DNA of 64,000 bases, from assembly GCF_017255185.1 (NCBI RefSeq), contig NZ_JAFKCZ010000005.1, forward strand, positions 360,872 through 424,871, written 5' to 3'. Position numbers and translations under genes: made by a program. The notes beneath the pieces are model-generated. The model was not told the DNA's origin. It saw only the letters and a list, made by a program, of their open reading frames with translations, and did not search any database. The number at the start of each line of letters is the position of its first letter. The stretch's first letter is position 1. Origin of the DNA: Parahaliea mediterranea. GTDB taxonomy: Bacteria; Pseudomonadota; Gammaproteobacteria; Pseudomonadales; Halieaceae. Below, piece after piece: positions 1 to 64,000 of the stretch.

Positions 1-415
1 AGTAGCGCCGACACCCTCCCTGATCAGGGACTATTATCCCCTGTTGGCCTCACACTAGAATGCCCCGCTGTGGCGGCGCGGCTATGGATAGCGTAAGCCG
101 TCGCCGCAACTTCAGCCGGGCATGGGTGCCTTTTGCCGTGTAATCGTTGAGGTCGTGAGTGTTGTTGTCTTCTGGGTCTGGCAGTCGAGAACGGCAAGTT
201 TTCGGGTTGCTGCAATTACATTCCGCGCGGGTTATTATTCTTCGCTGTTAAAACTTGTACGCGAGTACCAGGGAGGGCGCGTCTGTTATGCTAAGTCATG
301 CCTGCCGTGGGGCCTGCGCCGCTGGAAATCTCTTGGGGGCCTGCGCAACGCCGATTCATCCCGCGTTCTGCCTGGGCTTCGCTAACTCGCTGTTCCGCGT
401 TTATCCGGCCCGCGT
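1..415. other. Left-edge intergenic region, no convincing gene
   Basis: No reading frame here has a ribosome site plus a recognisable product. The only clear structure is a perfect 14-bp palindrome, TCCCTGATCAGGGA, at 17-30, which could be an operator of a gene outside the window. The rest is the upstream region of the acetyltransferase that starts at 416. Confidence 0.5.
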
Positions 416-949
416 ATGAGCGCGCCATTTTCCGCAAGTGGCGGTAGGTCTCCCCGTTACTGTTTGCGTCCGATCACCGAGAGCGACACCGAGGCGCTAC
501 TCGCGATGTATAGGGAGGCGCGTTGGCAGGAGTTGCAGCAAGTCGACTGGAGCAATGAGCAGCGCGACAGATTCCTGGAGATGCAGTTCGAGGCCCAGCA
601 TCAATACTACCGGGAGCGCTTCCCCCTCGCGGCTTTCCAGGTCATTGAAGCGGAGGGCGTCGTGGCGGGGCGGCTGTACCTCGACCGGTGCCGCGACGAG
701 TTGCGTATCGTTGACATTCTTGTGGCGGAATCCCACCGCAATGCCGGCCTGGGCGGGCATGTTTTGGACAGTGTGCTCGCCGAGGCGCGCAGTGCCGGAC
801 TGCCCGTGCGCATTTATGTGGAAAAGTCCAGCCCAGCGCTTCGTCTTTACCTGCGCAAGGGCTTTTTCCGCACAGTCGATGCCGGGGTGTACTGGCTGAT
901 GGAGTGTGCGCCCGCTGCGGCGGAAACACGAAGGGGCAGCAATTCATAG
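416..949 (+). CDS. GNAT family N-acetyltransferase
   Basis: A 177-residue protein predicted to transfer an acetyl group from acetyl-CoA to an unidentified amine in the cytoplasm. Residues about 17-160 read as a GNAT fold: an N-terminal strand (YCLRPITESD), a central strand pair (RLYLDR..ELRIVDILV), the acetyl-CoA loop region (ESHRNAGLGGHVLDSVLAEA; the usual Q/RxxGxG/A appears as RNAGLG), and the C-terminal strand with the LRLYLRKGFF motif typical of the family. The length is normal for a single-domain GNAT. The start is the first ATG in frame; it has no strong ribosome site. It appears monocistronic: the next gene is convergent. The substrate cannot be read from sequence. Confidence 0.87.
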   Translation: MSAPFSASGGRSPRYCLRPITESDTEALLAMYREARWQELQQVDWSNEQRDRFLEMQFEAQHQYYRERFPLAAFQVIEAEGVVAGRLYLDRCRDELRIVDILVAESHRNAGLGGHVLDSVLAEARSAGLPVRIYVEKSSPALRLYLRKGFFRTVDAGVYWLMECAPAAAETRRGSNS

Positions 950-1106
950 CAAGGCGTGCCTGGCACGCCGGTTTGGGGCCGACGTTACCGGAATCAGGGT
1001 TCAATCCTTCTGGCGAGGGTGCCCGCCCCGTGCTTGCTACTGTCCTCAGGCCAGTCGCACCGCTGATACATCAGCCGGTATTCGAGCCGTTTGCGACGAG
1101 TGCCCA

Positions 1107-1601
1107 CTAGTTCCCGGGTCGATCGGGAAAGTTGGGCGACATGTCGAGCGTCAGCCGGGTGAGCGTGCGATAGCAGATCAGCCACGTGCCGTCGACCTTG
1201 CGGTATTGTTCATGGTAGTGGCCGTAACCGTGGAGGTACTCCCGGGTCTCGCCGTTCTGCCACCACAGGTGATCCTCCATGGGCCAGATGGCGGTGGCGC
1301 TAGTGTCGGAGGTGAATTCAATCTCGGGCTGGTGCAAGTGGTGGCAGGAGGTGATGGGCGCCGGGCCGTCCATCAGGTCGCGAATCGCCGCGGTCAGTGC
1401 CGTCGGCCCGACGACTTTGTTGCCTTCGCCGCGCGCCCCGCCTTGTCGCCCGGGCGACGCGTTGCCGTAGGCTTCGGAGACCGCGTCCTCGGTATGGACA
1501 CTGCCGTACCGGTCCCATTGCTTGAGGTCCATGTAGCGCACGCGCCGTGCCGAGAGCTGCTTGATTTCCTCGATTGCCACCAGCCTTTCCAGGTCGTCCA
1601 T
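1107..1601 (-). CDS. SnoaL-like / NTF2-fold family protein
   Basis: About 164 residues with the layout of the SnoaL_4-type NTF2-like fold: an N-terminal helix (LERLVAIEEIKQLSARRVRYMDLKQWD written in part), an early acidic position followed by a hydrophobic pocket, a mid-protein HHLHQPEIEF strand, and a C-terminal HEQYRKVDGTWLICYRTLTR strand pair. Such proteins are small-molecule isomerases, dehydratases or cyclases, often found in sterol, polyketide and aromatic degradation loci. I placed the start at 1601 because AAGGGG stands 6 nt before that ATG; the frame is open upstream to 1667. It is transcribed alone and convergent with the acetyltransferase. A second SnoaL-like protein lies at 18717. 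Substrate unknown. Confidence 0.75.
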   Translation of the reverse strand: MDDLERLVAIEEIKQLSARRVRYMDLKQWDRYGSVHTEDAVSEAYGNASPGRQGGARGEGNKVVGPTALTAAIRDLMDGPAPITSCHHLHQPEIEFTSDTSATAIWPMEDHLWWQNGETREYLHGYGHYHEQYRKVDGTWLICYRTLTRLTLDMSPNFPDRPGN

Positions 1602-1832
1602 CCCATTCCCCTTGTCCATTGCCGTGCATCCGCGCTCGGCCGGTTGGTGCTGGCCGCGGCAGTGCATATGGCGAAGTGTAAAATGAGTTCGTCCCTTAAT
1701 TGGGCTGTTGTTGGAAACAGTCCATGTTTGGCGGGGCTGTTTACGCCTCGATCAAGTACACCTTTGATCCTTTTGGCTTCGCTGTCCTATTGCCGCGCGC
1801 CGGCTGCGCCAGGGAAGACGATGACTTCGCTG

Positions 1833-2795
1833 TCAGGCGGGCACCCCCTGCTGCTCCCCGCGCAGGCGGCTCACGTCCGCCCGCGGTGGCGCGCCGAACA
1901 GGCGGCTGTATTCGCGGCTGAAGTGGGAGGGGCTTTCATAGCCCACCCGGTAGCTGGCGGAGGCCGCCTCCAGCCCCTCGCTGACCATCAATCGCCGCGC
2001 TTCGTGCAGGCGCAGTTTCTTCTGGAACTGCAGCGGGGTCATGCGGGTGATCTGCTTGAAGCTGTGGAACAGCGAGGACTCGCTCATATTGGCCTCGTCC
2101 GCCAGGTCGCTGATGCGCAGGGGCTCCGCGTAGCGGTCCTGGAGCGTCGCGATGACCCGGGATACGCGGCTGGCCTGACCGTCGCTGACCGCAAAGCGGC
2201 GCATGCGCGGCCCCAGCTCGCCGAGCAGGGCGCGGTAGAGAATCTCCCGCCGCGCCAGGGGCGCCAGCACCGGGATATGCTCGGGCGTATCCAGTAGCCC
2301 CACCAGCCGCGACACCGCCTGCAGCATGTCCCCGTCCATTTGTGTCTGGCACATGCCGCAGGCGCTGTTGGGGCACTCGGGTACCTTGCCCGATTCCGGC
2401 GCCTGGTCGCCCATGCCCAGCAGCAGCTCGGTCACCTCCCGCGGATCGATCTTCAGTTTGATGCCCAGATAGGGCTGCTCGGGCGAGGCCTCGATGATCT
2501 GGCCGAGGACCGGCAGGTGGACCGAGGTCACCAGGTAGGACAGCGGTCCGTAGCGGATTTCCCTGTCGCCCAGTTGCACGCTCTTGCTGCCCTGCACCAT
2601 GAAGGCCAGTGACGGCTCGTAGACCGAGGACATGCACTGGCTGCGACTGTCGCTGCGGATCAGGGTGACGCCTTCCAGGCTGGAGTCCAGCGGTCCGGCG
2701 TCGGGGACCCAGCGCAGCATGCGCTGCGCCAGCTGCATGCGCAGGATTTCCAGGTTGGCCTGTTCCTGGTTCAGGGGCGTGGGGGTGCTGGGCAT
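1833..2795 (-). CDS. AraC family transcriptional regulator
   Basis: About 320 residues. The N-terminal half (from PLNQEQANLEIL to roughly residue 190) matches the AraC_N effector-binding domain of YqhC-type regulators, including the SVYEPSLAFMVQGSK segment. The C-terminal ~100 residues hold two helix-turn-helix motifs: ISDLADEANMSESSLFHSFK and the second around YRVGYESPSHFSREYSRLFG. The ATG at 2795 begins the conserved part (MPSTPTPLN); an upstream frame extends to 2915 but looks non-coding. Two Cys residues in a CGMC segment near mid-protein could sense redox or electrophiles, as suggested for some relatives, but this is inference. The gene is divergent from an RND efflux operon, and a tandem 21-bp-spaced repeat in the intergenic region is its likely binding site. 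Confidence 0.9.
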   Translation of the reverse strand: MPSTPTPLNQEQANLEILRMQLAQRMLRWVPDAGPLDSSLEGVTLIRSDSRSQCMSSVYEPSLAFMVQGSKSVQLGDREIRYGPLSYLVTSVHLPVLGQIIEASPEQPYLGIKLKIDPREVTELLLGMGDQAPESGKVPECPNSACGMCQTQMDGDMLQAVSRLVGLLDTPEHIPVLAPLARREILYRALLGELGPRMRRFAVSDGQASRVSRVIATLQDRYAEPLRISDLADEANMSESSLFHSFKQITRMTPLQFQKKLRLHEARRLMVSEGLEAASASYRVGYESPSHFSREYSRLFGAPPRADVSRLRGEQQGVPA

Positions 2796-2879
2796 CGGTG
2801 CGGGCCTCCGGGGCTGCGCGAGTGGTTGCAGGCAGTATACGCCCCGCTCGGTCTCCTCGCCGGTGGGGCGGGCAAGTTT

Positions 2880-2957
2880 TGCAGGATTGGGCAAGCACTG
2901 TGCAGGAATGGACAATTCGGCAAGCCGTTGGCAATCAGGTTGGAATAAGGTTATGCC
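2880..2957 (+). promoter_or_regulatory. Tandem AraC-type operator and candidate RND promoter
   Basis: Two direct copies of TGCAGGAwTGGrCAA (13 of 15 bases identical) start at 2880 and 2901, exactly 21 bp apart, i.e. two helical turns, which is the classic spacing for AraC-family dimers. Twelve bp further on, TTGGCA (2928-2933) is followed after 17-18 bp by TTATGC/TATGCC (2951-2957), a plausible activator-dependent promoter reading toward the efflux genes. The remainder of the 391-bp intergenic stretch 2796-3186 holds a 12-bp palindrome TGGAATATTCCA at 3005-3016 and no gene. Confidence 0.55.
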
Positions 2958-3186
2958 AAAAAACCATTAAATATTAGTGTAATAAAGCTGTTCTCTGGTG
3001 TTTTTGGAATATTCCAGAAATCGTGCTTCCGGCCTCTTTCGGAGAATTGTGCAATCAAGGGCCAGAAACGCGCTACCGCCATCGCGTGCCCGATCCCTAT
3101 CATTTGCTGCATTGTCGCGGTGGGCCATGCGGGTCCGCCGACAACTTACAGGTGGCGGGCGCCAGGCCTGCACAGGGAGGAGTAAG

Positions 3187-4380
3187 GTGAGGATTGGAGA
3201 CTATTTTCGGCGCTACCAGGCGCGGCGCCGCTGGCGCGCGCTGGTCGCGGCGACCGCGACTGCCGCGGTGCTGGGGGGCTGCAATGTGCGCGGCGACAGC
3301 GCGCAGGTCGCGTCGCCGCCGGCGGTGGACGTGGCGGAAGTGCTGGTGGAGCCGGCGGTGCTCTGGGACAGCTTTACCGGCCGCGTGGCCGCGCCGGAAA
3401 CCGTGGACCTGCGCGCCCGGGTCAGCGGCTATATCGACCGCGTGGCTTTCGCCGAGGGTGAACTGGTGCAACAGGGCGAGGTGCTGTTCGAGATTGACCC
3501 GCGGCCCTACGCGGCGCGGGAACAGGCCGCCCGCGCGGAACTGGCCCGGGCGCGCAGCCAGTTGAAGCTGGCCACCAGCGAGGCGCGGCGGGCGCGGCAG
3601 TTGCTCGACGGCAAGGCCATTTCCCGGGAGCAACACGAACAGCGCGACGCCGCCCGCGCCGCCGCGGCCGCCGCGGTGCGCGCCGCGGAAGCGGCCCTGG
3701 CCAGCGCCCGGCTGGACCTGCAATACACCCAGGTCAAGGCCCCCATTACCGGCCGCGTGGGCCGGGCCCTGGTTACCCGCGGCAACCTGGCGGGCGCGGA
3801 TCAGACGCTGCTCACCACCCTGGTGTCGGTGGACCCGATGTACGTGTATTTCGAGAGCGACCAGCAGACCCTGCTGCACAGCGGCGACCTGCTCGACCTC
3901 GCGCAGCGGCCCGAGGTGCGCATTGGCCTCGCCGGGGAGGACGGACTGCCGCACCGGGGACGCCTGGATTTCGTGGACAACCGCCTCAACAGCCAGTCGG
4001 GCACCATCCAGTTCCGCGCGGTGGTGGACAACGGCCGCGGCCTGTTCCGCGCCGGCCAGTTCGCGCGGGTGGAAATGCCCACCGAGCGGGTGCGCGAGGC
4101 CCTGCTGGTGGACCGCAAGGCGGTGCTGACCGACCAGGACCGCCGCTATGTCTACGTGGTGGATGGCGAGGGCCGGGTGCAGCGTCGCGACGTGGAGCCG
4201 GGGCGCGAACTCGAGGGCCTGGTGGTGATTCGCGAGGGCCTGTCGCGCGGCGAGCGGGTGATCGTCAACGGTTTGCAGCGCGTGCCCGGCTCCGGTGTCG
4301 AGGTGCTGCCGCAACTGGTGGGCATGGTGCCCGAGGTGCCGGGCAGCCAACTGGCCTCGGCGCAAAACTTCAGTTTCTAG
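3187..4380 (+). CDS. RND efflux periplasmic adaptor (membrane fusion protein)
   Basis: A 397-residue adaptor linking an inner-membrane RND pump to an outer-membrane channel. The start is GTG at 3187, preceded by a strong GGAGGAG. A basic N-terminus and hydrophobic stretch end in a lipobox (VLGGC, Cys32), so it should be a lipoprotein. Order: barrel-sandwich half with RVSGYIDRVAFAEGELVQQG (HlyD_D23-like), an Ala/Arg-rich coiled-coil hairpin from about residue 115 to 170, the second lipoyl half (TQVKAPITGRVGRALVTRGNL), then beta-barrel and membrane-proximal domains. Length is normal for AcrA/MexE-like adaptors. The pump gene follows after 10 bp. No TolC-type channel gene is nearby, so a channel encoded elsewhere is presumably used. 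Confidence 0.95.
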   Translation: MRIGDYFRRYQARRRWRALVAATATAAVLGGCNVRGDSAQVASPPAVDVAEVLVEPAVLWDSFTGRVAAPETVDLRARVSGYIDRVAFAEGELVQQGEVLFEIDPRPYAAREQAARAELARARSQLKLATSEARRARQLLDGKAISREQHEQRDAARAAAAAAVRAAEAALASARLDLQYTQVKAPITGRVGRALVTRGNLAGADQTLLTTLVSVDPMYVYFESDQQTLLHSGDLLDLAQRPEVRIGLAGEDGLPHRGRLDFVDNRLNSQSGTIQFRAVVDNGRGLFRAGQFARVEMPTERVREALLVDRKAVLTDQDRRYVYVVDGEGRVQRRDVEPGRELEGLVVIREGLSRGERVIVNGLQRVPGSGVEVLPQLVGMVPEVPGSQLASAQNFSF

Positions 4381-4390
4381 GGGATCCACC

Positions 4391-7300
4391 GTGAATGTCT
4401 CCCGCTTCTTCGTCGACCGGCCGATCTTCGCCTCGGTGCTGTCGATTATTATTTTCGTGGTCGGCCTGATCAGCATCCCGGTGCTGCCGGTCAGCGAGTA
4501 CCCGGAGGTGGTGCCGCCCAGCGTGGAGGTGACCGCGCGCTACCCCGGGGCCAACCCCAAGACCATTGCCGAGACCGTGGCCACGCCCCTTGAAGAGGCG
4601 ATCAACGGGGTGGAGGACATGATCTACATGAAGTCGGTGGCCGGCAGCGACGGCACCCTGTCGCTGATCGTGACCTTCGATCTGGGCACCGATCCCGACC
4701 GCGCCCAGGTGCAGGTGCAGAACCGCGTGTCGCAGGCCCTGCCGCGCCTGCCGGAGGACGTGCGGCGCCAGGGCGTGACCACGCAAAAGCGCTCCCCCAA
4801 CCTGATGATGGTGGTGCACCTGCTGTCACCCGACAACAGCCTCGACGCCACCTATATCCGCAACTATGGCGTGCTGCACATTCGCGACCAGCTGGCACGC
4901 CTGCCGGGGGTGGGGGAGGCCGGACTGTTCGGCTCCGGCGACTACGCCATGCGCCTGTGGGTGGACCCGCAAAGGGCCGCGGCCCTGGGTATCACCGCCG
5001 GCGATATCGCCACCGCGGTGCGCGAGCAGAACGTGCAGGTGTCCGCCGGGCAGATCGGCGCGTCGCCCATGCCCGAGGGATCCGACTTCCTGATCTCCAT
5101 CAATGCCCGCGGGCGCCTGGAAAGCGCCGAGGAGTTCGGCAATATCGTGCTCAAAACCGGCAGCGGCGGCGAGATCACCCGCCTGCGCGACGTGGCGCGG
5201 GTGGAACTCGAGTCCTCCCAGGACGCCCTGCGCGCGCTGCTGAACGGGCGCCAGGCGGTGGCGGTGCCCATCTTCCAGTCGCCGGGCTCCAACGCCCTGG
5301 ACGTGTCGCGCGCAGTGCGCGAGCGCATGGCGGAACTGGACGACACCTTTCCCGAGGGCCTGGCGTGGGAGGTGGCCTACGACCCCACGGTGTTCGTCAG
5401 CACTTCTATCAAGGCGGTGATCCAGACCCTGCTGGAGGCGGTACTGCTGGTGGTGCTGGTGGTCATCCTGTTCCTGCAGACCTGGCGCGCCTCGCTGATT
5501 CCACTGCTGGCGGTGCCGGTGTCCATTGTCGGCACCTTTGCGGTATTGCAGTTGCTGGGCTACTCCATCAACACACTGACCCTGTTTGGCATGGTGCTCG
5601 CCATCGGCATCGTGGTCGACGACGCCATCGTGGTGGTGGAGAACGTGGAGCGCAATATCGAGGAGGGGCTCGCCCCCCTGGCGGCGGCCCACCAGGCCAT
5701 GCGCGAGGTGAGCGGGCCGATTGTCGCCATCAGCCTGGTGCTGTGCGCGGTGTTCGTGCCCATGGTCTTCCTCGACGGCGTGACCGGGCAGTTCTACCGG
5801 CAGTTCGCCACCGCCATTGCCATCGCCACGGTCATCTCCGCGATCAATTCGCTGACCCTGTCGCCGGCCCTGGCCGCCGCGCTGCTCAAGCCCCACGGCG
5901 CCGCGCCGGACCTGCCGGCGCGGGTCATCGAGCGGTTGTTCGGTTGGCTGTTCCGGCCCTTCAATCGCTTCTTTATGCGCAATGCCGGGCGCTACCAGCG
6001 CTTCGTAAACTGGAGCCTGGGGCGCCGCGGTGCCGTGTTCGCGGTCTACCTCCTGCTGTTGGGCCTTACCGCGGTGTTGTTCAAGCAGGTGCCCGGCGGT
6101 TTCATCCCGGTGCAGGACAAGACCTACCTGATCGGCAGCATCCGCCTGCCGGAGGGTGCCTCCCTGGATCGCACCGAGGCGGTGGCGAGGGAGGTGACCG
6201 AACTGGCGCTGGCCACCGAAGGAGTGGCCAACGCCGCGGCCTTCGTCGGCTTCAATGCCCTGCAGCGCACCAATACCCCCAATGTGGGCACGGTGTTCAT
6301 ACTGTTCGATGATTTTGGCGAGCGCGACCGGAGCGCCCGGGAGATCTCCGCCGAACTCAACGACAAATTGATGGCTATCAAGGAGGGTTTTGCCATCACC
6401 CTGATGCCGCCGCCGATCTTCGGTCTGGGCGCCGGCTCCGGGTATTCACTGTACGTGCAGGACCGCAACGGCCTCGGCTACGGCCAGTTGCAGAACGCCG
6501 CCAACGGACTGGCGGACGCGCTGGCGCGGGAATCGGGTCTCGACCGGCCGATCAGCTCCTACCAGGCCAACGTGCCGCAACTGGACGCGGTGGTGGATCG
6601 CCTGCAGGCCAAGTCCCAGGGCGTGCGTCTCGACGACCTGTTCGGCACCCTGCAACTGTACTTCGGCTCGTTGTACATCAACGATTTCAACCTCTTCGGC
6701 CGCACCTACCGGGTGATGGCCCAGGCGGATGCGAGTTTCCGCGACGAAACCCGCGACATCGACCATCTGTTTACCCGCAACGCCCGCGGCGAGATGGTGC
6801 CCATCAGCACTATGGTGGAGCTCCAGCGCAGCTATGGCCCGGACCCGGTGATCCGCTACAACGGCTACCCCGCGGCGGATTTGATCGGCCAGTCCGATCC
6901 GGCGCTGCTGTCCTCCAGCGAGGCTCTGGCCCGTGTGGCGAAGGTGGCCGGTGCCAGCCTGCCGCCGGGCATGGACATTGCCTGGACCGACCTCAGTTTC
7001 CAGCAGATCAGCCAGGGCGGCGCGGCCTTGATCGTGTTTCCGCTGGCCCTGCTGCTGGTGTTCCTGGTGCTGGCCGCCCTCTACGAGAGTTGGGTGTTGC
7101 CGCTGGCGGTGATCCTCATCGTGCCCATGTGCCTGCTGGCGGCCCTGTTCGGCGTGTGGCTCACCGGCGGTGACAACAACGTCTTTGTGCAGGTGGGGCT
7201 GGTGGTGTTGATGGGCCTGGCCTGCAAGAACGCGATCCTGATCGTGGAGTTCGCCCTCGAGCTGGAACAGGCCGGGCACAGTCCGGTATCGGCCGCCCTG

Positions 7301-7567
7301 GAAGCCAGCCGCCTGCGGCTGCGGCCCATCGTCATGACCTCGGTGGCCTTTATCGCCGGCGTGGTGCCGCTGCTCACCGCCAGTGGCGCCGGCAGCGAAG
7401 TGCGCAACGCCATGGGTGTGACCGTGTTCACCGGCATGATCGGGGTGACCGTGTTCGGGCTGTTGCTGACCCCGGTGTTCTATGTGGCCCTGCGCAAGCT
7501 GGCGGGGCACGGCGAGCGCGACGCGGAGCAGGGCGCCAGGGCCCTGCCCGCGCCGCAAGTGGCTTGA
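4391..7567 (+). CDS. RND multidrug efflux permease (AcrB/MexF type, HAE1)
   Basis: A 1058-residue proton-driven inner-membrane exporter, the usual length for the family. GTG at 4391 is chosen because it begins VSRFFVDRPIFA, the standard N-terminus; the frame stays open upstream inside the adaptor gene. Proton-relay residues are present: the Asp pair D410-D411 in GIVVDDAIVVVEN of TM4 and Lys946 in GLACKNAILIVEFA of TM10. Porter-domain landmarks such as PGGFIPVQDK and VATPLEEAINGVEDM are also seen. Twelve membrane segments are expected. The sequence is closest in feel to MexF/OqxB-like pumps. It is co-transcribed with the adaptor and probably controlled by the divergent AraC regulator. Substrates cannot be predicted. 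Confidence 0.96.
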   Translation: MNVSRFFVDRPIFASVLSIIIFVVGLISIPVLPVSEYPEVVPPSVEVTARYPGANPKTIAETVATPLEEAINGVEDMIYMKSVAGSDGTLSLIVTFDLGTDPDRAQVQVQNRVSQALPRLPEDVRRQGVTTQKRSPNLMMVVHLLSPDNSLDATYIRNYGVLHIRDQLARLPGVGEAGLFGSGDYAMRLWVDPQRAAALGITAGDIATAVREQNVQVSAGQIGASPMPEGSDFLISINARGRLESAEEFGNIVLKTGSGGEITRLRDVARVELESSQDALRALLNGRQAVAVPIFQSPGSNALDVSRAVRERMAELDDTFPEGLAWEVAYDPTVFVSTSIKAVIQTLLEAVLLVVLVVILFLQTWRASLIPLLAVPVSIVGTFAVLQLLGYSINTLTLFGMVLAIGIVVDDAIVVVENVERNIEEGLAPLAAAHQAMREVSGPIVAISLVLCAVFVPMVFLDGVTGQFYRQFATAIAIATVISAINSLTLSPALAAALLKPHGAAPDLPARVIERLFGWLFRPFNRFFMRNAGRYQRFVNWSLGRRGAVFAVYLLLLGLTAVLFKQVPGGFIPVQDKTYLIGSIRLPEGASLDRTEAVAREVTELALATEGVANAAAFVGFNALQRTNTPNVGTVFILFDDFGERDRSAREISAELNDKLMAIKEGFAITLMPPPIFGLGAGSGYSLYVQDRNGLGYGQLQNAANGLADALARESGLDRPISSYQANVPQLDAVVDRLQAKSQGVRLDDLFGTLQLYFGSLYINDFNLFGRTYRVMAQADASFRDETRDIDHLFTRNARGEMVPISTMVELQRSYGPDPVIRYNGYPAADLIGQSDPALLSSSEALARVAKVAGASLPPGMDIAWTDLSFQQISQGGAALIVFPLALLLVFLVLAALYESWVLPLAVILIVPMCLLAALFGVWLTGGDNNVFVQVGLVVLMGLACKNAILIVEFALELEQAGHSPVSAALEASRLRLRPIVMTSVAFIAGVVPLLTASGAGSEVRNAMGVTVFTGMIGVTVFGLLLTPVFYVALRKLAGHGERDAEQGARALPAPQVA

Positions 7568-7606
7568 TAGGGGCCGCTGCCTGGCTATGGGCGGGGGCGG
7601 CGACGA

Positions 7607-8638
7607 TTAATCCTCGTTGTCTTCGTCTTCGTCTTCGTCTTCGTCTTCGTCTTCGTCTTCGTCCTCGTCTTCTTCCTCGCAGTAAGAGTCGGCGTCGTCA
7701 TCGGGGTTGGCGCAGAAGTCGGCGGCCTCGGTAAAGGTGGCGTTATCGTCCCCCGCGATGGCGCCCACCTCGACCTTCACGGGTGTGTTCGGCGGCAGGG
7801 CAGCGATGTACTCGTCCGGGATTTCCACCGCCAGCTCTTCGCTATTACCGGCGATCCGCGTGGAGAAAACATGGCTGTTGTAGATCATCGCCAGGCCGAT
7901 CTCCTCCGCCGAGGCCTCTTCGGGATCGTCGTTGAAGTCGGGTTCCAGTACGATTTCCCAGCTGTCGGGCTGCTCGACCATCGTGAAAATGTCACCGTTC
8001 ATGGCCTGGAAGGCATTGTAGAGGCCGTTGTCGAAAATTTCGCCCCCGTCGTCGATACCGCTGCAGCGGCCCAGGTGGCCCTCCCCGGGTTCGGCCATGG
8101 CCCAGTGGACCGTGTAGTCCAGCTCGGGTTCCTCGCCCATGTCCTCGTCGTCGACCTCGATGTCGAGTTCCACATCGAGGGGGGCGGCCGGCAACAGCGG
8201 GCTTAGCACCGTTGCGCCTTGCACACGGTGATAGCGGTGGGTAAATCCGAGAAAACGGTACTCGCCGAACTCCCAGCGTTCGAGAAAGTCCGCCAGGGTG
8301 ACCACCTCGTCCGGCTCCTCCTCGGGATCAAACCAACACAGGGGTTCGGAGCTTTCGGCAAAAACTTCGGTCAGGCGCTGATCCCGCAACGGGCCATAGA
8401 CCTGGTAGCTGAACAGCCAGCGGCCATTGTTGGGGGCACGCATTACCAGGCTGCGCAGGTCGTCGCCGTCGACCAGAAAGTGAAAACCCACGTCACCATC
8501 GGTGGAGTTGGTTTCAATCAGCACCTTGCATTCGCCAAAATCGCCGCAGGGCTCCACCGCGCTGGCATTGAGCGCTGACAGGCCGGCGGCGACGCCAATT
8601 ACCATGGGTAGCACCGTCATTCGTGTTGTGGGCGTCAT
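7607..8638 (-). CDS. Secreted acidic protein with Asp/Glu-repeat tail, function unknown
   Basis: 343 residues, not recognised. It has an apparent signal peptide (about 27 residues, ending ..LNASAVEPC), so export to the periplasm or beyond is likely. The mature part is very acidic, contains six or more Cys that may form disulfides, and ends in about 20 alternating Glu and Asp residues. The ATG at 8638 has a good AGAGGAG site. The gene is convergent with the efflux pump and divergent from the STN-type TonB receptor at 8808. An acidic tail could bind Ca2+ or other cations, but this is inference only. The tail is encoded by a tandem hexanucleotide repeat, so its length may vary between strains in steps of two residues. 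Confidence 0.8.
   Translation of the reverse strand: MTPTTRMTVLPMVIGVAAGLSALNASAVEPCGDFGECKVLIETNSTDGDVGFHFLVDGDDLRSLVMRAPNNGRWLFSYQVYGPLRDQRLTEVFAESSEPLCWFDPEEEPDEVVTLADFLERWEFGEYRFLGFTHRYHRVQGATVLSPLLPAAPLDVELDIEVDDEDMGEEPELDYTVHWAMAEPGEGHLGRCSGIDDGGEIFDNGLYNAFQAMNGDIFTMVEQPDSWEIVLEPDFNDDPEEASAEEIGLAMIYNSHVFSTRIAGNSEELAVEIPDEYIAALPPNTPVKVEVGAIAGDDNATFTEAADFCANPDDDADSYCEEEDEDEDEDEDEDEDEDEDNED
7621..7668. repeat. Tandem hexanucleotide repeat (CTTCGT)n in coding sequence
   Basis: Seven perfect CTTCGT copies (7621-7662) plus one variant, CCTCGT. On the coding strand this reads as alternating Glu and Asp codons near the C-terminus of the acidic secreted protein. Copy-number change would keep the frame. 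Confidence 0.95.
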
Positions 8639-8807
8639 GGTCTTTGCTCCTCTTTATCCCGGTTAATGGAGATGCGCGTGCTGCGTCGATCGCACACATC
8701 CTCTGTCCTGAATTAGAGGGGGACTGCTGGAAATATCTGTCGCCAGGCGGGGCCTTATCGAACGCGGTGTTTTGACGTACCACGCCGGGGCGCCTAGATT
8801 TGCAGGT

Positions 8808-11096
8808 ATGACGATCCGCGGCTTGCTGGCGGCCGGTTGCTTGCTGGCCGCGATACCCGGGTTCGCGCAGGAGCGCGAGGTCACGCTTGCGCAGCTCATC
8901 GTCGAGCTGCAAAGCCAGGGCTACCGTATTATCTACAGCGACCGCCTGGTGCACGGCAATCAGCGGGTGAGTGTGCCGGAGGTGGTGGACCTGGCAGCCT
9001 TGCGTGTCGCCCTTGCCGGGCTCGGTCTCGGCTACCGGCAAATCGGCGATATTCTGACCGTGGTCGCGGTGCCCGCTGGGGCTGTTTCTCCGGCGGGGGC
9101 CGCCCCCCTATCGACCGCGGAGCTGCCACTCGAAACGGTGATTGTCACCGGCAGTGTGCACCGGCTTTCGCGTCCGGGGCGAGCCAGTAGCGTGTATTCC
9201 CTGGGGCCCGAGGAATTAACCGTCGGGCCCAATATCGCCTCGGACGCGATTCGCGCGGCGTCGCGTCTTCCGGGCATGTCGACGATCGGTGTGTCCGCCA
9301 AACCGCGTATACGCGGCGGCCTGCACGACGAACTGCTGATCATGCAGGACGGGGTCGAGCTGCTGGAGCCCTTTCACCTGGCCGATTACCACAGCGCCTA
9401 CAGCAGCTTCGATGATCACACCATTGAGTCGCTGGATGTCTATACCGGCGGTTTTCCCTCGCGCTACGGCAATCGCATGAGCGGTGTCATGGACATCCGT
9501 AACGAGTGGGTGAGCGACGGCTACGATACCGATATCGGGGTGTCGTCATTCGCCAATTTCCTTCATACGCGGGGCCGGTTTGGCGAGCAGCGCCCCGGCA
9601 ACTGGTTGCTGTCGCTCCGCCAGGGGGACTTGAGCGATCTCACCGACTATATTCAGTCGCGTTCCGGGGAGCCGGAGTACGCGGATGTCGCCACCCGTGT
9701 GACCGTGGCCATGAGCAATGCCATCAGCGCATCGGCAGGCCTGGCCTACGCCGAGGACGACGTGCTGTTCCGCGACGAGGAGGAGCGATCCTCCGCGCAG
9801 GTCACTACCCATTACGGTTGGGGAGCGCTCGACTGGGCCCTGCAGCCCACCCTGTACACCCGACTCACCGTGTCGTGGCTGGATTTCGAGCGCGAAAAGC
9901 AGCTGAGCAGTTTTGAAATGGACGAGGAGGATCCCGGCAAGGGCGGCGCCCTGGATCATCGGCAGTCGGTTCAGCGCTTTGCGCTGCGCAACGACTGGTC
10001 GGCTGTGATGGACAGCGCCCTGCTGGAGTACGGCTGGCAGGCGGAATACAGCAGCAGTGAATACCGGCATCGCAGTTTCATTGACCGGGGTGAACTGGCG
10101 CTCATCCTGGGCAATCCGCAAGAGGTCGTCCGGCGCATTGAGGAGAATCCCTCGGGCTGGTCAGGTGGTGCCTATGTCCAGGCGGAATGGGCACCCAACC
10201 CGCGCCTGAGCCTGCAACCGAGCCTGCGCTGGGACTACCAGGATTATTACATCGATACCGGAGCGAAGCACCAGGTGTCGCCCCGGATCGGGCTGACTTG
10301 GTCCTTTAGCGACAGCCTGTTGGGGCGCGTTAGCGCGGGCCGCTTTTACCAGCCCGAGGGCGTGCAGGAATTGCAGGTGCTCGATGGGGTGACGCGGTTC
10401 TTTCCGCCGCAGTATGCCGACCAGCTGGTGACCGCCCTGGAGTGGGAGGGGGATCGCATCCACCTGGGCGTGGAGCTGTACTACAAGCGCTATCGCGAGC
10501 AGAAAGAGCGCTTTGAGAACATCTTCAATCCCTTTGTACTGCTGCCGGAGATGGAGCCGGACCGGGTGGCGCTGCGGCCGGACAAGGCCCTGGTCCGCGG
10601 TGTGGACGTCGACGCGCGCTGGCGCATTGCGGGCGCCGTCAGCGCCGCGCTGCGCTACAGCTACATGGACGCGCGGGATCGCCTGGAGGGCGAGTGGGTG
10701 GATCGGCGCTGGTCCCAGCGGCACACGGTCAATGCGGGCATCGCGTGGCGGGGTGATACCTTCAGCGCGGCGCTGGCCCTGACCTGGCACTCCGGCTGGC
10801 ACAGCACCACGTTGCCGGGTTTCGTTCCCGAGGGCACTGTGATTGCGGTGCCGGCGGTGCTGAACAACACGGAGCTGCCGCGGTATTTTTCCCTGGATGC
10901 CAGTGTGCGCAAGCACTGGGTCTGGGGTCGCTATCGGCTCGAGGTATACGCCGATATCGCCAATATCTCGGACCGTGGGAATGCGGCGGGTATTGATTTT
11001 GATATCGAGGAGGTGGAGGGCGGCTATGCATTGCTGCCCGACAGGGAGTACGTGCTCGGTACCGTGCCCTCTGTGGGTGTCACGTTGTCGTTTTAG
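8808..11096 (+). CDS. TonB-dependent outer-membrane receptor with N-terminal STN signalling domain
   Basis: About 762 residues. After a signal peptide (MTIRGLLAAGCLLAA..FAQ) comes a secretin/TonB short N-terminal domain (VTLAQLIVELQSQGYRIIYS... to about residue 88), the mark of transducers that signal to an anti-sigma factor. The plug follows (LETVIVTGSVHR.., IRGGLHDELLIMQDGVELLEPFH, GGFPSRYGNRMSGVMDI), then a 22-strand barrel ending in an aromatic residue (..VGVTLSF). I use the ATG at 8808, which starts the signal peptide; an ATG 36 nt earlier is in frame. The FecR and ECF sigma genes lie directly downstream on the opposite strand, and the stop codons overlap. It probably imports an iron chelate or organic ligand and controls its own transcription. 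Ligand unknown. Confidence 0.9.
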   Translation: MTIRGLLAAGCLLAAIPGFAQEREVTLAQLIVELQSQGYRIIYSDRLVHGNQRVSVPEVVDLAALRVALAGLGLGYRQIGDILTVVAVPAGAVSPAGAAPLSTAELPLETVIVTGSVHRLSRPGRASSVYSLGPEELTVGPNIASDAIRAASRLPGMSTIGVSAKPRIRGGLHDELLIMQDGVELLEPFHLADYHSAYSSFDDHTIESLDVYTGGFPSRYGNRMSGVMDIRNEWVSDGYDTDIGVSSFANFLHTRGRFGEQRPGNWLLSLRQGDLSDLTDYIQSRSGEPEYADVATRVTVAMSNAISASAGLAYAEDDVLFRDEEERSSAQVTTHYGWGALDWALQPTLYTRLTVSWLDFEREKQLSSFEMDEEDPGKGGALDHRQSVQRFALRNDWSAVMDSALLEYGWQAEYSSSEYRHRSFIDRGELALILGNPQEVVRRIEENPSGWSGGAYVQAEWAPNPRLSLQPSLRWDYQDYYIDTGAKHQVSPRIGLTWSFSDSLLGRVSAGRFYQPEGVQELQVLDGVTRFFPPQYADQLVTALEWEGDRIHLGVELYYKRYREQKERFENIFNPFVLLPEMEPDRVALRPDKALVRGVDVDARWRIAGAVSAALRYSYMDARDRLEGEWVDRRWSQRHTVNAGIAWRGDTFSAALALTWHSGWHSTTLPGFVPEGTVIAVPAVLNNTELPRYFSLDASVRKHWVWGRYRLEVYADIANISDRGNAAGIDFDIEEVEGGYALLPDREYVLGTVPSVGVTLSF

Positions 11097-12082
11097 CGGG
11101 ATGCCTTGAGCGAGACCCGGAGCTCGCCCCCGCTAGAAACCTGTGCTGATAATTCGGTGGATAGCAGTACCGGGGTGAGCGCCGCCAATGGCTCGATTTC
11201 CCCCAGATCGCCGTGGAGGGTGGTGGTACGGGCGTTGATTTCCGCGGCGGAAGAGGCAAAGCGCAGGGCCAGGCCGCTTTCCCTGGCGACCCAGGCGAGA
11301 AAGTCGAAGGCGCTGGCGCCTTCCAGGACAAAGGGGGCCGCGGCGCGGTGAATCCAGTCCCATCCCTCGCCCCGGGCGGGGGCGCTGTTCACTTCCACGT
11401 TGCCGGCCTTGTCGAACGCGGCGTAGCGGGCTCTGCCACCTTCCGAGGCCACCTCGATATGGTCACCGTCGCGGTCGATGCGCAGCGCTCCCCGGCGGAC
11501 GGTGGCCCGTGTTTCGCTGGCGTTTGTTGCCACGATGAACTGGGTGCCGATGTCGCTGACCCGGCCGTGTGGGGTACGAACCTCGAGACCGGGCAGGCGG
11601 CCAGGGGCGCGGTCACTTCCCGCAAAGAGAACACCACTGTCAAGGCCGATGCCGCGCGACAACAACCGGGCGCGGCTGTTCTCGCGCAGGCGCACATCGT
11701 AGCCCCCCAAATCAATGGCCAGCGCGGCGGCGCGGCCGACGTGTATTTGCACGCCGGGCCGCAGATCGGAGGTGCCGTCAGCGACCCGTCCGTCGATGGT
11801 CACGGTGCCGGCCAGGTAGGTGAGTCTGGCGACCATGGAGGGTTGCGGGGAGGGGGGCGTGAGCAGCAGGGCCACTGCGAACACCCCGGCCGCCAGCGAT
11901 GCCGCCGCGCCGATCAGCAGGCGACGCCGGCGCAGCCTGCGCCGCGCGATCGCGTCGGCCAGCTCGCGGCGGAAGTGGCTTTCCAGGCGGGCTTTCATGG
12001 CTCCGGGCATCTCCGGTCGACGCCCAGCCGCCCGCAACAGCCGCGCCACGTCCCTTTCGTCCTTCTCGTCGTCGCGATGCAT
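11093..12082 (-). CDS. FecR-type anti-sigma factor
   Basis: About 329 residues. A cytoplasmic, Arg-rich N-terminus (anti-sigma region) is followed by one membrane span near residues 54-73 (LLIGAAASLAAGVFAVALLL), the FecR domain (LTYLAGTVTIDGRVADG... through HGRVSDIGTQFIVATNASETRATVRRG in part), and a C-terminal DUF4974/STN-like module (FVLEGASAFDFLAWVARESGLALRF in part) that would contact the receptor signalling domain. The start at 12082 is supported by GAGGGA 5 nt upstream and lies 8 bp after the sigma gene stop. Its stop codon overlaps the stop codon of the convergent receptor gene. With the ECF sigma factor and STN receptor it makes a complete cell-surface signalling relay. Confidence 0.87.
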   Translation of the reverse strand: MHRDDEKDERDVARLLRAAGRRPEMPGAMKARLESHFRRELADAIARRRLRRRRLLIGAAASLAAGVFAVALLLTPPSPQPSMVARLTYLAGTVTIDGRVADGTSDLRPGVQIHVGRAAALAIDLGGYDVRLRENSRARLLSRGIGLDSGVLFAGSDRAPGRLPGLEVRTPHGRVSDIGTQFIVATNASETRATVRRGALRIDRDGDHIEVASEGGRARYAAFDKAGNVEVNSAPARGEGWDWIHRAAAPFVLEGASAFDFLAWVARESGLALRFASSAAEINARTTTLHGDLGEIEPLAALTPVLLSTELSAQVSSGGELRVSLKASR

Positions 12083-12090
12083 GACGTCCC

Positions 12091-12708
12091 TCACAGTGCG
12101 GTGCGCAGCGCTTCGCCACACACCTCGCGAAATGCGCGCCTGGCGCGGGCCAGGAGCGACTGGGTGGCCTCGTCGCTGATCGACAGGCGATCGGCGATCT
12201 CTTGTGAATTGAAGCCCTCCACGTATTTGAGTTCCAGGGCCAGCGCGTAGCGTTCGGGCAGCTGATCCAGCGCGAACTGGATCAGGTGAATGAGTTCGAC
12301 ACGGGAGCTGTCCTGCTCGGGCGAGAGCTGGCCGTCCGATTCCATCGACTCCACGATGGAGCGCAGCAGGTCATCGTTCAGGAAGGGCAGCGTGACATCC
12401 TCGCCGCGCGCCCGGTGCTTCAGCTGCCGCGCGATTTCGTGGCGGCAGATATGGATCATCCAGGTCAGCAGGGTTGATTCGCCGCGATAGGTCTCCAGCC
12501 GGCGCGCGGCCTGTGCCAGGGTCAGCTGGACGATGTCCTCGACATCGGCCGGATTGGCCAGTCGCAGGTTGGCGTAGCGGTAGAGCCGGGGGAAGTAGTT
12601 GTCGATAAACTCCCGCAGGGCCCTGTCGTCGCCGGCCAGGATGCACCTGGCCAGGCGGCGGTCGCGCTGGATCTGAAGCTCACTGGTGATAGCGGTTTTA
12701 TCGGCCAT
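12091..12708 (-). CDS. ECF-type RNA polymerase sigma factor
   Basis: 205 residues with sigma region 2 (ALREFIDNYFPRLYRYANLRLANPADVEDIVQ in part, then the -10-recognition helix ..STLLTWMIHICRHEIARQLKHR) and region 4 (LPERYALALELKYVEGFNSQEIADRLSISDEATQSLLARARRAF in part). This is the length and layout of group IV sigma factors. The adjacent FecR gene is presumably its antagonist or activator, and the STN receptor at 8808 its main target. The spacer between regions 2 and 4 is a little long and acidic. No obvious FecI-type promoter could be assigned upstream of the receptor. Confidence 0.92.
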   Translation of the reverse strand: MADKTAITSELQIQRDRRLARCILAGDDRALREFIDNYFPRLYRYANLRLANPADVEDIVQLTLAQAARRLETYRGESTLLTWMIHICRHEIARQLKHRARGEDVTLPFLNDDLLRSIVESMESDGQLSPEQDSSRVELIHLIQFALDQLPERYALALELKYVEGFNSQEIADRLSISDEATQSLLARARRAFREVCGEALRTAL

Positions 12709-12782
12709 ATCACCAGTATAGAGGCGTGGTTGGCGGTTTTTCCGTCGTGGGCCGGGATCGTCGACCGCGCGGGTCGGGGAGG

Positions 12783-12807
12783 GGGCCGGGCTGCGATTGC
12801 CCGGCCC
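12783..12807 (-). terminator. GC-rich hairpin after the dipeptidase gene
   Basis: Perfect 9-bp stem GGGCCGGGC / GCCCGGCCC with a 7-nt loop, just beyond the dipeptidase stop codon. There is no T tract in the transcribed direction, so it may be an RNA-stabilising or Rho-assisted end rather than a classical terminator. Confidence 0.4.
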
Positions 12808-12813
12808 GGGGGC

Positions 12814-14028
12814 TCAGGGTCTGGCGAGAGACGGTTCGCGCTCACCCTGCAGCCGCGCGGCCACCTGCTCCGCGGTGCGCAGGGCGCGCAGCACATTGCC
12901 GTTGGCCAGGCCCGCGAGCTCCGATTCGCTCCAGCCGCGGCGCAGGAGTTCGGCAAACAGCTTGGGGTAGTCCTCCGCCGAGTCGAGCTCGGGCACCATC
13001 CAGATGGGATCGCCGAACAGGTCGGCGCCGATGCCCACGTGGCTCTTGCCGGCCACGGTGGCGATATGCTCGACGTGGTCGGCAACGTCGGCCACCGTCG
13101 CCTTGGGCACCGGATGCTCCGTGCGGTAGGCCTCCAGTGACTCGTCGTAACCCGGCTCGCCCCACTCCAGGTCGCCGCGGTAGGCCTTGAAGCCCGCCTC
13201 CCACTCGGCGAAGTCCGGGGTGTTGAAGTCGTTCACAAAGGACAGCATCACCACGCCGCCGTTCTCACGCAGCCGCTTTAACACCGTGTCGGGGACGTTG
13301 CGCACGTGGGGGGTGATCGCATGGGCGTTGGAGTGGGAGAAGATCACCGGCGCCTCGGCGATGTCGAGGGTGTCGTTCATCACCGCCGGTGACACGTGGG
13401 ACAGGTCCACCAGCATGCCCAGGCGGTTCATCTCCCGCACCACCTCACGGCCGAAATCGGTGAGCCCGCCGTGTTCGTCCTGGCCCGCGGCGTCGGCCCA
13501 GTCGACGCTCTGTGAGTGGGTCAGGGTCATGTAGCGCACGCCCATGTCGTAGTAGCTGCGCAGGGCGCCGAGGGAGTTCTCGATGGCGTGCCCGCCCTCG
13601 ATGCCGTAGAGCGAGGCGATCTTGCCCGCGGCCATGGCCGCCTCCACCTCGTCGGCGGTGCCGGTGTAGACAAAGGTGTCGGGGTAGCTGGCGACCATGC
13701 GGTTGGCGATATCCAGTTGTTCCAGCTGGGTTTTGGCAAAGCCCTCGGCGCCCATCTCGGCGGTGCCGGGGATGAACACGGACCAGAACTGGCCGCCGAT
13801 GCCGCCGGCGCGCAGGCGCGCGATATCGGTGTCGCCCGGGACCTCGCCCCGCAGGTCCCAGCCCGCCACGTCGCGGCCGCCCTGCTCGCGAATCACCCAG
13901 GGCAGATCGTTGTGGCCGTCGATGACCGGGTGTTTCTTCAATATTGCCTGGGCCCGATCAAGGGCGTCGTCGGCATGGGCGGACAGGGCCAGCACGGCAG
14001 AGAGCGATAACACAAGGGGGCGGATCAT
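12814..14028 (-). CDS. Membrane (renal-type) dipeptidase, peptidase family M19
   Basis: 404 residues with a cleavable signal peptide (MIRPLVLSLSAVLALSAHA), so it should act in the periplasm on dipeptides, possibly D-amino-acid-containing ones. Binuclear zinc site landmarks are present: DGHND (His39, Asp41), the bridging Glu in LYGIEGGHA, His in LVDLSHVS and in IFSHSNAHA. The late motif reads GIGADLFG where GIGSDFDG is common, so that Asp position should be checked. ATG at 14028 is chosen as the signal-peptide start; the frame is open further upstream to 14151. Monocistronic, divergent from the small gene at 14296. Confidence 0.92.
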   Translation of the reverse strand: MIRPLVLSLSAVLALSAHADDALDRAQAILKKHPVIDGHNDLPWVIREQGGRDVAGWDLRGEVPGDTDIARLRAGGIGGQFWSVFIPGTAEMGAEGFAKTQLEQLDIANRMVASYPDTFVYTGTADEVEAAMAAGKIASLYGIEGGHAIENSLGALRSYYDMGVRYMTLTHSQSVDWADAAGQDEHGGLTDFGREVVREMNRLGMLVDLSHVSPAVMNDTLDIAEAPVIFSHSNAHAITPHVRNVPDTVLKRLRENGGVVMLSFVNDFNTPDFAEWEAGFKAYRGDLEWGEPGYDESLEAYRTEHPVPKATVADVADHVEHIATVAGKSHVGIGADLFGDPIWMVPELDSAEDYPKLFAELLRRGWSESELAGLANGNVLRALRTAEQVAARLQGEREPSLARP

Positions 14029-14295
14029 GGCGCGGATTCCTCGGTTGCGAAAAAGCAGCAAGGGTACAATAAGTTGCTCCGTGCGCCCAGCGAGGCGGTC
14101 CGTGCAAGGACGCAATATGACCCGGCTCACAAAACCGGAACAAGCCGGCAAAAGTCATGAGTATCAGCAAGTGTCTGTTTGGTGTCGCCATTGTGCTGTG
14201 GCACAATCGTCGTCCCTGTTTTCCACAAGCTGCTGTAATAAAGTATAAGATCGGCGACATGTTGACTATGAAAAGCCATTTGGTATATATCTGAA

Positions 14296-14598
14296 ATGGC
14301 GCCAAAACGTAAAATTGTGGTGGGCTGTGCCTCGCAAGTGGAGATCGACGAAATCAGGCGAGCGCTGGAAGAAACCAGCGTCGACTATGAATTGCTTTGC
14401 GAGCCGTCGGATTGCAAGTACGCGCCGCTCTGTCGCTGGGTTAGCGATACGCGTTTGAACCGGGACGGGCGATACGCTGGCGCGTTGATGGATGCTGTTA
14501 GGGTGCTTGAGAGAACACGTCACTCTTTTAAGTCGAAACAGTTGGGGAGTTTGCGAAAACGCCTTACTGATGTACTGAACAATACCTCGGAATTCTAG
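14296..14598 (+). CDS. Small conserved-looking protein of unknown function
   Basis: 100 residues, charged, predicted cytoplasmic, no signal or membrane segment. The pattern IVVGCASQVEIDEIRRALEE followed by a helix-rich C-terminus (SKQLGSLRKRLTDVLN) suggests a compact alpha/beta fold, and three Cys residues occur (GCAS, LLCEPSDC). I do not recognise the family. The ATG has no clear ribosome site, so the start is uncertain. It is followed by a strong intrinsic terminator at 14659, so it is a separate transcript from the globin sensor gene downstream. Confidence 0.55.
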   Translation: MAPKRKIVVGCASQVEIDEIRRALEETSVDYELLCEPSDCKYAPLCRWVSDTRLNRDGRYAGALMDAVRVLERTRHSFKSKQLGSLRKRLTDVLNNTSEF

Positions 14599-14658
14599 CC
14601 CAGCGGGAAGGGTTTGAGGGCTTTGCCGGTCAGAACATAAGGGTCTGAAAGTCGAAGC

Positions 14659-14703
14659 GCCACGGAACTGTCATAAAAATGGCAGCTCCGTGGCGTTTTT
14701 TTT
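14659..14703 (+). terminator. Rho-independent terminator
   Basis: Near-perfect long stem (GCCACGGA..CTG..CAT pairing with ATG..CAG..TCCGTGGC, AAAA loop) followed by a run of nine T. It ends the small gene at 14296 and lies only 17 bp before the ATG of the next gene, so that gene's promoter must be inside or upstream of the hairpin. Confidence 0.92.
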
Positions 14704-14720
14704 TATTCGGAGCGAGGCAC

Positions 14721-16991
14721 ATGGATAAAGCCGACTTTCTCGACTCAATTATTGAGCAAATGGGTCTTGAGCAAAGGGAAGTGGATGAAAGGCTGCGATT
14801 CCTGCAGTGGGGGCCCGAGGACCAGCAACGCCTGACCGCCCTTGGCGGCACAATGGGAGATGTCCACCACGATTTTGTCAACAGCCTGTATGAAGTCCTG
14901 CACCAGTTTCCCGATACCAACGCGATCCTGGACAAGGGTGGCGTGGAGGCGCGTTTACGAAAACTACAGACTGACTACTACGCGCGCCTGATCAACGACA
15001 CGATCGATACCACCTATGTGCGTGACCGCGCGCGCATTGGGCAGATTCACGAAAAAGTCGATGTCCGGCTCAAGTGGTACCTGGGCGCCTATCGACTGTA
15101 TCTCTGCCACATGTTGAATCGGTTGAGCGGTCATTCGCGGGGTTCGCTCGGCTCGGAAGATATTGAAACCTACAATAGTCTGCTGAAAAAAGTATTTTTC
15201 GACATGACCATAGCCGCCGAGTCATACGTCCTGGCCAAGCACCGTGCGCTGCGCCAGAGCGAATCGCGCTACGCCCATGCCATGCGCGGAGCCAACGACG
15301 GCCTGTGGGATTGGGACCTGGCCTCGGACACGATGTATGTTTCCGAGCGCTGGGAAGCGATGCTGGGCATGTCCTGCGGACAGCTGGGCACCAGCGCCAG
15401 GGACTGGTTGAGGCGCGTGCACCCGGAAGACCGGCTGGCGCTGAAAAAGTCGGTGGTGGATCACATCCGCGGCCGGACCGAGCTGATTCGCTGCCAGTAC
15501 CGTATCTTGCACCAGAGTGGCGACTATCTTTGGGTGCTGGCCCGGGGAGTTATGGAGCTCGACACCGAGGGCAATAAGCGGGTCGCCGGTTCTCAGTCCG
15601 ACATCAGTGACTACATCAAGATTCAGCAGCAACTGGAGCGCGACGCGGGGCACGACCCCCTGACCGGGCTGATCAATCGCTCCCGACTCAATGACATCCT
15701 GCTGGATATCTCCCACCGCCTGCAACGTCCCGGCGCGCGACGCGCGGCACTGCTGTTCATTGACCTCGATCGTTTCAAGCTGATCAACGACAGCATGGGG
15801 CATGCGCTGGGCGACGAAGTCCTGGTCCAGGTGGCGAGCCGGCTCGGCCGCTGCTTGCGTCCAGGCGACCATGTGGCGCGATTCGGCGGCGATGAATTCG
15901 TCATGGTCCTGGATGACCTTGCACAGCCATCGGATGCGGAGGAGGTCGCGGGCCGGGTGCTGCGGTGCATGCGCGAGCCCCTGTTTCTGAACGATCGCAG
16001 CCTGGTGGTCAACGCCAGTATCGGCGTGGCGGCAATGGAGCCGGGGCAGACGCCGGAAAATATGTTGCAGGCGGCCGATCTCGCATTGTTCAGCGCCAAG
16101 GATGCCGGCAAGGCGCGGTTCAAACGATATAACCGCGTCATGCAAGAGCATTCGCGCTGGCGGCTTGATATTGAAAGTGCTGCGCTTCAGGCATTGAAAA
16201 GGGACGAATTCAGCATCGTCTATCAACCGGTATTTGATCTTCGGCAGGGGCCGGACGCACCGCCGGTGGCGGTGGAGGCCCTGTTGCGCTGGCGTCACAA
16301 CGGAGATTCCATTCCGCCGCGCGCGTTTATTCCGGTTCTCGAGGAGTCGGGTGAGATCATTCCGGTCAGTTACTGGGTCATCGAACAGGTTTGCCACCAG
16401 GTACGCAGCTGGCAGCTGGACGGCTGGCATCACCTGATTGGCAGTGTAAATCTGTCCGTGCCCCAGTTGCGCGAACCGGACTTTGCCCGTCGCCTGCAGC
16501 AAATCATTGTCGAGGCCGGCCTGGCGCCAGATAAACTGGTGCTGGAATTGACCGAGAGCATGTTGATTAATCAGAGCGACAATGCGCTCCCTGTTGTACG
16601 CGAGCTTGTCGCCATGGGGGTGCAGGTGGCGCTCGACGATTTTGGAACCGGTTACAGTTCGCTGGGTTACCTGAACCGCTTCCCGCTGCAGATCATCAAG
16701 TTGGACCGCACCTTCCTGAAGCATGCGCACCAGGATGAACAGCAGGGTGCGATTTGTCGCGCCATCATCCGCCTTTGCGACAGTCTTGGCCTGGCGGTTG
16801 TCGCCGAGGGTATCGAACACGACGAACAACTGGGCTTCCTGGTCGGTGAGCAATGCTACCTGGGGCAGGGTTATCTCCTGAGCAAGCCCCAGCCCGCCGC
16901 GGCGATTACCCAATGGCTGCACAACGGCGTGCGCGGGCCCGCGGCGCGCTCGAAAGAAGCGAGAATCGAAACCATCCCGATACAAAAATAA
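14721..16991 (+). CDS. Globin-coupled sensor with PAS, GGDEF and EAL domains (c-di-GMP turnover)
   Basis: 756 residues. Residues 1-175 are a protoglobin-type sensor domain; the proximal haem ligand is probably His110 in RARIGQIHEKVDVRLKWYLGAY (written in part). A PAS_3-like domain spans about 180-300. The GGDEF domain has an intact GGDEF at 389-393 and an RxxD inhibitory site (RPGD, 380-383). The EAL domain has EAL at 519-521, ELTES near 609 and DDFGTG at 639-644, so both cyclase and phosphodiesterase activities look possible. It should sense O2 (or NO/CO) and set c-di-GMP. The start at 14721 follows GGAGCGAGG. The Aer-like receptor gene begins 24 bp downstream, so the two aerotaxis/biofilm inputs are probably co-expressed. 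Confidence 0.93.
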   Translation: MDKADFLDSIIEQMGLEQREVDERLRFLQWGPEDQQRLTALGGTMGDVHHDFVNSLYEVLHQFPDTNAILDKGGVEARLRKLQTDYYARLINDTIDTTYVRDRARIGQIHEKVDVRLKWYLGAYRLYLCHMLNRLSGHSRGSLGSEDIETYNSLLKKVFFDMTIAAESYVLAKHRALRQSESRYAHAMRGANDGLWDWDLASDTMYVSERWEAMLGMSCGQLGTSARDWLRRVHPEDRLALKKSVVDHIRGRTELIRCQYRILHQSGDYLWVLARGVMELDTEGNKRVAGSQSDISDYIKIQQQLERDAGHDPLTGLINRSRLNDILLDISHRLQRPGARRAALLFIDLDRFKLINDSMGHALGDEVLVQVASRLGRCLRPGDHVARFGGDEFVMVLDDLAQPSDAEEVAGRVLRCMREPLFLNDRSLVVNASIGVAAMEPGQTPENMLQAADLALFSAKDAGKARFKRYNRVMQEHSRWRLDIESAALQALKRDEFSIVYQPVFDLRQGPDAPPVAVEALLRWRHNGDSIPPRAFIPVLEESGEIIPVSYWVIEQVCHQVRSWQLDGWHHLIGSVNLSVPQLREPDFARRLQQIIVEAGLAPDKLVLELTESMLINQSDNALPVVRELVAMGVQVALDDFGTGYSSLGYLNRFPLQIIKLDRTFLKHAHQDEQQGAICRAIIRLCDSLGLAVVAEGIEHDEQLGFLVGEQCYLGQGYLLSKPQPAAAITQWLHNGVRGPAARSKEARIETIPIQK

Positions 16992-17015
16992 TCAATTGAG
17001 AGGAAGTGTCCCGCC

Positions 17016-18653
17016 ATGCGTAGGAACATGCCGGTTACCCAGAAAGAATACGAGTTCGAAGACGGTCTCACCCTGTTGTCCACCACGGACCTGCAAAGCC
17101 ATATTCTCTACGCCAATCCCGCCTTTATCGACGTCAGCGGTTTCTCGCGGGAGGAGCTCGATGCCCAGCCGCACAATGTCGTGCGCCATCCCGATATGCC
17201 GCCACAAGCCTTCGCCGACATGTGGCGCACCTTGAAGGCCGGCAAGTCCTGGACGGCGCTGGTTAAAAATCGCCGCAAGAACGGCGATCACTACTGGGTC
17301 CGCGCCAACGCCACGCCAATGATTCGGGAGGGAGCGGTCCGGGGCTTTCTGTCCGTGCGCACGCGCCCGACCAGGGAGGACATCCGGCGCGCGGAGGGTT
17401 TGTACGCCCGATTCCGCGAGGGAACCATGGGCAACCGGGTTTTCCGCGACGGGCTGTTGGTGCGTACCGGCATACTGGGTCGGCTGTGGTCGTCGCCGCA
17501 ACTGCTGAGCGTGGCCTGGCGCATTCGCCTGGCGGTCGCGTTGGTGCCGCTGGCAAGCTTTGTGGTCGCGGCCGCTTTCAACCTGGGGCCTTCGGTCACC
17601 GGTATCGTGACCGGTACGTCGGCCGCGGCCGCATTGTTGGTGGCCTGGCTGCTGGAATGGCAGATTGCGCGCCCCCTGGCGATGATTGCCCGGCAGGCCC
17701 AGCGCGTGGCTTCCGGTTGCGCCACGGACAACCTGCAGCTGAACCGCATTGACGAGATCGGCAGGATTCTTCGCAGTATCAACCAGGCGGGCCTGAACCT
17801 GCGTGCACTGGTGGATGATGTCGGTGCCCAGGTGGAGGGGCTGGGTAGCGCGTCCGGCGAGATTGCCCGGGGCAACAGCGAGCTGTCCCGGCGCACCGAG
17901 GCGTCCGCCGCCAGCGTCGCCGAAACCGCGGCGGCGGTGGAGCAGTTGACGGCAACGGTCTCGCAAAACACGCAGGCCTCGAGCAAGTCGGCCGCGCTGG
18001 CCAAAACAGCCAGCGCGGCGATGGAGGACGGCGGCGAGGCGGTCGCGCGGGTCGTGGCCACGATGCAGGTGATCGCCGACAGTTCCGGCAGGATCTCCGA
18101 CATTGTTGCGGTGATCGACAGCATTGCCGCCCAGACCAACCTCCTCGCCCTGAATGCCTCGGTGGAGGCCGCGCGGGCTGGCGAGCAGGGTCGCGGTTTC
18201 GCGGTGGTTGCCGGCGAGGTGCGGAGCCTGGCGGCACGTAGCGCCGATGCCGCGCGCCAGATTCGGGAGCTGGTCGACGCCAATGTCGAGAGGGTGCGGG
18301 TGGGGTCCAGTCTGGCCGACGAGGCCGGCGATACCATGGCTGGCCTTGTCCAGCGGATTCGCGAGGTCAGTAGCCTGCTGGATGAGATTACCCGCGCGAG
18401 CGAGGAGCAGGCCCGGGGAGTAGGCCAGGTGGGGGTCGCCATGGAGCAGCTGGACAGCGCCACCCAGCAGAATGCCGAACTGGTGGAGCGCAGTCGCGAG
18501 TCATCGGAGGATTTGCGCCGTATGCTCCGGCGCGTGGCCGACGCCCTCGCCGTATACCGTGACGAGACCGCGGGTGTGGCGCCGGCGGCCTCCGCCGGGG
18601 TCGAACCCTTCCCCGCGGCAGGCGAGGAAAAATTGAAGGCCGCGGGCGGGTAG
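17016..18653 (+). CDS. Aer-type PAS methyl-accepting chemotaxis protein
   Basis: 545 residues. The N-terminus [17 protein letters not shown] is the classic Aer start and leads into a PAS domain (about 10-120, FAD-binding in Aer). A hydrophobic pair of spans lies near 168-215, followed by a HAMP-like linker and the cytoplasmic signalling domain containing the hairpin-tip consensus [21 protein letters not shown] (in part). There is no large periplasmic domain, as expected for a redox or energy taxis transducer. A GAGAGGAAG site precedes the start. It follows the globin-coupled c-di-GMP gene by 24 bp. No CheW/CheA genes are in the window. Confidence 0.94.
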
Positions 18654-18716
18654 TGGTCACCCGCTCGGGCGATCTCCCGCGCCTGGTCTATACTTCGATC
18701 GCGGGAGGACCTGCCT

Positions 18717-19166
18717 ATGAGTTCGGTACAAGAGATATTCCTGGCCTACGCCACGGCTTTTGAAGCGACCTACGAGGATGACGACTGGGAGCGGCTGCGC
18801 CCCTATTTCGCCACCGACGCCATCTACGAGGTGGTGGGCGGGCCCATGGCCTGTCGCATCGAGGGCGTGGATAACATTCTCCGCGCCTTGAAAAAGTCCA
18901 TCGACGGCTTCGATCGCCGCCTCGACAGCCGCCGCCTCGACCTGCCCGCGGCGCCGGAGGTGGAGGGCGATACGCTCAAGCTGCGGTGGGTGGTTACCTA
19001 CACCAGGAACGACTCGCCCCCGGGTGAACTCCGCGGCCGCTCCGAGGCCACGGTGCGCGACGGTGTGATCGTCGAGTTGCGGGACTTCTACGACGACGCG
19101 GAGCTGGCGCCCTTTGGCGAGTGGCTTGCGCGCCATGCGCCGGATCTGGACGGATCCTACGTGTAG
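18717..19166 (+). CDS. SnoaL-like / NTF2-fold family protein
   Basis: 149 residues with a SnoaL-like pattern: an N-terminal helix (IFLAYATAFEATYEDDDWERLRPYFATDAIYEVVGG in part), a ring of acidic and aromatic pocket residues, and C-terminal strands (GRSEATVRDGVIVELRDFYDD). Such proteins often act as ketosteroid-isomerase-like enzymes. GGGAGG precedes the ATG. It opens the catabolic cluster that continues with a TonB receptor, two SDR dehydrogenases, a cupin, a VOC protein and a LuxR regulator, which supports a role in breaking down a cyclic organic compound, although it may have its own promoter. Confidence 0.75.
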   Translation: MSSVQEIFLAYATAFEATYEDDDWERLRPYFATDAIYEVVGGPMACRIEGVDNILRALKKSIDGFDRRLDSRRLDLPAAPEVEGDTLKLRWVVTYTRNDSPPGELRGRSEATVRDGVIVELRDFYDDAELAPFGEWLARHAPDLDGSYV

Positions 19167-19575
19167 GCGTTTCGCCGCGATACGTTCGTGGCGAATTGAC
19201 GGTTTGCGCCCGCGTCGCCGGCGATGCCGCAGTCTCCCCACTTTTGCTGCCCCGGCGGCCCCCCCCGGCCCGAACTGCGCCACCACGTCCGGAATCTCGC
19301 CCGGTTCCAGGGCCCGCGGTTCCGACGTGGGCTGAAAGCCCTCGGGCGTGAAGGTGCGAATGTCCCTCCTGACCATCGAGGAGGAGATCGGGGCTTGCCC
19401 GCCCTCCTGGGAGCAGGTGTGGGACACCCGCCCGGAGTGCATGCCCGGCAAATTGAGTAGTTCTCGCTATCCCGGTTTGCGCCCGAATCCCTAGACTGGT
19501 TGGCACATTGTCCGTTAGCGTCGCAGCGCGTCACAGTGTTGCGAACCAATAACAATCACCGTGAGGTCAGTCATC
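19167..19575. other. Intergenic region before TonB receptor, possible decayed gene
   Basis: No convincing intact gene. On the minus strand about 19250-19440 encodes a peptide that looks protein-like (contains RTFTPEGFQPTSEP) but runs on antisense into the SnoaL-like gene, so it may be a remnant. On the plus strand a 44-codon frame starts at 19360 after AAGG but is not recognisable. The shared regulatory element at 19454-19472 lies near the end. Confidence 0.45.
19454..19472 (+). promoter_or_regulatory. Shared 19-bp element TGAGTAGTTYTCGCTATYC, copy 1
   Basis: Identical at 17 of 19 positions to the element at 24182-24200. A CCCTAG follows at 19489-19494, and a CCCTAG follows the other copy too. 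It lies about 105 bp before the TonB receptor start, an appropriate place for an activator site. The LuxR regulator at 24931 is the obvious candidate to bind it. Confidence 0.55.
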
Positions 19576-21810
19576 GTGAAACGCCCGCTTCGCGCCCTCG
19601 GCGCTGTTGTCTCCGCAAGTCTTATGGTCAGTGACGCGCTCGCCGTGGCGCTGGAGGAAGTGGTGGTCACCGCCACCCGCCGGGAGGCGAATATCCAGGA
19701 TACCGGCATCTCCGTCACCGCGATCACCGGGGACGCCCTTAAGCAAATGAATATCACCGACACCGAGTTGCTCACCATGGTGACGCCGGGCTTGATGTTC
19801 CAGAACGGCGGCGGCTCCCCCCTGGTGGGCCTGGTGTCCATTCGTGGGGTGGCGCAGAACGATTTCGCGGGACATATCGAGTCGCCCAATGCCCTCTACC
19901 TGGACGAGGTCTACCAGTCCTCGATATCGACCAATTCCATCAAACTGTTCGATATCGAACGGGTGGAAGTACTGCGCGGGCCCCAGGGCACGCTGTTCGG
20001 GCGCAATGCCACCGGCGGGTTGCTGCACCTGATTACCCGCAAGCCGGCGGACCAGCTCGAGGGTTACGTGAACCTCTCCGTGGGCAGCTACAACTCGCGG
20101 ATTGCCGAGGCCGCGGTCAGTGGCCCCCTGAGCGATACCGCGTCGGCGCGACTGGCGCTGTATCGCAGCAAGGCGGACGGCTTCATCGAGAACGAAATTG
20201 GGCCCGATCAACCCGAGGACGACACCTTCGCCGGGCGCCTGCACCTGCGCCTGACGCCGGGGGAAAACCTCGACGTCCTGCTCTCGGCCGACTTCTACGA
20301 TATGGATGTCGACAACGTCGGCGCCGCCCATTCCCAGGGCGCGGTCATCGATCCGGTGACCGGGCTTGGCGAGAATGTCTCCGGCATCGCCAATACCGTC
20401 ACCGGCTATGTTGACGCCGACGGCGATATCTACAGCGGCGCTTACGACCAACCGGGTTACCTGCAGCGCGAATCCAGCAACTTCACCGCGAATATCTCCT
20501 ATCAATTGGGCGAGTTGACACTGGTTTCGATCACCAACTTCAACCATGTGGAGTCGCGCTACCTGGAAGACAACGACCTGAGCCCCCTTCCCTTCATCGA
20601 CTTTGCCCAGACCGGAGACAGCGACACGGTCAGCCAGGAATTGCGCGTGGTCGGGGACAGCGGCGACTGGCGCTGGACCACGGGTCTCTACTACCTCGAC
20701 ATCGACGGCGAGTACTCCCAGTCGCTGATGGTCAATCCGCCGCCGGATTACGATCCCTCGGTGGTGCACCTCGGCCAAACTGGTTTGTGGCGCGTGGACA
20801 CCCGCTCCTACTCGCTGTTTGGCCAGGCCGAGTACGATATCGACAGCCAGTGGATGCTCACCGCGGGCCTGCGCTGGACCTACGACGAGAAAGACTACGG
20901 TTACGACGCCCAGCCCTTTCTGGTGGCGGGCGGTGTTGAGGTGCCCGGAGCCGCGCCGCTGGGCGTGCCCCCGGGCAGCCTGATCGAGGAGGTGCTGGCG
21001 AACGGACCGGTGAGCGACTCCCACGACGAGGGCGGCTATTCCTTCCGCCTGCAGGCGGACTACGCGGCCAGCGAGGACTGGCTGTTGTACGCCAGCTTCA
21101 ACAAGGGCTACAAGGCCTTCAACTACAACGCCGGGTTTGCCGGGCACGCGCCCTTCGACGGCCTGCGTTTTGACGGCGAGGACATCTACGCCTACGAAGT
21201 GGGCAGTAAACTGGACTTCTGGGACCGTCGCGCGCGCTGGAATATCAGCGCCTACTACTACGACTACCGCGACTACCAGGCCTTCGACCAGCGCGGTATC
21301 AACTTCACCCTATACAATACCGATGCCCGGATCAGCGGCCTGGACACGGAGTTTACCTTCAGTCCCACCGTCAACAGCACCTTGACCCTGGGTGCCGCCT
21401 TCCTGGAGACCCAGGTGGAGGACGTGCTCATCGGCGCCGATCCCGCCAACCCCATATCGGTCGATCGCGAGGCCCCGCAGTCGCCGGACTTTACCTTGAG
21501 CGCTGGCGCGGCCCAGGATTTCCCGATCCAGAGCGGGCGTATCTCGTTGCAGCTCAACGCCTACTACAACAGCGGCTACTACTCCCAGCTGACCAACGCC
21601 CCCAACACCGATATTCCCGGCTTTACCATCGTCAACGGGCGTATCAGCTATATCAATGAGCGCCACGGCTTCGACCTGTCGGTCTTCGCCAGGAACCTGT
21701 TCGACAAGGAGTACTACACCTACGCCTTCGATATCGCCAGCAATGGCTTTACCGAACAGAGTCTCGGTGTCGCCCGCTGGGTTGGCGTCGAGGCCCGCTA
21801 TGAATTCTGA
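19576..21810 (+). CDS. TonB-dependent outer-membrane receptor
   Basis: About 744 residues: signal peptide, a TonB-box-like stretch (LEEVVVTATRRE), plug (VSIRGVAQNDFAGHIES, ..VEVLRGPQGTLFGRNATGGLLHLITRKP in part) and a barrel that ends in GVEARYEF with terminal Phe. There is no STN domain, so it is a transporter rather than a signal transducer. The GTG at 19576 is preferred because GAGG lies upstream; an in-frame GTG at 19561 is possible. This receptor type (IRGVxQN..GRNATGG) is common in marine gammaproteobacteria and sphingomonads for uptake of hydrophobic organic substrates. The SDR gene starts 39 bp downstream, pointing to co-transcription with a catabolic enzyme. Confidence 0.9.
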   Translation: MKRPLRALGAVVSASLMVSDALAVALEEVVVTATRREANIQDTGISVTAITGDALKQMNITDTELLTMVTPGLMFQNGGGSPLVGLVSIRGVAQNDFAGHIESPNALYLDEVYQSSISTNSIKLFDIERVEVLRGPQGTLFGRNATGGLLHLITRKPADQLEGYVNLSVGSYNSRIAEAAVSGPLSDTASARLALYRSKADGFIENEIGPDQPEDDTFAGRLHLRLTPGENLDVLLSADFYDMDVDNVGAAHSQGAVIDPVTGLGENVSGIANTVTGYVDADGDIYSGAYDQPGYLQRESSNFTANISYQLGELTLVSITNFNHVESRYLEDNDLSPLPFIDFAQTGDSDTVSQELRVVGDSGDWRWTTGLYYLDIDGEYSQSLMVNPPPDYDPSVVHLGQTGLWRVDTRSYSLFGQAEYDIDSQWMLTAGLRWTYDEKDYGYDAQPFLVAGGVEVPGAAPLGVPPGSLIEEVLANGPVSDSHDEGGYSFRLQADYAASEDWLLYASFNKGYKAFNYNAGFAGHAPFDGLRFDGEDIYAYEVGSKLDFWDRRARWNISAYYYDYRDYQAFDQRGINFTLYNTDARISGLDTEFTFSPTVNSTLTLGAAFLETQVEDVLIGADPANPISVDREAPQSPDFTLSAGAAQDFPIQSGRISLQLNAYYNSGYYSQLTNAPNTDIPGFTIVNGRISYINERHGFDLSVFARNLFDKEYYTYAFDIASNGFTEQSLGVARWVGVEARYEF

Positions 21811-21849
21811 GTGCCGGTGTCATCGATCCAGGCGAAAGGAGGTAGTACA

Positions 21850-22632
21850 GTGAAATTGACAGAGCGAGTGGCCCTGGTGACAGGCGGGGCTTCGGGTATC
21901 GGCCGCGCGAGTTGCATCGCGCTGGCCGCGGAAGGCGCCCGGGTCATGGTGGCCGATCTCAATGGGGACGGCGCCGCGGCGACCGCCAGGGGCCTGGGTG
22001 ACCACGGCGCCAGCGTGGTGATGGACGTCGGTTGCGAAGCCGACTGGGAGCGCGCTATGGCGCGGATACAGGAGCGCTTTGGCCGCCTGGACATCCTGGT
22101 CAATTGCGCCGGCATCGGGGTTAGCGGCAACGCCGAGGATATCGAGATGGCGGAGTGGGAGCGCGTGGTGGCGGTCAACCTGACTGGCACCATGCTGGCC
22201 TGCAAGCACGGCATCCGCGCCATGCGCGCCGCCAAGTCCACCACCGGCTCGATCATTGCGATTTCATCCATTGCCGGGGTGTTCGCGGCGCCGGACCTTA
22301 CCGCCTACTGCGCGACCAAGGGCGGTGTCACCATGCTGAGCAAGGCGGTGGCGCTCAACTGTGCGGCCCTCGGCTACGACATCCGCTGCAACGCCATTCA
22401 CCCCACCTATGTCGATACCGAGATGCTCGACCCGGTAGCCGAACAGGTTGGCGACCGAGAGACCATGCTCGGCGCCATGCGTGAGAACGTGCCCATGGGG
22501 CGTCTGGCGACTGCGGAAGATATCGCCAAGTCGGTGGTGTTCCTGGCCAGTGACGATTCCGCCATGATCACAGGTAGCACCTTCCTCGTGGATGGCGGCA
22601 CTACCGCCGGGATGCCGGGCCGGCATTCCTGA
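21850..22632 (+). CDS. Short-chain dehydrogenase/reductase (SDR)
   Basis: 260 residues, classical SDR: nucleotide-binding TGGASGIGRA near the N-terminus, an Asp after strand 2 (VADLN) favouring NAD(H), NCAGIG (a variant of NNAG), catalytic Ser in AISSIAG, and YCATKGG supplying Tyr and Lys. The GTG start at 21850 is clear because AAAGGAGGT lies 5 bp upstream. It follows the TonB receptor directly. The family oxidises alcohols or reduces ketones on alicyclic or steroid-like molecules; the precise substrate is not visible. Confidence 0.93.
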   Translation: MKLTERVALVTGGASGIGRASCIALAAEGARVMVADLNGDGAAATARGLGDHGASVVMDVGCEADWERAMARIQERFGRLDILVNCAGIGVSGNAEDIEMAEWERVVAVNLTGTMLACKHGIRAMRAAKSTTGSIIAISSIAGVFAAPDLTAYCATKGGVTMLSKAVALNCAALGYDIRCNAIHPTYVDTEMLDPVAEQVGDRETMLGAMRENVPMGRLATAEDIAKSVVFLASDDSAMITGSTFLVDGGTTAGMPGRHS

Positions 22633-22679
22633 AGGGCATCTCCTGGCGGGTGGTTGGTAAACCGCCCGCCAGGAAAACG

Positions 22680-23468
22680 CTAGTTACTGAGCAGCATACC
22701 GCCGTCCACCAGCATGCGATCACCGGTGACGTGGCGGCTTTCGTCGCTGGCCAGGTAGAGCGCGGCGTTGGCCACGTCCTCTTCACTGCCGAATTCCCCG
22801 GTGGGGATCTGGGTGAGAAAGCCCGCTTCTGCCTGTTCTTGGGTGATGCCATGCTGGGCCGCGGTTGCGGCCACCAGGCGGTCGTGCATCGGCGTGCGGA
22901 TTTGTCCCGGGTGAATGCAATTGCAGCGTATGGGATAGCCCTGCTGCGCGCAGTACAGGGCGACCGACTGCGTGAGGTGGCGAACCGCGGCCTTGGCCGC
23001 GCCGTAGCCGGCGATAAACGGAACAGGCAACAGTCCGCCTATCGAGGACATGTTGATGATGCTGCCGCCGCCCTGGCGCATGTGCCGGATGGCGTATTTG
23101 CAACCCAGCAGTGTGCCGTCAAAGTTGACGTTAAAGATTTTGCGCGTGTGTTCGAGATCAACATCTTCGAGCAGGGTCCCGAGGCCTGCATCGGCAAAGC
23201 CTGCGTTGTTCACCAGGATGTTCACCGGACCACTGTCCGCTTCGATGGTCGCGAACAGGTCCGCCCACTGTGCCTCGTCGGTGACGTCCTGGGCGATGAA
23301 CCGCGCTCCGATATCATCCGCCGTGGTCCGTCCCGCGCTGTCGTTGATATCTGTAATAATCACCTCGGCGCCCTCGCGGACGAAGGATCGGGCGATGGCC
23401 CGGCCCAGTCCCGAAGCTGCGCCAGTGACCAGCGCGCGCTTGCCCGCCAGTCGTCCACTGTTGCTCAT
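22680..23468 (-). CDS. Short-chain dehydrogenase/reductase (SDR)
   Basis: 262 residues, classical SDR with TGAASGLGRA, Asp after strand 2 (IITDIND), NNAGFAD, Ser in MSSIGG, and YGAAKAAV for catalytic Tyr and Lys. ATG at 23468 follows GGAGAG. It is convergent with the other SDR and lies downstream of the cupin gene on the same strand, separated by a terminator-like hairpin at 23513-23540, so it may have its own promoter or receive partial read-through. The two SDRs are clearly different proteins, suggesting consecutive oxidation/reduction steps in one pathway. Confidence 0.93.
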   Translation of the reverse strand: MSNSGRLAGKRALVTGAASGLGRAIARSFVREGAEVIITDINDSAGRTTADDIGARFIAQDVTDEAQWADLFATIEADSGPVNILVNNAGFADAGLGTLLEDVDLEHTRKIFNVNFDGTLLGCKYAIRHMRQGGGSIINMSSIGGLLPVPFIAGYGAAKAAVRHLTQSVALYCAQQGYPIRCNCIHPGQIRTPMHDRLVAATAAQHGITQEQAEAGFLTQIPTGEFGSEEDVANAALYLASDESRHVTGDRMLVDGGMLLSN

Positions 23469-23512
23469 GCTGTGCTCTCCTGTTGTGTGATGAACTGCCC
23501 CTTGAAAAGGTG

Positions 23513-23540
23513 TTGAAAAAGCCCCGCAAGGCTTTTTCAA
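23513..23540. terminator. Bidirectional hairpin, terminator-like
   Basis: Perfect 11-bp stem TTGAAAAAGCC / GGCTTTTTCAA with a 6-nt loop. The A and T tracts at the two stem ends give terminator character on both strands. It sits between the cupin gene and the downstream SDR gene. Confidence 0.75.
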
Positions 23541-23557
23541 GGGGGTAGGCGCCGGCT

Positions 23558-24067
23558 TTACTGGTCCCACTCGTCCGGCAGGTCGATATGCCCGGCTGCG
23601 TTGTGCTCAACCGCCATGTCGTACATCTTGCGCGCATCCAGCACCAAGGCGACGCTGCCGTCTTCGTTGTAGCCCATCAGCGGGCCGTGGGCGATCGCGA
23701 ACATCATCATACCCTCGTCCCCGGTGACCGGCTTGTGATTGATCCCGGCGGGCTCGAACACGTAGTGGTCCTTGAACCCCCAGTCATCCTCGTAGGCAAA
23801 GCCGCCCTCGAGGATGTAGCCCTCGACGGCGCCGACGTGGCCGTGAATCGGGGCGATATTGTTGGGGCCCACCTTCAGCATCATGGTGAAGCCGCCGGAG
23901 TGGGTATTGATAGCCAGCAGTTTGAAGTAGGTGTCGGGCATGACCCAGGGCGCCCAGGGGAGTTCCTCTTGATTGAAAAAGGCGCTCTTGATGTGTTTGT
24001 ACACCGGCACGTCCGCCAGGTTGTGGTCTTGTAGCTGGTTGGGTTGCGAGGTATCCGCGGTATTCAT
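23558..24067 (-). CDS. Cupin-domain protein, 2,4'-dihydroxyacetophenone dioxygenase-like
   Basis: 169 residues forming one cupin domain. Metal-ligand candidates are His in IHGHVGAVEGYILEG (first cupin motif, HxH..E) and His in AGINHKPVTG (second motif). The family includes small Fe-dependent dioxygenases that cleave C-C bonds in aryl ketones and beta-diketones. ATG at 24067 is preceded by GGAGCGA. The gene is divergent from the VOC gene, and the region between holds one copy of the shared element. I infer a ring- or chain-cleavage role in the surrounding pathway; dioxygenase activity is not proven by sequence. Confidence 0.75.
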   Translation of the reverse strand: MNTADTSQPNQLQDHNLADVPVYKHIKSAFFNQEELPWAPWVMPDTYFKLLAINTHSGGFTMMLKVGPNNIAPIHGHVGAVEGYILEGGFAYEDDWGFKDHYVFEPAGINHKPVTGDEGMMMFAIAHGPLMGYNEDGSVALVLDARKMYDMAVEHNAAGHIDLPDEWDQ

Positions 24068-24181
24068 GCTGTCGCTCCAATCTGATGGTGATGGGCCGCC
24101 CACTGGCGGCATGCTCGGGCAGAGTAGCGATGGTCGCGCGGGCCCGACAGAGTGAAAATACCTAGGCGGCAGCCCAGGCCC

Positions 24182-24200
24182 TGAGTAGTTTTCGCTATTC
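24182..24200 (+). promoter_or_regulatory. Shared 19-bp element TGAGTAGTTYTCGCTATYC, copy 2
   Basis: Second copy of the element, in the divergent region between the cupin gene (start 24067, minus) and the VOC gene (start 24284, plus). It is flanked by two direct copies of CCTAGGCGGC at 24161-24170 and 24225-24234. Together with copy 1 it suggests a small regulon under one regulator. Confidence 0.55.
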
Positions 24201-24283
24201 ACCTGGCTACCCCTGTCGCCGCACCCTAGGCGGCCCATATAAATCCGCCCGGCCATCACGCGCCGCGAACAAGGAACCAGGAA

Positions 24284-24823
24284 ATGCCCGTACTGAACTT
24301 TGGCCAGCCGGATGAAGGCGTGATTCAAATGGCCTTCATCACCGACGACCTGCAACGAGCCATGCGCGACATGAGTGCCTGCCTGGGGGTGGGGCCATGG
24401 TTCCATTTCGAGGAATTCGAGTTGTGCGAACTGCGCTACATGGACGAGCCCGCGGATTTCCGCATCGGCCTGGCGCTGGCGAACTCGGGCCACATGCAGT
24501 TCGAGCTGATCCAGCCGCTGGACGACAAGCCCTCGCCCTATCGCCGGACGCGCGAGCGGCGCGGCTGGGGATTCCACCATTACGCAGTGGCGGCCAGGGA
24601 TTTTGACGGCACCTGCGCGCGCCTGGGCGGACAGGGCTACCGGCGGCTGGTGGAGTGCTCGGTGCCGGTCGGCGCGCGCGCGGCCTACTACGACACCGAC
24701 GATGCCCTCGCGGGCATGATCGAGGTGGTGGAAATGACGCCGGAGGTCGAGACTCTGTGGACCACCATCCATCACGCCAGCGTCGGCTGGGACGGAGAGG
24801 ACCCGGTTCGCTCCATGACTTGA
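24284..24823 (+). CDS. VOC family (glyoxalase-fold) protein
   Basis: 179 residues. Paired beta-alpha-beta-beta-beta modules are visible: VIQMAFITDDLQRAMRDMSACLGVGPWFHF, then MQFELIQPL, GFHHYAVAARDFDGTCARL and AYYDTDDALAGMIEVVEM (given in parts). His102-like in FHHYAV and Glu in MIEVVE are likely metal ligands. Members of this subgroup resemble methylmalonyl-CoA epimerases and small extradiol-type enzymes. AAGGAACCAGGAA precedes the ATG. It lies just before the LuxR regulator and is divergent from the cupin gene, so it probably belongs to the same catabolic pathway. Confidence 0.82.
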   Translation: MPVLNFGQPDEGVIQMAFITDDLQRAMRDMSACLGVGPWFHFEEFELCELRYMDEPADFRIGLALANSGHMQFELIQPLDDKPSPYRRTRERRGWGFHHYAVAARDFDGTCARLGGQGYRRLVECSVPVGARAAYYDTDDALAGMIEVVEMTPEVETLWTTIHHASVGWDGEDPVRSMT

Positions 24824-24930
24824 AGCCTCCGTGGGCGCGGGGTTTGTACTCTCGCCCGTCGTGGCTTAATCTTGGCTGACCGCTGCATACCGATAAGATG
24901 ACCCCATACGCAGCAGGAGGTGCCCCCGCA

Positions 24931-26028
24931 ATGTCTGTGCATAATGCCGCCACGGCCGCTACGATCCGTTCCATTGTCGATTGCGAGAGCCTGCCCGCTG
25001 TCGCCGACAGCATCCTGCGACCCGTCGCCCGCTTGTTGAACGCCGATAGCGCGGTTTACCTGCAATTTCACTGCGACGACTACGGGCGCCCGGCAATCTG
25101 CCAGAGCAGCTATACCGGGCGGCGGCCGGAAACACTGGACGAGTACATGTCGGGCTTCTTCGCCGAGGACCCGGTGCTGAAGCCGATGATGGAGCGTCCC
25201 CAGCGCTGGAAACAGTTCAACGCGCCGATGAAGCTGCACCTCAGCCGGCAGGTAAAGCGCTCCCAGCTGCGCGGCACCGACTACTTCCGCAACTTCCTGC
25301 ACCCCAACAATCTCGGCGACGTGCTGGGGCTGGTGGTGCCCATCGATTGCGACGGCCCGAAGATGCTCTGCGTGGGGCTGCACCGTTCCGAACAGAGTCC
25401 GCGCTTCACCCAGCCGCAGAACGCCGCGCTGGAGGCGATTTCCGGGCCGCTGCGCGTGGTGCTGCAAAACCTCTGCCTGAAAACCGCGATCAACGAGCAG
25501 GCGGCGCTGGTGCAGGCCCTGGATCGCAGCGATTCCGGTGTGGAGTTCGCGGTACTCGACCAGCGGCTGCGGGTACAGCGCGCCAGCCGGCGCCTGCGCG
25601 ACTTGTTTCGCCACCTGCCTGCGGGTTCGCGTCAGCTCGCGCAACTGCGCGCCGCCGCCCGCGACCTCGAGCGCCGCGTGGCCCGCGGCGGGGAGGTGCA
25701 CACCCCGATCGAGCTGGCTGGCAAACTGAGCGCGGAGTTGCGCATCGTGCGCGGCCGCGAGGAATCGCACTTCGTGTTGGTGGTCCCCGACGCGCGGCGC
25801 GATGGCGCCCAGCCGCCGGCACTCCCGCCCCGTCCACGGCAAGAGGTGGGCATCACCCGGCGCGAGCAGGACGTGGTGGAGCAGGTGGCCAGCGGCCTGA
25901 GCAACGCCCAGGTGGCGTCGGCGCTGGGCATCAGTATTCGCACCGTGGAGAACCACCTGCGGGCGATCTACGACAAGCTGGGGGTCAATAGCCGCACGCA
26001 GCTTATTCATCGGGTGTACGACTACTAG
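24931..26028 (+). CDS. LuxR-family transcriptional regulator with GAF-like sensor
   Basis: About 365 residues. The N-terminal ~190 residues look like a GAF-type ligand-binding domain (VARLLNADSAVYLQF..., LGLVVPIDCDGPKMLCVGLHR). A linker follows, then a C-terminal LuxR/GerE helix-turn-helix: ITRREQDVVEQVASGLSNAQVASALGISIRTVENHLRAIYDKLG (in part). AGGAGG stands 10 nt before the ATG at 24931; an in-frame ATG at 24898 is less likely. Regulators with this layout (for example TeiR-like activators of steroid degradation) switch on catabolic genes when a hydrophobic substrate is present. It is the natural candidate to bind the 19-bp elements at 19454 and 24182. Confidence 0.9.
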   Translation: MSVHNAATAATIRSIVDCESLPAVADSILRPVARLLNADSAVYLQFHCDDYGRPAICQSSYTGRRPETLDEYMSGFFAEDPVLKPMMERPQRWKQFNAPMKLHLSRQVKRSQLRGTDYFRNFLHPNNLGDVLGLVVPIDCDGPKMLCVGLHRSEQSPRFTQPQNAALEAISGPLRVVLQNLCLKTAINEQAALVQALDRSDSGVEFAVLDQRLRVQRASRRLRDLFRHLPAGSRQLAQLRAAARDLERRVARGGEVHTPIELAGKLSAELRIVRGREESHFVLVVPDARRDGAQPPALPPRPRQEVGITRREQDVVEQVASGLSNAQVASALGISIRTVENHLRAIYDKLGVNSRTQLIHRVYDY

Positions 26029-26335
26029 TTTTTGGCTGGCTGGCGCATCGTTGCGTTGGCCGGTGTAAGCAGGCACATTCAGTCCTGGTCGCGCGGTTCT
26101 GCCCGGTTATTTCCAGTTATTTGCTTTTACCCTTGGGAGTGGCTATGGTGCCCTTGTTCTCCCTGTAACGTAGTTAAGCGGGTGTATTGCGTGATGCGTC
26201 GTTTAGTGCGTGGACTCCTCGAGTCTCCCTTCATCTTCCCCTGTTAGGCCAGGCGCCGTTGGGCGCCTGGCTTGCTAACCCGTCAATTTTTTAATCTGCC
26301 TGTAGTCCCGGTGATGCCTGTCGCCGGGCTTATCC
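26029..26335. other. Intergenic region with strong hairpin
   Basis: No gene seen. A perfect 10-bp stem GCCAGGCGCC / GGCGCCTGGC with GTTG loop lies at 26248-26271, without a T tract. It may mark the 3' end of the regulator transcript. A smaller GACTC..GAGTC hairpin precedes it. Confidence 0.5.
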
Positions 26336-26743
26336 GTGTGGTGTGTGTCAATGAAAATGGGAGTGGAATTTCAGCGTTCCGCCATGAGCTGCGTCTGGCA
26401 GCTATACGGCCGGCCAATGGCGCTGGCGCGCTTATTCGATCTACTTGAAAAATTGCAGCTCGGGACGGCCCGGGCCGGGTCCGCCGGCCCCGGCTGCGCG
26501 GTGGAAGTGGAGGATCTTGCCCACCGCGAAAAGGGCCGTTTTTGTCTTGTTGGTGATGATCAAGCGAGGGCCGGGACCGGGGACATTTCGGTGTTTTCAC
26601 CCCTGGGCGCGGCCCTGGTTGGCTTGAGGGTTGGGGATATCGCAGAGGTTAGGTTGGGCTGTCGCACGCACCACTTCCTGATCCTGCAAATCAATTCGAT
26701 TCAGCAACCGTTAACTGCAGACGAGGAGGGGAAAGGATCATGA
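26336..26743 (+). CDS. Small GreA/GreB C-terminal-domain protein (Rnk-like)
   Basis: Up to 135 residues. The C-terminal half (GRFCLVGDDQARAGTGDISVFSPLGAALVGLRVGDIAEV in part) has the FKBP-like GreA/GreB C-terminal pattern, especially ISVFSPLGAALVGLRVGD. The N-terminal coiled coil of true GreA, which reaches the polymerase active site, is missing, so it resembles Rnk or other secondary-channel or polymerase-binding modulators. The N-terminus is uncertain: ATGs at 26336, 26351, 26357, 26384 and 26417 are all in frame, and none has a convincing ribosome site. It is followed by the Lys-rich mini-gene at 26823. It is not a component of the TonB-linked operons on either side. Confidence 0.6.
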   Translation: MWCVSMKMGVEFQRSAMSCVWQLYGRPMALARLFDLLEKLQLGTARAGSAGPGCAVEVEDLAHREKGRFCLVGDDQARAGTGDISVFSPLGAALVGLRVGDIAEVRLGCRTHHFLILQINSIQQPLTADEEGKGS

Positions 26744-26822
26744 AGCCCATAGCCTGCCGCTACGTTGTCAATCCATCGACGGGGGACAGCGGCAGCCCCG
26801 GATTCTTCAGTGAGGCTGGAAT

Positions 26823-26912
26823 ATGAGCAAGGAAAAACCGAAAAAAGAGGCGAAGAAAAGCCTGAAGGAAAAGCGTCGGGAAAAGCGTGACAAGCGCAAG
26901 TCCGACAGCTAG
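26823..26912 (+). CDS. Lysine-rich 29-residue mini-protein
   Basis: A 29-codon gene: the start MSKEKPKKEAKKSLK is followed by more Lys/Arg and the end KRKSDS. About half of the residues are Lys or Arg. A ribosome site (GAGGCTGGA) precedes the ATG and a good intrinsic terminator follows within 12 bp, so it has the shape of a real mini-gene. Similar very short Lys-rich proteins of unknown role occur in many gammaproteobacteria; binding to nucleic acid or ribosomes would be a guess. Confidence 0.65.
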   Translation: MSKEKPKKEAKKSLKEKRREKRDKRKSDS

Positions 26913-26922
26913 CACCGTTTGT

Positions 26923-26949
26923 GGCCGGGCATTTTGCCCGGCCAATTTT
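26923..26949 (+). terminator. Rho-independent terminator
   Basis: Perfect 8-bp stem GGCCGGGC / GCCCGGCC, loop ATTTT, followed by AATTTT. It ends the Lys-rich mini-gene. The remaining stretch to 27237 has no gene and turns sharply AT-rich from 27121. Confidence 0.75.
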
Positions 26950-27134
26950 CCAGGGAGCCCGGCACCACCGCCGGGCCTCGAGCCAGTCCCCGCGGGGCGC
27001 CGCGGACGACGCGCGTCCCGAGCCGCGGTCGCTGAAATCCCCCGGTTTAACCGCCACCTCCAATCCTGATCGTCCGCGTGAGACAAGTGAATGCCCCCTT
27101 CGAGCCGGGGCGCCGAGGCACAAATTTAAAAAAA

Positions 27135-27164
27135 TTATATTACTTAAAAATTTAAGTAATATAA
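27135..27164. promoter_or_regulatory. Perfect palindrome (14-bp arms, 2-bp spacer), candidate operator
   Basis: TTATATTACTTAAA and its exact reverse complement are separated by AA, in an AT-rich tract 73 bp before the TonB receptor that heads the hydantoinase/prolidase operon. Position and symmetry suit a dimeric repressor; the XRE-cupin regulator encoded in the same operon is the best candidate. Promoter elements probably overlap the palindrome. Confidence 0.6.
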
Positions 27165-27237
27165 AAAGTATAAGTACTGACTGCTTGTTGGTGAAAAGCA
27201 CAGCCCGAAACACAACTTTATAAAGTGGGGGAATGGC

Positions 27238-29439
27238 ATGAATCACAGTACAAAACTGGCTGCTGCCGTGCAGGTTGCATTAATGGGTATTGCCGGTGCG
27301 CCGGCCGCGAGCCAGGCGCAGGGCATGCTGGAGGAGGTTGTCGTCACGGCCCGGCAGCGTGCCGAGAGCCTGCAGAGCGTGCCTCTGAGTGAAACCGCGT
27401 TTACCGCGACCCAAATCGAGGACGCGAAAATCGACCAGGTCGGTGATTTCGTCGCCCTGACGCCCAACGTCACACTGGCGGACTCCCAGAGCAAGGGCGT
27501 GGCGTTCATGACCATCCGCGGCGTGTCGCAAGTGCGCAATGGCGAACCGCCGGTGGCCACTGTCGTGGATGGGGTGCTGCAGATTAACTCCCGTCAGTTT
27601 ACCCAGGAGTTGTTCGATGTCGAGCAGATCGAAGTGCTGCGCGGGCCCCAGGGCGCGCTCTACGGCCGCAATGCGACGGGTGGGGCGATACTGATCCGTA
27701 CCAAGCAACCCAGCAACGAGTTCGAGGGATACGCGCGCCTCGGCGCGGGCAAAGGGAACGAGGTGCGCCTGCAGGGCTCGGTAAGCGGCCCGATCATCGA
27801 AGACAAGTTGTTGTACCGGCTGGCCGGTAGCTATGTCGACGGCGACGGTGTCCTCGACAACGAGTTTCTCAACGAGACGGTTGATTTCTACGAGGACAAG
27901 ACGGTTCGGGGGATGCTCAAGTGGTACGCCACCGACGATCTGTCCGTGGATTTTCGTGCGAACATCAGCCGTTCGGAAACCGGCGCGGTTACGTTTCAGT
28001 ACCAACCCGCGCAGTTCGAGGATGAGCGGCCCTGTTATACCAACGAGTCGCTTATTTTCGCGGGTGGTAGCGATGCCGACCGGGCGACCCGGTCTTTCTG
28101 CGCCAACAACCTGGGCGAGGGCGACAGGGACATTGACGAACTGTCGCTCAAACTCGACTACCAGTTGGGGTTTGCCGATCTAACCGCGATTACCTCGTGG
28201 AACAGCGTGTCGGAGTACACGGCTGGAGACCAGTTCCCCTATACCGCCGCCACCAACATCTTCGGATCCACCGATGGCACGCAGACCCAGTATGCGGACA
28301 TCGAAGCCTGGAGCCAGGAGGTGCGACTGACATCACTGCAGGACCAGCGGCTGCGCTGGATGGTTGGGGCATACTATCTGGAGACCGATCGTTTCGTATC
28401 CACGACCACGGGAATGGATTTGCGGGAGGGGATTGTCAGGATCGAAAGCACCCCCCGGTTCGACAGCGCCATCAACCCGACCCTGTCCTTCCTTGCCGAT
28501 GACAACGACAACACGGCCTGGGCTGTCTTTGGAAGCCTGAATTACGACATTACCGACAACCTGGAGGCGTCGTTTGCCGCGCGCTATGACGAGGATGAGC
28601 GCGAACAGCTTGTCTCGCCGCTCAATACCAGCGGTGCGCCGGGCGCGGTGAACAAGGCGACCTTTGACAAGCTGCAGCCCAAGTTGTCCCTGCGATACGC
28701 ATTCAACGACGACGTTCAGGTCTACGGTTCCTGGGGCGAGGGTTTTCGTTCGGGCCAGTTCAACCAGAACGGGGTCGCGGAGGCCGCCGCGGCGGCCGGC
28801 GTGGTCGGTGTTGTGGATGTGGTGGATCAGGAAGAAACGGAAACCTTTGAAATCGGCTTCAAAAGCGAGTGGTGGGACAACCGGGTGCGCTTGAACGGCG
28901 CGATTTACGATACCACCATAGACGGATTCCAGTATTTTGTTTTCGTCGGTGAAGTCGGCGCCCAGGTTCTGGTAAACATCGATGAAGTCGAGGTCATGGG
29001 CGGTGAGCTTGAGTTGCAAGTGAGCCCTGTCGAGGGTCTGAACCTCTACTCCGGATTCGGCGTGTCCGACAGCGAAATCAAGGCGTATACCCTGAACCCC
29101 GATGCGAAGGGAAACAAAGCGCCCTACGTGCCTGAAATGACCTTTAACCTGGGTGGGCAATACCGGTTCCCGATTGGAGATTCCCTGGCAATTCTGACTC
29201 GCCTGGATTACGAGCACCGCGGAGAGCAGTATTGGGATCCGGAAAACAGTACCGCCCGCTCGGCCATCGACCTAGTGCGGGCGAGGCTGGGGATCGAATC
29301 GATCGATCAGACCTGGTCTATCATCGCATCGGTCGCCAACCTGACCGACGAGAAGTACAACGAGGAATGGGTGCTGGGTGGCTTTGCCAATCCGGCGGAC
29401 CCGAGAACCTGGTCGGTGGATTTCAGGTATAACTTCTAA
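27238..29439 (+). CDS. TonB-dependent outer-membrane receptor (first gene of hydantoinase-prolidase operon)
   Basis: 733 residues: signal peptide (..GAPAASQAQ), TonB-box-like LEEVVVTARQR, plug (MTIRGVSQVRNGEPPVATVVDGV in part; VEVLRGPQGALYGRNATGG in part) and barrel ending ..WSVDFRYNF with terminal Phe. There is no STN domain. GGGGGAATGGC precedes the ATG. It is followed after 31 bp by the XRE-cupin regulator and five further genes with gaps of 45 bp or less, so it is the likely uptake port for the substrate of this pathway. Confidence 0.9.
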   Translation: MNHSTKLAAAVQVALMGIAGAPAASQAQGMLEEVVVTARQRAESLQSVPLSETAFTATQIEDAKIDQVGDFVALTPNVTLADSQSKGVAFMTIRGVSQVRNGEPPVATVVDGVLQINSRQFTQELFDVEQIEVLRGPQGALYGRNATGGAILIRTKQPSNEFEGYARLGAGKGNEVRLQGSVSGPIIEDKLLYRLAGSYVDGDGVLDNEFLNETVDFYEDKTVRGMLKWYATDDLSVDFRANISRSETGAVTFQYQPAQFEDERPCYTNESLIFAGGSDADRATRSFCANNLGEGDRDIDELSLKLDYQLGFADLTAITSWNSVSEYTAGDQFPYTAATNIFGSTDGTQTQYADIEAWSQEVRLTSLQDQRLRWMVGAYYLETDRFVSTTTGMDLREGIVRIESTPRFDSAINPTLSFLADDNDNTAWAVFGSLNYDITDNLEASFAARYDEDEREQLVSPLNTSGAPGAVNKATFDKLQPKLSLRYAFNDDVQVYGSWGEGFRSGQFNQNGVAEAAAAAGVVGVVDVVDQEETETFEIGFKSEWWDNRVRLNGAIYDTTIDGFQYFVFVGEVGAQVLVNIDEVEVMGGELELQVSPVEGLNLYSGFGVSDSEIKAYTLNPDAKGNKAPYVPEMTFNLGGQYRFPIGDSLAILTRLDYEHRGEQYWDPENSTARSAIDLVRARLGIESIDQTWSIIASVANLTDEKYNEEWVLGGFANPADPRTWSVDFRYNF

Positions 29440-29470
29440 TCCGCAAGAACCTACCTGCCGAGGGATTACA

Positions 29471-30079
29471 GTGCTTAAGGAACTACTTGAAAAGAAGGAG
29501 AAGTACGGCCACTCCGTTGGCCCCGCGATTCGCGCCAGGCGCAAGGAGCTGGGTATGACGGTGGTGCAGCTGGCCGGTAAGTCGGGTCTTTCCGGCGCTT
29601 TCATCTCCCTGATCGAGCGCGGCAAGAGCAGCTATTCGCTGGTTTCGCTGCAATCGATCGCCGAGGCGCTGGACGTCGATATCGGCTACTTCATCGATGT
29701 CCCGGAAGGTGAAAGCCTGGTCAAGCGAGCCGGCGCCAACGATTACCTGGACATCGACAGCCCGGTCAAGTACCGCTTGCTGAGCAGCAGTCTGCCCCAC
29801 CAGCGTATGGAGCAGATTTCGATGGAGATACCCCCCGGCTATCAGTTTCCCTTTGTGAAGCGCGACGGCGAGGGCTTTATCTACGTCCTTGAAGGCGAGT
29901 TGGTTATCACTGTCGCCGGTGACGAGTCCGTGCTCGGGCCGGGGGACAGTATCCACTACGACTACCAGGCGGGTATCGGCACCGCCAACCACAGTGAAAA
30001 ACCGACGGTACTACTGTGGTGCGGCGCCCCGGCATGGCTGCACAAGAACCTGACAGACAACGAGGACAGCGAGTCATGA
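29471..30079 (+). CDS. XRE-family regulator with C-terminal cupin domain
   Basis: 202 residues. Residues about 12-70 form an HTH_3 motif (IRARRKELGMTVVQLAGKSGLSGAFISLIERG in part). Residues about 115-195 form a cupin (FPFVKRDGEGFIYVLEGELVITVAGDESVLGPGDSIHYDY in part) that presumably binds an amino-acid-like effector or metal. The GTG start at 29471 follows GAGGGA. Its TGA overlaps the racemase ATG (ATGA), showing tight translational coupling. HTH-cupin regulators commonly control amino-acid and peptide catabolism, and this one probably acts at the palindrome at 27135. Confidence 0.92.
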   Translation: MLKELLEKKEKYGHSVGPAIRARRKELGMTVVQLAGKSGLSGAFISLIERGKSSYSLVSLQSIAEALDVDIGYFIDVPEGESLVKRAGANDYLDIDSPVKYRLLSSSLPHQRMEQISMEIPPGYQFPFVKRDGEGFIYVLEGELVITVAGDESVLGPGDSIHYDYQAGIGTANHSEKPTVLLWCGAPAWLHKNLTDNEDSES

Positions 30080-30888
30080 CTGGCAGTGAAAGCAACAAAA
30101 AGCCGCGAATACTCTGGGTGAACCCCCTGGGTTACAAGGAATACGACCAGCCCATTGCGGAATTCATCGAGTCCATCATGACGCCGGGCTTTGTCGTCGA
30201 CGTGGTCTCGTTCGATATGTCACCTTCGCCCGCGCACCTGGAATACCGCACCTACGAGGCACTGGCTATCGGCGACATCGTGCGCGTGGCCCGACATGCG
30301 GGAGAGTCTGCCTACGATGCCATGGTCATTGGCTGTTTCTATGATCCGGGCCTGGAAGACGCGATGGAAATATCCGGCGGCTGTACCGTGCTGGCGCCCT
30401 GCCAGGCCAGCCTGGATGTGGCGGCCCGGCTCAGCAACCGCTTTTCCATTATTGTCGGCCAGCAAAAGTGGGTTGAACAAATGACCGAGCGCGTCGCCGC
30501 ATACGGCTATGCGAGTAAATTGGCATCCATGCCCTCGATCGACATTCCCGTGCCCGAACTCCAGGCCGACTGCCAGTATACCGAGGACAGGATCATCGAG
30601 GCGGGACGCCTGGCCGTGGAGCGTGATCACGCCGAGGCGCTGATCCTGGGGTGCACCTGCACCTTCGGGCTGTACGAGCGCGTTCAGCGGGAACTGGGGG
30701 TGCCGGTTATCGACCCCATTGTCGCCAGTTACCGCGCCGCCGAGCACATGGCGGCGCTCAATGTGCAGTTCAACTGGGCCACAAGCCGGGTTGGAAGCCT
30801 GCGTCCGCCGCCTGAGGCGGAACTGGAAGCCTTTGGCCTTTTCGCGTCGCCGGCGCCCATAGGAAACACCATTCACTTGATCCGCTAG
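30076..30888 (+). CDS. Aspartate/glutamate/hydantoin racemase family protein
   Basis: 270 residues of the Asp/Glu racemase fold. The two catalytic Cys positions are seen in MVIGCFYDPGLEDA and ALILGCTCTFG, the hallmark of cofactor-independent two-base racemases. HyuE-like hydantoin racemases are the closest functional analogues given the neighbouring HyuA/HyuB genes. The start ATG at 30076 overlaps the stop of the regulator gene. It would interconvert D and L forms of a substrate such as a 5-substituted hydantoin or a related cyclic amide before ring opening. The substrate itself is inferred from context only. Confidence 0.87.
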   Translation: MTGSESNKKPRILWVNPLGYKEYDQPIAEFIESIMTPGFVVDVVSFDMSPSPAHLEYRTYEALAIGDIVRVARHAGESAYDAMVIGCFYDPGLEDAMEISGGCTVLAPCQASLDVAARLSNRFSIIVGQQKWVEQMTERVAAYGYASKLASMPSIDIPVPELQADCQYTEDRIIEAGRLAVERDHAEALILGCTCTFGLYERVQRELGVPVIDPIVASYRAAEHMAALNVQFNWATSRVGSLRPPPEAELEAFGLFASPAPIGNTIHLIR

Positions 30889-30933
30889 GTCCGCCAGGCT
30901 GTATATGGCGCCAGTGACACCAGAGATCTACCG

Positions 30934-31251
30934 ATGAATATCTACCATTTGAAAGAACGCGAAGTCCGCGAGTTGCAGGTCGAAACCCTGGAGGAGGTTG
31001 CGCCAACAGGCACGCGCCCCATCGCCTCGGGCTTTGCCGCATTTCCACGCGGTGCGCGAGTACCCGAAAGCGGGTTGTCGAGCCATGACCAGCATGAGAT
31101 TTCCTACGTTATCGAGGGCCGGCTGGAAGTCACGCTGGAACAGCAAACCCGGACCCTCGTGGCTGGAGATGCCGCCTGCATAGCAGCCAATGAACTGCAT
31201 GCTTCGCGGGCGCTGGAAGACAGCAAGGTTTTTTGGGTCCTTTGTGGCTAG
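30934..31251 (+). CDS. Single-domain cupin protein
   Basis: 105 residues, one small cupin: motif 1 around SSHDQHEISYVIEGRLEVTLE and motif 2 ending in AANELHASRALEDSKVFWVL (parts shown). His and Glu residues that could hold a metal are present. Stand-alone cupins of this size can be isomerases, lyases or binding proteins. It lies 45 bp after the racemase gene and 30 bp before HyuA, inside the same operon, so a helper or isomerase role in that pathway is likely, but the reaction is not identifiable. Confidence 0.8.
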   Translation: MNIYHLKEREVRELQVETLEEVAPTGTRPIASGFAAFPRGARVPESGLSSHDQHEISYVIEGRLEVTLEQQTRTLVAGDAACIAANELHASRALEDSKVFWVLCG

Positions 31252-31281
31252 ACCAATTACCCCTCCCGGAGGATACATAAT

Positions 31282-33369
31282 ATGAGAGCGGCCAGTGATG
31301 TCGGTGGCACCTTTACCGACCTTGTTTACTACAATACGGATTCCGAGGCCGGCGGCGCCGGCCTGGTGGCGGCAGTCAAGGCCGATACCACGCCCCCCAA
31401 CTTCGAGCGCGGGGTGATGAACGCCATTGACAAGGCAGCGTTGTCGCCGTCGGAGTTTGATTTTTTTGCCCATGGCTCCACGGTGGTGATCAACGCCTTG
31501 ACCGAACGCAAGGGCGTGCGGACGGCGCTTGTCACCACGCGTGGCTTCCGCGATGTTCTGGAAATCGCCCGGGGCAACCGTCCCGACCTGTTCAATTTCA
31601 ACTTCCGCAAGCCCAGTCCCTTCGTCGATCGATACCTGCGGGCGGAAGTGGACGAGCGCGTGAATTTCAAGGGCGTGGTGGAGCGCGAGGTCGATCTCGC
31701 GCCGCTGGATGAATTGGTCGCCTACTTCAAGTCGGAAGGTGTCGAGGCGATTGCTGTCTGCCTGCTGCATGCGTATCTGGAGCCGGCCAATGAAATCAAG
31801 GTCGCCGAGCGTATCAAGGCGCTCTGGCCGGACGTGTCGGTACTCGCGTCCCACGAAATCAGCCGCGAGTGGCGGGAGTACGAGCGCACCAGTTCCACGG
31901 TGCTGTCGGCCTATGTTCACCCCATTGCCAAGACCTATATCGAGTCACTGGAAGCGCGCCTGTCCGAAAGCGGCTTTGCCAATGCCCCGTATATGATGCA
32001 GTCAAATGGCGGTATTTCGACAGTGGAAGCGGCGAAGTCGAATCCGATTACCATGGTGGAGTCGGGGCCGGCGAGCGGGATTTTCGCCGCCGCCTATATG
32101 GGCAAGGTGATTGACGAGCCGAATCTCATCGTGCTGGACATTGGCGGCACCACCGCGAAATGCACCTTGATCGAGAAATCGGAGGTCAAGATAACCACCG
32201 AGTACTACATCGAGAGAGACGGCCGCAACCCGGGCTATCCCATTCAGACGCCGGTGTCTGAGATCGTTGAGATAGGCAATGGCGGGGGAAGCATCGCCTG
32301 GGTCGACGAGGGGCGCAAGCTCCACGTTGGCCCGCAATCGGCGGGGGCCATGCCGGGGCCCGCGGCTTACGGCAAGGGCGGCGACAAACCGACCACGACC
32401 GATGCGAACCTGGTGCTGGGCAGGATTGATCCGCAATCCTTTGTCGGCGGCGAGGTCGAGCCCGACTGGGATGCCGTTGACAGGGCCTTCGCGCCGCTTT
32501 GCGACGAATTGCAGCTGGGCAAGGAAGAGGTGGCCCGCGGCATCGTCAGGATCGCCAACGCCAATATGACCAATGCCCTGCGCCTGGTATCGACCAATAA
32601 AGGTCATGACCCACGCGATTTCGCGCTGATGGCGTTTGGCGGCGGTGGCGCCATGCACGCGGTGTCGTTGGCGGAGGAGCTCAAGGTGCCGCGGGTCATT
32701 ATTCCGGTGAATTCGGCGGTATTCTCCGCATGGGGCATGCTGCTGACGGATTTGCGTCGCGACTACATCCGCACCGCTCCCATGTCACTGAGTGACGATG
32801 CCGGGGATGACATTGACCGCATGTTCCAGCGGCTCAAGGACGATGCGCAGACGGGTTTTGCGGCCGACGGTGTCGAGGCATCGGCCGACAAGTACTCCTT
32901 CGAGTACCTGGCCGACATGCGCTACGAGGGGCAGGAGCACACCGTGAAGGTGCCGGTGTCCTGGCGGGATGATTCCGTGGACGTGGAGGGGACCTCGCTG
33001 GCTTTCCATGAGGCACACGAGAAGCGCTTCACCTATCGCCTGGATGTCGGAGTCCAGATCGTCAACTTCCACCTGGTTGGCAAGGTGCTGGTGGAGAAGC
33101 CCGATCTGCAGAAAAAGGCGCGGCACGGCCTGGCGCTGGATGCGTGCCTCATTGGCCGTCGCAAGGTGGATTTTGACCAGCACGGCGAGCACGAATCGGC
33201 TATCTATGACGGAGACAGGCTGGAGCCGGGAATGTCCTTCACCGGGCCCGCGGTAATCCAGGAAAAATCGGTAACCCTGGTCATCCCGCCCGGCAAGCGC
33301 GCCGGCATAGACGACTACGGCAATTACCACATTGAAATTTTTCCCGAACAGGGCGCCGCGGAGGGTTGA
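31282..33369 (+). CDS. hyuA: Hydantoinase/oxoprolinase subunit A (HyuA)
   Basis: 695 residues. The N-terminal Hydant_A_N domain starts with the phosphate-binding motif DVGGTFTDLVYY; the Hydantoinase_A domain has LDIGGTTAKCTLIE and the characteristic NGGGSIAW..VGPQSAGAMPGPAAYG. The family uses ATP to open cyclic amides (N-methylhydantoin, 5-oxoproline) or to carboxylate ketones, together with subunit B. A GGAGG site precedes the ATG and HyuB follows after 4 bp. Because a racemase and a prolidase are co-encoded, a hydantoin, 5-oxoproline or pyroglutamyl-type substrate seems more likely than a ketone. Confidence 0.94.
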   Translation: MRAASDVGGTFTDLVYYNTDSEAGGAGLVAAVKADTTPPNFERGVMNAIDKAALSPSEFDFFAHGSTVVINALTERKGVRTALVTTRGFRDVLEIARGNRPDLFNFNFRKPSPFVDRYLRAEVDERVNFKGVVEREVDLAPLDELVAYFKSEGVEAIAVCLLHAYLEPANEIKVAERIKALWPDVSVLASHEISREWREYERTSSTVLSAYVHPIAKTYIESLEARLSESGFANAPYMMQSNGGISTVEAAKSNPITMVESGPASGIFAAAYMGKVIDEPNLIVLDIGGTTAKCTLIEKSEVKITTEYYIERDGRNPGYPIQTPVSEIVEIGNGGGSIAWVDEGRKLHVGPQSAGAMPGPAAYGKGGDKPTTTDANLVLGRIDPQSFVGGEVEPDWDAVDRAFAPLCDELQLGKEEVARGIVRIANANMTNALRLVSTNKGHDPRDFALMAFGGGGAMHAVSLAEELKVPRVIIPVNSAVFSAWGMLLTDLRRDYIRTAPMSLSDDAGDDIDRMFQRLKDDAQTGFAADGVEASADKYSFEYLADMRYEGQEHTVKVPVSWRDDSVDVEGTSLAFHEAHEKRFTYRLDVGVQIVNFHLVGKVLVEKPDLQKKARHGLALDACLIGRRKVDFDQHGEHESAIYDGDRLEPGMSFTGPAVIQEKSVTLVIPPGKRAGIDDYGNYHIEIFPEQGAAEG

Positions 33370-33373
33370 TTCC

Positions 33374-35044
33374 ATGACTGCCGATATTTTTACCGCTGAA
33401 ATCATCAAGGACGCCATCGTGTCGCTGGGCGAAGAGATGTTTATCGCCATGGTGCGGACAAGCATGAGCCCCATTATCTATGAAACCACCGACTTCGCCG
33501 TCGGTGCGACGGATGCCGAAGGCAACCTCCTGGCCCAGGGCAACGGCGTTACCGCCTTTCTGGCGACACTGGATACCGCGGTGCAGAGCCTGCTTACGCA
33601 CTATGGGAAGGAAGACATCCGTCCCGGGGATGTGTTTATCAGCAATACGCCCTATGAAGGTGGTGGTACGCACCTGTCGGATGTCGTGTTGATGATCCCG
33701 GTATTCAGTGAAGGCGACCTGATTGCCTGGACGGTCAATAAGGCGCACTGGACCGAAGTCGGCGGTGCGCAACCGGGCAGCGTGTCCACCGTCGCGACCG
33801 AGATTTACCAGGAAGGGCTCCATTTCCGTTTCCTGAAACTGTACGACGAGGGTCGGGAGAACACCGCGCTAACCAGCCTGATACGCACCAATGTGCGGCT
33901 GCCGGATTCCACGATTGGGGATATGCACGCCGGTGTCGCCGCGGCCAAGGTCGGTGCCCGGCGCATTGAGGAGCTGGTAGGAAAATACGGTCGCGGCGCG
34001 GTGCTCGATGCCATGCGGGGTTTGCTCGACTACGGTGAAAGGATGACCCAGGTGGAGCTGGGCAAGCTTCCCCAGGGGACCTTCGAGGCCGAGGATATCG
34101 TGGAAGAAGACGGCCTCGGCAACGGACCCTTTACGGTGAAGGTCAAAATCACCATCGACGGGCACAGAATGGTCGCCGACTTTACCGGCACGGATCCCCA
34201 GGTGGCGGGGCCGATCAACTGCTCCTACACCGGCCTGGTGACAGGGGCGCGATGCCTGTTCAAGTCGGTGACCAATACCGAAATACCGGCCAACGGCGGC
34301 TGTTTCCGCGCGCTGGAAGTCATCTGTCCCGAGGGCACCATCCTCAGCGCGCAGAATCCCGCGCCGGTATCGTTGTACTACGAGCCACTCATCGCGGCGA
34401 TCGATGTGATGTGGAAAGCGCTGGCTCCGTCGCTTCCGGATCGCCTGCCGGCGGGGCACCAGCGCAGTGTTGGCGCGACCTTTATCTCCGGCGTGCACCC
34501 GGATTCGGGTGATCTGTTTGTCATGGGAGAACCCCTGGTGGGCGGCTGGGGCGCCTCGGACCGGCAGGACGGCGACAACGGGCAATTCTGCTGCGCGAAC
34601 GGCGAAACCTTCAATATACCGGTGGAGCTGTTCGAGAGCCGCTACGGGCTCCAGGTCCAGCAGTACGCGTTTCACGACGAGGATGGCGGCGCCGGCGAAT
34701 TCCGCGGCGGCAAGGGGGTGATTCTGGACTACCAGGTTACGGCACGGGAGGCCTTTCTTACCTACGCGGCCAGCCGCACGCAGTCGCGTCCCTGGGGCAT
34801 GCGCGGCGGGCAAGCCGGGTCCAACAACTACGCCCAGATACTGAAAACCGACGGCAGCGTCGAGCGCCATCACATGTGTACGATGGCCCGGGCCGGGCAG
34901 GGGGATGTCATCCGTCTGGTTTCGGCAACGGGGGGGGGTTATGGCCGTCCCGAGGAGCGGCCCCGGGAGGCGCTGGAGAGTGATATCAAGAATGGATACG
35001 TGACCCCGGCACAGGCGAAGGAATACTATGGATACCAGGCCTGA
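33374..35044 (+). CDS. hyuB: Hydantoinase/oxoprolinase subunit B (HyuB)
   Basis: 556 residues covering the whole Hydantoinase_B domain: MVRTSMSPIIYETTDFAVG near the N-terminus, GGTHLSDVVLMIPVF, the long GDxxINNTPYxGGTH-like region (DVFISNTPYEGGG), and FRGGKG plus SRTQSRPWGMRGGQAG near the C-terminus. GGAGGG lies about 9 nt before the ATG at 33374. It should form a complex with HyuA. The spacing of 4 bp after HyuA and 22 bp before the prolidase gene indicates one transcript. Confidence 0.94.
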   Translation: MTADIFTAEIIKDAIVSLGEEMFIAMVRTSMSPIIYETTDFAVGATDAEGNLLAQGNGVTAFLATLDTAVQSLLTHYGKEDIRPGDVFISNTPYEGGGTHLSDVVLMIPVFSEGDLIAWTVNKAHWTEVGGAQPGSVSTVATEIYQEGLHFRFLKLYDEGRENTALTSLIRTNVRLPDSTIGDMHAGVAAAKVGARRIEELVGKYGRGAVLDAMRGLLDYGERMTQVELGKLPQGTFEAEDIVEEDGLGNGPFTVKVKITIDGHRMVADFTGTDPQVAGPINCSYTGLVTGARCLFKSVTNTEIPANGGCFRALEVICPEGTILSAQNPAPVSLYYEPLIAAIDVMWKALAPSLPDRLPAGHQRSVGATFISGVHPDSGDLFVMGEPLVGGWGASDRQDGDNGQFCCANGETFNIPVELFESRYGLQVQQYAFHDEDGGAGEFRGGKGVILDYQVTAREAFLTYAASRTQSRPWGMRGGQAGSNNYAQILKTDGSVERHHMCTMARAGQGDVIRLVSATGGGYGRPEERPREALESDIKNGYVTPAQAKEYYGYQA

Positions 35045-35066
35045 TATCAATCGCGGACTCTAAAGC

Positions 35067-36371
35067 ATGCAATCCTACGCCGATCATCTTCGTTACAAAA
35101 TGGCGACAGCCCGGCGGGCTGGCGCCGCCGCCGGCTACGAGGCCCTGCTGATCGCCTCTGGCGGCGAGTCGATGCTGTTTCGCGACGATATCAGTCACCC
35201 GTTTCGCGTCAATCCGTATTTCGCCGAATGGGTGCCGGTGATCGACCAGCCCGATCGCTACCTGTGGATTGACCTGGGGGATGAGAGCATAACCCTGCTG
35301 GCGCCCGGGGGTGTGGATGTGTGGCACACCGCGCCCCCGCCGCTGCCCGAATGGGTATTGGGCCTGGTTGAGGTCCGGGAATACGCTACGCCCGCCGAGC
35401 TGGACGCGCTGGTCGCATCCAGCGGGAAAGTCGGCTTTATCGGTCGCGCCGAGTCAGCCCCGGAAGGGGTGTCAACGGAGAATATCAATCCCGCCATTGT
35501 GCTGTCCCACATCGACTTTGCCCGCGCCGTCAAGAGTGAATACGAACTGGAATGCCTGCGCGCGGCCAACGCGCTGGCGTCGCTCGGGCACCGCGCGGTC
35601 AGGGATGGTTTCGAGCGCGGACTGTCGGAATACGAACTGCTGCTGGAGTATCTTTCCGCGACGAAATGCCGTGACCAGCAGCTGCCCTACCCCAGCATAA
35701 TCGCGCTGAATGAAAACGCGGCGGTGCTGCACCATATGGCGCTCCAGGTCCACGCGCCAGCCGAAAATCGCTCCTTGCTGATTGACGCGGGGGCATCCCA
35801 CCTTGGCTACGCCGCGGACATCTCCCGCACTTACGCCATGGCCAAGGGCGATTCCTTGTTTGCCGAGCTGGTGAGCGCCGTCGACGCGCTCCAGCGCCGG
35901 CTTGTCACTCAGCTAGGCAGCGTCTCCAGTTATGCGGCGCTGCATGAGGCGGCGTATCGCTCGATTGCCGGGGTCATGCGGGACATGGGGCTGCTGAAGG
36001 TCGCCGTGGACGAGGCACTGGAAACGGGCTTGGTCAACCATTTCATGCCGCACGGCGTGGGGCACCTGATTGGCGCGCATGTCCACGACAAGGGCGGATA
36101 CCTCGTGAATAGCTGGGGTGAGGAGAAGCTTCCGCCTCGGCAGTTTCCCGCGTTGCGCTGTACCCGCGACATTGAACCCGGCATGGTGTTTACCGTGGAG
36201 CCGGGTATCTATTTTATTCCGAGCCTGTTGGAACAAATTGACGATGCCGAACGGAAAGTCGACCTCGGCCTGGTGAGCAGGCTGCTGCCCTATGGCGGCG
36301 TCAGGATTGAAGACAACGTCGTGGTGCATGCCGATGGCGTGGAGAACATTACCCGGGCGCTGCTGCCTTAA
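35067..36371 (+). CDS. Xaa-Pro dipeptidase (prolidase, M24), PepQ-like
   Basis: 434 residues, typical for PepQ. The N-terminal creatinase-like domain carries the PepQ-type segment DISHPFRVNPYFAEWVPV. The pita-bread catalytic domain has all five metal ligands: Asp in IDAGASHLG, Asp in AADISRT, His in HGVGHLIG, Glu in TVEPGIYF and Glu in VRIEDNVVV. Creatinase lacks these ligands, so this is a metallo-dipeptidase that splits X-Pro. It ends the TonB-racemase-HyuAB operon, which suggests that the pathway releases or starts from a proline-containing dipeptide or its cyclised form. Cytoplasmic, no signal peptide. Confidence 0.92.
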   Translation: MQSYADHLRYKMATARRAGAAAGYEALLIASGGESMLFRDDISHPFRVNPYFAEWVPVIDQPDRYLWIDLGDESITLLAPGGVDVWHTAPPPLPEWVLGLVEVREYATPAELDALVASSGKVGFIGRAESAPEGVSTENINPAIVLSHIDFARAVKSEYELECLRAANALASLGHRAVRDGFERGLSEYELLLEYLSATKCRDQQLPYPSIIALNENAAVLHHMALQVHAPAENRSLLIDAGASHLGYAADISRTYAMAKGDSLFAELVSAVDALQRRLVTQLGSVSSYAALHEAAYRSIAGVMRDMGLLKVAVDEALETGLVNHFMPHGVGHLIGAHVHDKGGYLVNSWGEEKLPPRQFPALRCTRDIEPGMVFTVEPGIYFIPSLLEQIDDAERKVDLGLVSRLLPYGGVRIEDNVVVHADGVENITRALLP

Positions 36372-36599
36372 CAGTTAGAAGGCCGGCGGCGCGACAGCTC
36401 CGGTATGATAAGCAAGACCGTGGCGTTATTAATTGGCTGCGGTCGTGTTGGCATGGGTGTGCTCGCCGATGCCCGGGTTGTGTATAGCCCGTGGCGAATC
36501 CCACATGGCGCGCATATCACCGCATCGCCAGGTTGACCACCCGTCCCCCGACTGCTCTAATCCATCGCAGGAAGAATAATTAGTTGGCAAGGATGGCTT

Positions 36600-37151
36600 G
36601 TGGTTAGGCTGTTGACGGTATTTCTGTTATCACTGGTTTCCGCGTGCTCTTTTCGGGCAAACAGCATCAAACAGGATGGTGACTACTCCCTTGCGCCCGG
36701 CGAAGGGCTCGTCCTGATTGGCGTGGAAACCAACATCGATTTGCTCAAGCTAACGGTCGTTGGCGAAGAGAATATTTTTCTGCCGTGGGAGGAGTTGCAG
36801 AAGGGGGACCGCTACCTTCTCGTGGAACTGAAAGCCGGCGAGTACCGGTTTTCGCGTGTTTCGCTCACCAGTACCTACTACTACAGCGTTCACGGTTCGG
36901 AGTTCACCTTTGAGGTCAGGCCGGGAACGGTAAACTACGTTGGCGATTTCAGGATCAGGAACGCGAACTGGTTTGGCGGCACCGCATATTTCTCGCTCAT
37001 AAACCAATCCTCGCTGGCGCTGGAGTTCATGGAGGAGAACTTTCCCCAATTGATGTCTGCCACCTCGCTCACCTATGCCGGGCCCGGAACCGACGGATTT
37101 CTTGAGTTCGCACAGTCCCTCCGCGCCGGGGCTTCGGGAGCTGCGGAGTGA
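36600..37151 (+). CDS. Putative lipoprotein of unknown function
   Basis: 183 residues. A short N-terminus, hydrophobic core and lipobox (LLSLVSAC) predict a lipoprotein. The mature part is beta-rich (YSLAPGEGLVLIGVET, GEYRFSRVSLTSTYYYSVHG, FTFEVRPGTVNYVGDF), resembling a small immunoglobulin-like or DUF2846-style sandwich. The start is GTG at 36600, after AAGGATGG. The S9 peptidase gene begins inside its stop codon (GTGA overlap), so the two are translationally coupled and may work together in the periplasm. No family name can be assigned with confidence. Confidence 0.72.
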   Translation: MVRLLTVFLLSLVSACSFRANSIKQDGDYSLAPGEGLVLIGVETNIDLLKLTVVGEENIFLPWEELQKGDRYLLVELKAGEYRFSRVSLTSTYYYSVHGSEFTFEVRPGTVNYVGDFRIRNANWFGGTAYFSLINQSSLALEFMEENFPQLMSATSLTYAGPGTDGFLEFAQSLRAGASGAAE

Positions 37152-39241
37152 AACGATTGTTGTACGGACTCCTGCTTGTCGCAAGCTTCGGCCTTTTTCC
37201 CGCCGGTGCGATGGCGCAGCCGATTAGCGGTGAAGACCTCTTCAGGCCCAGCAGGATCTCGCTACCCGTAATCAGCCCCGGCGGCAAATACCTTGCCACC
37301 TTCCTCAACGAAGGCGACGAGCGCGGCATATTCATCGTCGATGTGGCTACAGGAATTTACTACCCGCTGCTGAATTTTGACCGGAACACCGACCTGCGGA
37401 GCTTTACCTGGGTCGATGGCGACACGCTCTACGCGAGCTATATGGTCTTTGGGCGCCTGTTTCGGCAGGAAATTATCGATCTCACGCCGTCAAACCTCGC
37501 CAGGAAATCGCACGGCCGTCGAATCCACGAGCCGGGATACCTGCTTGATCCCCTCAGGCATCAAAGTGATCAAATACTCTACGTGCGCACCGATGAAGAC
37601 GGCGGGAGCGAAATCGTTACCGCATCGGTCAGCGATATGCGTATTGGAAAGTTCACCTCGGAAACGGCTTTCGAGCATCCGCGCGAGGGGGCTTTGCGCT
37701 ACGGATACGACCCGGATTCGTCGACCTATTTCTCCTACCACTGGGACGAGGAGAGTGAGACCTCAAGCGTTTGGTACCTGGAGCGCAAACGGGATACCTG
37801 GAAGCAACTGTTCAGTAGCGGTGACCGGGAGCTGTATTTCAAGTGGCTCGCCAATCTGGGTAACGAACAGTTCGCGGTGCTGACCAATATCGCCTCGGAT
37901 CGTACCGCTGTGTATCGCTACGACGCGCGCGCCGGTAAATTCGGGGAACCGCTCTACCAGCACGAGCGCTACGATCTGGTCGACGCGGAAATTGATCGTT
38001 CGACCGGCAATGTGCTCTCGGTATCGTTTTTTGACCACGGACGCTACAGCACGAAGTACCTGTACAGTGACGCGTCCCGCGAATCCCGCTTGTTGAAAAA
38101 CGCCTTCCCGGGCAAGCAGATCATCACCCTGTCGGAAGACAAGTCGAGCAGCCAGCGGGTTCTTGGCGTGTTTGCGGACGATGACCCGGGAACTATCTAT
38201 CTGTTCAACCCGGAGACTTGTCGCGCCGAACTCATTGAATACATTAATCCGGCACTCGTCGATGCAAAGCTGGCGAAGACCGAAGTGATCTCGGTGGTTG
38301 CGGAAGGTGACGTTCCCCTGGAGGGCTTTCTTACCAGGCCGCGATCGGGGGATAACGGCGTCCTTCTGGTCATGCCCCACGGCGGGCCTATCGGTAGGCG
38401 TGACTACAACGACTACAATGCGGAATTGCAATATTTCGCCAGCCGCGGCTATTCCGTATTGCGCGTCAATTTCAGGGGGTCGGCGGGATACGGTCGAACC
38501 TTCACGGATGCGGGTAGAGCGCAGTTCGGCGAATTGATCGAGCGCGATATTGGCGCCGTTGTTTCCGAGGTGCGGGATCGTTTCGGCTACAGCCGGGCCT
38601 GTGCCGTCGGATCCAGCTATGGTGGTTACTCGTCGACGATGCTTACATTGGCCGACCCGGACTTCTACCGATGCGCGGTGGCGATGTACGGCGTTTACGA
38701 CCTGCCATTGATCTACAGCGCGAGCAAGTTCAAGGCCGGGGAGTCTTTTCGCAAGACAATGTCTGAAATCCTGGGTGATGACCTCGACGAGCTGAGGGCC
38801 CGTTCTCCGTTGTACCTGGCCCATCGCCTGGAGCGTCCGATTCTTTTGATCGCCGGCACCGATGATGAAATAGCGGATTTTGAACACAGCAACCGCATGA
38901 AGTATACGCTGCGGGCACTGGGAAAAGACTTTGAGTACCACTTTTACCCGGGCGAAGGGCACGGCCAATCCACCTATGATGGCGATCAACATCAATACGC
39001 GCTGATCGATGACTTTATCCGCCGCAAACTCGGCTTGAATGATTTCACCCGTGGGGAATTCTCGTCAATGGTGGCGGCTGAAAGTCTGTTGCTGGCGGAG
39101 TCATTCGATGAGGATGGCGACTATCCCGACGAGCAGCGGGCGCAGTATTTCTATGGCAAGGCCGCACGGGCCGGCAGCTTTGAGGCCAGGAAAAAGTTGG
39201 GGCTCACCTATTCGGACGACGCGGTGAAAGATGAGCCTTGA
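37148..39241 (+). CDS. Secreted prolyl-oligopeptidase family (S9) serine peptidase with C-terminal Sel1-like repeat
   Basis: 697 residues with a signal peptide (..LFPAGAMAQ). Residues about 30-400 form a beta-propeller; the alpha/beta-hydrolase part has the nucleophile Ser490 in GSSYGGYSS, Asp near 570 in AGTDDEIADF and His near 603 in PGEGHGQ. After the peptidase domain, the last ~50 residues (EDGDYPDEQRAQYFYGKAARAG in part, then FEARKKLGLTYSDDA) resemble one Sel1-type repeat, an unusual tail that may bind a partner. GTG start overlapping the lipoprotein stop. It probably trims peptides in the periplasm, fitting the peptide theme of the preceding operon. Confidence 0.9.
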   Translation: MKRLLYGLLLVASFGLFPAGAMAQPISGEDLFRPSRISLPVISPGGKYLATFLNEGDERGIFIVDVATGIYYPLLNFDRNTDLRSFTWVDGDTLYASYMVFGRLFRQEIIDLTPSNLARKSHGRRIHEPGYLLDPLRHQSDQILYVRTDEDGGSEIVTASVSDMRIGKFTSETAFEHPREGALRYGYDPDSSTYFSYHWDEESETSSVWYLERKRDTWKQLFSSGDRELYFKWLANLGNEQFAVLTNIASDRTAVYRYDARAGKFGEPLYQHERYDLVDAEIDRSTGNVLSVSFFDHGRYSTKYLYSDASRESRLLKNAFPGKQIITLSEDKSSSQRVLGVFADDDPGTIYLFNPETCRAELIEYINPALVDAKLAKTEVISVVAEGDVPLEGFLTRPRSGDNGVLLVMPHGGPIGRRDYNDYNAELQYFASRGYSVLRVNFRGSAGYGRTFTDAGRAQFGELIERDIGAVVSEVRDRFGYSRACAVGSSYGGYSSTMLTLADPDFYRCAVAMYGVYDLPLIYSASKFKAGESFRKTMSEILGDDLDELRARSPLYLAHRLERPILLIAGTDDEIADFEHSNRMKYTLRALGKDFEYHFYPGEGHGQSTYDGDQHQYALIDDFIRRKLGLNDFTRGEFSSMVAAESLLLAESFDEDGDYPDEQRAQYFYGKAARAGSFEARKKLGLTYSDDAVKDEP

Positions 39242-39455
39242 CACTTCCAGTACGCGCCGGGTTCGCGTGGGTTTGGCTGCCTTGCTGGCGAGCCGCTGCC
39301 CCCAGCCGGCTCCCGGGGTGGCTCGGCCCTGTGTTGTGCGTGGCTTGCGGGAAAACAGCAGTTGCGGCTAAAGAAAGTTAGTTGCATGCCGTTGTTGTGT
39401 ATATTGACTTCCTGAGTAGTGGCGGGTGCGTCGGATTCAAGGGTTGCGAGAGACA

Positions 39456-40664
39456 ATGTTAACAAAAGCCATACGCGTGGTTTTCCTCGCCGGTGGGCTC
39501 ATCCTTTCTGGATGCCGTGTGGAGATGGTCGCCGATACCCAAAGGGGCTGCGTGGCCCTGGATGGGGTGGAAGACTGCCGCGACGCTGTCGCCCTGGAAT
39601 TTGGTCGGGATGACCGCCATGTGGTGTCTTCCAGCCCGCGCGAGGGCTATCGTTTCACCCATTGGGGGCGCGGGGACAACTACCTGTTCGGGGGGAGTAC
39701 CGAGCTCTCGCTGGTGATGGACGCCGCCGTGATGGGCGAAGACTTGCCCGACAGGACCTTTTTCCTGGAGCCCAGGTTCGCACCGATTTGCCGCACGGAC
39801 TATATGGGTGACATTGAAGTCGACTACCCGTACCTTGATTGCAATGGCGAGGAGAGAACCAGGCCGTACTCCTTCACCGACGTTTCGGACGTCGAGGAAA
39901 CCTACACCATCGATATCCTCTGGTACATCGATAGCAATATCAGCCATATTCGCAATGGCAGCTTCAAGTCGGGCGAGTTTGCGCAGTCGCGTATCAAGCT
40001 GCTCAATCGGGTTTTCAGGCAGTCCGGGGTGAAGATCAAGTTTCGCACGGCGGGGATTGTCCCGGTTGAGTTGTCGATTGCCGAATCCCCGTCCTCATTG
40101 GATCTCCTGGAGCGGATGAGAGACGGGCGCGCGCCATTTGAATCTCTCCTGGAGCACAAGCAGCTCCATGAGGCGGACTTGGTGCACGCCTTGACCAACT
40201 GGAGGGACGGCGATGAATTTTGTGGTCACGCCTACCTGAGTGTTATCGATACCGATGAAAACTATCAGGTGGGCGTGACCCGGTGTCACGAGGATATACG
40301 CACGCTCGCACACGAGTTGGGACACAACCTGGGTCTGTCGCATGAGATTGGCACAGGCAATGTGAGTTTGATGCGGTACGGTAAGGCGTTTAAAGGGGAA
40401 TTGGCCCGAACCATCATGAGTACCGATCCTCATTACGACTATTCAGTGAGTTACTTCTCGTCGCCCAGGCTGACAGTGTTCAGTCCGCTCAATGGGCAAC
40501 GGACCACCATCGGTACTTCGGACATCGATGCGGTAACAGCACTCAATAAAGTGCGGATGGATTACGCTCGCATTCGGCCGAAGCCCGCCGGCAACGGAGT
40601 GAGCGTTGGCGCGATGACGGCCGAGGGCTTTACACCGCACAGAATACCGAAAGCCGTGCACTAG
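39456..40664 (+). CDS. Metzincin-like zinc metallopeptidase lipoprotein
   Basis: About 402 residues. Lipobox at the N-terminus (LILSGC). The first ~130 residues are Cys-rich with a BACON/'GYxFTHWG'-like small beta domain (SSSPREGYRFTHWGRGDNY). The catalytic region has HELGHNLGLSHE, matching HExxHxxGxxH of metzincins, and a downstream TIMST that may be the Met-turn. I start at ATG 39456 after GAGAGACA; a GTG at 39426 is also in frame. The protein looks like a surface or periplasmic protease of the M12/M10-like group (reprolysin-type zinc site). No inhibitor or secretion genes lie next to it. Confidence 0.82.
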   Translation: MLTKAIRVVFLAGGLILSGCRVEMVADTQRGCVALDGVEDCRDAVALEFGRDDRHVVSSSPREGYRFTHWGRGDNYLFGGSTELSLVMDAAVMGEDLPDRTFFLEPRFAPICRTDYMGDIEVDYPYLDCNGEERTRPYSFTDVSDVEETYTIDILWYIDSNISHIRNGSFKSGEFAQSRIKLLNRVFRQSGVKIKFRTAGIVPVELSIAESPSSLDLLERMRDGRAPFESLLEHKQLHEADLVHALTNWRDGDEFCGHAYLSVIDTDENYQVGVTRCHEDIRTLAHELGHNLGLSHEIGTGNVSLMRYGKAFKGELARTIMSTDPHYDYSVSYFSSPRLTVFSPLNGQRTTIGTSDIDAVTALNKVRMDYARIRPKPAGNGVSVGAMTAEGFTPHRIPKAVH

Positions 40665-40767
40665 CCGACAGGAGATTTTCCGGGCACCCGTTATGTTGGG
40701 GTAGAGCGGGCCAGGGAGGGTACGATAGCCTACACTACGGGCAGGCGATCCCCGGGTAGTGAGATTG

Positions 40768-42567
40768 ATGGTGACGAGCGAACAGGCAGACGAAGATCCC
40801 GTGGACCCGTCCAGTGGCCCGGTGTTCCTGGTCGTGGATGACGACCCCATGGTACGCAAGATTGTCACCCGGGGCCTGAGGCAGCTGAATCCGGCCGAGG
40901 TGCTGGAGGAGGAAGACGGCCTGGCCGCCCGGGACGTGCTGCGGGAAAGGTCCGTTGACGTTGTCGTCACCGACGTGGTGATGCCCAAGCTGGATGGCCT
41001 GGCGCTGATGAAATGGGCCCAGGAACACCGCCCGGGCCCGCTGTGGATCGTGCTGTCCGGCCTCGACACCTTCGACGCCGCGGTGGAGGCGCTGCAACTG
41101 GGCGCTTTCGACTACCTGGCCAAGCCGCCGCAAGTGCCCAGGGTGCGTGTGGCCGTGCGCAACGCCCTGGACCAGATTGAACTGGTGCGCGAGCGCAAGC
41201 GGCTCTACGCCGAGCTGGAGGAGCGCAATGTGCAGCTGGCGCAAAATGTGGAGCAGCTGCAACAGGTCTGCCGCGTGCTGGAGAGCCAGGCCGCGGTGAT
41301 TCAGGCGGATTTGGAGCGGGCGGAGACCATTCAGCGCGCGCTGTTGCCGCAGGACCCGCCCGCCATCCCCGGCTGGTGCATCGAAACCCTGTACCGGCCG
41401 GGCAGCCGTGTCGGCGGGGACTTCTATGACGCCGTGGTCCTCGACGAGGGGCACCTCGGCCTGGTTATCGCCGATGCGGCGGGGCACGGGGTAGCCGCGG
41501 CGATGCTCTCGGTGCTGTTCAAGTTGCGCCTGAAACAATTTGGTAGCACCGGGCGCACCCTGGAGCCCCGGGAGGTGCTGCAGCGCCTCAACCACCGGCT
41601 CTACGACATGCTGTCCGCGTCGGGCGCCTTTATCACCGCGGCCTATATCCTGCTGGACCTGCGCACCGGGGAGGGGCGGATCGCCCTGGCGGGCCACCCT
41701 CCCTGCCTGCTGGGCTCGGACAACGGCGCGCCGCGAAAACTTGAGCGGACCGGTCCCGCGCTGGGCCTGGAAGCCGACCCGCTCTATGCGCAGCACACGT
41801 TCCGCCTGGAGGCCGGTGATCGCCTGATGCTGTACACCGATGGCATTCTCGAGGGCGGGCCGGACTCCCCGGGTACCGATGACCTGGCCGCCGGCATGGC
41901 GACGGTGACCGACAGGGCAAAACTGCTGGGCGGGCTGTTTGAGCGGGCGACACGCGGGGTGAGCGGGGATCGCGACGACATCACCCTGCTGTTGATTCAG
42001 CGGTGCGACGGGGTCAGCCACTTCGACGACAAGGCGCCCCCGCGACAGCGGCAGGCCGACGAGCCGGTCAGTTACGCACCTGGCGGAGCCACCCCCTGCC
42101 TGGAGCGGGGCGCGGTGGAGCGCCACGGTTTTATCGCCGTGGTGGGGGCCGTGACCTGGCTCTACAGCCAGGCGCTGCTGGACACCGCGAACACGCTGCT
42201 GGCCGCGAATGACCGCCTCACGCTGGACCTCGCGCGCTGTGAGCGCCTTGACAGTACTTGTCTCGGCACGCTGCATGAGATTGTCACCGCCAACCCGGAT
42301 GCGCTGGAACTGCAGGGCGTGTCCGGCGCGGTACGCGGACTGTTCGAGGAATTGAGCATGCGCGCGGTACTGGCGCACATTCGCCAGGACGCCAGACCGT
42401 TGCCCGAAAACATGGCGCTTATCGATGGCGCGAGCTTGAGCCCGCAACAACAGGGCGCGCGAATCCTCAGCGCGCACGAGGCCCTGGCCGGGCTGAGCGA
42501 GGAGAACCGCACGCAGTTTCAGGGGGTGGTGGACTCCCTGCGTTCCGACCTTGCGGGCAAGGACTGA
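40768..42567 (+). CDS. Response regulator with PP2C-type phosphatase and C-terminal STAS domain
   Basis: 599 residues. Receiver domain 18-135 with acidic pocket VVDDDP and phospho-acceptor Asp69 (VVTDVVMPKLDG). A coiled-coil linker (140-190) leads to a SpoIIE/PP2C phosphatase with RVGGDFYD (Asp218), IADAAGHG (236-241) and GDRDDITLL. The last ~120 residues look like a STAS anti-sigma-antagonist domain (TLDLARCERLDSTCLGTL; the Ser in LDST is a likely phosphosite). A phosphatase and its usual kind of substrate are thus on one chain. The ATG at 40768 is likely; GTG 40759 is possible. It is tail-to-tail with the hybrid kinase at 42573, a plausible cognate sensor. Confidence 0.9.
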   Translation: MVTSEQADEDPVDPSSGPVFLVVDDDPMVRKIVTRGLRQLNPAEVLEEEDGLAARDVLRERSVDVVVTDVVMPKLDGLALMKWAQEHRPGPLWIVLSGLDTFDAAVEALQLGAFDYLAKPPQVPRVRVAVRNALDQIELVRERKRLYAELEERNVQLAQNVEQLQQVCRVLESQAAVIQADLERAETIQRALLPQDPPAIPGWCIETLYRPGSRVGGDFYDAVVLDEGHLGLVIADAAGHGVAAAMLSVLFKLRLKQFGSTGRTLEPREVLQRLNHRLYDMLSASGAFITAAYILLDLRTGEGRIALAGHPPCLLGSDNGAPRKLERTGPALGLEADPLYAQHTFRLEAGDRLMLYTDGILEGGPDSPGTDDLAAGMATVTDRAKLLGGLFERATRGVSGDRDDITLLLIQRCDGVSHFDDKAPPRQRQADEPVSYAPGGATPCLERGAVERHGFIAVVGAVTWLYSQALLDTANTLLAANDRLTLDLARCERLDSTCLGTLHEIVTANPDALELQGVSGAVRGLFEELSMRAVLAHIRQDARPLPENMALIDGASLSPQQQGARILSAHEALAGLSEENRTQFQGVVDSLRSDLAGKD

Positions 42568-42572
42568 GCGCG

Positions 42573-45500
42573 TCAGCTTTCCCGCGCCGGGAGCGCGTCG
42601 TGCAGGGCCGCTTTCAGCCGCTCCAGGTTGTCCCGCAGCTCGTGCAGCGCGGGCGGGGCCGCCGCCGGATCGCCGGATCGCCCGATTTTTTCCAGCGTCA
42701 GCGCCGAGGCCGCGGCGGCTGTGCCGCCGATCAGCTGGGCCGAGCCCTTCAGCGCGTGGGCTGCCCGCTGTAGCTCGGCGGCGGCTTCGTTCGCGACAGC
42801 CTCCTCGAGCGTTTTGAGCATTCCCGGGTACTGTTCGAGGAACATGTCCGCCAGCTCATGCAGGAGCTCCTCGTCTCCCTCGAGGTTTCGTAGCGCCCCC
42901 CGCCAGTCGAGGCAGGGCGGCTGATCGTCGGCGCCCGGGGGCGCAAGGGCAACATCGGGCCGCCCGGAGCTTGCCAGCACCTCGGCGGCCACCCCCTCGA
43001 CGGCGCCGAACAGCGCCGCCGCGCGAAAGGGCTTGCTGACAAAGCCATCCGCGCCCGCGGCGAGACTGTTCTCCCGGTCCTCAACCGTGGCCGCGGCGGT
43101 CAACGCGACGATGTGCACATGGCGGCCACTGTTCCGCTCCTGTTCGCGGATGGTGCGCGTGGCGGTCAGGCCGTCCATCACCGGCATGTGCTGGTCCATC
43201 AGCACCACGTCGAAAGCCTGGCTGGCCACGGCTTCAACGGCTTCCGCGCCGTTGTGGGCCACCTCGACCTGGTGACCGCGCTTGCCCAGGAGTTCCAGCG
43301 CGACCTTGCGGTTGATGGGGTTGTCCTCCACCAGCAGGACTTTGCGCGGGATCACCGCGGCGCCCCCGGTTGGGGATGCGCTGTCACCGGCGCGAGTCAC
43401 GCCCAGGGCGTCGGTCAGTGCGGCCAGCAGGTCGGAATGCTTGACCGGTTTCATCAGCACCCGCGATATATCCAGTTCCCTGCGCCTGGCCTCGCCAATC
43501 GCGGTGCCCGCGGAGGTCAGCATCAGGATGCGCAGGGCTTGCCAGTCCGGCCGCTGGCGGATTCGCGCGGCGAGTTCGAAGCCATCGACATCGGGCATCA
43601 TCACGTCCAGCAAGGCCGCCGCGAATGGGGGGGCGTCCTGTTCGGCGCGCTCGAGAGCGGCCAGCGCGGCCTCCGCGCCCTCGACGACACAGGGGGACAT
43701 GCCCCAGTTGGTCAGCAATTCCTCGAGAATCCGCCGGTTGGTACGGTTGTCGTCCACCACCAATACGTGCAATCCCCGCAATTCCTCGGGCTGTACCGCT
43801 GCCGGCCCGGCCTCGTCCGAAACCCCGAAATCAGCGTCGAAGTAGAACGTGCTGCCCCGGTCCACCTCGCTGCGCACCGACAGCTGGCCTCCCATCAGCT
43901 GAACCAGCTGGGCGGAAATGGCCAGGCCCAGCCCGGTGCCCCCAAACCGCCGCGTGGTGCTGGCATCCGCCTGGTCGAAGGCCTGGAAAATCTTCTCTTG
44001 CTGCGCTTCGGTAATGCCGATGCCGGTATCGTGTACCTCGAAGCGAATCCGTATCCCCTGTTCGGCGGCGGACACCAGCTGGAGGTCCACGTCAATTTCC
44101 CCGGCCTCGGTGAATTTGATGGCGTTGCCCACCAGGTTCACCATCACCTGCCGCAATCGCAGGGGGTCGCCGAGCACCCAGTCCGGGATGTCCGGGGGAA
44201 CGTGAAAGGTCAGCTCCAGGTCCTTTTCGGTGGCGCGCAGTGCCAGGGTCTGCAGGGTATCGGCGATCACTTCGCCCGGCGAAAAGGGAATGGACTCCAG
44301 CTCCAGTCGCCCAACCTCGATTTTCGACAGGTCGAGAATATCGTTGATCAGCCCCAGCAGCGTGTCGGCGGACTTGAGGATTATCGACACGTATTCCCGC
44401 TGCTGTCCGGTCAAATCCGTGCCATCCAGCAACTCCGCCATGCCCACCACGCCGTTCATGGGGGTGCGGATCTCGTGGCTCATGGTCGACAGGAAGCGGC
44501 TCTTTGCCTCCGTCAACTGCACCAGCTTCTCGTTGGCAACGCCCAGCTCCAGGGTCTTGCCCTCCAGCTGTAGCGCCAGGCGGTGCTTGCCGCGGTAGGC
44601 TCGCAGGATAAGCGCGATCAGTATGAGCACCAGCAGCAGGATGGCGCCGATCGCGATCAGGATGAAACGCTGGTTTTTGATAATGCCGAGCTGACTGGTC
44701 AGCACCGTATTCTGCTCGGCTATCTCGCGTTCCTTGTCGCCAATCTCTTGCTGCAGGTCTTCAAGCCGCTTCAGGTTCTGCTCGATGCGCTGGGAGTAGC
44801 TGTCGATGTAGGCCTCTTTCTCGGCGAGAATGACCTCCTTTTTCTCCAATTCAGCGGCGTTGTCGTCCAGTCGCTCCTGGCTGTCGGTCAGGCGTTGTTG
44901 AACGCCGCCCAACTGGCCCTCCAGGCTTGCCAGCTTGCGCTGATTGGCGGCGACTTCGGCGCGCTGGCGCAGAATGGTCTCCTCCTGTTCCGCCAGCAGG
45001 CGGCGCTGCTTTTCCAACTCCAGGCGCTGCTCGGCGGCCATGGCCCGGGCCTCCGCCAGCTGGGCCTCGCTCTGCTCGTAAATCTGCGCGATGTCGAGCT
45101 TACTGCCGCCGAACAGCAGCAGCTCCCGTGACGGTGTCATGCCGGCCCGGGTGATATTGCCGGCATTGATCTCGAACCCCAGGCGATTCTTGGAGGAGAG
45201 TGTGAAATTCACCATGATGTGCGCCCTGTCGCTGGCGCCATCGCTGACGATGAGCGTGTGGCTGTCGCGCAGGGCCTGACCGATGTCGGCGAGATCGCGA
45301 ACCCGCGACGGCGGCAGCACCAGAATATGCGCCGCGCGCGCACGCTCCAGCGAGTCGTAGACCTCCACCATCACCGGCTTGCCGCGGACCACAAGGTTGC
45401 CGCGTTGTTTCTTCAGTGCATCGAGCAGCAGCTGGTCGTAGCCGAAAACACCAAGAATAAACTGGTCGATGGATGCTTCATCCGGCCAGGTAATGTTGTC

Positions 45501-45629
45501 GAAGACCGCGCCCAGTTGCGTGACCTTGGCGTCCTCAAGGGTAACAACGTCGCGCTGGGCCTGGGCCGGCAGGGTCAATGCCAACAGTATCACGGGCAGA
45601 ATTCGGGTCAGGCGGGCCAGTGTGCGCAA
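42573..45629 (-). CDS. Hybrid sensor histidine kinase with YfiR (DUF4154) domain, two receivers and Hpt
   Basis: About 1018 residues. Signal sequence, then a periplasmic YfiR/DUF4154-like domain (FILGVFGYDQLLLDAL ... TRAGMTPSRELLLFG), a ~130-residue coiled coil, one membrane span (FILIAIGAILLLVLILIALI), HisKA with His385 in STMSHEIRTPMNG, HATPase_c (GTGLGLAIS), receiver 1 (LLDVMMPDVDG), receiver 2 (VLMDQHMPVMDG) and an Hpt domain (RAAHALKGSAQLIGG). I choose TTG 45629 because GGAG precedes it; the frame continues to a TTG at 45671. It ends 5 bp from the convergent PP2C-STAS regulator. The stimulus is unknown; YfiR-type domains respond to periplasmic redox or envelope stress. Confidence 0.9.
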   Translation of the reverse strand: MRTLARLTRILPVILLALTLPAQAQRDVVTLEDAKVTQLGAVFDNITWPDEASIDQFILGVFGYDQLLLDALKKQRGNLVVRGKPVMVEVYDSLERARAAHILVLPPSRVRDLADIGQALRDSHTLIVSDGASDRAHIMVNFTLSSKNRLGFEINAGNITRAGMTPSRELLLFGGSKLDIAQIYEQSEAQLAEARAMAAEQRLELEKQRRLLAEQEETILRQRAEVAANQRKLASLEGQLGGVQQRLTDSQERLDDNAAELEKKEVILAEKEAYIDSYSQRIEQNLKRLEDLQQEIGDKEREIAEQNTVLTSQLGIIKNQRFILIAIGAILLLVLILIALILRAYRGKHRLALQLEGKTLELGVANEKLVQLTEAKSRFLSTMSHEIRTPMNGVVGMAELLDGTDLTGQQREYVSIILKSADTLLGLINDILDLSKIEVGRLELESIPFSPGEVIADTLQTLALRATEKDLELTFHVPPDIPDWVLGDPLRLRQVMVNLVGNAIKFTEAGEIDVDLQLVSAAEQGIRIRFEVHDTGIGITEAQQEKIFQAFDQADASTTRRFGGTGLGLAISAQLVQLMGGQLSVRSEVDRGSTFYFDADFGVSDEAGPAAVQPEELRGLHVLVVDDNRTNRRILEELLTNWGMSPCVVEGAEAALAALERAEQDAPPFAAALLDVMMPDVDGFELAARIRQRPDWQALRILMLTSAGTAIGEARRRELDISRVLMKPVKHSDLLAALTDALGVTRAGDSASPTGGAAVIPRKVLLVEDNPINRKVALELLGKRGHQVEVAHNGAEAVEAVASQAFDVVLMDQHMPVMDGLTATRTIREQERNSGRHVHIVALTAAATVEDRENSLAAGADGFVSKPFRAAALFGAVEGVAAEVLASSGRPDVALAPPGADDQPPCLDWRGALRNLEGDEELLHELADMFLEQYPGMLKTLEEAVANEAAAELQRAAHALKGSAQLIGGTAAAASALTLEKIGRSGDPAAAPPALHELRDNLERLKAALHDALPARES

Positions 45630-45662
45630 TAGGGAACTCCAGGTGGTGCGGGCACAGTATGA

Positions 45663-45681
45663 ATATAGCAAGATGCTATAT
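45663..45681. promoter_or_regulatory. Inverted repeat upstream of the hybrid kinase
   Basis: ATATAGC / GCTATAT, perfect 7-bp arms with a 5-nt spacer, 34 bp upstream of the proposed kinase start. It could be an operator or part of an AT-rich promoter. Confidence 0.4.
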
Positions 45682-45949
45682 ATGAGTCTAAACCCGGGGG
45701 CCGTCCACGGAGTGGGTCATCTACACCCAATCGAATTGGTGACCCGGTACTGTCGCCTCTGCATTGAGCGGCGCCAGATTAATCTGAGTACCGTATTTGC
45801 CAAGCAAACTCGGCACCAAGGCTCCAGCGTATCGGGAGGTTGCCGACAGATCATGTGGCGACTATGGCAAGTTACGCGGGTTGGAACGGGTTCTGACCCC
45901 TTTAACCGGGGGAAAGTAACAGGGCTCTGCTTCCTTTTGACTCTTGTGG

Positions 45950-46453
45950 TCAATTCCCTATTTTAATTGGCTCCCGCATGCTTTTTAGCATCGCCTGCTG
46001 TTGCATGAACTCGGTTTTCGCCTTTCGCCGGTGATCGACACACTCAACCCACCGGCTTTCGGTTGGGGGATTCAGGCAATCATCTGGCGGCTTGTATTGC
46101 TCCCTGAATGCGTGCAGCAGTTGGTTCTGTTCACGCTGGTGGGCAAGCCTGGCTTCCCGCGCCTGCCGTTCGCGAACAGCCGCGGCATGCTTTCTCTCTG
46201 CCTCCGCGCGTTTAGCTAGAGCTTCTGCTCGCTGGCGCTCAGCCTGCTTGGCCGATTCCTGCTCTCTTTGTTCCACAATTTGCCTATTAAGCTGCTCGGC
46301 CGTCCACCATGCGACACCGGCGGTTAGGCCCAGCGCGATTCCCCAAAGCACTAGCGTGGCAAGAATGATTCCGAGGGCAATTTGCAAGGCAAGTTTCATG
46401 GGGCTGTCTGTGTCAAGAAGCTCGAACGAGTTTAGCAATTGGAAAGCCATGGA
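45950..46453 (-). CDS. Small membrane protein with charged coiled coil, function unknown
   Basis: About 167 residues. One strong membrane segment (MKLALQIALGIILATLVLW and on to about residue 45) is followed by a long Glu/Arg/Ala/Lys coiled coil (about 50-120) and a Cys-containing C-terminal part (DDCLNPPTESRWVECVDHRRK). Topology suggests a bitopic inner-membrane protein with a soluble helical rod. ATG at 46453 is preferred because GGAAGG lies 8 nt upstream; the frame is open to 46612, and an alternative ATG at 46399 starts right at the membrane segment. No family is recognised. It is downstream of the TonB receptor at 46632, with a hairpin between them. Confidence 0.65.
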   Translation of the reverse strand, partial: SMAFQLLNSFELLDTDSPMKLALQIALGIILATLVLWGIALGLTAGVAWWTAEQLNRQIVEQREQESAKQAERQRAEALAKRAEAERKHAAAVRERQAREARLAHQREQNQLLHAFREQYKPPDDCLNPPTESRWVECVDHRRKAKTEFMQQQAMLKSMREPIKIGN

Positions 46454-46508
46454 TAGCCTTCCAGTTTGAAAACTGCGAGCGACTTCAAATATCTCTACCG
46501 TCAGACGA

Positions 46509-46548
46509 GGGGCGGAGCCCTTTGTCCAGAAAAGGGCTGCCCCCTTTT
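46509..46548. repeat. Long palindromic hairpin, repeat-like
   Basis: GGGGC-GG-AGCCCTTT pairs with AAAGGGCT-GCCCC (13 bp plus a 2-nt bulge) around a 7-nt loop. It lies between the TonB receptor stop and the small membrane protein gene and looks like an intergenic palindromic repeat rather than a terminator on the minus strand, which lacks a T tract. Confidence 0.5.
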
Positions 46549-46631
46549 CTTGCAGGCCTTGGCGCAAAAGAGGCCATAGGGAGGCGCAGGCGCGCCCCGC
46601 CACTATGGCCAAGCGGGAGTAGGGCGGTGTA

Positions 46632-48821
46632 TCAGAAGAAGCGCTTTCTCAATGTCACGGAGACGGTCCGCGGCTGCTGCGGGATAAAGCCGTCCGGTGT
46701 CAGTCCGGGAATGATACGGAATACATCCACTACCGAGTCGTCGTCCAGCAGGTTGTTGACCGACAGCATCGCAGACCAGTCGTTGGCCTCCACTCCCAGC
46801 CGCAGGTTGACCAGAGTGTAGGACTCCAGCTCGACGAATAGCGGGTTGTTGGGCCGCAGTTCCGTATTGCGCTCGCTGACGTGATTGACGTCCAGCCCCA
46901 GTGTGCCATTGAGGTCGGTGCCGGGGATGGGGCGGCTGTAAAAACCGGATAGGGCCACGGTGGTGCGGGGGATATAGGTGATATCGTCGCCGTCCATTCC
47001 GGTGCCGGGAATCGGGTTGTCTTCTGACAGGGCGGCGTCGGTATAGCTGGCGGTGGCGCTCAACTCCAGGCCGGGCAGGGGGCTGTGCGTCAGGTCCAGC
47101 TCCAGGCCGTAAATGTCGGCGGCCCCGCCGTTGGCGCGGAAGGGAAACAGCACCGAGGGGTTGTCCGGGTCCTGGGCCTGGTTCTGGATCTGGATGTCGG
47201 ACCAGTCGATGTAGTAGAGCGAGGCGTTGGCCCGCATCCGGCCGTCGAGCAGGGTGCTCTTCAGTCCCAGCTCGTAGCTGTCCACTGAGTCGGAGCCGAA
47301 GCCCGCCGGAATGTTGACGTCGGCCAGGGCGGCGGCGGTCTGGTCGTTGGTGCCGCCGGCGCGGAAGCCCTGGGCCCACTGGCCGAACAGCATGATGTCG
47401 TCATTGAAATGGTAGGACAGGTTCAGTTTGCCGATCACGTCGTTTTCACTGAACCCGAGTTGCGGGCCCCGGCCGGCACCGGGCTGGCCGGCAAAATCCT
47501 GCAGCGCCGTGGCTACTTCGCCAATCTCGATCTCGAACCAGCGCAGTCCGCCGGTCACGGTAAAGTGCTCACTGAGGTCGTAGCTCAGGTCCATGAAGAC
47601 CGCGTCTTCGTCGACCTCGGTACTGACGTTGCGATCCAGGGAGAATCCGGCGACTTGTGAAAACTCGCCGGTTACCGGGTCCGAGGGGAAAATCTGGCTT
47701 TTGAAATAGCGCTCCTCGCGCTGCGCGAACACCCCGACCAGGGCCTGTAGCGGGCCGTTCCACTCGCTGGCGAAACGCAGTTCATAGCTGTTCACTTCCC
47801 GCTCTTTCGGCTGGGTAATGACGGAGTAGGGACCCACCGCCGCGGAGGCATCGCGATTGAACACGGTGTCGCGTTCCAGGCGGGAGACGGTGGCGGTGAT
47901 CGTACCCTGGTCTGACAAGTATTCGGCGGTGGCGTTGTAGATCCGGGCCTCGTCGGTGAACGGGTTGTTGTTGAGGTCGGCCTGGCGGTTTTTCGGCAGG
48001 GCTTGGCCCTCGTAGCCGACGCGGTTGAAGTAGTAGGGGCCATCCGTTTCCATGTCCTGGTTCATGGCCATCAGGTTGAGACGGATGCGGTCGGTGGGCG
48101 TGTAGAGCACGCGCACGCGGGCGGAGTGTGTCTGCTCGGCGTTGATCCCGTCGTCGAAGCGGTTGTCGATGAAGCCCTTGTCGTCCAAATACATGCCGGC
48201 AACCCGCACCGCCAGCTGGTCTTTGATCAACGGCAGGTTGGCGGCGAACTCGGCCTGGCCGCCCGGGCCGGTGGCGCCCTCGATATTGCGGGCGGTGGCC
48301 TGGATGTTGAGTTCGGGCTGGCTCAGGTCGGGGGCCTTGGTCAGGTAGCGGATGGTGCCCGACAGGGAGCTTGAACCAAAAGTGGTGCCCTGGGGGCCCT
48401 TGAGCACCTCGACCCGGTCCAGGTCGTAGAGTTTGATGTCGGGCTGCCGGCCGCCGCCGTCCTGGGCGTTCTCGCCGGTGATGATGACCTCGTCCAGGTA
48501 CAGGCCGACCGTGCCGGCCCCCGTGGCGTTGACGCCGCGGATAATATAGCGTTTGTCGCCCGGCCCCTGGTCGAACACCGCCAGGCCGGGAATCTGGTGG
48601 AAGAAGTCGTTGAAGTCGGTGGCGCCCATATCGGCGAGGCGGTCACCGGTCAGCGCCTGCACCGATATCGGGGTGCTCTGCATGCTGGCGGCGCCGCGCT
48701 TGGTCGCCGTCACGATGACTTCCTCCAGGCCCTGACTGTGCGCGGCGGCGCTGTGCAGGGTGGCGATTGCGATGGCGGCCGATAACCCTTTCCCGGCACG
48801 GGAAGTGGATGAAAAGTTCAT
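46632..48821 (-). CDS. TonB-dependent outer-membrane receptor
   Basis: 729 residues: signal peptide (..LHSAAAHSQ), TonB-box-like LEEVIVTATKRG, plug (YIIRGVNATGAGTVGLYLDEVIITG in part; VEVLKGPQGTTFGSSSLSGTIRYLT in part) and barrel, C-terminus ..TVSVTLRKRFF. ATG at 48821 follows GGGAG. No signalling domain. The usual YGRNATGG is replaced by FGSSSLSGTIRY, a sub-group often linked to uptake of bulky organic compounds in Sphingomonas-like and marine bacteria; this is inference. No catabolic gene is adjacent. Confidence 0.9.
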   Translation of the reverse strand: MNFSSTSRAGKGLSAAIAIATLHSAAAHSQGLEEVIVTATKRGAASMQSTPISVQALTGDRLADMGATDFNDFFHQIPGLAVFDQGPGDKRYIIRGVNATGAGTVGLYLDEVIITGENAQDGGGRQPDIKLYDLDRVEVLKGPQGTTFGSSSLSGTIRYLTKAPDLSQPELNIQATARNIEGATGPGGQAEFAANLPLIKDQLAVRVAGMYLDDKGFIDNRFDDGINAEQTHSARVRVLYTPTDRIRLNLMAMNQDMETDGPYYFNRVGYEGQALPKNRQADLNNNPFTDEARIYNATAEYLSDQGTITATVSRLERDTVFNRDASAAVGPYSVITQPKEREVNSYELRFASEWNGPLQALVGVFAQREERYFKSQIFPSDPVTGEFSQVAGFSLDRNVSTEVDEDAVFMDLSYDLSEHFTVTGGLRWFEIEIGEVATALQDFAGQPGAGRGPQLGFSENDVIGKLNLSYHFNDDIMLFGQWAQGFRAGGTNDQTAAALADVNIPAGFGSDSVDSYELGLKSTLLDGRMRANASLYYIDWSDIQIQNQAQDPDNPSVLFPFRANGGAADIYGLELDLTHSPLPGLELSATASYTDAALSEDNPIPGTGMDGDDITYIPRTTVALSGFYSRPIPGTDLNGTLGLDVNHVSERNTELRPNNPLFVELESYTLVNLRLGVEANDWSAMLSVNNLLDDDSVVDVFRIIPGLTPDGFIPQQPRTVSVTLRKRFF

Positions 48822-49215
48822 GCTGGCGGTCTCCCAGTTGGTTTTATTCGCTCTGCGCGCCGCGGTCGCCACGGCGGGAGGTTTTTCAGCATATACCCGG
48901 GAATGATTGTTTCAATGACACAGATCTATAAGTTTTGTTGCTTTAACTGCAAACTAAAGAGTCCTGCTCGGGATCGGTACGGCAAAACCTTGCCGGTGAG
49001 CTACGGCTGGAGGGCACAGTGTTGTTGGCAGCGCAGTGACCGCCGCAGAGCAGAGAAGGGCTCTGCCCCGAATGGCACCTACTTAACCGTTGTAGGGCCG
49101 AATTTATTCGGCCATGGGTGCCGTGCCATTCGACTCTACCCCCTTTAACAGTAGCTGCAGGAAAAGTTCGATATGCTGGGGCTGTCACCTATTGATGACC
49201 CGAGCGAGGAACGAC
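48822..49215. other. Intergenic region with palindromic repeats
   Basis: Divergent upstream region of the TonB receptor and the MOSC gene. No gene seen. It holds GGCAA..TTGCC near 48980, GCAGAG..CTCTGC near 49050 and the perfect palindrome at 49096-49113, suggesting REP-like intergenic DNA. Confidence 0.5.
49096..49113. repeat. Perfect palindrome GGCCGAAT-TT-ATTCGGCC
   Basis: 8-bp arms with a 2-nt centre, upstream of the MOSC gene. The style (GTAGGGCCGAAT...) resembles dispersed palindromic repeats in gammaproteobacterial genomes; only one copy is visible here. Confidence 0.5.
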
Positions 49216-49719
49216 ATGAGTGTCCAGCGACAACTCTTCGCACGCTACGCCCGTGATTTGCCGTCCGGCACCCTGACCTGGATTGGCCTGCGCCCGGCAC
49301 GGCGCGCAGACATGGTGGCCGTTGACGCGGTGCGGGCGCTGGCCTCACTGGGTCTGGAAGGCGATCACCGCTGCGCCAAGACCCCCGGCTCGGGGCGCCA
49401 GGTCACGCTCATTTCCGAGGAATTCATCGCGCAGATCGCGCACTTCAGCGGCCGCCCCAGCGTCTTGCCGGCGATGTTGCGCCGCAACCTGGTGGTGCGC
49501 GGCATCAACCTCAACGCCTTGCGCCACCAGCGCTTCCGTATTGGCGAGGCCGAGTTTGCGGCCACCGCACTGTGTCACCCCTGCCGGCGAATGGAAGTCG
49601 CATTGGGCGAAGGGGGCGTGGCGGCCATGCTGGGCCACGGCGGCCTGTGCGCCAGGGTCGAGCAAAGCGGTGCTATCCGGGTTGGGGATGCGATAGAAGT
49701 GATTATCGACGAGTCGTGA
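49216..49719 (+). CDS. MOSC domain-containing protein
   Basis: 167 residues. MOSC landmarks: LTWIGLRPARR at the N-terminal strand, GLEGDHRCAKTPGSGRQVTLISEE, the segment LRRNLVVRGINLNALRHQRFRIGEAEFAATALCHPCRRME (parts) with the conserved Cys, and a C-terminal IRVGDAIEVI. MOSC proteins carry persulfide sulfur or bind molybdenum cofactor, for example in N-hydroxylated compound detoxification. GAGGAA precedes ATG 49216. It is the last high-GC gene before the AT-rich island. Confidence 0.85.
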   Translation: MSVQRQLFARYARDLPSGTLTWIGLRPARRADMVAVDAVRALASLGLEGDHRCAKTPGSGRQVTLISEEFIAQIAHFSGRPSVLPAMLRRNLVVRGINLNALRHQRFRIGEAEFAATALCHPCRRMEVALGEGGVAAMLGHGGLCARVEQSGAIRVGDAIEVIIDES

Positions 49720-49905
49720 GTGTAGTCAGTGCACCTGGGCGTTCGGTTCTGGTTCGCTGCCCTACAAGATGGGTTTTCCCTGGCTGCGCCGGGAGGTGGT
49801 TCGTATCGCCGGCTGGCAGCCCTTACTGGCAGGGTTCCCAAGACCTCCGCGGTAACCGGGCTCACTCCCTAACCCATTGATTTACCGTTAGTAATCCAGC
49901 GGCAG

Positions 49906-49955
49906 AGTGCGCAACACTGGATGTCGCCCTAGTGCGCAAGATTGGGCGTCGTTCT
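49906..49955. repeat. Two imperfect 25-bp tandem repeats at island boundary
   Basis: Unit 1 (49906-49930) and unit 2 (49931-49955) both start AGTGCGCAA and match at 19 of 25 positions. Tandem protein-binding sites of this kind are typical of transposon ends; here they may mark an old junction of the AT-rich island. Confidence 0.6.
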
Positions 49956-50125
49956 GACAAGTGTTAAGTCCGGAAAGCTACTATAATATATATTATGAAT
50001 CTATTTATTGATAGATATATCTAAAAAGACTCAATTAAGGTCTTTAAATATATTAAACAATATAAAAAATCACAAAAAATAGAAAAATAATTGCTATGGG
50101 ATATATTTCTGCGTAACGTATATCG

Positions 50126-50138
50126 TATAGTGACTATA
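50126..50138. promoter_or_regulatory. Candidate HipB operator
   Basis: TATAGT-G-ACTATA, a perfect 6-bp-arm palindrome 34 bp before hipB in an AT-rich promoter region. Autoregulation by HipB dimers is normal for hip loci; the sequence differs from the E. coli TATCC(N8)GGATA operator. Confidence 0.45.
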
Positions 50139-50172
50139 TTGAGGCTTTATTCGTAAGAATATATTTAATTGA

Positions 50173-50469
50173 ATGAAGAGCTTAGATGAATTCAGCAAGA
50201 TGCTGTCGCAGATTAGAGATGAGTACGAGAAAGCGGCTAAGCAAGTAAGCCTGGCGGAGACAGCCGCGAGACTTAGACCAGTTGAAAGCATTGGAGTAAT
50301 CGTACGAGAGGAAAGGTTGAAGCAGGACCTCACACTCAACGAGTTAAGTGATTTGTCGGGTGTAGCCTATGCCACCCTGAGTAAGCTGGAAAGGGATGAG
50401 GTGTCCGTAAGGATAGATACGCTATCCAGGGTGTTATCTGCATTAGGGCTGAAACTGTGGGTAGGGTAG
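50173..50469 (+). CDS. hipB: HipB-like XRE antitoxin/DNA-binding protein
   Basis: 98 residues. The N-terminal helix is followed by an HTH_3 motif (IGVIVREERLKQDLTLNELSDLSGVAYATLSKLERDE in part) and a C-terminal VLSALGLKLWVG strand, as in HipB. It is the first gene of a three-gene hipB-hipS-hipT operon; the hipS start (GTG 50457) lies inside its end, so the two are translationally coupled. HipB should bind the operator and repress the operon; in tripartite HipBST systems it also boosts neutralisation of the kinase, while HipS is the main antitoxin. Confidence 0.88.
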   Translation: MKSLDEFSKMLSQIRDEYEKAAKQVSLAETAARLRPVESIGVIVREERLKQDLTLNELSDLSGVAYATLSKLERDEVSVRIDTLSRVLSALGLKLWVG

Positions 50470-50783
50470 CCCGGGTGCTCTATCAGGGGAGACTTGCCGG
50501 CATCCTTGAAGAGGATGAAGAAGGGTTCTCGTTTACCTACGACAGTGAGTATTTGGCCGGTGGCGTACCGATCAGTTATCAGTTAAAGCTCAGAGAAGCC
50601 GCATACGAGAGCAAGGACTTAATGCCGTTCTTTGAAAACCTGGTATCAGAAGGTTGGCTAAGAAAGCTGCAATCCCGGCAGCAGAAAATTGATGAGAATG
50701 ATCGATTTGGATTGCTGTTGGCAAATGGAAGGGACCTTGTTGGCGCTGTGACGGTAGAGCCGCCGCCTGAAAGTGAAGTTTAA
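50457..50783 (+). CDS. hipS: HipS-like antitoxin (detached HipA N-terminal subdomain)
   Basis: 108 residues matching the N-subdomain 1 of HipA ('Couple_hipA'): RVLYQGRLAGILEEDEEGFSFTYDSEYL, then ISYQLKLREAAYESKDLMPFFENLVSEGW, ..RFGLLLANGRDLVGAVTV (parts shown). In canonical HipA this is fused to the kinase core; here it is a separate gene, the hallmark of HipBST, where HipS neutralises HipT. The GTG at 50457 overlaps the hipB end by 13 nt; a GTG at 50472 is also possible. The hipT ATG follows 2 bp after its stop. Confidence 0.88.
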   Translation: MGRVARVLYQGRLAGILEEDEEGFSFTYDSEYLAGGVPISYQLKLREAAYESKDLMPFFENLVSEGWLRKLQSRQQKIDENDRFGLLLANGRDLVGAVTVEPPPESEV

Positions 50784-50785
50784 AA

Positions 50786-51775
50786 ATGGCCTATTGCAAA
50801 ATTAGCTTGAAAGAAGTGCCTCGCGGTAGCAAATACGAGGACTATCATGACGCGGCATTCAAGAAGCTATTTGGCAGCTTGAAGGTTTCCCCCGTGCTGC
50901 CCTTTTCTCGCAGCGAGTTCAAACAAGATAGCGTTAAATATACGAAAGGGATGTCTATCTCCGGCGTGCACCAGAAGCTCTCTCTAATCATTGATGCCAA
51001 TGGATATCTTTCGCCAGTCAATCAAGGCGGTGAATTTATTCTTAAACCGAGCCCAGAGGAATTTCCGTTTGCGGCTGAGAATGAGCACGCGGCAATGCTG
51101 ATTAGTGATTTGCTCGGAATCGATACAGCCCATTGTGGGCTCGTGGCATTCTCGGATGGTGAACTCGCGTACGTCACCAAGCGTTTCGATCGGCTAGCGA
51201 ACGGTCAAAAGAGGCACCAGGAGGATTTGCTTCAAGGCTTCAATATGCAAAGTGATCGCAAGTACGATAAAAGTTATGAAGAGGCAGGTCGCTTGGTTTT
51301 TGAGATGACTGACGGAAAAAAGTCAGTGGTTTCAGACTATTTACGCAGAGTTGTTTATGCCTATTTGATAGGTAATAGCGATTTACATTTGAAAAACTTG
51401 AGCCTCCAAAAGAATGAGGATAACAAGACGCACTTCTATGACAAGCTAAGCCCTAACTACGATTGTCTATTCACTGATACTTATGAGAGTCTTGAAGACG
51501 CAGGGTTTTTCGCGCTGGACCTGTTCAAAGATGGAGAAACTACAGGGGAATACGACCACTATGGCTATCCTACAGGGTATGATTTTTTAGAACTCTGCCG
51601 GCGCTTAGATATCCCGACAACGATCTTCGCAAAGTTTGTCGATTTGATTGTGAAACGAAAGTCTGAAGTCATTGAGATGATCAACAGAAGTTTTATGCCG
51701 GAGAAAATGAAGGAAAAAGCGTTGGAGACTGTAGAAGATAGGCTTCGTGTCATGCAAGTGGGGGCATTCGAATAG
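50786..51775 (+). CDS. hipT: HipT-like serine/threonine kinase toxin
   Basis: 329 residues, a HipA-fold kinase without the N-terminal subdomain. The Gly-rich loop reads GMSISGVHQKLS with serines exactly at 57 and 59, the S-I-S arrangement described for HipT auto-phosphorylation. The catalytic region is GNSDLHLKNLS (Asp199) and the metal-binding region LSPNYDCLF. Known HipT phosphorylates tryptophanyl-tRNA synthetase and stops translation; the target here is unproven. Third gene of the operon. Codon and base composition are clearly more AT-rich than the flanking chromosome, consistent with horizontal transfer. Confidence 0.9.
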   Translation: MAYCKISLKEVPRGSKYEDYHDAAFKKLFGSLKVSPVLPFSRSEFKQDSVKYTKGMSISGVHQKLSLIIDANGYLSPVNQGGEFILKPSPEEFPFAAENEHAAMLISDLLGIDTAHCGLVAFSDGELAYVTKRFDRLANGQKRHQEDLLQGFNMQSDRKYDKSYEEAGRLVFEMTDGKKSVVSDYLRRVVYAYLIGNSDLHLKNLSLQKNEDNKTHFYDKLSPNYDCLFTDTYESLEDAGFFALDLFKDGETTGEYDHYGYPTGYDFLELCRRLDIPTTIFAKFVDLIVKRKSEVIEMINRSFMPEKMKEKALETVEDRLRVMQVGAFE

Positions 51776-52016
51776 ATTACAAAGGGGTTCTACCCCGTTG
51801 CTTCATGGCCGGAGTATTTTCGCTCGTATATTCGAGCTGCAAATCGGCTATTCGGGAAATTACGTCTAACATGTTGTCGGTTCCGGGGCGCTCGTCGAAC
51901 TAATATTATGAACGTCAGGCTACATTGAGGCCGAGCGGTTGTAAGAAAATTTGCAAGAACAAGGCGGCCAAAATGGCACATATTGACGCGTAGCAGAAGC
52001 TGAATATTTGAGCGAG
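51776..52016. other. Intergenic DNA between hip operon and DRT2 locus, with candidate promoter
   Basis: No gene seen. A small hairpin GCTCG..CGAGC lies at 51822-51837. TTGACG (51983-51988) and TATTTG (52005-52010), 16 bp apart, form a plausible promoter that would start transcription near 52017 and so produce the proposed non-coding RNA. Confidence 0.4.
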
Positions 52017-52135
52017 GTCACAAACTCGGTTTATCGAGCGATTTTAGTGGCAGCCAGCTCCATGATTCGCTTAACTTCGTCTCCCCAATCCGGTAGCCTA
52101 TGAGGGCCTGGTGGCTAGGACGCCAGGGAAAATCA

Positions 52136-52255
52136 CAGGATGTCAAGCCATGCCAGGCCGCCAATACGGCAGCCCGACACGATTGACACCCACGTTGCGA
52201 TGGTCGTCCTCATGGATACCTCCAATGTGATGCTGACATTATACGTCATTGCTAA
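52136..52255 (-). other. Predicted 120-nt cDNA repeat unit encoding a never-ending ORF (neo-like)
   Basis: On the minus strand a perfect TTGACA (52146-52141) lies downstream of a perfect TATAAT (52243-52238), useless in the genome. If cDNA copies are joined end to end with a 120-nt period, TTGACA falls 17 bp before TATAAT, giving a consensus promoter. After it come GGAGGT (52223-52218) and ATG (52213), beginning MRTTIATWVSIV. The frame is open for all 40 codons of the unit and 120 is a multiple of three, so the ORF continues through every junction; in the genome it would stop at a TGA (52135-52133) just outside the unit. Exact ends may shift by up to 5 nt (unit start 52136-52141). Confidence 0.7.
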
Positions 52256-52316
52256 TAGAAGCGGCGGGGCCCGGGTTTCCTGGGTGAGATGGTGAGATAA
52301 GGTCCACTTGGTTAAG

Positions 52317-52364
52317 CCGGGGGAGGATTACGGACAGCCGCAGTCCTATGCCTTCCCCGGTTTT
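52317..52364 (+). terminator. Terminator-like hairpin at the end of the candidate ncRNA
   Basis: CCGGGGGAGG (52317-52326) pairs with CCTTCCCCGG (52351-52360) with one G-U, has an inner GGAC/GTCC stem, and is followed by TTTT. It should end most ncRNA transcripts while letting some read through into the reverse transcriptase gene, which starts 15 bp later. Confidence 0.7.
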
Positions 52365-52378
52365 GCTAGGCTAAATTT

Positions 52379-53656
52379 ATGTCAACGGATGACTGCCAGT
52401 GGTACCGCAATCGTAGGTATTTGCATTTTGATCACCCCATTGGAGTGAAAGCCGCGCGTGAACTCGTAACTAATCCGTTGCGCGTCCAGTCTCATTCGTT
52501 TTACCCCCTTATTACTTACGAGCTTGATTCGGTTAAGATTTTTAAAGATCGGGCCAGTGGCTTAATCGATAAAAAGATTAAAAAGCGTCCAATCATGTAT
52601 GCGGCTCACGCGGATAGCCATATATACAGCTACTATGCAGACCTGCTATCAAAAGAGTATGAGGCTGCATTACTGGCCAGCGGCTTGTCTGGGAATATTC
52701 TTGCCTTTCGGCCATTGGGAAAGAGCAATATTGACTTTGCTGCGCAGGCATTTAACGACATAAGGCTAATGGGGAACTGCGCAGCAGTTGCGCTTGATGT
52801 CACTGCATTTTTTGACAATTTGGATCACGAGATTCTGAAAGATGCGTGGTGCGGCCTGATAGGTGAACCCCGTTTACCTCCAGATCACTATGCTGTTTAC
52901 AAAGCTATTACCAAGTTTTCAAAAGTCTCCAAGCTGGAAGTATACGATAAGCTCGGAATTTCAACGCATAACCCTAAAAATAATCGCACGCGTATTTGTG
53001 AGCCTGCCGAATTTCGCAATGTTGTTCGCGCAGGTGGCTTAATCAGTGCAAACACTGACTCATTTGCAATTCCCCAGGGGTCCCCTATAAGTGCTCTTCT
53101 TTCGAATATTTACATGTTCGCGTTTGACGAGTGGTCTGCTGATTTGGCGGCAAGTTTAGGGGGGGAGTACTACCGATACTGTGACGATATTCTGTTTATA
53201 GTGCCCGTTAGTGAGAAAGATAGGGTTGCGAACAAGGCGCGTAAAAAGATTCGTCGTCTGGAGCTCGAAATAAACAAGGAAAAAGTTGAGATTCGGACCT
53301 TCAAAGTTATTAAGGGGAGGCAGGCATCTGACAAGCCGCTTCAATATCTAGGTTTTACTTATGATGGCGAAAGAATCTTGATACGTTCTGCCGCATTGGC
53401 TCGATACTCGGAGAAGATGAAAAGGGGAGTCAAATTTGCCAAAGCGACAATGCGGAAGCGAAATAGACTGCGTGATGCTCGTGGCGAACCAACGAAGCCT
53501 TTGTACCGAAAAAACCTCTATCGCTTATATTCGCATACGGGGCGGCGAAACTTTCTCCGCTATGGCTACCGGGCTGCAGAAAAAATGAATTCTCCCGCTA
53601 TTCGTAAACAGCTAAAGCCTCTTTGGGAGCGCCTACAAGAAGAGATAGAAAGGTAG
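52379..53656 (+). CDS. drt2: Defence-associated reverse transcriptase, DRT2 (UG2) type
   Basis: 425 residues. RT palm landmarks: Asp140 in VALDVTAFFDNLDH, the IPQGSPISALLSNIYM motif (231-246), and the catalytic YCDD at 267-270 in YYRYCDDILFIVP. The N-terminal YRNRRYLHFDHPIG, SFYPLITYEL, HIYSYYADLLSKEYE and GKSNIDFA segments are, as I recall them, characteristic of DRT2. There is no maturase, endonuclease or X domain, which argues against a group II intron, and no retron-type NAxxH/VTG motifs were noticed. DRT2 makes concatemeric cDNA from its ncRNA and blocks phage by expressing a toxic endless protein after infection. ATG 52379 has only a weak ribosome site. AT-rich, within the defence island. 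Confidence 0.88.
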   Translation: MSTDDCQWYRNRRYLHFDHPIGVKAARELVTNPLRVQSHSFYPLITYELDSVKIFKDRASGLIDKKIKKRPIMYAAHADSHIYSYYADLLSKEYEAALLASGLSGNILAFRPLGKSNIDFAAQAFNDIRLMGNCAAVALDVTAFFDNLDHEILKDAWCGLIGEPRLPPDHYAVYKAITKFSKVSKLEVYDKLGISTHNPKNNRTRICEPAEFRNVVRAGGLISANTDSFAIPQGSPISALLSNIYMFAFDEWSADLAASLGGEYYRYCDDILFIVPVSEKDRVANKARKKIRRLELEINKEKVEIRTFKVIKGRQASDKPLQYLGFTYDGERILIRSAALARYSEKMKRGVKFAKATMRKRNRLRDARGEPTKPLYRKNLYRLYSHTGRRNFLRYGYRAAEKMNSPAIRKQLKPLWERLQEEIER

Positions 53657-53741
53657 TCTGGACTGTATTTACCCCTGCAGCGAGACCTGACAATTACGAC
53701 ATTACCAGGGACTGCTCTGAGGGGTTGTAGGCAGGGATGGC

Positions 53742-53765
53742 AGCCGTTTTGGACGGCTTTCTATT
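53742..53765 (+). terminator. Short terminator-like hairpin after drt2
   Basis: AGCCGT / ACGGCT, 6-bp stem with TTTGG loop, followed by TTCTATT. It separates drt2 from the next small genes. Confidence 0.45.
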
Positions 53766-53811
53766 CAGCCGGAAGCTGCTAATAGTTGGGTAGTCCGTAT
53801 TAGGAGGGACA

Positions 53812-53991
53812 ATGACTGGCGGAACTAAGCGGAAAGGTGGCGGCAGTAGCGATAAGAAGAGGAATACTAAGTACATCGATCATGGCAATAGTCGTGCCGG
53901 TGCAAGCGACCCAAGCCATCCAAAGGATGGCCCTAAGAGACCGGGGCCAAAGCTGACGTCTAGTGGTGGTCCCGGCAAGCAGGGAAGCTAG
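53812..53991 (+). CDS. Small Gly/Lys/Ser-rich protein of unknown function
   Basis: 59 residues, starting MTGGTKRKGGGSSDKK and ending TSSGGPGKQGS; basic, without hydrophobic segments, probably disordered. An excellent TAGGAGGGA ribosome site precedes the ATG. The membrane-protein gene begins 7 bp after its stop, so both form a two-gene operon. I do not recognise the family. Its place between a defence reverse transcriptase and a tRNA gene suggests a defence or mobile-element role, by association only. Confidence 0.7.
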   Translation: MTGGTKRKGGGSSDKKRNTKYIDHGNSRAGASDPSHPKDGPKRPGPKLTSSGGPGKQGS

Positions 53992-53998
53992 GCCGGGT

Positions 53999-54397
53999 AT
54001 GGACCTTCAGACTTACCGGGGATACTACGAGGCGCGATCTGCAACTGCGAGCAATGTGGCTCGCCAGTCGGCCTTCGCGGGTATCGCGCTCGTTTGGATA
54101 TTTAAGGACCAGGTGGGTCAAGAGTTTGCTCTGCCGATGGGGCTGTTATACCCGACCATCTGCATGATGGTGGGCTTAGCAGCGGACCTTATGCAATACG
54201 TCGTCGCGAGTGCTATATGGGGCTTCTATTGTCGCATTAAAGAGAAGGAATTCGATCCAGACCCAAATCCGGAGTTTCGCAATCCGAACTGGATCAATTG
54301 GCCTGCGCTGGGCTTGTTTTGGTTGAAGCTTGCGGCAGTACTCGTTGGCTATGTCTTGTTAGTTAAATATGCGATTGGCGCAATTCACTTCAATTGA
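53999..54397 (+). CDS. Small multi-span membrane protein of unknown function
   Basis: About 132 residues. A short N-terminal helix (DLQTYRGYYEARSATASNVAR) is followed by membrane segments near 23-36 (FAGIALVWIFK), 46-77 (GLLYPTICMMVGLAADLMQ, YVVASAIWGFYC) and 102-126 (LGLFWLKLAAVLVGYVLLV). A soluble, Pro/Asn/Asp-rich loop (KEKEFDPDPNPEFRNPNW) lies before the last span. ATG 53999 follows AGGCCGGG; an upstream in-frame start at 53963 would overlap the previous gene. Coupled with the 59-residue Gly/Lys protein. A membrane effector paired with a small basic partner would fit an abortive-infection unit, but that is a hypothesis. Confidence 0.75.
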   Translation: MDLQTYRGYYEARSATASNVARQSAFAGIALVWIFKDQVGQEFALPMGLLYPTICMMVGLAADLMQYVVASAIWGFYCRIKEKEFDPDPNPEFRNPNWINWPALGLFWLKLAAVLVGYVLLVKYAIGAIHFN

Positions 54398-54575
54398 AAC
54401 CTTTATGGCGGTGCTGGCTCGCCGTCCCCCGTCTGTAACCACGCGGAGTGGGAGCGGGATATCTGTGGCGCTCTATAGGCTGGTGCAATAGAGTGGTTAG
54501 TCCTATAGCTTGGACTTAAATCTCGATTGGGTATCGTTGTTTGCTTTTGATTATGCTGTAATTTTTTGATTTTAT

Positions 54576-54652
54576 TGGCCCGCCCGAGAGGATTCGAACC
54601 TCTGACCTTTGCCTCCGGAGGGCAACGCTCTATCCAGCTGAGCTACGGGCGG
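54576..54652 (-). tRNA. tRNA-Arg (anticodon CCG), CCA encoded
   Basis: Full cloverleaf on the minus strand: acceptor CCGCCCG / CGGGCGG, T8 A9, D-arm GCTC..GAGC, anticodon stem TTGCC / GGCAA with loop CTCCGGA (anticodon CCG), T-arm AGAGG-TTCGAAT-CCTCT, discriminator G and genomic CCA at 54578-54576. Its 3' end faces the defence island, the usual orientation for islands integrated in tRNA genes. Confidence 0.97.
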
Positions 54653-54701
54653 TTGTCTTGACGTTTGCCCAGCCAAAGCCGGCTGGTGCAAGGGGACGCG
54701 C

Positions 54702-54730
54702 ATAATACCTGCCTCGCCGCCCAGCGTCCA
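54702..54730 (-). promoter_or_regulatory. tRNA-Arg promoter
   Basis: On the minus strand TGGACG (54730-54725) and TATTAT (54707-54702) are 17 bp apart, followed by a GC-rich discriminator, typical of stringently controlled tRNA promoters. The tRNA 5' end lies about 45 nt downstream of the start site. Confidence 0.6.
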
Positions 54731-54935
54731 GCGCCGCGGCCCTGGGGTCGGGCTTCCCCTTCGCCCAGTCTAACCATGTTCTCCCCCACGCGCGCAACGG
54801 TAATTGTTGCGGGAATGCTTCGCCCTGGCCAGACGTCCTAGTAACAGCCGGGGGGCATCTGTGCCGCCATTTAAAAAGCCACATAAAAACAGTGGCTTAG
54901 GATTGGCGGCTGGCTATGGAAGAACGGAGTACGAC

Positions 54936-55475
54936 ATGAACAAGTCGATGATGACAGGTGCGGTTCTCGGGGTGGCGCTGGCCACCGCTGGCGGTGTGTT
55001 TGCGGGTTACAGCTACCTGGACGGCGAGCAGGGGGCCCGGGAGGCCGAGGTGCTGTCAGTGAGCGAGGTGCGCGAGACGGTCGAGGAGCCGCGGCAGGTG
55101 TGCCGGGATGTGCAGGTGACCCGGCGCAAGCCGGCGCAGGATGAGCACCAGGTGCTGGGCACCGTGGCCGGGGCGGTCATCGGCGGGGTGCTGGGCAACC
55201 AGGTTGGCGGCGGCAACGGCAAGAAGCTGGCCACCGTGGCGGGGGCCGCGGCGGGCGGCTACGCGGGCAACAAGACCCAGGAGAAGATGCAGGCCGGGGA
55301 TACCTACCAGTCCACGGAGCAGCGCTGCGAGACGGTGGTGGACAGCCGCGAGGTGATCAGCGGTTTCGAGGTCACCTATCGCCTGCAGGGCGAGGAAGGC
55401 ACGGTGTTGATGGACCGTCACCCGGGTAAAACCATCCCCGTGGTGGACGGGCAACTGGTGCTTGGCGAAGGCTGA
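54936..55475 (+). CDS. Glycine-zipper 2TM domain surface protein
   Basis: 179 residues. N-terminal hydrophobic segment (MMTGAVLGVALATAGGVFAGYSY), a mid-protein glycine zipper typical of the Rickettsia 17-kDa antigen / SlyB-like group (LGTVAGAVIGGVLGNQVGGGNGKK in part, LATVAGAAAGGYAGNKTQEKM in part), and a C-terminal beta part (ISGFEVTYRLQGEEGTVLMDRHPG). GGAGTACGAC precedes ATG 54936. Such proteins sit in the envelope and help membrane integrity. Convergent with the DUF4136 lipoprotein gene. Confidence 0.87.
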   Translation: MNKSMMTGAVLGVALATAGGVFAGYSYLDGEQGAREAEVLSVSEVRETVEEPRQVCRDVQVTRRKPAQDEHQVLGTVAGAVIGGVLGNQVGGGNGKKLATVAGAAAGGYAGNKTQEKMQAGDTYQSTEQRCETVVDSREVISGFEVTYRLQGEEGTVLMDRHPGKTIPVVDGQLVLGEG

Positions 55476-55483
55476 GTACAACG

Positions 55484-55520
55484 CGGCCCGCGGTGATGCC
55501 ACCGCGGGCCGTTGGCTTTT
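55484..55520. terminator. Shared terminator between convergent genes
   Basis: Perfect 11-bp stem GGCCCGCGGTG / CACCGCGGGCC with ATGC loop between the glycine-zipper gene and the convergent lipoprotein gene; TTTT follows on the plus strand a few bases later. Confidence 0.7.
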
Positions 55521-56133
55521 ACTCGGCCGGCGCGGCGCCGGGCGGGAAGGCCTCGAAGATGCGCACCGCGGCGGCGTTCACCACTTCCTGGTTCTTCAGC
55601 TGGTCCTTGTCCTTGATGCGGGACTGGATGGTGCCGCGCCACATGGACTTGCGCAGCTCGGGGTCGATCATATCGACGATGAAGTAGCCGTCGGTGTAGT
55701 TGCGGGTAACGACTTCGGTGCCGCCGCAACTCCAGCAGCTGTACATGGCGTAGCGGTTGTAGCCGAAGTAGGGGCCGTACATCCCGGGGTCGTTGTAGGT
55801 GCGCACGTCGGTTTTGAACTGGGTGACCAGGTGCCAGCTCAGCAGCATGTCGGCCTCGCTGGCGTCATCGACGAATTCAAAGCCCTTGGCCTTGAGGGCG
55901 TAGCTCAGGGCGTCGTTCACCCGGTCTTTCTGGAAGTCGCTGAGTACCATCGGGTTGTCGCCGCTGACTTTGCCCAGGCCGGAGTAGAAGGCGATTTTCT
56001 TGACGCCGCCAAAGTTGTAGCCTTGCTTGTAATCCACATCGGGCTTGGGCGGGCCGCTGGCACAGGCCGTGAGCAGCAGGCCGGCGGCCAGGGCGATCAG
56101 GGCGCGGCCTCGTTGTCGTAACAGCGTCATCAT
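55519..56133 (-). CDS. DUF4136 family lipoprotein
   Basis: 204 residues. Lipobox LLLTACAS. The mature part has the DUF4136 layout: VDYKQGYNFGGVKKIAFYSG, ALKAKGFEFVDDASEADMLLSWHLV in part, a Tyr/Gly-rich middle (YNDPGMYGPYFGYNRYAMY) and a C-terminal IVDMIDPELRKSMWRGTIQ. Probably anchored in the outer membrane; biochemical role unknown. ATG 56133 (Met-Met-Thr) follows GGAGTACC. It lies downstream of, and probably co-transcribed with, the DUF3080 lipoprotein. Confidence 0.87.
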   Translation of the reverse strand: MMTLLRQRGRALIALAAGLLLTACASGPPKPDVDYKQGYNFGGVKKIAFYSGLGKVSGDNPMVLSDFQKDRVNDALSYALKAKGFEFVDDASEADMLLSWHLVTQFKTDVRTYNDPGMYGPYFGYNRYAMYSCWSCGGTEVVTRNYTDGYFIVDMIDPELRKSMWRGTIQSRIKDKDQLKNQEVVNAAAVRIFEAFPPGAAPAE

Positions 56134-56231
56134 ACGGTACTCCTCAACAGGGACGATTGGACGTCGAAAACCCGACATACTGCGCCAGTATAGCCGGAAT
56201 CGAAAGCGCTGTTGCCCCCCCCTTGGGGTAT

Positions 56232-57269
56232 TCATGCGGGCGCGGCGCCGCCGCAGGGCGCCAGCAGGGTCTGCACCGCCTGTACATGGCGGCGCGGGGC
56301 GGCGCTCCAGCCCGCCACCAGGGTGTCGCGCCGATCGCGCCAGCGCTGGTAGCTGTCGGGCAGCGCGCCGGCCAGGGCGGTTTCCAGCGCCCGTATGGGC
56401 GGCAGCAGCTGGTACTGGCGGCGGTCCACGGCGGCGGACCAGGGCTGGATGTCGCCCACGAAGAATTTCCTGACCACATTGGGCACGATATCCGCCGCCG
56501 CGGGCCGTATGCGCGGCGCGCAGAGCGGGCCCTCGGCGGCCCGGGCGGCAAACAGGCCGTCGGCGGTGGCCAGCCAGCTGGCCTGCATTGCCAGGGCCCG
56601 CAGCAGCTCGCCGCCGTCGCCCTTGCCAATCTCGCTCAGCTGCAATTCGAACTGTGCGTTGTCGGCGCTGTAGTCGCCGGCCAGCCAGCGGCGGCTGTCC
56701 GCGGCGATGGCTTCCAGAGCGGTGATCACCGCGCTGCTGGTATTGCCGGGGTAGTCGCCCAGCGCGCTGGGGGGGCGCCAGAAGTCGCGGAATTCGGGTC
56801 CCGCCAGGGTGGCGAGAAAGATGCGCGCGGGCAGTTGCTGGCGCTTGAGCCGGTGGGCCTGCCGCAGCAGGCCGGCCAGCTCGGCGTTGCCCTTGCCGTC
56901 CATGTACTCGATGCAGGCCGGGGCCAGGCGCAGGTATTCCAAATCCAGCAGCAGGCGCTGGGAGGCGCTGGCCATGCGCCCCAGGCTGCTGTTGCGCTTG
57001 CCGATGGTGATCTGCACCTCGCAGCCGGTCAGCGCCAGGAAATCGAGGGTATCGAGGCTGGTGCTGGGCAGCTCGATGTGCAGCTCGGCGCGGCGCGGCA
57101 GGCGCGGGATGGCGGCGCGTTCGAAACGCGGCCGCTCCACCTCCAGCGGCCGCGCCAGCCGGTCCAGGTAGGTGTCGAAGGCGGCCTCGGGCCCGGGGCG
57201 TGTGCAGCCCGCCGCCAGCAGGGCCAGTAGCGGGATCGATAGGAGGTATATCAAGGCGCGATGGTTCAT
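56232..57269 (-). CDS. DUF3080 family lipoprotein
   Basis: 345 residues. Signal peptide with lipobox LLAAGC. The segment LTGCEVQITIGKRNSSLGRMAS and the following LEYLRLAPACIEYM are typical of DUF3080, a gammaproteobacterial family of unknown function; a second Cys pair may form a disulfide. Helix-rich mature domain, no membrane span after the signal. The gene is divergent from the LolA-like/ABC operon at 57404 and is followed by the DUF4136 lipoprotein 98 bp downstream. Confidence 0.85.
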   Translation of the reverse strand: MNHRALIYLLSIPLLALLAAGCTRPGPEAAFDTYLDRLARPLEVERPRFERAAIPRLPRRAELHIELPSTSLDTLDFLALTGCEVQITIGKRNSSLGRMASASQRLLLDLEYLRLAPACIEYMDGKGNAELAGLLRQAHRLKRQQLPARIFLATLAGPEFRDFWRPPSALGDYPGNTSSAVITALEAIAADSRRWLAGDYSADNAQFELQLSEIGKGDGGELLRALAMQASWLATADGLFAARAAEGPLCAPRIRPAAADIVPNVVRKFFVGDIQPWSAAVDRRQYQLLPPIRALETALAGALPDSYQRWRDRRDTLVAGWSAAPRRHVQAVQTLLAPCGGAAPA

Positions 57270-57403
57270 GGGGCATTTATAGCGCAGTTGGGCCGCTCCG
57301 GGGCAATCAAATCCGCGTCGCCAGCGATACCGGCCCCGATGGTTTACAGACGCCCGGACTGTGTTACCTTGCCTGCACCACGGTATTTCACCCGGGAGGG
57401 CGC

Positions 57404-58153
57404 ATGGCGCTGCGGTTGTTCGTACTGATTCCCCTATTGCTGGCCTGCGCGGCGGCCCGGGCGGCGCCGGCCGCGGAGGACATCATCCGCCGCGCCATCG
57501 ACCACTACCGCGGCCAGACCTCCTACACCGAGATGACCATGACCATCCACCGCGAGGACTGGGAGCGCAGCATGTCCATGCGCGCCTGGACCGAGGGCGA
57601 CGAGCGCACCCTGGTGCGGGTCACCGCGCCGCGCAAGGACGCCGGCAACGGCACCCTGTCGGTGGACGGCAATATGTGGACCTACAGCCCGCGTATCAAC
57701 CGGGTGATCAAGATCCCCTCGTCGATGATGAACCAGAACTGGATGGGCAGCGACTTCTCCAACAAGGACATCAGCAAGGACGCCGACATCGTCGACCAGT
57801 ACGACCACACCCTGCTGGACACCCGCGAGGAGGGCGGCCACACGGTCTACGTCATCCAGTCCGTGCCCCACGAAGAGGCCGCGGTGGTGTGGGGCCGCGA
57901 GGTGCTCACGGTGCGCGACGACTGGGTGCTGCTGGAGCAGCAGTTCCGCGACCAGGACGACGTTCTGGTCAAGACGCTGCGGGCCTTGGAGATCGCCGAG
58001 ATGTCGGGGCGCACTGTGGCCACGGTGATGCGCATGGCCAGCGAGGAAACGCCGGGTGAGTGGACCGAGTTGCGCACCGGCAGTATCGAATTCGGTGTCG
58101 AGATTCAGTCCGGCCTGTTCACCTTGTCCAACCTGCGCAACCCCCGGCAGTGA
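57404..58153 (+). CDS. LolA-like outer-membrane lipoprotein-sorting protein
   Basis: 249 residues with a signal peptide (..LLACAAARAAPA). The mature protein is the LolA/LolB-like half-barrel subfamily (DUF4292-like): TSYTEMTMTIHREDWERSMSM in part, LVRVTAPRKDAGNGTLSVDGNMWTYSPRINRVIKIPSSMM in part, VYVIQSVPHEEAAVVWGREVL in part. Such periplasmic proteins shuttle lipids or lipoproteins. GGGAGG precedes the ATG. It heads a five-gene operon: two FtsX-type permeases, an ABC ATPase and an outer-membrane barrel, so it is probably the periplasmic carrier of one transport chain. Confidence 0.9.
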   Translation: MALRLFVLIPLLLACAAARAAPAAEDIIRRAIDHYRGQTSYTEMTMTIHREDWERSMSMRAWTEGDERTLVRVTAPRKDAGNGTLSVDGNMWTYSPRINRVIKIPSSMMNQNWMGSDFSNKDISKDADIVDQYDHTLLDTREEGGHTVYVIQSVPHEEAAVVWGREVLTVRDDWVLLEQQFRDQDDVLVKTLRALEIAEMSGRTVATVMRMASEETPGEWTELRTGSIEFGVEIQSGLFTLSNLRNPRQ

Positions 58154-58165
58154 GGTGAAAAGCCA

Positions 58166-59395
58166 GTGAATATCAGCGCGCGGCTGGCCTGGCGCAACCT
58201 GTGGCGGCACAGCCGCCGCACCTGGCTGACGGTCGGCGCCATGGTGTTTTGCAACGCCCTGCTGGTGTTCCTGATAGCCGTCCAGCTGGATTCCTACCGG
58301 ATGATGATCGACAACACCCTGGGCGCCTTCACCGGGCACCTGCAGGTGCAGCGTGCCGGCTACCACGAGGACCAGCGCATGCAGCAGACCGTGCCGGCGG
58401 TGGCGGCGCTGGCCGATAAGGTGCGGCGGCAACCGGGTGTGAGCGCCGCCGCGGGCCGCGCCATGGCCTACGCCCTGGCCTCCAGCGAGCAGCGCTCCTT
58501 CGGCATCCTGGTTACCGGGGTGCAGCCGGACGCCGAGCCCAGCGTGTCCACCTACCCGGGGCTGGTGTCCGCGGGGCGCTACCTCGACGGCAGCGAGGCC
58601 GCCGAGATCGTGATCGGCGCGGTGCTGGCGCGCAACCTCAAGCTGGGCCTGGGGGATGAACTGACTTTCCTCGGCAGCGGCCGCGACGGCGGCATCGCGG
58701 CGGGGGTGGCGACGGTGGTGGGTATCGTCGACTCCGGTATCGCCGAGGTGGATCGCGGCGTGGCGCAAATCCCCCTGGGCTACTTCCAGCAGACGTTTTT
58801 CATGGGCGACAGCGGCCACAGCGTGGTGGCCCGGGTGGACGAACTCGACCACACCGACGCCGTGGTGGCGAGCCTGCGCCGCCAGCTCGCCGCCGATAGC
58901 GAGCTGGTGGTGCTGGACTGGGACACCCTGCAGCCGGGCCTGCGGGAGGCGATCCAGACCGACATGATCAGCGCCTGGTTCATGTACGCGGTGCTGATCG
59001 TGCTGGTGGCGCTGAGCGTACTCAATACCCAGTTGATGTCGGTGCTGGAGCGCACCCGGGAGTTCGGGGTGATGCTGGCGCTGGGCATGCGGCCCGGGCG
59101 CCTGGGGCGGCTGGTGATGCTGGAGACCCTGCTGATGGCGACGCTGGGCCTGGCACTGGGGGCGCTGGTGGGCGCCGCCGTGGTGTACTACTTCAGCGTG
59201 TTCGGTTTCAGTTACCCCGGCATGGCGGAGGCGGCGGCCAAATTCAACCTGCCGCCGCGGCTCTATCCCCAGGTCAGTGCGCTGGCGGTGTTCTGGGGGC
59301 CGGTGACGGTGTTCGCCGGCGCGCTGCTGGCTTCGCTGTACCCGGCGTTGAAGCTGCTGCGCATGGAGCCGGTGGCGGCGATGAGGGCGGTGTAA
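58166..59395 (+). CDS. ABC transporter permease, FtsX/LolE type
   Basis: 409 residues. MacB/FtsX topology: one N-terminal span (WLTVGAMVFCNALLVFLIAVQ), a ~220-residue periplasmic domain, then three C-terminal spans (MYAVLIVLVALSVLNTQLMSV in part; LLMATLGLALGALVGAAVVYYF in part; VFWGPVTVFAGALLASLYP). The RNLWRHSRRTWLT start is usual for this class. It follows the LolA-like gene after 12 bp and its TAA overlaps the next permease ATG by one base, indicating tight coupling; both permeases probably form a heterodimer with the ATPase. Confidence 0.92.
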   Translation: MNISARLAWRNLWRHSRRTWLTVGAMVFCNALLVFLIAVQLDSYRMMIDNTLGAFTGHLQVQRAGYHEDQRMQQTVPAVAALADKVRRQPGVSAAAGRAMAYALASSEQRSFGILVTGVQPDAEPSVSTYPGLVSAGRYLDGSEAAEIVIGAVLARNLKLGLGDELTFLGSGRDGGIAAGVATVVGIVDSGIAEVDRGVAQIPLGYFQQTFFMGDSGHSVVARVDELDHTDAVVASLRRQLAADSELVVLDWDTLQPGLREAIQTDMISAWFMYAVLIVLVALSVLNTQLMSVLERTREFGVMLALGMRPGRLGRLVMLETLLMATLGLALGALVGAAVVYYFSVFGFSYPGMAEAAAKFNLPPRLYPQVSALAVFWGPVTVFAGALLASLYPALKLLRMEPVAAMRAV

Positions 59396-60624
59396 TGATG
59401 TTGCTGCGCGCGGGTATCGGCCGCCTGGCCTGGCGCAATCTGTGGCGCAACCGGCGGCGCACGCTGATCATGCTGCTGGCGGTGGTGGTGGGCGTTTGGG
59501 CCATGGTGTTCATGAGCGCGATGATGCGCGGCATGGTCGACGAGATGGTGCGCAACGGCCTCGACCAGCTGCCGGGGGAGGTGCAGATTCACCACCGGGA
59601 CTACCGCGATGACCCCAGCGTGGTGAACAGTATCGCGCCCCCGGCGGGCGATCTGCTGGCGGCGCTGCAACAGCCGCCGGTCAGCGCCTGGTCGGCCCGG
59701 GTGCGGGTGCCGGCGATGGTGTCCAGCGCCCACGGCAGCCGCGGCGTCACCCTGCTGGGGGTGGACCCGGCGGCGGAGCGGGCCCTGGGCTCGGCGCCGC
59801 GAACGATGGTCGCGGGGCGTTTTCTCGACGGTGTGGACGACCGCGGCGTGGTGCTGGGCCAGCGCCTGGTGGAGCGGTTGGAAACCGGCCTCGGCAAGCG
59901 CGTGGTGATCATGAGCCAGGACCCGGACAACAACGTGGCCGACCGCGGTGTGCGGGTGGTGGGTATCTACAGCGCCCGCCTGCCCGGCGACGAGGAGCGC
60001 TTTGTGTACGGCGGCCGGGCCGCGATCCAGGAACTGCTGGGCATCGGCCACCAGGTGTCGGAGGTTGCGGTGATCGGGGATGGCTACCGCGCGGTGGCGC
60101 CCTGGGCGGCGCGGGTCGCCGCGGCGGCGCCGGAGCTGGAGGTGCTCAGCTGGCGCCAGCTCGACCCCTTCCTCGACGCCATGCTGACGCTGCAGGACGG
60201 CTTTGCCCTGGTGTTCATGGTGGTGGTGTTCCAGGCGCTGTCCTTCGGCCTGGTCAACACCCTGGCGATGGCGGTATTCGAGCGGGTGCGGGAGATCGGC
60301 CTGATGCAGGCGCTGGGCATGCGCCCCGGCCTGGTGCTCCAGCAGGTGCTGCTGGAGAGTGTGTTCCTGCTGGGCCTGGGGCTGGCGCTGGGCAATGCGC
60401 TGGCCTGGCTGAGCATCAAGCCTCTGGAGTCGGGTATCGATTTGTCGTCGGTGGCCCGGGGCATGGAGATGTTCGCCATGGGCAGCATCCTGTACCCGGC
60501 GCTGGACTGGCGCGACATGCTGCTGTCCACCGTGGTGGTGCTGGGCCTGGGCCTGCTGGCCAGCCTGATCCCCGCCTGGCGGGCGGCGCGCCTGGACCCG
60601 GTGCGGGCCCTCAACTCCCACTGA
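59395..60624 (+). CDS. ABC transporter permease, FtsX/LolC type
   Basis: 409 residues, the same architecture as the preceding permease: span 1 (TLIMLLAVVVGVWAMVFMSA), a periplasmic domain to about residue 265, then three spans (ALVFMVVVFQALSFGLVNTL, LLESVFLLGLGLALGNALAWL in part, LLSTVVVLGLGLLASLIP). The matching length and RNLWRNRRRTLIM start indicate an ancient gene duplication and a heterodimeric transporter. ATG 59395 overlaps the upstream stop; ATG 59398 is an alternative. Confidence 0.92.
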   Translation: MMLLRAGIGRLAWRNLWRNRRRTLIMLLAVVVGVWAMVFMSAMMRGMVDEMVRNGLDQLPGEVQIHHRDYRDDPSVVNSIAPPAGDLLAALQQPPVSAWSARVRVPAMVSSAHGSRGVTLLGVDPAAERALGSAPRTMVAGRFLDGVDDRGVVLGQRLVERLETGLGKRVVIMSQDPDNNVADRGVRVVGIYSARLPGDEERFVYGGRAAIQELLGIGHQVSEVAVIGDGYRAVAPWAARVAAAAPELEVLSWRQLDPFLDAMLTLQDGFALVFMVVVFQALSFGLVNTLAMAVFERVREIGLMQALGMRPGLVLQQVLLESVFLLGLGLALGNALAWLSIKPLESGIDLSSVARGMEMFAMGSILYPALDWRDMLLSTVVVLGLGLLASLIPAWRAARLDPVRALNSH

Positions 60625-60640
60625 TCGAGGAAACGAGCAA

Positions 60641-61345
60641 GTGACTGCCATCAGCTGCCGCGAACTGTGCAAGACCTTCCGCCAGGGGGAGGAACTGATT
60701 ACCGGCCTGGACCGGGTGAGCCTGGACATCGACTCGGGCAGTTTCGTGTCGCTGTCGGGCCCTTCGGGCTCCGGCAAGACCACCCTGCTCAATGCCATGG
60801 GTGGCCTGGATACCCCCGACAGCGGCCAGGTTACGGTGGGCGGCACGCGCATCGACGGTCTCGATCGCGGCGAGCGCGCCGACATGCGCCTGCACAATAT
60901 CGGTTTTGTGTTCCAGGCCTACAACCTGGTGCCGGTGCTGTCGGCCCAGGAAAACGTCGAGTTCGTGATGCAGGTACAGGGCGTGGCGGCGGCGGAGCGC
61001 CAGCGGCGGGCCCGTGAAGTGCTCGACGATGTCGGCCTGGCGGGGATGGAGGGGCGGCTCCCGGGCGAGCTGTCGGGCGGCCAGCAGCAGCGGGTGGCGG
61101 TGGCCCGGGCGATCGCCGCGCGGCCCAAACTGGTGCTGGCGGACGAGCCCACAGCCAACCTCGACAGCCACAGTGCGGCGCAGCTGATGGGGCTGTTTGT
61201 TGAACTCAACGAACAGCGCGGGGTGACATTCGTCATGTCCACCCACGATACCCGGGTGATGGCTTATGCCCGCCGCCTGATCAGCATGCGCGACGGCCGT
61301 ATCGTCGAGGACCGGGCCCAGGAACCCCGCCCGATGAACCTGTAG
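60641..61345 (+). CDS. ABC transporter ATP-binding protein, LolD/MacB type
   Basis: 234 residues, complete ATPase: Walker A GPSGSGKTT, Q-loop FVFQAYNLVPVL, signature LSGGQQQR, Walker B LVLADEPTANLD, switch His in MSTHDTRV. The FxAYNLVP and DEPTANLDS motifs are typical of the LolD/MacB/FtsE branch (mechanotransmission transporters). GTG start at 60641 after GAGGAAACGAG. It energises the two FtsX-type permeases encoded upstream. Confidence 0.95.
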   Translation: MTAISCRELCKTFRQGEELITGLDRVSLDIDSGSFVSLSGPSGSGKTTLLNAMGGLDTPDSGQVTVGGTRIDGLDRGERADMRLHNIGFVFQAYNLVPVLSAQENVEFVMQVQGVAAAERQRRAREVLDDVGLAGMEGRLPGELSGGQQQRVAVARAIAARPKLVLADEPTANLDSHSAAQLMGLFVELNEQRGVTFVMSTHDTRVMAYARRLISMRDGRIVEDRAQEPRPMNL

Positions 61346-62587
61346 ATGCGGCGCTGGCTCTCCTACTGCTTTGGCCTGCTGCCGGTGCTGGCCCGCGCCG
61401 CGCTGCCGGGCTACGAGGGCGGCCATCTCAAGGGCCAGGGCCTGCTCGGTCACTACCCCGACGACAGCCTGCTGCGCGACGCCCTGGGGGCCGACACCGC
61501 GGACGCCGGCGCCGACTTTCGCCTGCGCCTGGCGGGCGCGGCGGATGGCTGGGATGTGCGCGCCGACTACCAGCTGCTCGGGCGCTGGGGGGATTCGGTG
61601 GCCCTGCCCGCCGGCGTGGGCCTGTCCGCCGCGCCGGGAACCCTGCCCGATGACGATACCCGCTGGTGGGACCTCACCGACACTGTCACCGACGGCCCGC
61701 GCCACCGGGTCGCGCAGCGCCTGGACCGCCTCAGCGTCGGCTACACCGGCGAGCGCTGGGTGTGGCGGTTGGGCCGCCAGGCGGTGAGCTGGGGCAATGG
61801 CCTGATCTTCAACCCGGTGGATGTGTTCAATCCCTTCGACCCGGCGGCGGTGGATACCGAGTACAAGGTGGGGGACGACATGCTCTACGGCCAGTACCTG
61901 CTGGACTCGGGCAGCGACTGGCAGGCGGTGCGGGTGCAGCGGCGCGACGCGACGGGGGAGGTGGCGGGCGAGGTCAGCTCCACGGCGCTCAAGTTTCACG
62001 GTTTTGGCCTTGAGCGGGAGGTGGACCTGCTGCTGGCGGAGCACTACGGCGAGACCTTGCTCGCGGTGGGCGGCAGCGTGAATGTCGGCGAGGCCGTGGT
62101 GCGCGGCGACCTGGTCAGTACCGACAGCGCGGGCGAGTGGGTGACCAGCGCGGTGCTCAACTGGTCCTGGTCGTGGCTGTGGGGCGGCTATAACGTGAGC
62201 GCCGTGGCGGAGTACTACTTCAACGGCTTTGGCCTGCGCGAGGACGACTACAGCCTCGCCGCGCTGGCCCCGGACACGGCCCTGGGCGCGCGCCTGGCGC
62301 GGGGCGAGCTGTTCACCCTCGGCCGGCACTACGCCGCCGGCTCGCTGCAGGTGGAGCTGACCCCGCTGTTCAACCTGACCCCGGCGCTGTTCGCCAACCT
62401 GGGGGACGGCTCCGCCCTGCTGCAAATCGCCGGTCGCTGGGACCCGGCCCAGAACTGGCAGCTGCTGGCCGCGCTCAACCTGCCCCTGGGGCCGGCGGGC
62501 ACCGAGTACGGGGGCCTGGACGTGCCGCCGCTGGGCAACCTGGCGAGCGGGCCCAGCGCCTTCCTGCAGCTGGGGTTTTACTTCTAG
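61346..62587 (+). CDS. Outer-membrane beta-barrel protein of the LolA/ABC operon
   Basis: 413 residues. Short signal peptide (..FGLLPVLARA), then alternating amphipathic strands rich in Trp, Tyr and Gly, ending in FLQLGFYF with a terminal Phe, the outer-membrane assembly signal. A conserved-looking segment, GNGLIFNPVDVFNPFDPAAVDTEYK (in part), resembles porin-like proteins found beside LolA-like/ABC export genes. ATG starts directly after the ATPase stop codon, so it is part of the operon. It may be the terminal outer-membrane component or acceptor; its stop overlaps the convergent GST gene by 4 bp. Confidence 0.82.
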   Translation: MRRWLSYCFGLLPVLARAALPGYEGGHLKGQGLLGHYPDDSLLRDALGADTADAGADFRLRLAGAADGWDVRADYQLLGRWGDSVALPAGVGLSAAPGTLPDDDTRWWDLTDTVTDGPRHRVAQRLDRLSVGYTGERWVWRLGRQAVSWGNGLIFNPVDVFNPFDPAAVDTEYKVGDDMLYGQYLLDSGSDWQAVRVQRRDATGEVAGEVSSTALKFHGFGLEREVDLLLAEHYGETLLAVGGSVNVGEAVVRGDLVSTDSAGEWVTSAVLNWSWSWLWGGYNVSAVAEYYFNGFGLREDDYSLAALAPDTALGARLARGELFTLGRHYAAGSLQVELTPLFNLTPALFANLGDGSALLQIAGRWDPAQNWQLLAALNLPLGPAGTEYGGLDVPPLGNLASGPSAFLQLGFYF

Positions 62588-63210
62588 CTGATGCCCAGGG
62601 CTTCCTTCGCTCGCGGCAGCCAGGCCTGGATATTGTCGCAGCCCTCGGGCACCGATTCCTTCACCCAGCCGGCGAATTCGATGCTGACCAGCAGGTCGAT
62701 GTCGGCCAGGCTCACGCTGTCGCCGGCCAGGAAGGGGGAGTCCGCCAGCGCCGCGTCGGCCGCCTTGAAGGCCGGCGCCAGGCGCAGCCTGCCGCGCTCC
62801 ACCAGCTCGGGAATCTGCGGGATTTCCAGCGGGCCGGGCAGGGCGCGGCCGGCGAAGGCCGGGTTGCCGTTGCGCAGGATCTCGGCGACCGCGCCCAGGC
62901 AGGTGTTGAACAGACGGTGATCCCAGCTGAACACCTGGGCCCGCTCCAGGGCGGTGGTGCCCAGCAGCGGTTTTTCCGGGTACTGCTCCTCGAGGTACAC
63001 GCAGGCGCCGATCACCTCGGTCAGTACCGTGCCGTCATCCAGCACCAGGGCGGGCACCGTGCCCGCGGGATTGACCGCGCGGAACTCCGGCTCCAGTTGT
63101 TCTTTGGCCATCAGGTCCACCTGGGTGGTGTCGAGGTGGATACCCTTGTAGTCGATAAACAGCTGCAGGCGCTTGGGATTGGGGGCGGGGTCGAAGGTGA
63201 AGAGTTTCAT
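62584..63210 (-). CDS. Glutathione S-transferase family protein
   Basis: 208 residues. N-terminal thioredoxin-like domain (KLFTFDPAPNPKRLQLFIDYK; cis-Pro in AGTVPALVLDDG; Glu/Thr in LTEVIGACVYLEE), C-terminal all-helical domain with SLADIDLLVSIEFAG. This matches bacterial GSTs near the nu/theta-like groups. It probably conjugates or reduces electrophiles with glutathione. Monocistronic; its stop codon overlaps that of the convergent barrel gene. Confidence 0.93.
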   Translation of the reverse strand: MKLFTFDPAPNPKRLQLFIDYKGIHLDTTQVDLMAKEQLEPEFRAVNPAGTVPALVLDDGTVLTEVIGACVYLEEQYPEKPLLGTTALERAQVFSWDHRLFNTCLGAVAEILRNGNPAFAGRALPGPLEIPQIPELVERGRLRLAPAFKAADAALADSPFLAGDSVSLADIDLLVSIEFAGWVKESVPEGCDNIQAWLPRAKEALGIS

Positions 63211-63342
63211 GCGGGGCCTCGGGTGAGTGGTTGCGTGAGCCGGTCATACTAGGCCGAATCCGCACGCCCCGCCAGGGGCCAGTTTTACCCCACTGGATAT
63301 GTGGCTATAATGCGCGCCTGACTCAAAAAGGAATGATTTGCC

Positions 63343-63765
63343 ATGATGCGTATTGCAGTTCCCCTGGTGGCCCTGCTGGCTGCCGCGGCCGTTTCCGCGG
63401 TCGAACTCACCGATAGCCAGCGCGCCGCGATCGAGGAGCGCATCGCGCCGTCCGGCGAGGTCTGTTTGGAAGGCGACAGCAGCTGCGGCGGCCCCGCGGT
63501 GGCGGCCTCCTCGGGCCCGCGCTCCGGCCAGGAAGTTTACGACACCGCCTGTATGGCCTGCCACGCCACGGGCGCCGGCGGCGCGCCGGTACTGGGCGAC
63601 GCGGCGGCCTGGGCGGACCGTATCGCCAAGGGCGCCGACGCGCTGCACAACAGCGGCCTCAACGGCGTACCCGGCACCGGCATGATGGCCAAGGGCGGTT
63701 GCATGAACTGCTCCGACGAAGAGGTGCTCGCCGCTGTCGATTACATGGTGGAAAACAGCCAGTAA
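63343..63765 (+). CDS. Cytochrome c5-type monohaem protein
   Basis: 140 residues. Signal peptide (MMRIAVPLVALLAAAAVSA), an acidic linker with CLEGDSSCGG, then a class I cytochrome c domain with CMACH haem site and an axial Met candidate in GTGMMAKGG; the extra CMNC pair near the C-terminus is the disulfide typical of cytochrome c5. Periplasmic electron carrier, probably to a terminal oxidase. AAGGAATG lies upstream of the ATG. Followed by a strong terminator. Confidence 0.93.
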   Translation: MMRIAVPLVALLAAAAVSAVELTDSQRAAIEERIAPSGEVCLEGDSSCGGPAVAASSGPRSGQEVYDTACMACHATGAGGAPVLGDAAAWADRIAKGADALHNSGLNGVPGTGMMAKGGCMNCSDEEVLAAVDYMVENSQ

Positions 63766-63788
63766 GCCGGCCGCGCCCCCTGCTATCG

Positions 63789-63824
63789 AAAGCCGCGGCG
63801 GCCCGTGCCCCCGCGGCTTTTTTT
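63789..63824 (+). terminator. Rho-independent terminator of the cytochrome gene
   Basis: AAAGCCGCGG / CCGCGGCTTT, perfect 10-bp stem with 12-nt loop, followed by a T tract to 63824. Confidence 0.93.
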
Positions 63825-63843
63825 ATCCCCAAAAACGGGGACC

Positions 63844-63878
63844 GATACCTATTTCCCGCCCCAATGGAAATAGGTATC
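63844..63878. repeat. REP-like palindrome
   Basis: GATACCTATTTCC and its exact reverse complement are separated by 9 nt; just before it, CCCC-AAAAAC-GGGG forms a second hairpin. The combination GGGGAC-GATACCTATTT resembles palindromic repeats that accompany REP-associated tyrosine transposases in gammaproteobacteria. Confidence 0.65.
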
Positions 63879-63910
63879 CGGCCACTGCTGTCCCACAGTT
63901 TGAAATAAAA

Positions 63911-63984
63911 AAGGCTTAAACCCTGGCTGGTTGATACAATGATTGTGCGACCAAACACTATAAAAACCAGAGGATTTAAGCCTT
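63911..63984 (+). repeat. Insertion-sequence leader hairpin overlapping the transposase start
   Basis: AAGGCTTAAA (63911-63920) is the exact reverse complement of TTTAAGCCTT (63975-63984), and CCCTGG / CCAGAGG extends the pairing. The ribosome site AGAGGA and the TTG start codon lie in the right arm, so transcripts entering from outside would hide the transposase start. Confidence 0.65.
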
Positions 63985-64000
63985 GGCACATACTAACACA
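63983..64000 (+). CDS. Transposase, probably IS4 family (5' end only, cut by window edge)
   Basis: Six codons, TTG start, reading MAHTNT, which matches the usual first residues of a group of IS4-like transposases (MAHxNT). AGAGGA lies 8 nt upstream. The rest is outside the window, so identity rests on this short start plus the hairpin leader. Confidence 0.55.

Follow-up and report, generated by a model that had tools for sequence, protein, structure and literature searches.

The window, a 64,000-nucleotide stretch of Parahaliea mediterranea DNA, very probably carries a DRT2 system in which a reverse transcriptase (RT) would copy a template RNA head to tail, the junctions of the copy creating a promoter for a stop-free gene, neo, whose product would halt the infected cell. 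As described in parts of Wilkinson et al. (PMC12039810) and Tang et al. (PMC11100668), such an RT holds an RNA and, on phage infection, copies its template repeatedly into double-stranded concatemers; each junction gives rise to a promoter, and the stop-free message encodes a repeat protein that stops growth. The same mechanism is described or cited in sections of a 2025 structural paper (PMC12596737) and of a DRT10 preprint (PMC12632851). The window locus thus likely belongs to a known defence, the mechanism of which was published in 2024, and brings no new one. The features on which this reading relies are the following (position 1 is the first letter of the window).

52105..52370, plus strand: noncoding template RNA, predicted, with approximate ends (5' from homology to locus L116, 3' from the RT-12 match)
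52107..52127, plus strand: 5' handle hairpin (alignment fold of 12 loci, columns 86-106)
52133..52135, minus strand: TGA that closes the frame after 26 codons, in linear DNA only
52135..52137, plus strand: ACA-1, 5' end of the template and first jump anchor (same place relative to the -35 element in 14/14 close loci)
52135..52254, plus strand: 120-nt template, the minus strand of which is the predicted repeat unit, neo (from promoter spacing and the single open sense frame)
52141..52146, minus strand: TTGACA, perfect -35 element, read in the sequence
52211..52213, minus strand: ATG start codon, 24 nt after the -10 element (equal distance in 13/13 close loci)
52218..52223, minus strand: GGAGGT ribosome-binding site, read in the sequence
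52238..52243, minus strand: TATAAT, perfect -10 element, read in the sequence
52253..52369, plus strand: RT-12 RNA (RF03016), 3' scaffold of the template RNA (Rfam)
52255..52257, plus strand: ATA where ACA-2 would stand, the second jump anchor, at a distance of exactly 120 nt from ACA-1
52379..53656, plus strand: DRT2 reverse transcriptase, 425 residues, YCDD active site (PADLOC, NCBIfam, PDB 9c0i)
54576-54652, minus strand: tRNA-Arg gene

On the minus strand, TATAAT (52243-52238) comes before TTGACA (52146-52141) in the genome, and a head-to-tail repeat of 120 nt brings the two hexamers into the right order with a 17-nt spacer across the junction. Among the three cDNA-sense frames of the repeated unit, one is stop-free and the other two contain stops. 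Read from the ATG at 52213, the open frame gives MRTTIATWVSIVSGCRIGGLAWLDILLAMTYNVSITLEVS, a hydrophobic unit of 40 residues, while in the linear genome the neo frame runs for 26 codons and then meets the TGA at 52135-52133, just outside the unit. A first-pass annotation, made from the letters of the window, had already placed TTGACA, TATAAT, GGAGGT and ATG at these coordinates, and our re-reading found all four there; the hexamer positions likewise bear out its 120-nt unit with a 17-nt spacer, and the stop-free ATG frame with a TGA directly outside the unit is present in the sequence as it had reported. It had set the unit at 52136-52255, which gives the right concatemer, but the published ACA rule puts the template at 52135-52254; the concatemer is identical for both since positions 52135 and 52255 carry the same base.

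The arrangement closely follows that of the Klebsiella DRT2/neo locus. Both have TATAAT and TTGACA out of order, a 17-nt junction spacer, a 120-nt repeat, a start codon with a ribosome-binding site and 26 codons visible in the linear DNA, the last of these being given for Klebsiella in a portion of the Tang et al. 2024 preprint (PMC11100668). The Klebsiella Neo sequence differs from the predicted Neo of the window. By analogy, the 120-nt template (52135-52254) would be copied head to tail into concatemeric cDNA, every junction would create a TTGACA-17-TATAAT promoter, and this promoter would drive a stop-free 40-residue repeat protein. The steps along this path, namely phage-triggered reverse transcription, re-annealing of the cDNA end to the second anchor, second-strand synthesis, transcription, translation and growth arrest, are borrowed from the DRT2 literature, and we infer the cDNA, the Neo protein and the defence at the window locus in the same way.

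The identity of the RT is clear. Its ORF (52379-53656, plus strand) is intact and full length, with 425 residues, and scores 654.8 bits with the PADLOC Drt2 model, 582.7 bits with the NCBIfam Drt2 equivalog NF041746 (cut-off 390) and 505.8 bits, end to end, with the solved Klebsiella DRT2 (PDB 9c0i). The YCDD motif corresponds to Y267, C268, D269 and D270 and is invariant in a 4-row alignment. The best retron model reaches only 43.8 bits (cut-off 235), the group II intron RT model TIGR04416 68.6 bits (cut-off 300) and the Drt3a model 52.5 bits (cut-off 200), and these three identities were rejected; an Rfam search of the window at gathering threshold found no group II intron RNA family. PADLOC, NCBIfam and the similarity to Klebsiella DRT2 agree with the first-pass view of this neighbouring gene as a DRT2. 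The window RT and that of Klebsiella pneumoniae are of the same family from end to end, and in both an RNA lies upstream of the RT. The genome that contains the window has a single DRT2-type gene and one further weak RT match.

The RNA upstream of the RT is likely a noncoding template RNA. Its 5' limit was taken from DNA homology to the nearest relative, L116, which begins at about 52105, and its 3' limit (∼52370) from a match to RT-12 (RF03016) directly upstream of the RT (52253-52369, 71.7 bits, gathering 44.2). RT-12 was also found in 11/11 close loci searched together and in L142, whereas a search of the close locus L143 returned none. The Rfam family spans the 3' scaffold only, without the template, and its consensus starts with UAACA where the window RNA has UAAUA. 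An alignment fold of 12 loci predicts 41 pairs, of which 27 show changes on both sides; the 5' handle hairpin accounts for 8 pairs, 6 of them changed on both sides in one row or more. None of 200 shuffles folds as well as the window RNA (52098-52372). A simple scan of 51776-52400 found no promoter-like site for the template RNA. The left arm of a basal stem was sought by RNA duplex prediction and rejected, the helices differing between loci; a middle pair of that stem seen by eye (G-C in L116, A-U in the window, outer pair lost) was not counted. A sub-threshold match to Rfam RT-8 (29 bits, gathering 87) at 52289-52367 overlaps the RT-12 scaffold, hinting that RT-8 may be another DRT2-type scaffold.

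How often could such a layout arise by chance? An open frame alone is weak evidence in GC-rich DNA: some open circular frame occurs in 40% of 5,000 mononucleotide shuffles of the window unit and in 3,085 of the 3,454 120-nt tiles of the window. The geometry of the split promoter is strong evidence. On both strands of the 64-kb window, this is the sole perfect TATAAT with a TTGACA starting between 60 nt before and 160 nt after it. We then applied one constant rule, requiring two perfect hexamers at spacer 17 within set position windows. When the upstream sequences of 42 DRT2 loci were shuffled in two-base blocks, 8,400 shuffles yielded 22 pairs, 7 with a period divisible by three and 1 with an open frame. 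The 2,132 plus-strand control tiles, cut from loci whose RTs are of other or remote kinds (L011-L027, L039-L111), contained a single pair, not divisible by three. The position windows were chosen after the first loci had been seen, and a Clostridia set fetched later was used as the test.

The strongest evidence for reading the locus as a putative endless gene is the comparison with related loci. DRT2 loci were gathered from species genomes, plasmids, phages, E. coli genomes and viral contigs, and the close clade comprises 14 of them: the window, L028, L116, L142, L143, L030, L112, L113 and L032-L037. All 14 have a split promoter at spacer 17, an open frame and a period of 111, 117, 120 or 132. 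Both hexamers are perfect in 11 of them and the other three (L112, L032 and L037) have one mismatch. The start codon, a GTG in L028, lies 24 nt after the -10 element in 13/13 loci scored by script, and at the same distance in L037 by eye; in 12/12 units examined, a single sense frame is open, and that frame exceeds the other two in hydrophobicity. The conservation of the split promoter, the open frame and a period divisible by three, which the first-pass annotation had asked for among homologues, is thus observed throughout the close clade. That annotation had also regarded homologues with an interrupted frame or without the hexamer pair as evidence against it. In the close clade no frame is interrupted, and the three loci with one mismatch keep both period and frame; in the wider family, 30/56 loci lack a perfect pair while the RT is mostly intact, which runs against the expectation, and in 10 of these 30 a pair with one mismatch follows the rule. 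Between the window and L116 units, substitutions show no third-position excess in the neo frame, and a synonymous-versus-nonsynonymous signal was consequently not used as evidence.

L116 is the nearest relative, with 70% protein identity between the RTs. DNA homology to the window starts at about 52105 and extends, by translated match, to the end of the RT gene; the flanks compared gave no other DNA match at E 1e-5 except one stretch of 69 nt. The locus thereby resembles, on sequence grounds, what a movable RNA-plus-RT module would look like. L159, the contig that holds L116, also has the 69-nt stretch (51793-51861, 77% identical) upstream of its DRT2 module, at a different distance, and the stretch could be a shared element end. 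DRT2 is uncommon in related taxa: it was found in 2/140 genomes of the family, 8/293 of the order and 2/369 of the class, the own genome being included in each count, and 3/5,426 E. coli genomes gave a DNA match.

The window departs from the published systems at the second jump anchor, a point absent from the first-pass annotation. In Klebsiella-like systems, ACA stands at both template ends, according to parts of Wilkinson et al. (PMC12039810) and Tang et al. (PMC11100668), whereas the second anchor of the window is AUA. Among the 14 close loci, the second anchor is ACA in 10, AUA in 2 (the window and L030), GCA in 1 (L037) and ACU in 1 (L143). AUA or GCA would pair with a TGT end through one wobble, and ACU would lose one end pair. 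In the window, the TGT end of the cDNA, copied from ACA-1, would re-anneal to AUA by one G-U wobble, giving the junction TTGACATCCTGTTAGC; alternatively, the jump may occur before the middle anchor base is copied, giving TTGACATCCTATTAGC, that is, CTATTA instead of CTGTTA. Both would read Leu-Leu and keep the period. The exact in-register anchor run of the window is AG only, equalled or exceeded at 35 of 80 shifted offsets, and exact identity of the two anchors was thus rejected as proof of the 120-nt period; the run of L143 is also not above controls (27/80). Taken over 26 loci, exact in-register runs at the period set by the promoter total 100, and 20,000 draws at shifted offsets never exceeded 56. 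Loci of Clostridia and their phages have ATTG, GTAT, TATTA or similar sequences as anchors.

The AUA anchor opens another reading, namely a true DRT2 locus in which template jumping was weakened or lost by anchor drift from ACA to AUA, leaving the RT and the frame as recent relics. It accords with the anchor run not exceeding the shifted controls and with a result in a section of Tang et al. (PMC11100668), where disrupting the homology between the ACA motifs abolished defence. We nevertheless consider it improbable: the RT is full length, the promoter perfect and the frame open, the TGT end can pair with AUA through a single wobble, and L030, on another branch of the tree, also combines AUA with a perfect promoter and an open frame.

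Two further explanations would do without the repeat altogether. The minus-strand frame might be an ordinary small gene, read from the genome itself and encoding a 26-residue peptide from the ATG at 52213, as its good ribosome-binding site and its end at the TGA at 52133 would allow; but the -10 element in the linear DNA has no -35 element at 16-18 nt, no promoter-like site was found in 51776-52400, and such a peptide leaves the period divisible by three in the relatives unexplained, which makes this account highly unlikely. That the arrangement is fortuitous, upstream of an RT working otherwise, is scarcely credible. Open circular frames are indeed common in GC-rich DNA, yet the full combination appeared once among the 22 pairs from 8,400 shuffles, the control tiles gave one pair, and the layout is common to 14/14 close loci. 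We retain the reading of a predicted endless gene copied from the template RNA.

We then asked how far the rule extends in the wider family. Counts refer to 56 of 59 loci, L126, L130 and L147 being excluded because their upstream sequence is short and L037 (272 nt) being kept by name; where a locus has several perfect pairs, the one-pair count took the -10 element nearest the RT. A perfect pair at spacer 17 is present in 26/56 loci. Of the 33 pairs in these loci, 30 combine an open frame with a period divisible by three; when each locus is represented by a single pair, the figure is 25 of 26. Each of the 25 obeying loci has exactly one open cDNA-sense frame, in 21 of them the -10 element is followed by a start codon that has a ribosome-binding-site-like stretch, and the open frame is hydrophobic in all 25, another frame being more so in L120, L121, L135 and L150. 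The Clostridia set fetched later gave a perfect pair in 7/11 loci, with 9/10 pairs divisible by three and open; two loci of this set, L151 and L153, are near-identical. The pair of L031, on plasmid pDVUL01 of Nitratidesulfovibrio vulgaris, breaks the divisible-by-three rule (145, spacer 17); this locus has an in-register ACTG run and is open at 144 with spacer 16.

Ten of the 30 loci that lack a perfect pair have one with a single mismatch that obeys the rule (L112, L032, L037, L008, L009, L122, L129, L131, L132 and L156), L129 having in addition one that does not obey. No obeying pair with up to one mismatch was found in L114, L133 (Calothrix), L003, L115 (Moraxellaceae), L004-L006, L123-L125, L127, L128, L134, L141, L144-L146, L152, L157 and L158. 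One-mismatch pairs that do not obey occur in L115 (at 120, frame not open), L125, L128 and L134; in wider position windows L145 has an open one-mismatch pair at 111, and for L152 and L158 doubtful placement of the start codon may have concealed the elements. The loci left without a pair come from Cyanobacteria, Moraxellaceae, Bacteroidota, lactic acid bacteria, some Clostridia and distant RTs of the window's order. They may use other promoters, as Wilkinson et al. (PMC12039810) speculate, or the rule may miss them.

Loci of Clostridia and phages (L007, L009, L010, L120-L122, L135, L139, L140, L148-L151 and L153-L156) show a split sigma-70-like promoter and an open hydrophobic frame, have ATTG, GTAT or similar anchors in place of ACA, and have periods of 126-168 at the -10 element nearest the RT, divisible by three. 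The RNA family RT-6 was found in 8/18 Clostridia-type loci (L007, L010, L139, L009, L140, L149, L156 and L157), identified as PADLOC Drt2 where checked (L007, L009, L010). Seven of these eight share with the window the split promoter, the period divisible by three and the open hydrophobic frame, with one mismatch in L009 and L156, and no pair was found in L157; unlike the window, they have ATTG or ATT as anchor, periods of 126-153 and a different RNA family. RT-13 was found in 2/4 alphaproteobacterial loci (L129 and L128). Alphaproteobacterial plasmid loci L129, L131 and L132 have open one-mismatch pairs at 129, 141 and 132, respectively, and L128 has one only at spacer 16 (period 123). A scan of viral sequences with the single window protein found no relative; a pattern scan of viral contigs found three loci (L117-L119), which stand outside the analysis, as does L038, whose RT is cut at the contig end.

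Regarding the surroundings, three overlapping or adjacent plus-strand genes just upstream of the DRT2 locus (50173-51775) carry HTH, HipA N-terminal (Couple_hipA) and HipA_C domains; they look like a tripartite HipBST-type toxin-antitoxin operon. Between the RT and the tRNA-Arg gene lies a 144-residue ORF (53963-54397, plus strand) with no Pfam or NCBIfam match. The tRNA-Arg gene was considered and rejected as an integration site, its region having only 11-12 nt matches elsewhere in the window and the tRNA downstream of the same-family locus L116 being tRNA-Met.

What the window adds to the known defence is an anchor variant and a rule that extends to distant clades: a split promoter together with a period divisible by three makes an endless gene recognisable in raw sequence. 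With anchors that are not ACA/ACA, the window is a natural test of wobble tolerance in re-annealing. A section of the Tang et al. preprint (PMC11100668) notes that Neo annotation is more challenging in divergent DRT2 clades, suggesting alternative mechanisms, and a partial literature search found no report of neo in Clostridia or of a link to RT-6, RT-12 or RT-13. For distant DRT2 loci, the rule suggests neo genes in clades that had proved hard to annotate in published work, and it connects Rfam RT-6, RT-12 and RT-13 with DRT2 loci. We consider it probable that the endless gene is the ancestral DRT2 design rather than a Klebsiella-like speciality, and that the jump anchor is what evolves. If so, deep clades, above all Clostridia, would still build a sigma-70 promoter and a stop-free hydrophobic repeat gene, with ACA as anchor in Gammaproteobacteria (including AUA, GCA and ACU variants, the window among them) and ATTG or GTAT in Clostridia and their phages. 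The decoding rule, a period equal to the hexamer-start distance plus 23 nt, divisible by three and with the anchor one period apart, would then reveal neo genes hidden next to RT-6 RNAs and perhaps next to RT-13 RNAs.
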